Origin: a virus | DNA length: 24,489 nucleotides | IMG/VR virus record: IMGVR_UViG_3300009481_001952 | Coordinates: 1-24,489 of that record | Strand: one strand, 5' to 3' | In this document: one piece after another, positions 1-24,489 of the stretch | Position numbering within the stretch: position 1 is the first letter of the stretch | How the letters are laid out: every line of letters begins with the position of its first letter | The notes under the pieces: model-generated | Told to the model about the DNA's origin: nothing | The model's input: only the letters and a program-made list of their open reading frames with translations | The model's database searches: none | Position numbers and translations under genes: made by a program

Positions 1-694
1 AAGTATCATCAAATTCTACAGCAGTTCCAACTGTGCAAGTAGTTCCTGAAACAGATACAGCAGCAACATAGTTATGTCCTGAATCTGCACCATTTTCATA
101 CGCAACTGTAGCAGTGTCATAAGTAGGATTATATTCTATCATTCCATAAGCTATAGACTGGTTACTACCATCACCTCCAGAATCTACTGTTGCTTCAGTA
201 CCAAAATCAATGTCATCAGTATCGCCTGTGTTATCAGATTCTTGACCAACTTCAGCTGCTATTACATAAATAGTATTACTAGAAGGTCCAGACCAACCTA
301 TCATTATTACATCTGATCCTGTGTTGTAACAGATACCTGTATTTGTAGTAGTCGCTGAAGAAAAAACGTATTCATGACCCCAAGTTAATGTAGTTCCACT
401 TATAGATGCAGCCCTTACTGTTCCATAGTTTGAGTTATCAGCATCTCTATATGACACTACTATAAAATTTGTATCACTATTAGAGTTTTCTGAAGCAGGA
501 ACATAGCATATTGAAGTATGTTCTGTAGCACCTGTGCCATTAAACTGAGTATTAGTAGGTGTAATAGTGCTAGAATCAACTGAAACAGTAAATTCCTCAC
601 CATTTAATTCTTTTATATTAGCAGCAGTAATAGTATTTAGCTTTTTTACATCTGCTATTGCTATTCCATTTATTTTTTTTACATTATTTGCCAT
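1..694 (-). CDS. Partial beta-repeat tail fibre/tip protein (3' end outside window)
   Basis: An open frame starts with ATG at 694 and runs without a stop to the window edge, giving 231 visible residues. The start overlaps the stop of the upstream fibre gene by one base (TAATG), with no clear Shine-Dalgarno sequence, so coupled reinitiation is likely. Residues 1-35 hold degenerate copies of a K-x-I/L-N-x-x-x-x-A-x-I/V-K motif (KKINGIAIADVKKLN, ANIKELNG), as in other phage fibre N-termini. The rest is Ser/Thr/Gly-rich and made of blade-like units carrying 'VVSYRDADNSNYG', 'SISGTTLTWG' and later 'SVSGTTCTVG'. This suggests a beta-propeller or other beta-repeat fold. I infer a distal tail or receptor-contact protein from its position after the main fibre gene. 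The C-terminus and total length are unknown. Confidence 0.75.
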   Translation of the reverse strand, partial: MANNVKKINGIAIADVKKLNTITAANIKELNGEEFTVSVDSSTITPTNTQFNGTGATEHTSICYVPASENSNSDTNFIVVSYRDADNSNYGTVRAASISGTTLTWGHEYVFSSATTTNTGICYNTGSDVIMIGWSGPSSNTIYVIAAEVGQESDNTGDTDDIDFGTEATVDSGGDGSNQSIAYGMIEYNPTYDTATVAYENGADSGHNYVAAVSVSGTTCTVGTAVEFDDT

Positions 695-3414
695 TACGCT
701 GCGTGTTCAATGGTTGTTAAACAAGGTTGTACAAATATTAAATCCTCTGCAATAGAATGTCCTATAATTTGAACAACATCATCTTCACCTGATGGAGCAC
801 TTGTTGTCATAGTGCCAACTGTAGTAGAAGCATATACTGGAGCTCCTGCTGCACCGAAGTCAGTAAAGCTGTCATGTCTTATTAAACCTAAGAGCATTAC
901 TTCTATATCATTGTCAGCAGTAACATTTGAGCTATTCATAGATACCCCAACACAAGGCATAGTTGCTATTGCATTAGCATTACATTCTTGCACTTCATTA
1001 TTACCATCTATATATACTGGACTAAATGGAGTTACAGTTGCACCTGTTCTAAATGTAAATATAACACCTTGCCCATCATCATTATCTATACTATTGTCTA
1101 CACCTATTTGGTCTGTAAATTTTATACTAGAATTTTCTGGTAACTTAATATATTTATGGGATGCAGTAGTTATGTCAGAATTAAATGTTAATCCAGCATC
1201 ATTTGCATGAGTTATTGTTGCTTCTGAATCAGCTCCAAATTTAAGAACAGAAGAATCTGATAATAGCAATAAATCATTTCCAATTACTCCATCTTTAACT
1301 ACGCTTAATCCACCATCTGTTTGAAGTGAACCATCTGTAGTAGATGTAGCATCAGTTGCATCATCTGTTTTTAATATACCTGAGAATGTACCTGTAGTCG
1401 CAGACATAGCTCCTGCTATAGCTAGGTTTGCACTTGTAAGAGTAAGTAAATCTGTGTCTGACGTATGCCCTATAGTAGTTCCATTTATAATCACATTGTC
1501 TACCGTAAGGGTTGTTAGCGTACCTAGTGACGTTACGTTAGCCTGAGCTGCAGTTGAAAGAGTACCTGCTATGCTTCCACCTGAAACATTTATTCCTGCA
1601 CTAAATACAGGTATTTGGTTCATTGTCACAACTCCATCACTAGCAATAGCTATTGAATCTGTATCTGAGGTATGACCTATATTTGTTCCATTAATAATTA
1701 TATTGTCTACAGTAAGAGTGGTTAGTGTTCCAAAAGAAGTTAAGTTAGGCATGGCTGTGATTTCATCATCTAAATACGCTGCTAAAGTTTGAACTGTGGT
1801 CTGAGCCATAGTTCCTCCGTGATTCATTACAATTCCGTGTCCATCAGAAACTGCTGTAGTGCCTACAGATGTATTTCCATCTGCTGCTGTATTGATTTCT
1901 GTTGCTGTTGCAGCTATCGCTGTGCTACCTAAAGTAAGTTGTCCATCAGGAACAATTAGTCCAGCTCCACCATTTAGGATTAAATCATCTGCTGATGTAT
2001 CCCAAGTCATGTTTGCAGAAGCAGTATCTCCATAAAATATAACATCATATCCTGCATCATTAGCTCCCACCTGGATTTTTTCGCTACTATTAGTAGTAAC
2101 AAATGTCATATAAGTATTACTACCTTCTTTAATTTCTAATGCTGTAGCTCGATTATCTGTTAATACGATATCAATATCATTATCATCAGCACTAAGAGTA
2201 TCTATGTCTATATCACCTACATTAGTTATATTTGCATCATTAAATGAAGTAGCACCTAATGTATTAGATGCTGCAGTAGAAGTTAATCCTGCTGCAAAAG
2301 TTACTCCACCACCATCTGCTATAGTCATAGAATCGTCTGCATCAGTATATTGTATCTTTGGAGTTTTAACTGCAGTTGCAAAAGAACTACTACCTGTAGA
2401 AGTAATAGCCCCTGAACTTACAGTACCTAGCCCTGATACATTACCACTAGTATCAAAAGTATAATTACCATCTGTAAATACACCATCAATAGTAAGGTTT
2501 CTTAAAGTAGCTATATCTTTATTACTATCTAGCACTACAGCTTTAGAAGCTGCTGCAGTTCCAGCAGTAATACCATCTAACATTTCTAGTTCAGCCTCTG
2601 TAAGCTCGGCATTAGAACCTAATGTTAATGTTCCAGTAACAGTTAAATTATCAGCTATAGTTACTTCTGAAGTTGTATGACCTATAGTAACTGCTATTCC
2701 ACTTGATTCAGTAGCTATTTTTAATGCACCAGTTGAGTTAGTTATATAAGAATTAGATCCATCATGGTAGATTTGCATATCTCCACCATCTCCAATCTTA
2801 ATTGGTGATGAGTCTGTTAGCTCTAAGGCATCATCAGATTCATCCCATAATAAAAAGCTACCTGATGTAGCTCCAAAGAATTTTATATCATACCCTGTAT
2901 CGTCAACACCTACAGTAATAGTGTTATCTACTTGAATAGCACCATCTAAGTTAGTAGTTCCACTAACTGTTAATAAATCAGTAGTTATTGTTCCATCAAA
3001 ATAAGCATCTTTAAATTCATAAGTAGAAGTTCCTAAGTCTATATCATTATCTGTTACAGGTTGCAATACTCCATCTACTAATTTAATCTGGTCAGCACCT
3101 GCTGCTCTAAATATAATATTGTTATCGGTTGCAAAGTCTATGTCGTTATCTGCATCTCTACCTATAACTAATGCTGCGTTTAATATTGATGTTGCACCTG
3201 TAATTGCTGCTGTCCATTCAGGAGCTGAAGCACCAGAGTTAGTGTGTAATATTTGTCCTGCAGTTCCTATACCTAACCTAGATAATTGACTAGTAGAACT
3301 TGCATATATAATATCTCCAGCAGCTTGTGAGTCTAAAACATGACCACCAACTGCTTCATATTCAGCTTGTGTTAACTGAGTACCTACTGTCTTATGTGTT
3401 AATTCATTAGCCAT
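694..3414 (-). CDS. Modular tail fibre protein, 906 aa
   Basis: This is a long beta-rich, Ser/Thr/Asp/Gly-rich protein. Residues 1-70 form an attachment-like module with GDIIYASS and LSRLGIGTAGQ, a segment shared by many marine phage fibres. Residues about 205-223 contain GDGGDMQIYHDGSNSY, and about 278 contains LDGITAGTA, both recurrent fibre modules. Two 'GYD[IV]xF[FY]G' segments near residues 175 and 455 look like an internal duplication. Two copies of a TLTVDN...IGHTSDTD unit lie near 558-586 and 627-655. Residues about 780-906 form a distinct C-terminal domain (VGVSMNSSNVTADNDIEVM, PVYAST). The start overlaps the stop of the 818-residue gene (TAATG), with GGAGG 13 bases upstream. Role: probably the main side or tip fibre for host recognition. 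No endosialidase chaperone or enzyme motif is recognised. Confidence 0.85.
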   Translation of the reverse strand: MANELTHKTVGTQLTQAEYEAVGGHVLDSQAAGDIIYASSTSQLSRLGIGTAGQILHTNSGASAPEWTAAITGATSILNAALVIGRDADNDIDFATDNNIIFRAAGADQIKLVDGVLQPVTDNDIDLGTSTYEFKDAYFDGTITTDLLTVSGTTNLDGAIQVDNTITVGVDDTGYDIKFFGATSGSFLLWDESDDALELTDSSPIKIGDGGDMQIYHDGSNSYITNSTGALKIATESSGIAVTIGHTTSEVTIADNLTVTGTLTLGSNAELTEAELEMLDGITAGTAAASKAVVLDSNKDIATLRNLTIDGVFTDGNYTFDTSGNVSGLGTVSSGAITSTGSSSFATAVKTPKIQYTDADDSMTIADGGGVTFAAGLTSTAASNTLGATSFNDANITNVGDIDIDTLSADDNDIDIVLTDNRATALEIKEGSNTYMTFVTTNSSEKIQVGANDAGYDVIFYGDTASANMTWDTSADDLILNGGAGLIVPDGQLTLGSTAIAATATEINTAADGNTSVGTTAVSDGHGIVMNHGGTMAQTTVQTLAAYLDDEITAMPNLTSFGTLTTLTVDNIIINGTNIGHTSDTDSIAIASDGVVTMNQIPVFSAGINVSGGSIAGTLSTAAQANVTSLGTLTTLTVDNVIINGTTIGHTSDTDLLTLTSANLAIAGAMSATTGTFSGILKTDDATDATSTTDGSLQTDGGLSVVKDGVIGNDLLLLSDSSVLKFGADSEATITHANDAGLTFNSDITTASHKYIKLPENSSIKFTDQIGVDNSIDNDDGQGVIFTFRTGATVTPFSPVYIDGNNEVQECNANAIATMPCVGVSMNSSNVTADNDIEVMLLGLIRHDSFTDFGAAGAPVYASTTVGTMTTSAPSGEDDVVQIIGHSIAEDLIFVQPCLTTIEHAA
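1450..1534 (-). repeat. 85-bp internal repeat of fibre gene, copy 2
   Basis: This segment and 1657-1741 are 85-base direct copies in the same reading frame, 207 bases apart and diverged by eye to roughly three-quarters identity. It encodes a TSLGTLTTLTVDNVIING unit followed by IGHTSDTD. It is the C-terminal copy of the pair and looks like an in-frame module duplication within the fibre shaft. Confidence 0.7.
1657..1741 (-). repeat. 85-bp internal repeat of fibre gene, copy 1
   Basis: This is the N-terminal member of the 85-base pair. It encodes TSFGTLTTLTVDNIIING followed by IGHTSDTD. It has the same length and frame as 1450-1534, with mostly silent or conservative differences. Confidence 0.7.
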
Positions 3415-5870
3415 TAGCTCGTTTTCACCTCCGTTAGTTCAAATATTAACCTTCTAGTTTGGTCTAAGGTAATATTCCTTGTCGACTGTACCCTACTTTT
3501 TATTAGTTCATCTGCATAACGCATACTTACATAATGAGTATTGCCATCTATGTCAGTATAAAGTATTAAGGGTTCTTTTCTCAAGGTTTCCAAATTAGCT
3601 AGGTCTGCAGTCCTTAATGTATTTCTTCTAATTCTCCTTAATGACATACTACGCCTATCAGTTAATTTAGTTATCGCTGTCCATCTTCTATACTCTACAG
3701 GATTCCACATAGAGTGAAATACTATACCATTTAATTTAGGACCAGATGAAGTTTCGTTACTAGTAAAAGCTATCTTAAATCTAATACGCTTAAAGTTAAG
3801 CTGAAAACTAGATGTTACAGTTTGACCTGAGCTAGTAAATTTTCCATTAGTGCCAAACGTAGTCCATCCCCCAGTATCATCATTACTAGCATCATCAGTT
3901 TTATATGAAACAGTAATATACTTATTAGAATCTAAGTTTTGACCTGTAAGAGTAAGCTTAACAGCAGATTTAGCTACATCTGGAAAGTTAAAGTTTAACC
4001 AACCTGTATATAATGCTCCTGTCAATCTTTGTTCTGTTAAAGAGTTAGTCGAAGGATTTTCATTTCTAATAGGCATACGAATCCTAATAATTCTAGGTAA
4101 AGTATCATTATCTATAGCAGCTAAACTATCTTCTGATTTATCGCCACATATAAACAAGCTAGTCCTAACATCACCTTTAAATTTACCCATAGCAGATATA
4201 GAGCTTACGCTAAATGTAGATATAGTATGAGCTATAGTTTCAGCCCCAGAACCAGCTTCTTCTTGTTGGGTTCTAACAGATAATAATCTAATAGTTTGAG
4301 ATTTTTGTGCCCCTGCAAAGCTAAATGGAAAAGTATAGGGAAATGAGGTTTCAGCCTGTAGGTCATCTGCTAATGCAACAAATAAGTTGTTTCTATCTTG
4401 TGCTAATGCTGATACTCTACCACCAAATCCTGATACTCCAGATGCTTTAAATAAATAAGACAAGTCATTCCATTGATAAGCACCATCAAAAAATCCTGAA
4501 TTTATTTGCCAAAAAGATTGATCTCCACCTGATGCAAATATACTACCTGATCTACCTGTAGCTACCTTAAAGTTATCTGAGTCAGGGAAAAAGTTAGCTT
4601 CTGGTTGTAAATCTCTAAATTTATTAGTAGCTCTATCATAAGCAAATAAACCATCTTCTCTACCTACATATAATATATCGTTAGAAGAAAAAGCATTTGT
4701 TATATCTCTATCTGAATCTCCACAAGTTATTTCTGTTCCCCAATTAGCTGTATCACTAGGGTCTGTTGATACGCTAACTTTATTAGCTCTAGTTTTAAAT
4801 ATTGCTAAATCTCCACTAGCATTTCTAGCTTTAGCAAAATAACTAGCAAATCTATTATTACTTGAGTTCGTAGAAGGTACAGCCCATGTAGTTCCATCTG
4901 TACTACGATAATATACTTGACTAGTACCAAAGGCTATGTATAAAGCACCACCAAAAGATTCTACATCTGTAATTGCAAAACTGGCATCAGCATAAACAGC
5001 TTTCCAGTATACATTAGTATCATCCCATTGATATAAAACTCTTCCACAAGAAAGGTAAATTTTACCTTCAAATTCTATTGGAGTAGTAAATGTAGTTCCA
5101 CCTGTAGGTACTACACCTATATCATCTATATAAAATACATCTTCATCAGCACTACCAGTTAAAGTAAAAGTAAGACTCGTAGCTCCAGAATCTATTGTTC
5201 TAGTAGCATATACTACAGCCCAATCACTAGATCCACTTGCACTAGTACCTGTAGTAGTACCTGCACTATCTGTAATTTTAGCTGTTATAGTGCCTGATCC
5301 ACTTTCTCTTCTAACAAACGCTGTAAAAGTTATTTCTCTACTTCTTAATACACTTACTGTGCCACCATAAGCTTGACTAACTGTTCCACTATTAGATCCC
5401 ATAGTAGCCTTCATACTATAAGTACCATTTCTAACAGTTCCTGTATCAGTAGCTACAGTTACATTAGTTCCTGTCCAATCTGTAACAGTTCCTCTTTCCA
5501 ATCTTCCATTCTTTAAAATTAAGTCTACGTCATCTTCTTGATAACCTAATGTAGCTTCGCCTTTAAACATACCTAATACACCATCACTATAGAAATACTT
5601 AGTTCTAGCTCTATTAGCTGTATCTGCTGTATCAAATCTTTCTATTATTGTTTGACCAAACCCTCTATGAAAGGAATCCTGGTCATATACTAATCCTAAA
5701 TCTGGAGATTGTTGTTGATAGTTAGCAGCATCTATAGCTTGATTAGGTGGTGCAGGGGATAAGTGTTCTATAGCATAACCACCTGTTTCTGCAGTTCTAT
5801 CTAAAGAAATTAATACTGCGTTAGATGATCCATCTGTTTTAGTTAACTTAATATCATAGTTACTAGGCAT
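3414..5870 (-). CDS. Tail protein with CBM-like domain and propeller-like repeats, 818 aa (nozzle-like candidate)
   Basis: The N-terminal ~120 residues include a segment rich in F/Y and D (DQDSFHRGFGQ, GYQEDDVDLI). Residues about 127-252 look like a CenC/CBM4_9-type jelly roll: NGTYSMKA early, SREITFTAFVRRESGSGTIT in the middle, and a closing DVFYIDDIGVV strand. Residues about 260-600 contain repeated short beta units such as GKIYLSCGRVLYQWD, GALYIAFGTSQVYY, DILYVGREDGLFAYD and NNLFVALADD, as in beta-propellers. The last ~200 residues form another beta domain with a basic segment (TDRRSMSLRRIRRNTLR). It lies directly after the 440-residue gene (TAATG overlap) and before the fibre gene. In T7-like phages this position holds the nozzle, which contains a propeller. 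The nozzle role is therefore inferred; a baseplate or receptor-binding role is the alternative. Confidence 0.7.
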   Translation of the reverse strand: MPSNYDIKLTKTDGSSNAVLISLDRTAETGGYAIEHLSPAPPNQAIDAANYQQQSPDLGLVYDQDSFHRGFGQTIIERFDTADTANRARTKYFYSDGVLGMFKGEATLGYQEDDVDLILKNGRLERGTVTDWTGTNVTVATDTGTVRNGTYSMKATMGSNSGTVSQAYGGTVSVLRSREITFTAFVRRESGSGTITAKITDSAGTTTGTSASGSSDWAVVYATRTIDSGATSLTFTLTGSADEDVFYIDDIGVVPTGGTTFTTPIEFEGKIYLSCGRVLYQWDDTNVYWKAVYADASFAITDVESFGGALYIAFGTSQVYYRSTDGTTWAVPSTNSSNNRFASYFAKARNASGDLAIFKTRANKVSVSTDPSDTANWGTEITCGDSDRDITNAFSSNDILYVGREDGLFAYDRATNKFRDLQPEANFFPDSDNFKVATGRSGSIFASGGDQSFWQINSGFFDGAYQWNDLSYLFKASGVSGFGGRVSALAQDRNNLFVALADDLQAETSFPYTFPFSFAGAQKSQTIRLLSVRTQQEEAGSGAETIAHTISTFSVSSISAMGKFKGDVRTSLFICGDKSEDSLAAIDNDTLPRIIRIRMPIRNENPSTNSLTEQRLTGALYTGWLNFNFPDVAKSAVKLTLTGQNLDSNKYITVSYKTDDASNDDTGGWTTFGTNGKFTSSGQTVTSSFQLNFKRIRFKIAFTSNETSSGPKLNGIVFHSMWNPVEYRRWTAITKLTDRRSMSLRRIRRNTLRTADLANLETLRKEPLILYTDIDGNTHYVSMRYADELIKSRVQSTRNITLDQTRRLIFELTEVKTS

Positions 5871-7192
5871 TATGCTATTACACCCTTCATCAAGGGTGGT
5901 AACATCATCTCACCAACACCTTGCAATCTATTATTTCTAAAATGTTGTATTTGTCTTAATATAGCAGTTTGATCTTCAAAGCTAGTTTGATCTAGTTCGC
6001 TTTCAAAAAATCTTTCTGCAGAATAGTTATAAAGTATTTCTCTTTGATGTGGCTCTAAGGTTACTGTAGTAGACCCTGTAGTATTAATAGACTCTAAATG
6101 AGCTACACCCACTACATGAACTTGATAATGTCCTTGTGGGCTCGATAAAAATCTTAAAAAATCTCCCTCTTCTTTCCAATCCATAACTATTGTTTCACTA
6201 CCTAGTGGAACTTCTGAAGGTCCAGCAGTAAGCATAGCTTCATCTGCATATACAGTATATATAGCACTATTACTAGCAAAACTTAATCCAGCTTTAATGG
6301 TACTACTTACATTAGTAGCTGTAGCCGAAACAGTTAACCTTTCCCACCCTTTCCCAGAATGTGCATCTCCAGTTGTAGCTGTATCTGAGTCAATCTGTAT
6401 AGAAGGACTAACGACACTAGCAGTTTTTGAGTATACCCATATAGAAAAGTTGAGTTCCTCCGACTCATAGTTGGTAGGGCTTGTAGCTGAAATAGTAAAT
6501 GTTCCTGTAGATGTAGCAGCACAAGTTAGTTTAGCTGACCTATTATCTCTATATATCATATAGTTAGAAGGATCTGTAGTATCTGCTTCTACTGCTGCTG
6601 TAATATTAGCTGAATCAGTCCAATCAGTTAAAGCACTTGAACTTTCCTCAAAATCACAATTTTGGTCATTTAATATATTTTCAGAAAATGTTTTTACTCC
6701 AAATTTAGGTACTAAATATATTTGCCTTATATATCTAGGCATAATGGAAGTAGGTCTAGTATACCTATATTGACCATAAGCAGTTGTTAGTGTTCTATCG
6801 TGAACTAATTTATGTAATGCAGGGAATGCTCTCCTAGTAGCTGCATTTAATGAATTAACTAATTGGTTGGGATCATATCTATATATTTCAAATGTAGTTC
6901 CTGTGCTACTATCTCCAGTCAAATCAGTACCTGATATGGTAACTGCTCCTGTGCTACCTGTATAATCACTTACACGTCTTATTTCATCATCATTGTTTCC
7001 ACTTGTAATTCTAATAAAATAATCATTTAAGGTATCGTCATCTGTAAAACCTATATCTCTAAGTTCTGTAGATATTACTACAGTTAATGATCCTGTTCCC
7101 CCAATAGCAGTTGTTGTACTAAAAGAACCTACATAAGCTCCTATGTGATCCCCAAACTCTGGCAATATAGTGTTAACTGTTGTTGTTGTCAT
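5870..7192 (-). CDS. Tail adaptor-like protein with inserted CBM-like beta-sandwich, 440 aa
   Basis: Residues about 20-100 form a beta segment (YFIRITSGNNDDEIRRVSDY, TFEIYRYDPNQL) followed by a helix-like NSLNAATRRAFPALHKL. Residues about 178-325 resemble a carbohydrate-binding-type jelly roll: an N/C-D-F-E opening, ALTDWTDS, NRSAKLTC, LNFSIWVYSKTASVV, GKGWERLTVSATAT and a closing YTVYADEAML. The C-terminal ~75 residues are helical and charged (HQREILYNYSAERFFESELD). The start overlaps the upstream gene by 20 bases, and GGGAG lies 4 bases before the ATG. Its place just before the 818-residue protein matches the adaptor-nozzle order of short-tailed phages. Seen: the domain layout. Inferred: adaptor/tail role. 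No exact family is recognised. Confidence 0.65.
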   Translation of the reverse strand: MTTTTVNTILPEFGDHIGAYVGSFSTTTAIGGTGSLTVVISTELRDIGFTDDDTLNDYFIRITSGNNDDEIRRVSDYTGSTGAVTISGTDLTGDSSTGTTFEIYRYDPNQLVNSLNAATRRAFPALHKLVHDRTLTTAYGQYRYTRPTSIMPRYIRQIYLVPKFGVKTFSENILNDQNCDFEESSSALTDWTDSANITAAVEADTTDPSNYMIYRDNRSAKLTCAATSTGTFTISATSPTNYESEELNFSIWVYSKTASVVSPSIQIDSDTATTGDAHSGKGWERLTVSATATNVSSTIKAGLSFASNSAIYTVYADEAMLTAGPSEVPLGSETIVMDWKEEGDFLRFLSSPQGHYQVHVVGVAHLESINTTGSTTVTLEPHQREILYNYSAERFFESELDQTSFEDQTAILRQIQHFRNNRLQGVGEMMLPPLMKGVIA

Positions 7193-7661
7193 TTTTCTCC
7201 CTTACAAGATTTTTTAAAATTGTATTTTCAGTCATCTGTTCTGGGGTAAGGTGAATGGATCTAGGATAAGAAAAACCACTTTCATTAGTTGTCATAAGAG
7301 CAATGTGCATACCAGTAGTTTCACCAGAAGCTGGATCAGTTACAACATTTGCTTCCATAACTCTATTTTGAGAAAGCCACTTATCTCGTCTTATTTTTTT
7401 AATGAGTTGATTGTAATCAGTTTGTTCAAGTTGCTCTTCAGCTTTTTTACCTGCTTCAACTGCTGTATTATTGTCACTATGTTTACCTACTACATCTTCA
7501 GTTAAATGTTTTAATGATTTTTTATCTCCATACCCATTATAAGTATCAGGAATAAAAATTGCAGTCTTTTTTCCATCTTTCTCTACAACACTATCAGTCC
7601 AAGTAATAGGTTGTTGATCTTTAAATATATTTTTATCAGAAGATTTATTATATTTACCCAT
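7173..7661 (-). CDS. Hypothetical virion-cluster protein, 162 aa
   Basis: This is a hydrophilic, highly charged protein with a Lys/Asp-rich N-terminus (MGKYNKSSDKNIFKD). A probable helix follows (AVEAGKKAEEQLEQ, YNQLIKKIRRDKW), and the C-terminus has a P-R-S-I-H-L-T-P-E-Q-M-T-E-N segment ending in a short Asn run. I see no signal peptide, membrane segment or catalytic motif. The start overlaps the stop of the 99-residue gene by one base (TAATG) without a Shine-Dalgarno sequence, so it is probably translationally coupled. It lies between the capsid-proximal small genes and the tail genes, where head-completion, neck or chaperone proteins are often found. I do not recognise the family. Confidence 0.7.
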   Translation of the reverse strand: MGKYNKSSDKNIFKDQQPITWTDSVVEKDGKKTAIFIPDTYNGYGDKKSLKHLTEDVVGKHSDNNTAVEAGKKAEEQLEQTDYNQLIKKIRRDKWLSQNRVMEANVVTDPASGETTGMHIALMTTNESGFSYPRSIHLTPEQMTENTILKNLVREKNDNNNS

Positions 7662-7960
7662 TACGAACCATAGTTTATTAGACCGTGCATTCCACCAGAA
7701 TATGTACCATAAGTTACATTAATAACTGCATCTGTACTTGTAGCTTCAACAAACCTAGCTGCTCGTAAAGCATCATTACCATAAATAACGCATTGGTCTC
7801 CGTTAGTAATTAATTGACCTGTAGCAGTAGCAGGATCTTCATTAAATTTAAGTCTAATTGCTGCTGTTTCTGTACTAAAGGAAGCCATACCTGCACCATC
7901 AGGTATTGACTGTAAAGTCCTTACAGTAGCATCTACTGCTAGTTTTTCATCACCTAACAT
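7661..7960 (-). CDS. Small beta-rich virion protein, 99 aa (decoration/accessory candidate)
   Basis: The protein has the alternating beta pattern of small phage structural proteins: VDATVRTLQSIPDGAGMASF, then TAAIRLKFNEDPATATGQLI, CVIYGNDALRAARFVEAT and INVTYGTYSGG. The 'A-x-R-x-x-x...P-T/A-x-x-G-x-x-L/I...VTYG' arrangement is one I associate with small beta-sandwich proteins of marine phage particles, but I cannot name a family. It is the first gene after the 123-base gap and has a strong ribosome site (GGAGG, 10 bases before ATG). It is therefore probably the first cistron of a transcript starting near 8061. A decoration or neck role is inferred only. Confidence 0.7.
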   Translation of the reverse strand: MLGDEKLAVDATVRTLQSIPDGAGMASFSTETAAIRLKFNEDPATATGQLITNGDQCVIYGNDALRAARFVEATSTDAVINVTYGTYSGGMHGLINYGS

Positions 7961-7987
7961 ATTTTATTTACCTCCATTATTTTTAAA

Positions 7988-8060
7988 TAAAGGGCTTATT
8001 ATTATAATTTCTTATAAAGATTATTGCTCAGAGACTAAACTTCGCTATACAAGCCCTTTA
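7988..8060 (-). promoter_or_regulatory. Foldable 5' leader: 10-bp closing stem enclosing two hairpins
   Basis: TAAAGGGCTT (8060-8051, minus strand) pairs perfectly with AAGCCCTTTA (7997-7988). Two smaller hairpins lie inside. GTTTAGTCTCTGAGC (8040-8026) has a 6-bp stem with two G-U pairs and a UCU loop. At 8017-8002, TTATAA pairs with TTATAA around a GAAA tetraloop. Together they can form a 73-nt three-way junction directly upstream of the GGAGG ribosome site of the 99-residue gene. The stem is not followed by a clean U tract, so an intrinsic terminator is less likely than an mRNA leader or processing element. The folding is inferred by eye. Confidence 0.5.
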
Positions 8061-8067
8061 CTTATTT

Positions 8068-8096
8068 ATTATCTATACTATGACTAGTTAAGTCCA
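8068..8096 (-). promoter_or_regulatory. Candidate sigma70-type promoter for the tail gene block
   Basis: On the minus strand TGGACT (8096-8091, 4/6 to TTGACA) lies exactly 17 bases before GATAAT (8073-8068, 5/6 to TATAAT). The predicted transcript would start at about 8061, one base before the foldable leader. The element overlaps the last codons of the 120-residue gene. It sits in the only sizeable gap inside the operon, where a second transcript start is plausible. In AT-rich DNA such matches also arise by chance. Confidence 0.4.
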
Positions 8097-8446
8097 GATG
8101 TAGATGATACCCAGTATCCTGCTGCACCAGCACCAGTTCCTACCCATCTAAACCATCCACCAGCGTTTTGGTCAAGAACTCCAATAGCATTATCAGAATT
8201 ATTTCCATCACGAATAGTGAGTCCTTCATCAGCATCTGCCTCATTTTGTATATATACTTCTGCAAAACCATTTGTTACACCAGTTTCTGAAGTATCTACA
8301 AAGATAAGGTCTAGGTTTCTAGCACTTCCATTTGGATCAACGATTTGCAATTTGTCGCTTGAAGCAGTAATTGTCAAATCAGCATTTCCTGACATAGTAG
8401 TTGTAGTAGTATTAGCACTTTCGTACTGTCTAGTTCCAACTGTCAT
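8084..8446 (-). CDS. Small beta-domain virion protein, 120 aa
   Basis: Thr-rich N-terminus (ANTTTTTMSGNADLTITASS), then DKLQIVDPNGSARNLDLIFVD, VYIQNEADADEGLTIRDG and a Gly/Trp-rich end (GGWFRWVGTGAGAAGYW). The pattern of short beta strands, with an N-E/x-A-D segment followed by a 'L-x-I-R-D' strand, resembles small beta-barrel domains found in phage heads and fibres. It begins with an ATGA overlap with the stop of the zinc-finger-like gene and has a strong GGAGG 6 bases upstream. It lies in the capsid block, three genes after the major capsid protein. A head decoration or fibre-attachment role is an inference. Confidence 0.7.
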   Translation of the reverse strand: MTVGTRQYESANTTTTTMSGNADLTITASSDKLQIVDPNGSARNLDLIFVDTSETGVTNGFAEVYIQNEADADEGLTIRDGNNSDNAIGVLDQNAGGWFRWVGTGAGAAGYWVSSTSGLN

Positions 8447-8892
8447 TTCTGACCTCCATGTTTCTTTTTATGTGCAATGTAATGTCCTACTGTTGTGTAT
8501 TCTTTTTTGCACATTCTATTATTTTTAAACTTGTATTCGCATTTATATAATTTAGAAGAAGGCTCGTTTGCTTCTAACTTAGGGAGCTGCTCGTTAACGC
8601 TTCTATCTTCTGCTTCAACCACAGGGGGAGCAAAGAGAGCATTTTTTTCGATTAACCTAATAACAGCATCATAAGATGCCCTTGCCTTAGTTTTATCCCA
8701 GACAAGTTGTCCATTTCGGCGAGATTGTAAGTAAAAGTAAGCCATATCCACTTGATCTGACCATTCAGGCAAAGGAAGAGTAGCCAAACTATGTTTATCT
8801 AAATACTCTTGCAATATGTCTTTATGATCGGATATCTTTATAGCATCCACTATATCTATCCACATTGACTTAGCTAACTCTTGAGTTACCAT
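8443..8892 (-). CDS. Hypothetical protein with C-terminal C2H2 zinc-finger-like motif, 149 aa
   Basis: Residues 1-88 look helical and acidic/aromatic (MWIDIVDAIKISDHKDILQ, WSDQVDMAYFYLQSRRNGQ, ASYDAVIRLIEKNALF). Residues 89-113 look like a linker. Residues 116-145 carry a zinc-finger-like motif with C118, C128, H141 and H145, i.e. C-x9-C-x12-H-x3-H. An aromatic lies 4 residues after the second Cys (Y132) and a hydrophobic 3 residues before the first His (Y138), as in the classical C2H2 finger half CKKEYTTVGHYIAHKKKH. The first Cys loop is longer than usual. The start overlaps the upstream 131-residue gene by 23 bases. The N-terminal part could fit a head-completion/connector protein, but I do not recognise it. 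Nucleic-acid or protein binding by the finger is inferred. Confidence 0.7.
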   Translation of the reverse strand: MVTQELAKSMWIDIVDAIKISDHKDILQEYLDKHSLATLPLPEWSDQVDMAYFYLQSRRNGQLVWDKTKARASYDAVIRLIEKNALFAPPVVEAEDRSVNEQLPKLEANEPSSKLYKCEYKFKNNRMCKKEYTTVGHYIAHKKKHGGQK

Positions 8893-9265
8893 TACTTCTC
8901 CTTACTCTCTTGCCTCCACGCCTTCTCTTTTTATAATGTCCATTGGTATTACTAGAAATAGCGAGTTTCTTAGCTTTACCAGAAACAAGACGAGCATCTT
9001 CTTTATTTATTACAAATGCTGGAAATGGTTCTCCTATATATTTAAGATTTCCATCTTTTTGAATAATAGATTGTCTTTTAGTTTTAATAAGATATCTATC
9101 AACATCAGATTTTCTAATCCTAAAAGGAGCACCATCCAAACCATCATAAATGATGGTAAATTGTCCTTCCTCTGCAGACAAATCTATTCCACCATAACCA
9201 GTTTGACGTGTTACACGCCTATTAGTTTGGTATTCAAATATGTCTGCATTAGAAGTTGTAGTCAT
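8870..9265 (-). CDS. Hypothetical protein with very basic C-terminal tail, 131 aa
   Basis: The N-terminal ~105 residues are mixed and probably beta-rich (RRVTRQTGYGGIDLS, GQFTIIYDGLDGAPFRIRKS, KYIGEPFPAFVINKEDARLV). The C-terminus turns strongly basic (GHYKKRRRGGKRVRRSNGN), suggesting contact with DNA or RNA, or with an acidic partner. It starts 11 bases after the capsid gene's stop, with a GGTGA element 4 bases before the ATG. Its last 23 bases overlap the next gene. In other phages this position, directly after the major capsid gene, holds decoration or head-completion proteins. I do not recognise the family. Confidence 0.7.
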   Translation of the reverse strand: MTTTSNADIFEYQTNRRVTRQTGYGGIDLSAEEGQFTIIYDGLDGAPFRIRKSDVDRYLIKTKRQSIIQKDGNLKYIGEPFPAFVINKEDARLVSGKAKKLAISSNTNGHYKKRRRGGKRVRRSNGNSRVS

Positions 9266-9276
9266 TTAATCACCGA

Positions 9277-10182
9277 TTATGAGAACGCTGCATCAGTAGC
9301 AGAGTAGAACTCAGCACCCCATGTATCTACGATTTCAAGTTCACCCCAGTTTCCTGTAGTTACTACTTCATTACCTCGTAGTGAGATATCTCTTTCTTCT
9401 TCTGCTGTGATTTCAGTTTCCATAGCTAGAGCTAGAGCTTCTCTTACAAAGATTGCTCCTTTTGAGTCGCCTGATCCATCTCTGGATATTACACCTGACT
9501 CATAAATAGGTACGTTAAATACCGATTCATTTCCTCTATAGTAATTTCTTAATACTTCTGCCGAATATCCGTCTGGAATTGGCTGAGCTGCCATACCTGT
9601 AGATCCACCACCTTGAATACCAGTTGATTCCTGAACAAACCTTCTGATTTGTTCTGGATGGAATACACCATGTGGTGTTCCTGGAGCTGGTCCAAATGCT
9701 GTGTTGTTATCTGTCTTTAGGTATGATATAGCACCAGCAACGTGCAAGAAAGTTCCTGCGTTACCAGCACCTGGAGCTGATACAGAGAATCCATCAAATA
9801 ATGTGATTAGATCACTCTCTAAAAGCCTACCAACAGCGTTACCTTGCACTTCTCCCACATGAGCCATGACACTTTCGTTGTTCTGTCTTACGAGCTTGTC
9901 GGATACAAAAGTAAGAATACCATGCTCTGTTGCAGTAAGGTTTCTTACAGTTACACCTAATTGCTCTGGAACAGAAATGTCTATACCTTCTGCGAGAGCA
10001 GATGCCGTATTTCGACCCCAAATAGGTACGTTAATTTGCTTAACACCTTTTGGAATATCATATCGGCTAACCAACTGGTTAGTTGGTCCTGCAGGTTCAA
10101 TGTTGGCAATAGCGTTTGCTATCATTATCGCACTCATATCTTCTAGACTGGAAGTATCGGATAATGTTAATCCTGTTGCCAT
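9277..10182 (-). CDS. Major capsid protein (HK97-fold type), 301 aa
   Basis: The length, the position directly after a scaffolding-like gene and the composition fit a phage major capsid protein. The N-terminal helix-like segment (SSLEDMSAIMIANAIANIEP) is followed by a typical strand region (LVSRYDIPKGVKQINVPIWG, SALAEGIDISVPEQLGVTV) and a long helix (FVSDKLVRQNNESVMAHVGEV, GRLLESDLITLF). Then come a Gly-rich loop, a P-domain-like segment (HPEQIRRFVQES...YSAEVLRNYYRG) and a C-terminal beta part (IFVREALALAMETEITAEEE, WGELEIVDTWGAEFY). AAGGA lies 8 bases before the ATG. The gene looks richer in G+C than the surrounding genes, as is common for highly expressed capsid genes. The fold assignment rests on pattern and context. 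Confidence 0.85.
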   Translation of the reverse strand: MATGLTLSDTSSLEDMSAIMIANAIANIEPAGPTNQLVSRYDIPKGVKQINVPIWGRNTASALAEGIDISVPEQLGVTVRNLTATEHGILTFVSDKLVRQNNESVMAHVGEVQGNAVGRLLESDLITLFDGFSVSAPGAGNAGTFLHVAGAISYLKTDNNTAFGPAPGTPHGVFHPEQIRRFVQESTGIQGGGSTGMAAQPIPDGYSAEVLRNYYRGNESVFNVPIYESGVISRDGSGDSKGAIFVREALALAMETEITAEEERDISLRGNEVVTTGNWGELEIVDTWGAEFYSATDAAFS

Positions 10183-10193
10183 AATTTATTTCC

Positions 10194-10967
10194 TTATATT
10201 TCTTTTTTAAGTTTGTTAAAAGTTTGTACGTTTATTTCACCTTTTGAAAAAGCTCTTGCTAAATCAACTTGTGAATTATACATTTTTTTAGCTGTAGAAG
10301 GAGCACCTTGAGTAGTAGGTGGAACATTAGATGTAGTATTAGGTTTATTAGTAGGTTTTGCAACCTGTAATTCACTAATATTTTTAGTAGCTAATGCTAC
10401 AGATTCATCATAGCCCATTTGAGCATTCCATCCTTTCCACACAGATTGATCTCTTGCAGTTACATTTGCACCTAAGTTTTTAGCAACATTACTTATCGTT
10501 GCTTCCAAAGATACAAGCTGTTCCTGTGATAAAGCACTATTAGGAGCATTATCAGCAACTTGTTTAAACTCTCTTAAAAGCTCTAGCCCTTCTTGCATTT
10601 CTGCTTGTTGTTCTTCAGCCTTTCTTTGAGCTCGTCTTTGCCTAAATACTTCTTTAGTATCTTCATCTAAAAGATCCTCAAAATCCTGCACTACAGTATT
10701 TATTTCATTTTCAGCTTTATCTTGAACTTCTTTTATTTTTTGCTGGGTTACGTTTTGGGCTCTACCTTGAGCTTGGTCAAACACAGCTTTCCGTTCAGTA
10801 GCCATTTCTTCAAATACTGATTTTGCTTCTTCCTTAGTTAAATAAGAAGAATCAGAACTTTGTACTGCTTCTTTAACAGCATCTTTAGCTTGGTTGCTAA
10901 TATCATCATTAGCCGTAGCTTCATTAGCTCCCTTGTTTTGTTCCGTAGAACTATCATTAGTAGTCAT
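10194..10967 (-). CDS. Scaffolding-like protein, 257 aa
   Basis: The protein is hydrophilic, helical and rich in Glu/Gln/Asn. A disordered N-terminus (TEQNKGANEATANDD) leads into a long charged coiled-coil region (residues ~35-135, e.g. EEAKSVFEEMATERKAVFD and FRQRRAQRKAEEQQAEMQEG). A Pro/Thr/Asn-rich linker follows, then a short basic C-terminal helix (DLARAFSKGEINVQTFNKLKKEI), the usual arrangement for capsid-binding scaffold tails. It directly precedes the major capsid gene with an 11-base gap. I chose ATG at 10967, which has GAGG 9 bases upstream. An in-frame GTG at 10982 would add five residues but lacks a ribosome site. No protease domain is seen. Scaffolding is inferred from layout and context. 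Confidence 0.75.
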   Translation of the reverse strand: MTTNDSSTEQNKGANEATANDDISNQAKDAVKEAVQSSDSSYLTKEEAKSVFEEMATERKAVFDQAQGRAQNVTQQKIKEVQDKAENEINTVVQDFEDLLDEDTKEVFRQRRAQRKAEEQQAEMQEGLELLREFKQVADNAPNSALSQEQLVSLEATISNVAKNLGANVTARDQSVWKGWNAQMGYDESVALATKNISELQVAKPTNKPNTTSNVPPTTQGAPSTAKKMYNSQVDLARAFSKGEINVQTFNKLKKEI

Positions 10968-11004
10968 TAGCCTTAGCCTCACTTACTTAATGTTTATTAT
11001 TTAC

Positions 11005-11034
11005 ATATTAAACCTAGACCTAATCTTCTGTAAA
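11005..11034 (-). promoter_or_regulatory. Candidate promoter for the scaffold/capsid block
   Basis: On the minus strand TTTACA (11034-11029, 5/6 to TTGACA) lies 18 bases before TAATAT (11010-11005, 4/6). It overlaps the end of the giant 1940-residue gene and lies about 38-65 bases upstream of the scaffold start, in a 52-base gap. A dedicated promoter ahead of capsid genes is biologically sensible, but the match is modest in AT-rich DNA. Confidence 0.3.
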
Positions 11035-14000
11035 GGTAGGTAGGTAGGTCTGCATAGGAAAAGGCATACCTAGTTCACCTTTCCTAAAGTCAAATCTATT
11101 ATAAGGATGTTTTAAGGTATTAGTTTTACCTATACCAAATCTATATAAGAAAGCATCTAATTCTGGATCAGTTTGCCTAAGAATTTCTCTAGCTTTTCTC
11201 ATATCTCTAAGTAATATCTTAATATAAGGAGATTGTTTTTCTATATCTGCTCTAATTTGAAAGCTAGTAGCATTCTTCCATTCTTTATATGCTTCTTTAG
11301 ATTGTTCTCCATGAAAATCTAATGTCTGCTCTTCTACTTGACGATAATAAGTATCTAAATATTTTTTTCTACCTGCTAGATACTCTAGGTATAAAGGATG
11401 AGAGCCTTCGCCTATCTTAGGTATATCAAACCTAGAATCTATGTATTCCATAACTTCAGGACCTACTCTTTCTTCAAATTCTGCTACTTCTGCATTTCTA
11501 GCATCCCAATCTACAAATTCACTATCTGAACTACCTAAGCCTAAATCTACTAATTCATTAGGTAATAAAGAATGAGTTGTGTCATCAGTAATTATTCTCA
11601 TATATTCGTCATAAAAGAAATCACCTACATTATCTATATCTTCAAGTTTTCTATATTCTAGGTTTTCATATATAGGTTGATATAATGAATTTTCTTTTAA
11701 TCTTCTAAATGCCATTCTTTTTTGGTGGTTAGCATCTTTTATTAAGTTAATATATTGTGGTAAATCTATTTGATTATCTTGTACTGCTATATCTAATGCA
11801 GTTAATTGTTCATCCCATGTACCTTTTATTAAATCTATTTCATCATACCAGTCAGGTAAAACTTCTTGAGCTAATGTTCCAAAAGGACTCTTTTTTCGTT
11901 CACTAAATATTCTTTCTTGTTCTGCTGCTATATCATCAGCAGTACCTGCATTTGCTATTTCAATTTCTTCTTTTTGTAATACAGATAAATCTTCCCAGTT
12001 AACACCATGAACACGTTGAGCTTCCTGATCTTGAAGTTCTTGTAATACTTCCCAATCAGTAGTTTCCCTAGCATTCATTCCTCCAAATTCAGAAATTGCT
12101 CCTAATGGATTAACGCTACCCTGTAAAAATCCTGTTTCAAACCAAAATGGAGCTAATTGTGATCCTATATGCTTACTTATATCTACAGGAGTTTCTAAAG
12201 GCTCTCCAATAAAATCATGTCCTTGTTGTAAATCCCATGCAAGACCTGATATAGGAGAAGTTCTTCCCCTTAACCAACTAACTATAGGATTTCTTAATAA
12301 ATTAGCTGTTGTTCCTCTAGGTTCTTCTGATTGTAATAATAATGGAGAATCAGCTTTATCTCCTCTAAATGCAGGATCACCTAATATATTACCAGTAAGC
12401 TTTAGTGCTGATAACCAAAAAGAACCTGGACCAACAAAATTATCTCCTACTTTTAATTTCATAAATTTACCACCATCTCCACCTTCAGATGTAGGTCTAG
12501 GATCTAAATATAATTGAGACCTTTCTGATTCTGGAACACCTCTAGCTGCTTCTTGTATATTCATTGCTGTAACTGTTCCTGCATATATAGTTGTTCCAGC
12601 ACTCAACATTTTTAAAAGAGTATCTCTAGCCATTTCTCCTTGAATACCATTTTTTCCACCTAATAAAACATCTGTTATTACAGACATACTAGCTCTAGTA
12701 TATCTAGGTGAAAAGAACATAAAGGCTCTTTCTAAAGCTATACTTTCTCTATTTGCACCTAATGCCCTAGAGTCAAATGCTCCAGTCATTTTATTAACTA
12801 AATCAGATAATTGTTGCATAGCTAATTCTTTATCTGTTCCTGCTACTGCAGCTTTTTTTAATGCTGTTTTTTCAAGTGCTTCAAATAATTCTATTCTTGC
12901 CATATCTCCAAAAGTATCAAAAGCATCATTGAACCTTTCAGCTGCTTTACCTATACCAAATCCTACCTCAAGACCTTCTTGTGCCCTTTCTTTAGCAGTA
13001 GCACCATATATTCCTGTTTTTGCTGTAGCTTCATCAAATCTTGAAAAGGTTTTAGGTATCCATTCTCCTTTTCTTAATGCAGCATAATAGTCTAACCCTT
13101 CTCCAGATACATTTGCCCCAGAATCTATCATTCGTTGTATAACATCACGTTTTTGAGCATAAAAAGATGCTATAGACTCCTTTCCTTGAAAGAATACTTT
13201 ATAGTGATTTCCAGTAGCTCTTGCCCATCTTGCAGGACTTGTAAAAAATAATGGTAAACCTTGTATTACAGGAGCACCTAAGTCAAATGCTGTTTTAAAT
13301 ACTCTTAATACATCTCCCATTTTCCCTAAACTTTCAAGTGCTTCAAATTTCTTTGCTCCAGTTCCCAAAAATGCTTCTACTCCCTTTTTAGTAGCTGGGT
13401 CAAAAAAGTAATTTTCAAGTTCTTTTGTATATATTCCATTTTTAATAGATATGTTTTCTAACTGCTCATGTCTTTTAAGGTCTGTGCCGAAGAATTTTTT
13501 AGCTTGTTCATTTTTACCAAGTTTTACATTAGGATCTACTAATCTACCTTTACCTTCTAAAGTTTCCTTATAATTTATAATTGATTTTTCTAATGCTTCA
13601 CTTTGATTATCTAAATTCTTAACTATTTGATCAAACTCTTTATTAATAGAATTAATACCTTCTGTTACATTATTTGCAAATGTAGGATCTTCTTGATATT
13701 CACGCAAAAGCCTTCTTAAAGGTTTAGGGTATTTATCCATAAGAGCATCAAATTCTACTTTATAAAAAGCACCATCTTTATTTCTTATATTTTTTAATAA
13801 TTTTCGAGATGTTTTAGAATCATTTTGTAATAACCCTAAAGTACGAATTAATTGATCATTACTATTTATAGTATTATTTGCATTATTAATAATTTTTTCT
13901 AAACTTTCTTCTAAATCACTTCTTAATGTTGCTCTTAATCCTGAATCTGTAGAAGTTTTAGTATAGCTTTCTTGATATCTTGCTAGGCGATCATAAAATT

Positions 14001-16842
14001 CTCTATTTGTAGTTCGATTAAAAACTCCTACTCCACCACGACTTTTTTTCAAACCATCTATTCTTCCAATAATTTCGTTTAATTTATTTTCTCCTACAGT
14101 AACCCTTTTTTTAATTAAATAATCTCTATCATATTTTTTAATTAATTTATGAAAACCATCATTTGCATTTGCTATTTGATTTTTAATAGTATTCAAATCT
14201 TCTAAAGCACCACCTGTTAATAAATTTTTATTAGCTAAATCTTCTAATTCTTTACCAAAAGAAGATAATAGACCGTCATAAGTAACCACTCCTTCTGTAG
14301 TTACTGTTCTATTTCCTATTAATTTTCTTAAATCTGTTATAGTTTCAGGAAATTTAAACTTACCTTCTATTTTGCCTGATTTAGGTGAAATCAAACTTTT
14401 ATATTTACTATCTTCAAATAAATGTATATTTGTATCTGTTTTCCTATAAAGGATTTCTTTAATTTTTTTACTGTAACCAGGATTTTGTTGAAGAAATTTA
14501 CCTTCAAAAGGAACTAAAACTGGTTCAAAAAAACTAAAATCTTGACTTCTTGTAAAACTTTTTACATCTTTTTTCCATGCTGAAAGTGAAGGTCGTTTAG
14601 CTATTTTTAAACTATTTCGTAAACTTTCTGCTATATCTAATTGTTCTCTATAATCTATATCTAAATTACTAGCCATTTTTCTGGCATTTTCTAAATTACG
14701 AGCTCTTTGTTTAATTGGACCATTTAAAGCTTCATCCATTTTATCTAAAGAAGGAAGAATCTCATTTAGTTGTGGGTCTGCAACAGTTTTTTGAATTAAT
14801 CTTTGTAAATCATCTGCATAAGGAGCACCTCTAATAACTGATTTAGGGGTTAATTTAGTTATATGTTTTTTAAAATTATCAACTGTATTTTTTAACCCTG
14901 CTCTTTTCATCCTAAGTTCAGCTATTTCTGATGAGGCGTTATAACTTTTTAACCCTATACCCTTTAATCTATTTGTAAGTTTGGTATCATTTATTCTTTG
15001 TAAAATTTCTCCACTTTTTATATCAAAAGATGCAACTGGGTTAAGATAACTAACCTTCATTTCAGCAGCATCATCTAATGTTTTTATAGACCAATCATCA
15101 TCTAATAAAGATTTAAAGTTTTTATCTATATCATTTAAGTCAGGAGTACGAAAAATTCTTTTCTTTTCTGCTCCAATTTTAGTAAAAGCTACCCTTCCTC
15201 TGTGCATTTGTCTATCTTGTATACTATCTACTACTCTACCTATATATCTTCTACCAGCTTTTAATGTATCTAATTCATAAGAAAGAGAACCTTTCTTTAG
15301 TATTGTTTTCAAACCTATATCTTCTGGTTTTAAAATTCCATTTTCAACTAAATGATAAGCGTGTTCTCCCCAAGCATTTATAATTTCTTTAAGGCTACCT
15401 TGTTGTTTTTTATTTGCTTTAAGCCAACTTGCAGCATTACCAGCATCATCAAAAGCATTTTCTAAAAATGTATGCCAATCTTTTAATTGTTCTCTTGCTT
15501 TAGTTGCATTTTTACCAAATTTTGTTTTTAAACTTCTAGGTTTTATAAAATCTCTAAATATATCACCTTCATCTATTCTTTTAGAATTAATACCTAATTC
15601 TGTAAATCTACTACTATATTGCCTAACAGCATGAGCAACCAAGCTTTTATTTTCAACTTCGCTTATTCCATGAAGAAGTAAAGCTCTACCAGATTTAGAT
15701 TGATTTTGGACAATAGAGGCATCAGCCCATCCCCAAATCCATCTTAAAGGAGCTAAAATCTTACTTTCAGTAGCCCCAACCCATTGTCCTGCTGCTTTTA
15801 AGTCTGATATAGAATTAGGATCATTCATTCTTCTTAATTTAGCAAAATCAGATTTTCCACTTTGTAAATATTTTTTTGATGTTTTAAATAAAGGAGCTCT
15901 ATAGGCTTCTTTAGCACCAGTCTTAAAGCTTTTAGCTACTTCATTATCTGAAAGAAATTGAGATATAGTTCTTTCGTCTAATCCTTCTTCTCCTTTTTCT
16001 AACCAATCAAAAAATTTATCTGTTAATTGTTTTTGTCTTTTTTGGTCTTGACCTTTAAATACAGTTTGTTTAACAGTATTTTTAGTTTGTTTTAACCAAT
16101 ATTGTCTTGGCATTGTAATAGTTTCTTCTCTAGTAATACCTATACCTTTAACAAATTTAGGATAAGGTGCTTTAGCTAATGCTTTTCTTCCTGCTTTAGC
16201 TGCTGTTTTTACTCCAACTTTTACTCCAGCACCAGCACCCCAAAATACAAAGTTGGTAGGATCTGATGCTAGTTCTATGCCAAATTTAAGTGGATCTACT
16301 TCCCATCCAAAAATACTACCCTTAGCATAATCTGTTTCTCTCCAAGCAGCCCTAGAAGATAACGTATTAGCTTCTTTTTGCGTTTTACCTGATTTTAAAT
16401 ATTCTCTTTCGTATCTTTTTTTCTTTCTAGCTAATTCTCTGCCAAATCTAGGGTTTACGGCTTTAGCAATTCCAGTTATAGGGTTTAATCCAGATGCTGA
16501 TGCTGATACAGTCCAATCATCCCATTTTTGCATTGCTTTCATAAACCAATTAGCATCCTTTTCTCTAGCTATAGGATTTGGATTATTAGCATTAGCTTGA
16601 GCTACAATAATGTCTGCTTGTGCACCAGTAGGTAAACTAGGAGTATCAAACTTATTAAAGTCCATAGGAGTAAACTGTGGTTTAGTCATTATTTGTTGTC
16701 TAACCCTATTAGCTTGATCTCTTAACATTTGATCTTCTAGCTTTTGCCTTTGCCTTCTAGTTAAGTAATAAGTAGACCTAGTAATAGCATTTGATCTATC
16801 ATCTCTACTATAAGGATTTTGATTATCAAAAGGTCCAGCCAT
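11020..16842 (-). CDS. Giant 1940-aa phage protein, probable internal/ejection protein
   Basis: It is very long, Lys/Asn/Glu-rich and largely helical. The N-terminus is polar (DRSNAITRSTYYLTRRQRQK). Residues about 193-215 hold a Gly-rich hydrophobic segment, SDPTNFVFWGAGAGVKVGVK. A long central part (about 300-1150) is lysine-rich with many heptad-like helices. Residues ~1374-1386 carry FMFFSPRYTRASMSV, followed by a second hydrophobic stretch (LLKMLSAGTTIYAGTVTAMN, ~1408-1430). Residues ~1515-1550 carry RNPIVSWLRGRTSPISGLAW and then D-x3-G-x2-F-x-G-E-P-L. This C-terminal signature recurs in very large phage virion proteins that I cannot assign to a named family. I see no lysozyme, transglycosylase, protease or polymerase active site. 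It follows the 1029-residue gene with a one-base gap and precedes the scaffold. A packaged DNA-ejection protein is the best inference; a displaced tape-measure-like protein is the alternative. Confidence 0.75.
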   Translation of the reverse strand: MAGPFDNQNPYSRDDRSNAITRSTYYLTRRQRQKLEDQMLRDQANRVRQQIMTKPQFTPMDFNKFDTPSLPTGAQADIIVAQANANNPNPIAREKDANWFMKAMQKWDDWTVSASASGLNPITGIAKAVNPRFGRELARKKKRYEREYLKSGKTQKEANTLSSRAAWRETDYAKGSIFGWEVDPLKFGIELASDPTNFVFWGAGAGVKVGVKTAAKAGRKALAKAPYPKFVKGIGITREETITMPRQYWLKQTKNTVKQTVFKGQDQKRQKQLTDKFFDWLEKGEEGLDERTISQFLSDNEVAKSFKTGAKEAYRAPLFKTSKKYLQSGKSDFAKLRRMNDPNSISDLKAAGQWVGATESKILAPLRWIWGWADASIVQNQSKSGRALLLHGISEVENKSLVAHAVRQYSSRFTELGINSKRIDEGDIFRDFIKPRSLKTKFGKNATKAREQLKDWHTFLENAFDDAGNAASWLKANKKQQGSLKEIINAWGEHAYHLVENGILKPEDIGLKTILKKGSLSYELDTLKAGRRYIGRVVDSIQDRQMHRGRVAFTKIGAEKKRIFRTPDLNDIDKNFKSLLDDDWSIKTLDDAAEMKVSYLNPVASFDIKSGEILQRINDTKLTNRLKGIGLKSYNASSEIAELRMKRAGLKNTVDNFKKHITKLTPKSVIRGAPYADDLQRLIQKTVADPQLNEILPSLDKMDEALNGPIKQRARNLENARKMASNLDIDYREQLDIAESLRNSLKIAKRPSLSAWKKDVKSFTRSQDFSFFEPVLVPFEGKFLQQNPGYSKKIKEILYRKTDTNIHLFEDSKYKSLISPKSGKIEGKFKFPETITDLRKLIGNRTVTTEGVVTYDGLLSSFGKELEDLANKNLLTGGALEDLNTIKNQIANANDGFHKLIKKYDRDYLIKKRVTVGENKLNEIIGRIDGLKKSRGGVGVFNRTTNREFYDRLARYQESYTKTSTDSGLRATLRSDLEESLEKIINNANNTINSNDQLIRTLGLLQNDSKTSRKLLKNIRNKDGAFYKVEFDALMDKYPKPLRRLLREYQEDPTFANNVTEGINSINKEFDQIVKNLDNQSEALEKSIINYKETLEGKGRLVDPNVKLGKNEQAKKFFGTDLKRHEQLENISIKNGIYTKELENYFFDPATKKGVEAFLGTGAKKFEALESLGKMGDVLRVFKTAFDLGAPVIQGLPLFFTSPARWARATGNHYKVFFQGKESIASFYAQKRDVIQRMIDSGANVSGEGLDYYAALRKGEWIPKTFSRFDEATAKTGIYGATAKERAQEGLEVGFGIGKAAERFNDAFDTFGDMARIELFEALEKTALKKAAVAGTDKELAMQQLSDLVNKMTGAFDSRALGANRESIALERAFMFFSPRYTRASMSVITDVLLGGKNGIQGEMARDTLLKMLSAGTTIYAGTVTAMNIQEAARGVPESERSQLYLDPRPTSEGGDGGKFMKLKVGDNFVGPGSFWLSALKLTGNILGDPAFRGDKADSPLLLQSEEPRGTTANLLRNPIVSWLRGRTSPISGLAWDLQQGHDFIGEPLETPVDISKHIGSQLAPFWFETGFLQGSVNPLGAISEFGGMNARETTDWEVLQELQDQEAQRVHGVNWEDLSVLQKEEIEIANAGTADDIAAEQERIFSERKKSPFGTLAQEVLPDWYDEIDLIKGTWDEQLTALDIAVQDNQIDLPQYINLIKDANHQKRMAFRRLKENSLYQPIYENLEYRKLEDIDNVGDFFYDEYMRIITDDTTHSLLPNELVDLGLGSSDSEFVDWDARNAEVAEFEERVGPEVMEYIDSRFDIPKIGEGSHPLYLEYLAGRKKYLDTYYRQVEEQTLDFHGEQSKEAYKEWKNATSFQIRADIEKQSPYIKILLRDMRKAREILRQTDPELDAFLYRFGIGKTNTLKHPYNRFDFRKGELGMPFPMQTYLPTFTED

Positions 16843-16843
16843 A

Positions 16844-19800
16844 TTAAGTAGCTACTCCTCCGCCTAAAGCTCCGAAAGGATTAGATATTCCAGCAGGAGT
16901 TACACCTTGTATTAAGTTAACTAAAGCAGAAGGAGTTACACCTAATGCTCCAAATGCACCTTGTAAGAAGTTTAAGAACTCATTAGACCTACCTTGTAAT
17001 GCTGCAGCACTAGGTATAGCTCCACCAAATGGAGTTTGACCTGTAGTTAGTGCTGATAAAGCACCTAATGCACTAGGGTTAGATAATAATGTTAATAATG
17101 CTGTTAATCCTTGAACTTGTTGCCCTTGTTGTTGTTCTGCTAATCTTTGTTCTGGAGTAAGACCTCCCCTAGCTACTGATTCCTGTAAAGATACATAATC
17201 TTGAGGAGTTAGCCCTGCTCTAGCAGCAGTACCTTGAGCTTGTTGCTGTGCTTGATATAATTGAATTTGTTGATCTGGGGTTAAACCACCTCTAGCAAGA
17301 GATTCTTGTAAAGCTATATATTGGTCTACGCCTAAACCTGCTCTAGGACCTGCAGCTTGTATTTGAGTTTGTTCTAACTGTTGTTGAGGAGTTAACCCAC
17401 CAGTAGTTTGTAATGTTAACTCAGCAAGTCTTTGCTCAGGAGTTAATCCACCTCTAGCTTGTTGTCCTTGAAGGTCTAAGTATTGCTGAGTAGATAAGCC
17501 AAAAGGATTAGCCTGTGTTTGTGCAACACCTAATCCTGCTTGTGCTTGTATTCGTGCCACTTCTTCTGCAGATAAACCTTGCGTTCTAGCTATATATTCT
17601 TGAGCTTGTCTTTGTAATTCTGCAATTTCTCTATCTGCTTGAGTTTGAGCACCAGCTACACCTGCCTGAACATCTGCTACATCTAGTTGTCCTGCTCTGG
17701 CTTGTTCTGCCATATATCTATCTGCAGATATTTGTTGTGCTGCTATTCTTTCTTGAACTTGTCCTTCAGTTAAAGCAACACCAGCTTGAATGTTAGCTAT
17801 TATTTCAGCATTAGTAGCCTGAATATTGGCTATTGTTTGTTCAGTTAATCCTGTAGCATCTGCTATAAGTTTATTGTATTCGCCTCTTATTCTTTCAACT
17901 TCTTGAGTACTTAATCCTGTTTTTTGAGCAGCTTCAATAGTAGAATTTGCAGCAATAGTAGCGACCTCAATATCACTTAATCCATTTTCAGTTGCTACTG
18001 ATATTTGAGCATTAGTAGACATTTCAGCTATTGCTTCTTCTGTTTCAGCAGTTAAAGTTGCTATAGATAAATTATTTGCAGTATTGTCTTTTGCTATTTG
18101 TATTTCAGCTTCAGTTTGAGTTGAAGCGATTGATTTTTGTGCTTCTGTTTGTATTCGTGCTACTTCTTCCTGATTTAACCCTGTTTGATACGCTACATTT
18201 TCTTGAGTGCGTTGTTGTATTCGTGCTACTTCAGCAGCACTATATCTTTGAGTAGATGCTACATCTGTAGCTGATTTAGAATTTATTTCTGCTACTTCTT
18301 TAGCAGTTAATCCTGTTTGTTTAGCTACTTCTATATGTGCATCTGCTTGTATTTGTGCTATATCTTCTTGATTTTGACCAGTAATTCTAGCTAATTGTTG
18401 CTGTTCTTCAGTGCTATATCTTAATAATTTTTCTTCTTGAGCCATCTTCATACCTTCAGTAATCCGATTCATACCAAATTCATACTGTTCTTGGTCAAAC
18501 CTACGTTCTAGTAACGCTTGTTGTTGTCGTTCAAGGTCTACTTTTGCTAATAATCCATATTCTTCAGTTCCTGCTCTTTCTATTTCTAAAGATAATCTTT
18601 CTTGCTGTAGAGCAATTTCTTCATCCATTCTTTCTCTAGCTAATTTAGTTTGTTCTTCAGCTAAATCTCTTTCCATTTCTTGTCGCATTTCTTGCAAACT
18701 TCTTTCATGTTCTTGAGTTAGTTGTAATCTTTCTTGCTCAAGGTCTGATGTAAGCTGTGCCATAGTTTGATCTCGTTCTGCAATAGCTTCTTGCTCTTGT
18801 GTCATTCTTTGAGATTGTATTCTTGCATCTTGAACATCTCGCATCATATCTATCATTTGTTGACTTTCTGGAGCTATTTCCCAAGACCTAGTCTCCATAT
18901 TGTAATAACTCTTAATTAAATCTCTAGGTATCATAGGAACAGTAGCATCTGTAGCTTGTGATTCTGCTAACATACCCATAAAATCAGCCATTCTGACTCT
19001 TTCATCTTCTGTAAAAGGACTAGCTCCTCCTTGACCATCACCTGCTGGACCATAACCTTGAGGGTATTGATCAGCTATATCTTGTTTAGCCATTTGTGAA
19101 ATATTTTGTTCACTTTGTAAAATAGCATCCATATCTGCTTGGCTTTCATTTAAAGCTTGAAGTGAAGCCTGTTTTTTTTCTAAAGACATATTAAAATTAT
19201 TAACAACCAAATTATGTATTTGGTTCATTAAGTTTGCATCATTATTATCTATAGCTTGTTGGAATGCTGTTGCTAAATTCATATTATTTATATACAAACC
19301 TGTAGCATTTAATTTAGCCATATTTGAGTTTCTGGCAGCTACATTTTTTCTCAAATTTACATCTTGTTCATTTAAATTTGGTGATCCAGAAGGTTCTATT
19401 CCAAGAATATCTAAATCAAGAATATCTGCTATTGCACTAGAAGAACCAATAACAGCAGTTGATTTTTGATTCTGTAATTGAATTTGTTCAGGAGTAGGAG
19501 TAGGTGGTGTAGTTGGAGCAGTTGGAGTAACAGGAAATGTTCCAGTTTCAGGATCAATATTTTCATATAGCCCAGTTTTAATATTCCATTCTTTACCTTG
19601 ATCTATTAAAGCTTGTCTTTGTTTATCCATATCTTGTTTTTCTTGTAACTGACTTACTGACATTACTTCTCCCCTTTTTCCAGTTGGAAGTCCTGTTGTA
19701 GGAAAAAGAGGACTACTTTGATCCATAAATTGAAAAGCAGAAAAACTTGGATCAAATGGTATATTTCTTGTAAGATCAGCCTGAGAAGCTACAGGGAAAT

Positions 19801-19933
19801 TAGGTTGTTGGTATGTAGGGGTATTAGCTAATCTCCTAGCTTGTTCTGTTTGCCTTGCTATCTCATCTTCGTTATAGGCTTGACCATAAATAGAAGAAAA
19901 AGGGTTACTCCAATCATTATATCTATTAACCAT
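16844..19933 (-). CDS. Repeat-rich coiled-coil virion protein, 1029 aa (ejection/internal candidate)
   Basis: Residues 1-160 are disordered and Pro/Gln/Thr-rich; 190-290 look helical. Residues ~375-500 are a charged coiled coil (EQERLQLTQEHERSLQEM). Residues 501-720 are 20 consecutive 11-residue repeats with V/I/L at position 3 and Ala at position 4, e.g. EEVARIQTEAQ. A 7-residue insert, three more 11-mers, another 7-residue insert and four more 11-mers reach residue 811. Residues 812-941 consist of seven Gly-Leu-starting units with a basic length of 17 (GLTPEQRLAE, GLTPQDYVSLQES). The C-terminus is Ala/Leu/Gly-rich and amphipathic (LTALLTLLSNPSALGALSAL). GGAGG lies 9 bases before the ATG, whose first base is the last base of the 67-residue gene's stop. 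Internal tube or membrane-active ejection roles are inferred; a structural shaft is the alternative. Confidence 0.75.
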   Translation of the reverse strand: MVNRYNDWSNPFSSIYGQAYNEDEIARQTEQARRLANTPTYQQPNFPVASQADLTRNIPFDPSFSAFQFMDQSSPLFPTTGLPTGKRGEVMSVSQLQEKQDMDKQRQALIDQGKEWNIKTGLYENIDPETGTFPVTPTAPTTPPTPTPEQIQLQNQKSTAVIGSSSAIADILDLDILGIEPSGSPNLNEQDVNLRKNVAARNSNMAKLNATGLYINNMNLATAFQQAIDNNDANLMNQIHNLVVNNFNMSLEKKQASLQALNESQADMDAILQSEQNISQMAKQDIADQYPQGYGPAGDGQGGASPFTEDERVRMADFMGMLAESQATDATVPMIPRDLIKSYYNMETRSWEIAPESQQMIDMMRDVQDARIQSQRMTQEQEAIAERDQTMAQLTSDLEQERLQLTQEHERSLQEMRQEMERDLAEEQTKLARERMDEEIALQQERLSLEIERAGTEEYGLLAKVDLERQQQALLERRFDQEQYEFGMNRITEGMKMAQEEKLLRYSTEEQQQLARITGQNQEDIAQIQADAHIEVAKQTGLTAKEVAEINSKSATDVASTQRYSAAEVARIQQRTQENVAYQTGLNQEEVARIQTEAQKSIASTQTEAEIQIAKDNTANNLSIATLTAETEEAIAEMSTNAQISVATENGLSDIEVATIAANSTIEAAQKTGLSTQEVERIRGEYNKLIADATGLTEQTIANIQATNAEIIANIQAGVALTEGQVQERIAAQQISADRYMAEQARAGQLDVADVQAGVAGAQTQADREIAELQRQAQEYIARTQGLSAEEVARIQAQAGLGVAQTQANPFGLSTQQYLDLQGQQARGGLTPEQRLAELTLQTTGGLTPQQQLEQTQIQAAGPRAGLGVDQYIALQESLARGGLTPDQQIQLYQAQQQAQGTAARAGLTPQDYVSLQESVARGGLTPEQRLAEQQQGQQVQGLTALLTLLSNPSALGALSALTTGQTPFGGAIPSAAALQGRSNEFLNFLQGAFGALGVTPSALVNLIQGVTPAGISNPFGALGGGVAT
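17111..17500 (-). repeat. 17-residue Gly-Leu repeat array (7 units)
   Basis: Residues 812-941 of the 1029-residue protein divide into seven units that each begin with Gly-Leu, with lengths 17, 17, 20, 17, 24, 17 and 18. Two sub-types are visible: GLTPEQRLAE-like, and GL-x-x-x-x-Y-x-x-L-Q-E-S-x-A-R-G. The near-identical pair GLGVDQYIALQESLARG and GLTPQDYVSLQESVARG points to recent duplication. Confidence 0.8.
17501..17773 (-). repeat. Interrupted continuation of the 11-residue repeat
   Basis: Residues 721-811 comprise LTEGQVQ (7), three 11-mers starting ERIAAQQISAD, GAQTQAD (7) and four 11-mers starting REIAELQRQAQ and including EEVARIQAQAG. Inserts of exactly seven residues keep helical phase if the repeat is a mixed 11/7 coiled coil. 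Confidence 0.7.
17774..18433 (-). repeat. Twenty tandem 11-residue (33-bp) repeats
   Basis: Residues 501-720 align as 20 consecutive 11-mers with no insertion or deletion (660 bases = 20 x 33). Position 3 is V, I or L in 19 of 20 units and position 4 is Ala in 18 of 20. Gly-Leu recurs at positions 8-9 in several units (TGL in IEVAKQTGLTA and ENVAYQTGLNQ), giving a partial 22-residue super-period. The repeats are diverged at DNA level, so they are old and conserved by selection on the protein pattern. Confidence 0.85.
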
Positions 19934-20136
19934 TAACTAATACCTCCAAAAGGATCACTAGGTTCTTCGTACCTACTATAAGGAAACCTTAACTTAGGCT
20001 TAGGCTGCTTAATCTCAACATTAGGTATCTCTAAGTCTTGATATCTTTTATCTACAGCTTTAAATGCTAGGGTAGCATAATCTAAGAAATTACTTAATCC
20101 CATGTTTAGTGCTGATTGCTTAGGTTGCTTAGCCAT
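19933..20136 (-). CDS. Small hypothetical protein, 67 aa
   Basis: Basic N-terminus (MAKQPKQSALNMG), a short helix-like stretch (LSNFLDYATLAFKAVDKRYQ) and a Pro/Lys-rich C-terminus (IKQPKPKLRFPYSRY). It overlaps the portal stop by 8 bases and has a strong AGGAGG-type site 5-8 bases before the ATG. Its own stop overlaps the start of the 1029-residue gene (TAATG). Tight coupling on both sides and the strong ribosome site argue that it is a real gene despite its size. Its function is unknown; a portal- or ejection-protein-associated accessory role is a guess from position. Confidence 0.7.
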   Translation of the reverse strand: MAKQPKQSALNMGLSNFLDYATLAFKAVDKRYQDLEIPNVEIKQPKPKLRFPYSRYEEPSDPFGGIS

Positions 20137-22045
20137 AAGCTCCTCCTCCTGGAGCTAAGTCAGCCCCTGTTGTAGTTCTTCTAGGTCCTGTTCTAGGTCC
20201 TGCCATTTGTCTACCTACTAAATTTTGTTCATCTATGCCTCCAGGCATTACTGGTCTAGTCTGATTACCTGTAGGAGCTCCTGCTCCTGCTTGGTTTCCA
20301 GGTCCAAAGTTACCAGTATTAGGTAATTGCATACCACCTTGAGTATTTAATATATTATTAGCTATTTGCTGAGCACTATCTTCTGTAGCCCCAGTAGCAG
20401 ATTGTATAGCTTGAGATAACTGTGGTAGTTTTTCTGCTGCTATTTGAGCAAATAACATTCTTACTTCAGGTATATTGAAGAAATCTTCAGCTATCCTATT
20501 ACCTATTACTTCTAGTGGATTACTTACTCCAGCACTTCTAAGAGCTGTTCCCCAATCCACAAAACCTGCTCTCCATGTATCTCTCCATAAGCTAAGTTTA
20601 CGTTCTTGTTCTTCAGGGCTTACGCTACTTAATCGTACTAAACTAACATAATGCCCACGAATATCGTTAGGTTTTAACTTAGCATCAAGGTCTCCTGTTT
20701 CAGTCTTTCCGAATACAGTAACCTCATCATTTATAACATTTTCTACAATCTTTAATAATATTTCATTAGATTCCTGCATACCACGTTCAGTAGCATCTAC
20801 TACAGAGCTAAAGTTAAGACTAGCTATACCTGCTAATACAGCAGTATGGTAGCCACTAGCAGCACCTACTGGTCTTTCTCCTCTAGTTACTGCAGGAACA
20901 GTATTAGCTTCTATAGCACCTTTTATTGTTTGCATAGCTATTAATATGCTTTGAGGTGCTTCTGCTATAGGATCTGGTACTACTTCTACGTTAGTTGGAA
21001 TATAATTTCTAGCTCCTGGTTCTTGAGAATACTCAGACATAACTTCTTCAGTTAACCCTCTAGGTCCTCTAAATGAAATGTTAGACCAAGCGTTTCTACC
21101 TACTATGTCTAGGTATTGTGAAGCTAACCTAGATTCTGCTCTTAACATACCAAAGTTACCATGACCTATACCTCTATATAGATGTTCAGGCTTCCTACCT
21201 ATAGTTTTTACTCCAGTTTGTGGGTAATACTTAACAAAAGGTATTCTTCCGTAAGTATGTTTTCTAGGTTTCATAGCCCATCTTTCATCTGCTATGTAAG
21301 CTACATGAGTAGATGTCCATACCTCTAAAAATTCTACAGTACCATTTGGTTTACCTTCCCATTCAGGAAAATGTGCAGACACCCAAGAAGCATCCATATC
21401 GCAAAACTTAATTATCCATCTAGGAGTTGTAGAAGCTATATCCCATACACATTCTTGAGGATTTATTACTTCAGCTACAATAGGAAAGGTAAATTTTCTT
21501 TTATTAATAATTTCTTGTATTTTTTCCTTATATACAGCTTCAGATTCATCTTCTTCTTGATCTGGAAAATCACTCCATAAGTGTCCTGCAAATTCATATT
21601 TAGCCCATGATACTCCGTATAATCCCTGATGTTTTACAATTTCTCTTTGAACAGGAGTAGTTTGTTGAATCATGTGATGAGCACCTTGTAAGAACTTTTC
21701 TATAAGTTCTGCTCTGGCTTGACCTCTAGGACCTGGTGGTGGAACTGATATATCAATAAATTTAGGACTAGCGTGTGAAACTAATGTTTCAATAATAGAA
21801 TGAAATGTTCCAAGTTTTACTTGGTTTCCACCTTCTGGAACAGAAAAGTCAAATTCACCAGTATAGAATTGATCTGCTTCTTCACAATTCTTAAAAAAAT
21901 TCCGAAAGGTAGACATAGCTCCTTCCTGAGACATTTGTGTCAATACCCATTGCAAGGATAAACCTGGTTCTTCTTCAGGTAGAGCAGAAAGTAAATCTGC
22001 AGTTTCTTGTGCAGAGCTTAACAATTCTGTGTTACTCATTGCCAT
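20129..22045 (-). CDS. Portal protein, 638 aa
   Basis: It lies directly after the large terminase and has the layout of phage portals. The N-terminal helical part (FRNFFKNCEEADQFYTGEFD) leads into a conserved-looking 'stem/wing' region (LGTFHSIIETLVSHASPKFI, VKHQGLYGVSWAKYEF). A beta wing follows (PIVAEVINPQECVWD, WIIKFCDMDASWV, VEFLEVWTSTHVAYI), then the long helical crown approach (YRGIGHGNFGMLRAESRLAS, AGIASLNFSSVVDATERGMQ). The C-terminal ~80 residues are Gln/Gly/Pro-rich and probably disordered. It forms the ring vertex through which DNA enters and leaves. GAGGAGG lies 7 bases before the ATG at 22045; a second in-frame ATG at 22039 is possible. The start overlaps the terminase end by 10 bases. 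Confidence 0.85.
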   Translation of the reverse strand: MAMSNTELLSSAQETADLLSALPEEEPGLSLQWVLTQMSQEGAMSTFRNFFKNCEEADQFYTGEFDFSVPEGGNQVKLGTFHSIIETLVSHASPKFIDISVPPPGPRGQARAELIEKFLQGAHHMIQQTTPVQREIVKHQGLYGVSWAKYEFAGHLWSDFPDQEEDESEAVYKEKIQEIINKRKFTFPIVAEVINPQECVWDIASTTPRWIIKFCDMDASWVSAHFPEWEGKPNGTVEFLEVWTSTHVAYIADERWAMKPRKHTYGRIPFVKYYPQTGVKTIGRKPEHLYRGIGHGNFGMLRAESRLASQYLDIVGRNAWSNISFRGPRGLTEEVMSEYSQEPGARNYIPTNVEVVPDPIAEAPQSILIAMQTIKGAIEANTVPAVTRGERPVGAASGYHTAVLAGIASLNFSSVVDATERGMQESNEILLKIVENVINDEVTVFGKTETGDLDAKLKPNDIRGHYVSLVRLSSVSPEEQERKLSLWRDTWRAGFVDWGTALRSAGVSNPLEVIGNRIAEDFFNIPEVRMLFAQIAAEKLPQLSQAIQSATGATEDSAQQIANNILNTQGGMQLPNTGNFGPGNQAGAGAPTGNQTRPVMPGGIDEQNLVGRQMAGPRTGPRRTTTGADLAPGGGAYG

Positions 22046-23583
22046 TTAATATCCTCCTCAAGAATTAATGGTACTCCATTAACTTGCAAATCAGGAAACT
22101 GTCTTTGAGCTTCTTCTATTTGCTTTTTTCTTCTTGCCCTTTTGATTCTTTGTATTCTTTTAGATGTATTAGATGATTTAGCACCTAAAGGTTCAAAGGT
22201 TTTAATACTAGGTATTATCTGTTTCATATTAGAGTCTACCATAGCAGGATCACAAGCCATTAACGCTAGACATTCTGCGTCTACCCAGTCATCATGCGTT
22301 GAGTCAGGGTGGCTAAAACTATAACCCATACCCATTTGCTTTACCTCTATCGCCTCCATCTGGTTTTTTAGTTTATCCCATGTAGAGGGAAATTGCACAG
22401 TACCATTTTGTAACGCTATAGCATAGTTTAAAAATAGTTGGTATTTAGATTGTTGAGTAAACTTAAATCCTACTACAGGCACATTCATAGATAGTAGTTC
22501 ATCATATATTACATCACCACCCATACCAGAACTATCTATCCTAACTTCTTGTACTTTCCAATTAGCACATTCTATAGCTATAGTATCTTTCTGTAACACC
22601 CAATCTGTTTTTAACATTTCTACAGCATATACAGATTCTCTAGTTACTCTATCCTTTATAACTAGCACAGTAGGGTCTACTTGTTTACCTAAGTCTAGTC
22701 CTGCTACATACTGTTTAGCTGCATTAGGTCTAGATGTTTCTACTCCTGTAGATGCTTCATGTATCTTGTTAAAGAATCCACCTGCACCTTCTGGTTGTTC
22801 AGCTAAGTAATGCCTTCTCCATATATCATCAGTAGTTAGATCTCTTTCTCTATTAATATCTTCTAACTGATCTGGACTTAGATAATGATTATCAAAAGTA
22901 GTAGCTTTTATTGCAATAGCAGAAGTATTAGGTTCTTGTTCAGCATTTCTAAACCTTCTTGAAAACCAATGGGATCTAGATATAGGGGGTATGCCTTCTA
23001 TACAAGCTCTACCTATTCTTCCAGGAGAGTTAAGAGTAGGTCGCACTTTATTCCATGCTGCTTCCTTTATGTCCTGTGCCTCTGCTATATGCAAAAAGTC
23101 TAACCCTACAGTCTGTAAGGACTCTGGGTTATCAGCAGACTTTAATTCCCATAAAATAGTTTTTCTATGCCTTCCTGGAAGCCACTTACCATTTGGTGCT
23201 CTAAGTTCTAATTCTACATATAGTTCATCTTCTTTCCACCCAGACCCTCGACCTCCAGCTCTACCTGCTACTCTTTTTTTAACAAGGTGTGGTGGTATAA
23301 ATGCTTTCATCTCATTCCATACTTGTCTCATTTGTGCTCTAGTAGGAGCAACAGTCCATATATGTATAGGAGGAACAAGAGTATTAGTCATATCAATATT
23401 ATTAACTACGAAAGGTTTTCTAGATGCTTCTTCGATAAGACTTAATGCTTCTTGTATTACAGCTCGACCCTTACCAGCTCGTCTACCAGCCCAGATATAT
23501 TTCACTCTGGCTTTTAATCCATGTAGACGTTTCTGCCATTCACAAGGGATGTAATTTACAACTACATTAGTTTTCAGAACCAT
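22036..23583 (-). CDS. terL: Terminase large subunit, 515 aa
   Basis: This is the packaging motor ATPase and headful or end-cutting nuclease. The ATPase part has a terminase-type Walker A, AGRRAGKG (residues 32-39), a conserved LKSADNPESLQ segment (147-157) and a Walker B region FLHIAEAQ (163-170) with the likely catalytic E168. The RNase H-like nuclease has GLDLG with D297, RIDSSG with D350, and the final HDDWVDAE cluster (H430, D431, D432, D435). The Walker A lacks the usual Ser/Thr after Lys (it reads GKG), and the Walker B aspartate is Ala. Such variants occur among terminases, and the intact nuclease triad argues for function. It starts inside the end of the upstream gene (17-base overlap) without a clear ribosome site. 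Confidence 0.93.
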   Translation of the reverse strand: MVLKTNVVVNYIPCEWQKRLHGLKARVKYIWAGRRAGKGRAVIQEALSLIEEASRKPFVVNNIDMTNTLVPPIHIWTVAPTRAQMRQVWNEMKAFIPPHLVKKRVAGRAGGRGSGWKEDELYVELELRAPNGKWLPGRHRKTILWELKSADNPESLQTVGLDFLHIAEAQDIKEAAWNKVRPTLNSPGRIGRACIEGIPPISRSHWFSRRFRNAEQEPNTSAIAIKATTFDNHYLSPDQLEDINRERDLTTDDIWRRHYLAEQPEGAGGFFNKIHEASTGVETSRPNAAKQYVAGLDLGKQVDPTVLVIKDRVTRESVYAVEMLKTDWVLQKDTIAIECANWKVQEVRIDSSGMGGDVIYDELLSMNVPVVGFKFTQQSKYQLFLNYAIALQNGTVQFPSTWDKLKNQMEAIEVKQMGMGYSFSHPDSTHDDWVDAECLALMACDPAMVDSNMKQIIPSIKTFEPLGAKSSNTSKRIQRIKRARRKKQIEEAQRQFPDLQVNGVPLILEEDIKWQ

Positions 23584-24229
23584 TTGTTGATATTTCTTCA
23601 GGGTCTATAGTTTGTTCAAAGTGTAATAATCCACTATCTTCAATAGAGGATTCCTTTTCTTCATTATGAGAATCCAATTTTCTTCTATACTTACCTGTAT
23701 TACTTTCAATATATTGCCTATACTTTTCTGAATCATGCTTTATATTCAATAACCACCCTGCATCCTCTACAACTTTCTGATCCAAACTAGACTTACTACC
23801 AGTTTCCAATCTAATTAATGATGTAATAGTAGACTCATTAGCTACTTGCTCAACCAAATGACTATGCTTCAATGGAATACCCCTACTTTTTTGTATCGGA
23901 TACTCCCCAGAAGATGCGTAAGCATCAAAATATTTTTTGAAATCAAACTTATTCTTGTCAATCAACCCTTGCAAATATGCAACATCCTTATTCAAAGCCT
24001 CTGCAATACTATCCAAATCACCATGACTAGGAAGTAAAATATAAACGTGCCTCAATATACGACTCCACTTCTTCCAATTAGGAATAGCATCCAATATACG
24101 CATCTCCAACCCACCTGGAGTTAACATACTTAATCTTTTAGCTGCCGTAGGCTTCGTATACCTACCATTTTTATAAGGCATTTTATAAATATAACTCAAC
24201 GCCCTGAGTAAGTCCATACATATAGACAA
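23567..24229 (-). CDS. Candidate terminase small subunit, 220 aa
   Basis: It is the first gene of the operon, overlapping the large terminase start by 17 bases, the usual place for the DNA-recognition subunit. Residues ~27-65 are basic and helical (TAAKRLSMLTPGG, IPNWKKWSRILRHVYILL). Residues ~70-92 look like a helix-turn-helix (GDLDSIAEALNKDVAYLQGL). The C-terminus is acidic (SHNEEKESSIED). The start is uncertain: TTG at 24229 has AGGAG five bases upstream, whereas ATG at 24181 (MPYKNGRYTKP...) looks like a natural N-terminus but has no ribosome site. ATG at 24217 is badly spaced. I recognise no family by sequence, so the name rests on context and the HTH-like region. A generic DNA-binding regulator is the alternative. 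Confidence 0.65.
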   Translation of the reverse strand: MSICMDLLRALSYIYKMPYKNGRYTKPTAAKRLSMLTPGGLEMRILDAIPNWKKWSRILRHVYILLPSHGDLDSIAEALNKDVAYLQGLIDKNKFDFKKYFDAYASSGEYPIQKSRGIPLKHSHLVEQVANESTITSLIRLETGSKSSLDQKVVEDAGWLLNIKHDSEKYRQYIESNTGKYRRKLDSHNEEKESSIEDSGLLHFEQTIDPEEISTNGSEN

Positions 24230-24234
24230 GGGGT

Positions 24235-24239
24235 CTCCT
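24235..24239 (-). promoter_or_regulatory. Ribosome binding site deciding a TTG start
   Basis: AGGAG on the minus strand lies five bases before TTG at 24229. It is the only good Shine-Dalgarno match near the start of the first gene. It favours the TTG over the ATG codons at 24217 and 24181. Confidence 0.5.
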
Positions 24240-24270
24240 CGTGCTTCGGCGAAAGCAATGTATTAGATAT

Positions 24271-24285
24271 TGAGAATGGTTCTCA
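24271..24285. promoter_or_regulatory. Fur-box-like palindrome/operator
   Basis: TGAGAATGGTTCTCA has perfect 6-base arms around TGG. The 19-base frame 24272-24290 matches the classical Fur consensus (GATAATGATAATCATTATC) at 13 of 19 positions. A second overlapping palindrome (AGAATG / CATTCT) adds to the dyad. It lies 42-56 bases upstream of the first gene and just downstream of a candidate -10 (TATAAG, 24293-24288), a typical repressor position. It could equally be a phage repressor operator; regulation by iron is not shown. Confidence 0.45.
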
Positions 24286-24287
24286 TT

Positions 24288-24293
24288 CTTATA
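24288..24293 (-). promoter_or_regulatory. Candidate -10 element of the packaging/structural operon
   Basis: TATAAG on the minus strand matches TATAAT at 5 of 6 positions. It lies about 59 bases upstream of the TTG start and immediately upstream of the palindrome. No good -35 hexamer is present at 16-18 bases, so a phage-modified or activator-dependent promoter, or a chance match, remains possible. Confidence 0.25.
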
Positions 24294-24489
24294 AAAGTAA
24301 TAAATCATTACATAAAGTGGTCTAATAATTGATGTAATTAGGGTAAGTAATCTATTAAATTATTTAGGTAATATTTAGGGGTGTAAATCTCTTAAACTTA
24401 GATATATATATTTCTTATACTGTAGATATATAAAAGTAAGTAATAAAAATGATGTCTAGAAACACATGACATATAACCCCTAATATATC

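What the first reader, a model, noticed from the sequence alone, without database searches (positions are those of the whole stretch)
7988..8060. Compact three-way-junction-like RNA leader between head and tail genes
A perfect 10-bp stem encloses a 6-bp hairpin with a UCU loop and a 6-bp hairpin with a GAAA (GNRA) tetraloop, totalling 73 nt. It fills most of the only sizeable intergenic gap and lies just before a GGAGG ribosome site. Such a structure could stabilise the tail-gene mRNA, act as an RNase III site or set head/tail stoichiometry. A new structured RNA motif is possible.
Basis: partly seen in the sequence, partly recalled or inferred. Interest (0 to 1): 0.6.

Follow-up and report, generated by a model that had tools for sequence, protein, structure and literature searches.

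The report
Hairpin marking phage head-tail gene boundary
The stem is real: in related marine phages a strong RNA hairpin sits between the head genes and the tail genes although its letters keep changing, which points to an mRNA-protecting or processing element of a known general kind rather than a new three-armed RNA.

Summary
All late genes run on the minus strand, and the minus-strand RNA at 7988-8060 folds as described (2 of 200 shuffles fold as well). The closing stem is really 16 bp (7984-8064).

The three-way junction does not hold up. In four homologous copies the closing stem stays (9-10 of 10 pairs), but the UCU hairpin keeps only 1-4 of 6 pairs and the GAAA hairpin 2-5 of 6.

What is conserved is a strong closing stem at the head/tail gene boundary. 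All 27 distinct homologous gaps (34 of 40 sequences examined) hold one, 8-21 nt after the stop codon and just before the next ribosome site, with stem sequences differing between clades and loops of 3-93 nt. Distant pelagiphages have a hairpin directly after the capsid gene: GNRA loop in 80 of 81, both-side changes in 8 of 11 pairs. The window's ~90-nt version recurs at 83-85% nucleotide identity in phages whose capsid proteins are 30-33% identical.

No U-tract follows, so it is not a classical intrinsic terminator. Most likely it protects the head mRNA's 3' end, or is a processing site. Function is inferred.

The parts
7976..8070 (-). ~90-nt element shared with other phages (extent of covariance model R1)
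   Evidence: Aligned copies in L006, L286, L280, L279; model R1 finds the window at 92.6 bits by construction, and L002, not in the model, at 36.7 bits, E 1.3e-5
8049..8064 (-). 5' arm of the 16-bp closing stem
   Evidence: 0 of 1000 shuffles of the gap give a stem as good
7984..7999 (-). 3' arm of the 16-bp closing stem
   Evidence: Predicted; keeps 3, 4, 4 and 1 of 6 pairs in L006, L286, L280, L279
   Evidence: Predicted; keeps 5, 5, 4 and 2 of 6 pairs in L006, L286, L280, L279
7971..7975 (-). GGAGG ribosome site of the next gene
   Evidence: Sequence; ten bases before the ATG at 7960-7958
7661..7960 (-). downstream gene dn99 (99 aa, small beta-barrel of unknown function)
   Evidence: AlphaFold2 mean pLDDT 92; best fold matches mostly uncharacterised phage proteins
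8084..8446 (-). upstream gene up120 (120 aa, unknown; last gene of the head cluster)
   Evidence: homologues in 37 of 40 sequences
9277..10182 (-). major capsid protein
   Evidence: tblastn to capsid proteins of HTVC026P, 111P, 112P, 202P and DSL-LC06, 30-32% identity; weak Pfam Phage_capsid_4 match below its cut-off

Best explanation
An intercistronic mRNA stem-loop at the boundary between head and tail genes. Shown: a strong closing stem is kept at this place across relatives while its sequence changes, set shortly after the stop codon and just before the next ribosome site, without a U-tract. Inferred: once the polycistronic late mRNA has been cut further downstream, 3'-to-5' exonucleases stop at the stem, so the upstream head (capsid) messages outlive the downstream tail messages, giving many capsid copies per tail from one transcript, as at malE-malF. 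The loop content is largely free to change. The ~90-nt version in this window looks like one module among several that phages swap at this boundary (also inferred).
For: Stem in 27 of 27 distinct gaps, at most 5 of 1000 shuffles as good in 24 of 27; fixed placing between stop codon and next ribosome site. Pelagiphage hairpin after the capsid gene in 81 of 81 readable loci, GNRA loop in 80; 8 of 11 pairs with both-side changes, 98.4% of cells paired, covariation 0.554 against shuffled 0.213 and slid 0.03-0.13. No U-tract: 0-5 T in the 8 nt after the stem in 27 gaps, 0-4 T in 80 of 81 pelagiphage-type loci and 6 in one, whereas 20 of 67 other hits of one hairpin core have 6-8 T. The same description (stable hairpin, no uridine tract, stabilised upstream gene) fits E. 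coli programmed operon decay (PMC5927463 section 7).
Against: No RNA data. Nothing shows that upstream mRNA is more stable or abundant. Loops of up to 93 nt and elements with AU-rich stem ends are not the neatest exonuclease blocks. Whole-gap MFE is not exceptional in L003 (183 of 1000), L006 (95) and L023 (178). Within-clade covariation among the window's close relatives is slight. The near-identity of the ~90-nt interior between distant phages is more than a simple exonuclease block needs, so it may have a further function or be recent exchange.
Confidence: 0.5

Rival explanations
1. RNase III (or another endonuclease) processing site: the double-stranded stem is cut, separating head from tail mRNA and making new ends on both sides.
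For: Long perfect stems between late genes; phage T7 late mRNAs are processed by RNase III at intergenic hairpins (recalled, no call).
Against: Pelagiphage stems are only 11-12 bp with a tight GNRA loop, short of the roughly 20 bp of good RNase III substrates (recalled).
Confidence: 0.18
2. Translational insulator: the stem stops terminating ribosomes from sliding on to the next start, so tail genes are translated independently of head genes.
For: The stem sits 8-21 nt after the stop codon and 6-23 nt before the next start with a ribosome site, between the footprints of a terminating and an initiating ribosome (footprints recalled).
Against: Many other gene pairs in the window overlap or abut without any insulator; nothing explains why only this junction would need one.
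Confidence: 0.12
3. Partial transcription terminator (factor-dependent or atypical) that lowers transcription of the tail genes, like T7 T-phi after the capsid gene.
For: Place after capsid genes matches T7 T-phi (recalled); the same hairpin core with a T-run is used as an ordinary-looking terminator in other contigs.
Against: No U-tract in the 27 gaps or in 80 of 81 pelagiphage-type loci; the window stem has a 49-nt loop; the terminator scan does not report it.
Confidence: 0.1
4. A DNA-level feature: a small mobile or recombining inverted-repeat element, kept for its role in exchange rather than in RNA.
For: A ~90-bp block is shared between phages with mostly dissimilar DNA around it; L279 carries a divergent copy among other genes.
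Against: One true copy in each of the three other records searched that hold it; the other versions keep a fixed place and spacing; GNRA loops suggest RNA.
Confidence: 0.05
5. Operator for a phage protein, for example the capsid protein binding the hairpin to regulate its own or the next gene, as the MS2 coat protein does.
For: Place directly after the capsid gene and invariant GGG-CCC plus GNRA loop in pelagiphages; MS2 parallel recalled.
Against: Stem sequences and loops differ completely between clades with similar capsid proteins, e.g. L002-L005.
Confidence: 0.05

Closest known systems
malE-malF-type intercistronic 3'-protective stem-loops (programmed operon decay, PMC5927463)
   Same: Stable hairpin between genes of one operon, no uridine tract, upstream gene needed in larger amount
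   Different: Phage, not bacterial; place kept while sequence turns over; large and variable interior in the window group; stabilisation not measured
RNase III sites between late genes of T7-like phages (recalled)
   Same: Intergenic hairpin on a polycistronic late mRNA
   Different: Shorter stems and GNRA loops in pelagiphages; cleavage unknown
T7 T-phi terminator after the capsid gene (recalled)
   Same: Hairpin downstream of the capsid gene, ahead of tail genes
   Different: No U-tract here, and a 49-nt loop in the window
REP/MITE-like dispersed palindromes (recalled)
   Same: Short inverted-repeat element found in more than one gene context; REPs can also protect mRNA ends
   Different: One true copy per record here and mostly at one gene boundary

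Membership tests
Intercistronic 3'-protective stem-loop | Stable hairpin between two genes read in the same direction | tested here: met
   27 of 27 distinct gaps; 81 of 81 readable pelagiphage-type loci
Intercistronic 3'-protective stem-loop | No uridine tract after the stem | tested here: met
   0-5 T in 8 nt in 27 gaps, median 1; 2 T in the window
Intercistronic 3'-protective stem-loop | Upstream mRNA segment outlives the downstream one, with 3' ends at the stem | not testable with these tools
   Needs RNA data from infected cells
Intrinsic (Rho-independent) terminator | Run of U directly after the stem | tested here: not met
   contrast
Intrinsic (Rho-independent) terminator | Compact hairpin with a short loop | tested here: not met
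   Window loop 49 nt; it is met in L028, L018 and the pelagiphages
RNase III site | Double-stranded stem of about 20 bp (recalled) that is cleaved | tested here: inconclusive
   Stem 16 bp in the window, 11-12 bp in most pelagiphages; cleavage not testable
Any Rfam family | Score at or above the family's gathering score | tested here: not met
   0 matches in the window; at E up to 10 only snoZ267, 16.2 bits against 43 needed; 0 matches at E up to 1 in six related loci
   1-4 of 6 and 2-5 of 6 pairs in four copies
REP/MITE-like element | Several copies per genome | tested here: not met
   One true copy in each of the records of L006, L286 and L279; records may be fragments

The most novel reading that the evidence does not exclude
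Marine phages keep a dedicated, exchangeable RNA module at the head/tail gene boundary. Whole stem-loop cassettes are swapped between distantly related phages as interchangeable parts, and the stem sets the head-to-tail expression ratio through programmed mRNA decay or processing. The ~90-nt cassette of this window, far more alike in nucleotides than the genes beside it, would be one RNA family among several that do the same job.
Probability: 0.25. Interest if true: 0.65.

Novelty: new member of a known kind. Interest (0 to 1): 0.45.

Why it matters
How a phage makes hundreds of capsid subunits but few tail parts from one late transcript is usually ascribed to promoters, terminators or translation. 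A hairpin held at the capsid/tail boundary across many marine phages, with strong covariation in a group that includes phages isolated on Pelagibacter (HTVC026P, HTVC111P and relatives), makes a post-transcriptional answer directly testable. If cassettes really are swapped, it also shows RNA parts evolving as interchangeable modules.

Tried and rejected
Ribozyme-like reading of the junction: no known core recognised by eye, no Rfam match. tRNA or tmRNA: none in the window. Intrinsic terminator: no U-tract. Conserved inner hairpins: rejected. Copies in cellular genomes: 17 pattern hits in genome contigs, none with the closing stem arms, taken as chance. Annotated phages: best blastn matches to the L286 element have E 0.07 or worse, taken as chance. 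Of 12 contigs with the same stem arms, seven (L276, L277, L278, L282, L283, L285, L287) carry unrelated interiors and were not counted as copies. Dropped before counts: 6 of 40 sequences lacking one or both flanking genes; 3 of 84 pelagiphage-type loci cut too short; L042 left out of the covariation alignment for its 7-nt loop, and identical 32-nt windows merged to 46. The 80 IMG/VR relatives are the best of at least 576, so biased to close ones. Literature: searches listed no paper whose title or abstract start describes this hairpin; only open-access papers are held. PMC5927463: abstract, outline and section 7 seen; PMC3014915: passages seen; all others only search listings.

Full report
OBSERVATION. 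The window is a 24,489-base virus record, 34.7% G+C. The long genes that tile it lie on the minus strand, so the relevant RNA is the minus strand. The closing stem extends to 16 bp (7984-8064). The gap (7961-8083, 123 nt) is the only sizeable one between genes; the next is 37 nt.

WHERE IT LIES. The 301-aa gene at 9277-10182 is the major capsid protein: 30-32% identical to the capsid proteins of Pelagibacter phages HTVC026P, 111P, 112P and 202P and of phage DSL-LC06. A terminase large subunit is at 22036-23583. Three small genes follow the capsid gene, then the stem, then a 99-aa gene, a 162-aa gene and large genes whose order and size suggest tail parts (inference). The 99-aa protein models with high confidence as a small all-beta protein, and its best fold matches are mostly unnamed phage proteins.

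HOMOLOGOUS GAPS. Capsid searches gave 39 relatives. With the window that is 40 sequences, of which 34 have both flanking genes, with 27 distinct gaps. Every one holds a stem: arms 9-17 bp, loop 3-93 nt. In 24 of 27 at most 5 of 1000 shuffles reach its stem score; the exceptions are L006 (68), L010 (30) and L023 (23). The whole-gap energy is unexceptional in L003, L006 and L023 (183, 95 and 178 of 1000). The stems of different clades share little sequence, but all lie 8-21 nt after the stop codon and 6-23 nt before the next start codon with a ribosome site. In L017, L018, L022 and L023, where a small extra gene sits in the gap, the stem stays before that gene's start. Within clades, pairs changed on both sides are few: 2 of 14, 1 of 13, 0 of 13, 0 of 16, 1 of 14 and 1 of 15; the third and last of these alignments do not bring the stems into register.

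PELAGIPHAGES. In the four Pelagibacter phages and their closest 80 IMG/VR relatives, the region after the capsid stop codon could be read in 81 of 84 loci. All 81 have a hairpin beginning 6-16 nt after the stop. Its loop is GAAA in 65, GCAA in 13, GAGA in 2 and not GNRA in one (HTVC112P). On 46 distinct sequences, 98.4% of cells pair, 8 of 11 pairs show changes on both sides (92 cells; shuffled mean 29.2, 0 of 500 as high), and sliding the partner by 1-3 columns destroys the signal. Cells count sequences, not events, and the set is biased to close relatives. The fifth annotated relative, DSL-LC06, has an HNH endonuclease gene after its capsid gene and was not counted. So this hairpin is under selection for pairing, and the GNRA preference points to RNA. 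That these hairpins and the window's stem do the same thing is inference from position and spacing.

THE WINDOW'S OWN VERSION. A search with the two stem arms found 12 contigs. Copies of stem plus interior occur in five of them: L281 (the L006 contig), L280, L284 (near-identical to L280), L286 and, more divergent, L279. The window matches L286 over 88 bp at 85% and L280 over 89 bp at 83%; L006 matches L286 over 97 bp at 92%. The DNA around these blocks is mostly dissimilar, apart from a few other stretches, and the window's capsid protein is only 30% (L286) and 33% (L280) identical to theirs. In L286 and L280 the element again lies downstream of the capsid gene and its small neighbours; in L279 it lies among other genes. 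A covariance model built from five copies also finds L002, which was not in the model and has a longer interior (E 1.3e-5), and no other relative convincingly, among 48 sources searched. The three records holding L006, L286 and L279 have one true copy each. The three-way junction is therefore a feature of this one sequence, not of the element.

MECHANISM. No U-tract follows the stem. A stable hairpin without a U-tract at the boundary of a stabilised operon segment is the description given for E. coli structures that stop 3'-to-5' exonucleases (PMC5927463, section 7). Placed after the head genes, this would raise head over tail mRNA. Confidence about 0.5; RNase III processing, translational insulation and partial termination are the main rivals. 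No RNA data were available.

NOVELTY. No Rfam family matches. Nine literature searches of an open-access library listed no description. As a kind, intercistronic stem-loops are known. What seems new is the constancy of place with turnover of sequence, and the apparent swapping of whole stem-loop cassettes at the head/tail boundary of marine phages.

Noticed in passing
L017, L018, L022, L023, between the stem and the dn99 homologue: A small extra gene for a roughly 30-40-aa lysine- and glutamate-rich protein sits in the gap, with its own ribosome site; L011 has almost the same stem-loop as L023 without this gene.
   Followed up: no
L002:7106-7244: The closest relative (capsid 96% identical) has the same stem but an interior about 45 nt longer with extra hairpins.
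   Followed up: partly
L206, L168, L197, L201, L163, L176, L189, L200: Hairpins of the same GGG/GAAA type without a long T-run lie between other small genes in unrelated-looking contigs, several just before the next start codon; intercistronic hairpins may be widespread in these phages.
   Followed up: partly
HTVC026P (L275) 5091-5114, and 805-839 on the minus strand: Two further hairpins in gaps between genes of the complete pelagiphage genome.
   Followed up: no
L045:5822-6241: Phage DSL-LC06 has an HNH endonuclease gene, on the opposite strand, right after the capsid gene where its relatives have the hairpin.
   Followed up: no
loops of window, L003, L006, L007, L019, L020: The otherwise different interiors often hold AAAGTTA or a near variant; not tested against chance.
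   Followed up: no
window 11020-16842 and 16844-19933, minus strand: Two very large genes (1940 and 1029 aa) with at most one weak family match (PHROG 3590, unknown function).
   Followed up: no

Follow-up and report, generated by a model that had tools for sequence, protein, structure and literature searches.

A 1029-aa protein encoded by the DNA analyzed here, a 24,489-bp linear IMG/VR virus contig (the window) with its large genes on the minus strand, carries a long tandem array of 11-residue repeats that, judged by sequence, resembles the hendecads of the microvirus DNA pilot proteins, phiX174 H and gokushovirus-type VP2. The resemblance is new here, and it indicates that a pilot-type hendecad coiled-coil segment is present in the protein.

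The array comprises 20 11-mers without an indel, with V/I/L at position 3 in 19 of the 20 and Ala at position 4 in 18, exactly as counted in the first-pass annotation, which had described a perfectly phased 20-copy repeat. The opening two 11-mers (EKLLRYSTEEQ and QQLARITGQNQ) are weak, so the strict repeat count is nearer 18-19. Past residue 720, seven more hendecads follow, three after one insert and four after another, reaching residue 811; both inserts measure exactly seven residues, as had also been read from the translation (Table 1). The periodicity analysis that the annotation had proposed bears out the repeat. Identity within the array is 0.28 at a lag of 11 residues, 0.27 at 22, 0.19 at 33, and 0.22 at 44, against ∼0.06-0.12 at lags other than multiples of 11, and the Fourier power of its hydrophobicity falls on harmonics of 11 (11/4, 11/5, 11/2, 11/3, and 11) rather than on 7 or 3.5. 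The repeat is real and stronger than first stated. The 22-residue super-period proposed at the same time is weak and confined to Gly-Leu: these sites, in repeats 4, 8, 14, 16, and 18, all fall in even repeats (chance ∼0.03 for either parity), but identity at lag 22 is no higher than at lag 11. A recent tandem duplication was considered and rejected, with the repeats sharing at most 27 of 33 bases and identity at the 33-base lag standing at 0.48. The repeat DNA has diverged, which makes the duplication an old one.

Table 1. Features of the window, with the evidence for each assignment
Feature	Position	Strand	Basis
1029-aa repeat protein, putative internal/ejection protein	16844..19933	-	ORF; positional homologues in related viral contigs
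Array of 20 x 11-residue hendecads, residues 501-720	17774..18433	-	translation; pilot-protein likeness
Continuation of array, residues 721-811 (3 + 4 hendecads, two 7-residue inserts)	17501..17773	-	
Insert 1, LTEGQVQ, residues 721-727	17753..17773	-	
Insert 2, GAQTQAD, residues 761-767	17633..17653	-	
Glu/Gln-rich predicted long helix ahead of array, residues 355-500	18434..18871	-	AlphaFold2, composition
GGLTPEQ-type repeats at 17- to 24-residue spacing, residues 813-930	17144..17497	-	conserved in distant relatives
C-terminal Ala/Gly/Leu-rich uncharged domain, conserved, residues 931-1029	16847..17143	-	
Giant 1940-aa protein, directly downstream of repeat gene	11020..16842	-	no known family
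67-aa ORF between portal-like and repeat genes (72-aa counterpart in L001)	19933..20136	-	
638-aa portal-like protein, highly conserved in group	20129..22045	-	position only
Terminase large subunit (TerL)	22036..23583	-	phrog_2 1.9e-24, PF17289 2.3e-7
262-aa scaffold-like protein	10194..10982	-	inferred from gene order/position, composition
301-aa major capsid protein, HK97-type	9277..10182	-	weak PF25209

A search with TerL recovered 80 related viral contigs. Where the neighborhood is readable, the gene after the portal-like gene encodes a protein mostly of 500-1030 aa, and a giant of ∼1400-2280 aa follows. Among 47 positional counterparts of the repeat protein, the C-terminal part (the GGLTPEQ repeats and the last domain) is recognizably homologous in 24, and reversed-sequence controls yield none. 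The hendecad region is homologous in the eight closest relatives and weakly in six more, and the N-terminus in the eight closest only. The GGLTPEQ-type repeats of the distant relatives often show a spacing of 17 or 35. According to the first-pass annotation, homologues that had lost the 11-residue spacing would speak against its reading; the spacing is kept, since all indels across residues 496-812 in the close relatives, tallied without the most diverged (L007), are of 4, 11, or 15 residues, lengths that leave the helix in phase. The 11-residue indels sit in the continuation (718-779), the strict array has one 4-residue indel, at 561, and the N-terminal part, where the alignment is poor, has indels of every size. 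Purifying selection acts on the array: against L001, which is 65% identical to the window (dS near saturation), dN/dS is 0.26 for the array, 0.10 for the C-terminus (residues 813-1028), and 0.78 for the N-terminus. Searched for more widely, the repeat protein turned up at only seven loci, all on contigs already in the related set. A TerL search of bacterial and archaeal genomes for a host found no relative, and six related contigs checked for a tyrosine integrase gave no match.

A literature search on phage hendecads pointed to phiX174 H (PF04687; PDB 4JPN/4JPP), and the likeness to pilot proteins, including gokushovirus-type VP2 (phrog_5158 and others), was then tested. Searched raw against 50,697 phage records, the arrays of the window, L001, and L003 return 12, 12, and 3 matches (27 in total), and microvirus DNA pilot proteins account for all 25 of the annotated ones (10 + 12 + 3), at best E-values that are individually weak (0.03, 0.006, and 0.5, respectively). 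From the same records, a column-permuted array retrieves only Gordonia minor tail proteins, with no pilot proteins, and the reversed array retrieves nothing. The family hendecad profile gives phiX174 H 15.0 bits, a score reached by none of 2000 shuffles of H and by 5 of 2000 period-preserving column permutations. Among 177,635 PDB sequences, the two highest scorers with the hendecad-only profile are phiX174 H chains (4jpn and 4jpp, E 0.016 and 0.034), followed by HTH proteins, and the full-family profile places 4jpn (E 3e-4) as the top natural protein, behind one designed protein. Sub-threshold matches of the family include Microvir_H (E 0.064) and pilot PHROGs. Profile-profile comparison with eight pilot proteins aligns 131 columns, confined to the repeats, at 96.6% probability and E 5.8e-10, with both profiles shallow (Neff ∼2.3) and scores inflated by the repeats. 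The reversed control gives 0.4%, 0 of 30 column shuffles match the native result, and permuting the pilot repeat block 150 times with its period and composition preserved never equals the native score (66.8 versus a maximum of 39.4). Because these eight proteins were picked as search matches, their scores taken alone would be biased; evidence free of that bias comes from what the search matches turned out to be and from the PDB ranking. On these comparisons, the likeness of the array to pilot proteins is specific. We note that a minor structural protein of Lactobacillus phage CV244 (OQ627804.1 35644-35796) matches the microvirus pilot hendecads at E 7, the only tailed-phage record among the matches listed for them.

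In phiX174 H, residues 151-183 are the hendecads QKELTKMQLDN, QKEIAEMQNET, and QKEIAGIQSAT, from which a kinked transition leads into heptads (PMC7354561). A 170 Å tube of ten copies translocates the DNA; most of its lining is N, Q, and R, and 18 of its 23 inward residues, as deduced from the wording of a table, are N/Q/R (PMC7354561). This paper is the only one that our literature search on hendecads and ejection proteins found. The fetched pilot proteins carry 11-residue repeats of their own (e.g., REVAGIQGLTS RDVAGINSQTS KDVAGIYGDTS RDVANIQGQTS), with a lag-11 identity of 0.32-0.42 in seven of eight gokushovirus-type genes (L092, L093, and L095-L100), and differ from one another in the repeat region by exactly 11 residues, that is, by single hendecads. 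The window family, phiX174 H, and the fetched pilots share one register: position 2 is E/D, position 3 V/I, position 4 A, position 6 I/M, and position 7 Q, with residues mostly small at position 8 and T/S/A (N in some) at position 10. The window protein and the pilots have in common tandem hendecads of the form [DE]-[VI]-A-x-[IM]-Q-[G/A/S/T] in identical register, an occasional G-L-[TS], indels of exactly 11, and the combination of hendecads with 7-residue units (in H, hendecads then heptads). They differ in hendecad number (∼20-27 versus 3 in H and ∼5-8 in the VP2s examined) and in length (1029 aa versus 365-436 aa in the fetched VP2s). The 1029-aa protein falls outside the pilot family: the conserved N-terminal region of the fetched VP2s (FNHDEAELSR...TAHQREVKDL...NPVLSA) is absent, and the genome, with TerL and an HK97-type capsid, is that of a tailed dsDNA virus rather than an ssDNA microvirus. 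Outside the hendecads, it shows no likeness to pilot proteins, and as a whole it has no match in PHROGs, pilot families included, in Pfam, or in the 50,697 phage records.

On an 11/3 helical wheel, V3 lies at 196°, position 7 at 229°, position 11 at 262°, and A4 at 295°; positions 7 and 11, flanked by V3 and A4, are Gln/Thr/Asn/Ala. A helical barrel with a polar lumen would be expected to show such a bracketed stripe, and the order is the same in the H hendecad, where I and A flank Q and Q. The lumen-like stripe of the array is only about half N/Q/R. As the best explanation of these data, we tentatively read the 1029-aa protein as one carried inside the virion and ejected, in a virus that is tailed and probably short-tailed, with pilot-type hendecad helices that would form a DNA conduit; its internal location, oligomerization, tube, and DNA transport are what we infer. 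The central 20-27 hendecads would form long α-helices with the face pattern of the microvirus pilots: a hydrophobic side of V/I3 and I6, an opposite side of Ala4, and the Gln/Asn/Thr/Ala stripe (positions 7 and 11) between. Several copies packed in the head would exit via the portal, by analogy to phiX174 H, and once released would assemble side by side into an α-helical tube whose amide-containing lumen would conduct the genome across the cell envelope. The first-pass annotation had ventured a hendecad helix and an internal tube or conduit, and that guess is now the best-supported one because the pattern is that of the microvirus pilot proteins, with phiX174 H a solved hendecad-then-heptad tube. 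AlphaFold2 monomers break the helix, at low confidence.

These breaks bear on the main structural rival, an array of HTH-like hairpins in which Gly-Leu-Ser/Thr every 22 residues would make tight turns and short antiparallel helices would build a solenoid or collapsible rod, acting as head spacer or scaffold. We consider it unlikely. The monomer models break the helices at Gly-Leu, approximately every 22 residues (near 519, 541, 585, 651, 673, and 695), at a mean pLDDT of 44.7 for the whole protein and 55.6 for residues 496-812 (locally 70-80), and a monomer prediction cannot settle an oligomer. Helices at 355-453 and 457-518, before and into the array, are predicted at pLDDT ∼43-57. G-L-[STN] suits a helix C-cap then N-cap, G-L-[ST] with E after it makes a good helix-turn signal, and Ala4/Gly8/Val14 match the HTH signature in the spacing of Ala, Gly-Leu-Ser, and Val; the G-L-[ST] and E at these sites account for the weak HTH matches. 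Pfam HTH families score equal to or better than the pilot proteins over ∼20-30 residues, and designed helical repeats appear among the PDB matches. However, none of the HTH families attains its Pfam gathering score among the matches listed, the pilot likeness extends over many more columns, and the motif here is embedded in an unbroken 11-residue repeat. Several consecutive repeats without Gly-Leu, where a helix is predicted at 588-650, and single 11-residue indels in the continuation also argue against hairpins. The pilot proteins have an identical G-L-[TS], so the Gly-Leu sites cannot tell a hinged array from a tube helix that runs unbroken. Structure searches with the AlphaFold2 models gave no clear match; phiX174 H was absent from their lists, which is uninformative at such model confidence.

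Alternatively, the array could be a generic hendecad coiled coil whose likeness to pilots reflects shared physical constraint, with no functional parallel. Helical packing restricts the permitted residues, repeats inflate similarity, and descent is here indistinguishable from convergence. We nonetheless hold this to be quite unlikely, as no other natural hendecad family came up in the phage-collection and PDB searches and the period-preserving permutations fail. Common descent of the segment is a possibility; the bolder proposal that ssDNA microviruses (Monodnaviria) and a dsDNA tailed group (Duplodnaviria) hold it by descent, as a delivery tube exchanged and then lengthened in 11-residue steps, is in our view doubtful.

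A scaffolding, tape-measure, or DNA-organizing rod, that is, a long coiled coil that would set head or tail geometry and not be ejected, is improbable. The protein's long Q/E-rich helices and length shifts in 11-residue steps would fit, and some weak structure-library matches are tape measure proteins, none of them significant. Yet a scaffold-like gene already stands ahead of the capsid gene, the sequence neighbors are pilot proteins and not tape measures, and the repeat gene is outside any tail module, lying between portal-like and scaffold/capsid genes and not, like the tape measure gene of a long-tailed phage, between tail tube and distal tail genes. A membrane-lying amphipathic helix, which the first-pass annotation had named as another fit to an 11-residue period and which would recall the 11-mers of apolipoproteins or synucleins, is highly improbable given the array's net charge of -16, lack of Trp, and narrow V3/I6/A4 hydrophobic face, and no apolipoprotein- or synuclein-type family is among the matches.

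The ejection-protein reading that we favor draws on gene position as well. The repeat gene is located in the head module, a position conserved in relatives. The annotation had called it portal-adjacent, which holds by position, but a small ORF intervenes and the presumed portal protein has no Pfam, PHROG, or PDB-profile match. Like the podovirus ejection proteins (T7 gp14/gp15/gp16, P22 gp7/gp16/gp20, and crAss cargo gp45/gp46), the protein is large, encoded in the virion module, and mostly helical by prediction, with a giant neighbor as likely partner and a proposed role in a trans-envelope DNA channel. It differs from them in its gene lying between portal-like and scaffold-like genes and in the hendecad array, and PHROG, Pfam, and PDB profile searches gave no sequence match to T7/P22/crAss-type ejection proteins. 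Short-tailed phages need an envelope channel built from proteins squeezed through the portal, and to our knowledge how such channels form is largely open. A tailed-virus segment resembling a solved hendecad DNA tube offers a concrete, testable channel model. It would also show a single helical-tube route for DNA in use by, or shared between, two unrelated virus realms, its length adjustable in steps of 11 residues.

The giant neighbor is likely a partner internal or ejection protein and would probably build the same complex. Pfam and PDB searches gave it no convincing match, and PHROGs gave just one, weak and of unknown function. Its counterparts in relatives span 1389-2282 aa, with a conserved block near residues 1304-1620, and a cpYpsA (SLOG) domain (E 1.5e-15) occurs in one homologue. 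The relative G006 (L089/L090; 38,170 bp) has an end overlap of ∼755 bp, and its genome looks complete. It shares the virion gene order and encodes two fiber-like proteins (one CBM_4_9-like) and a Prim-Pol/AAA replication protein (L089 11754-13898); its genes for the repeat and giant counterparts are the two largest. No tape-measure-like gene was recognized in its 38 kb, where the tail genes mostly have no assignment. This gene set suits a virus with a short tail and large internal proteins, a tail type that rests on gene position. The capsid homologue in L090 attains the PF25209 cut-off. Adjoining the capsid gene in the window, a 149-aa protein (8443-8892, minus strand) ends in a C2H2-like finger (CEYKFKNNRMCKKEYTTVGHYIAHKKKH), and its G006 counterpart (L090 16099-16572) has a weak zf-C2H2 match.
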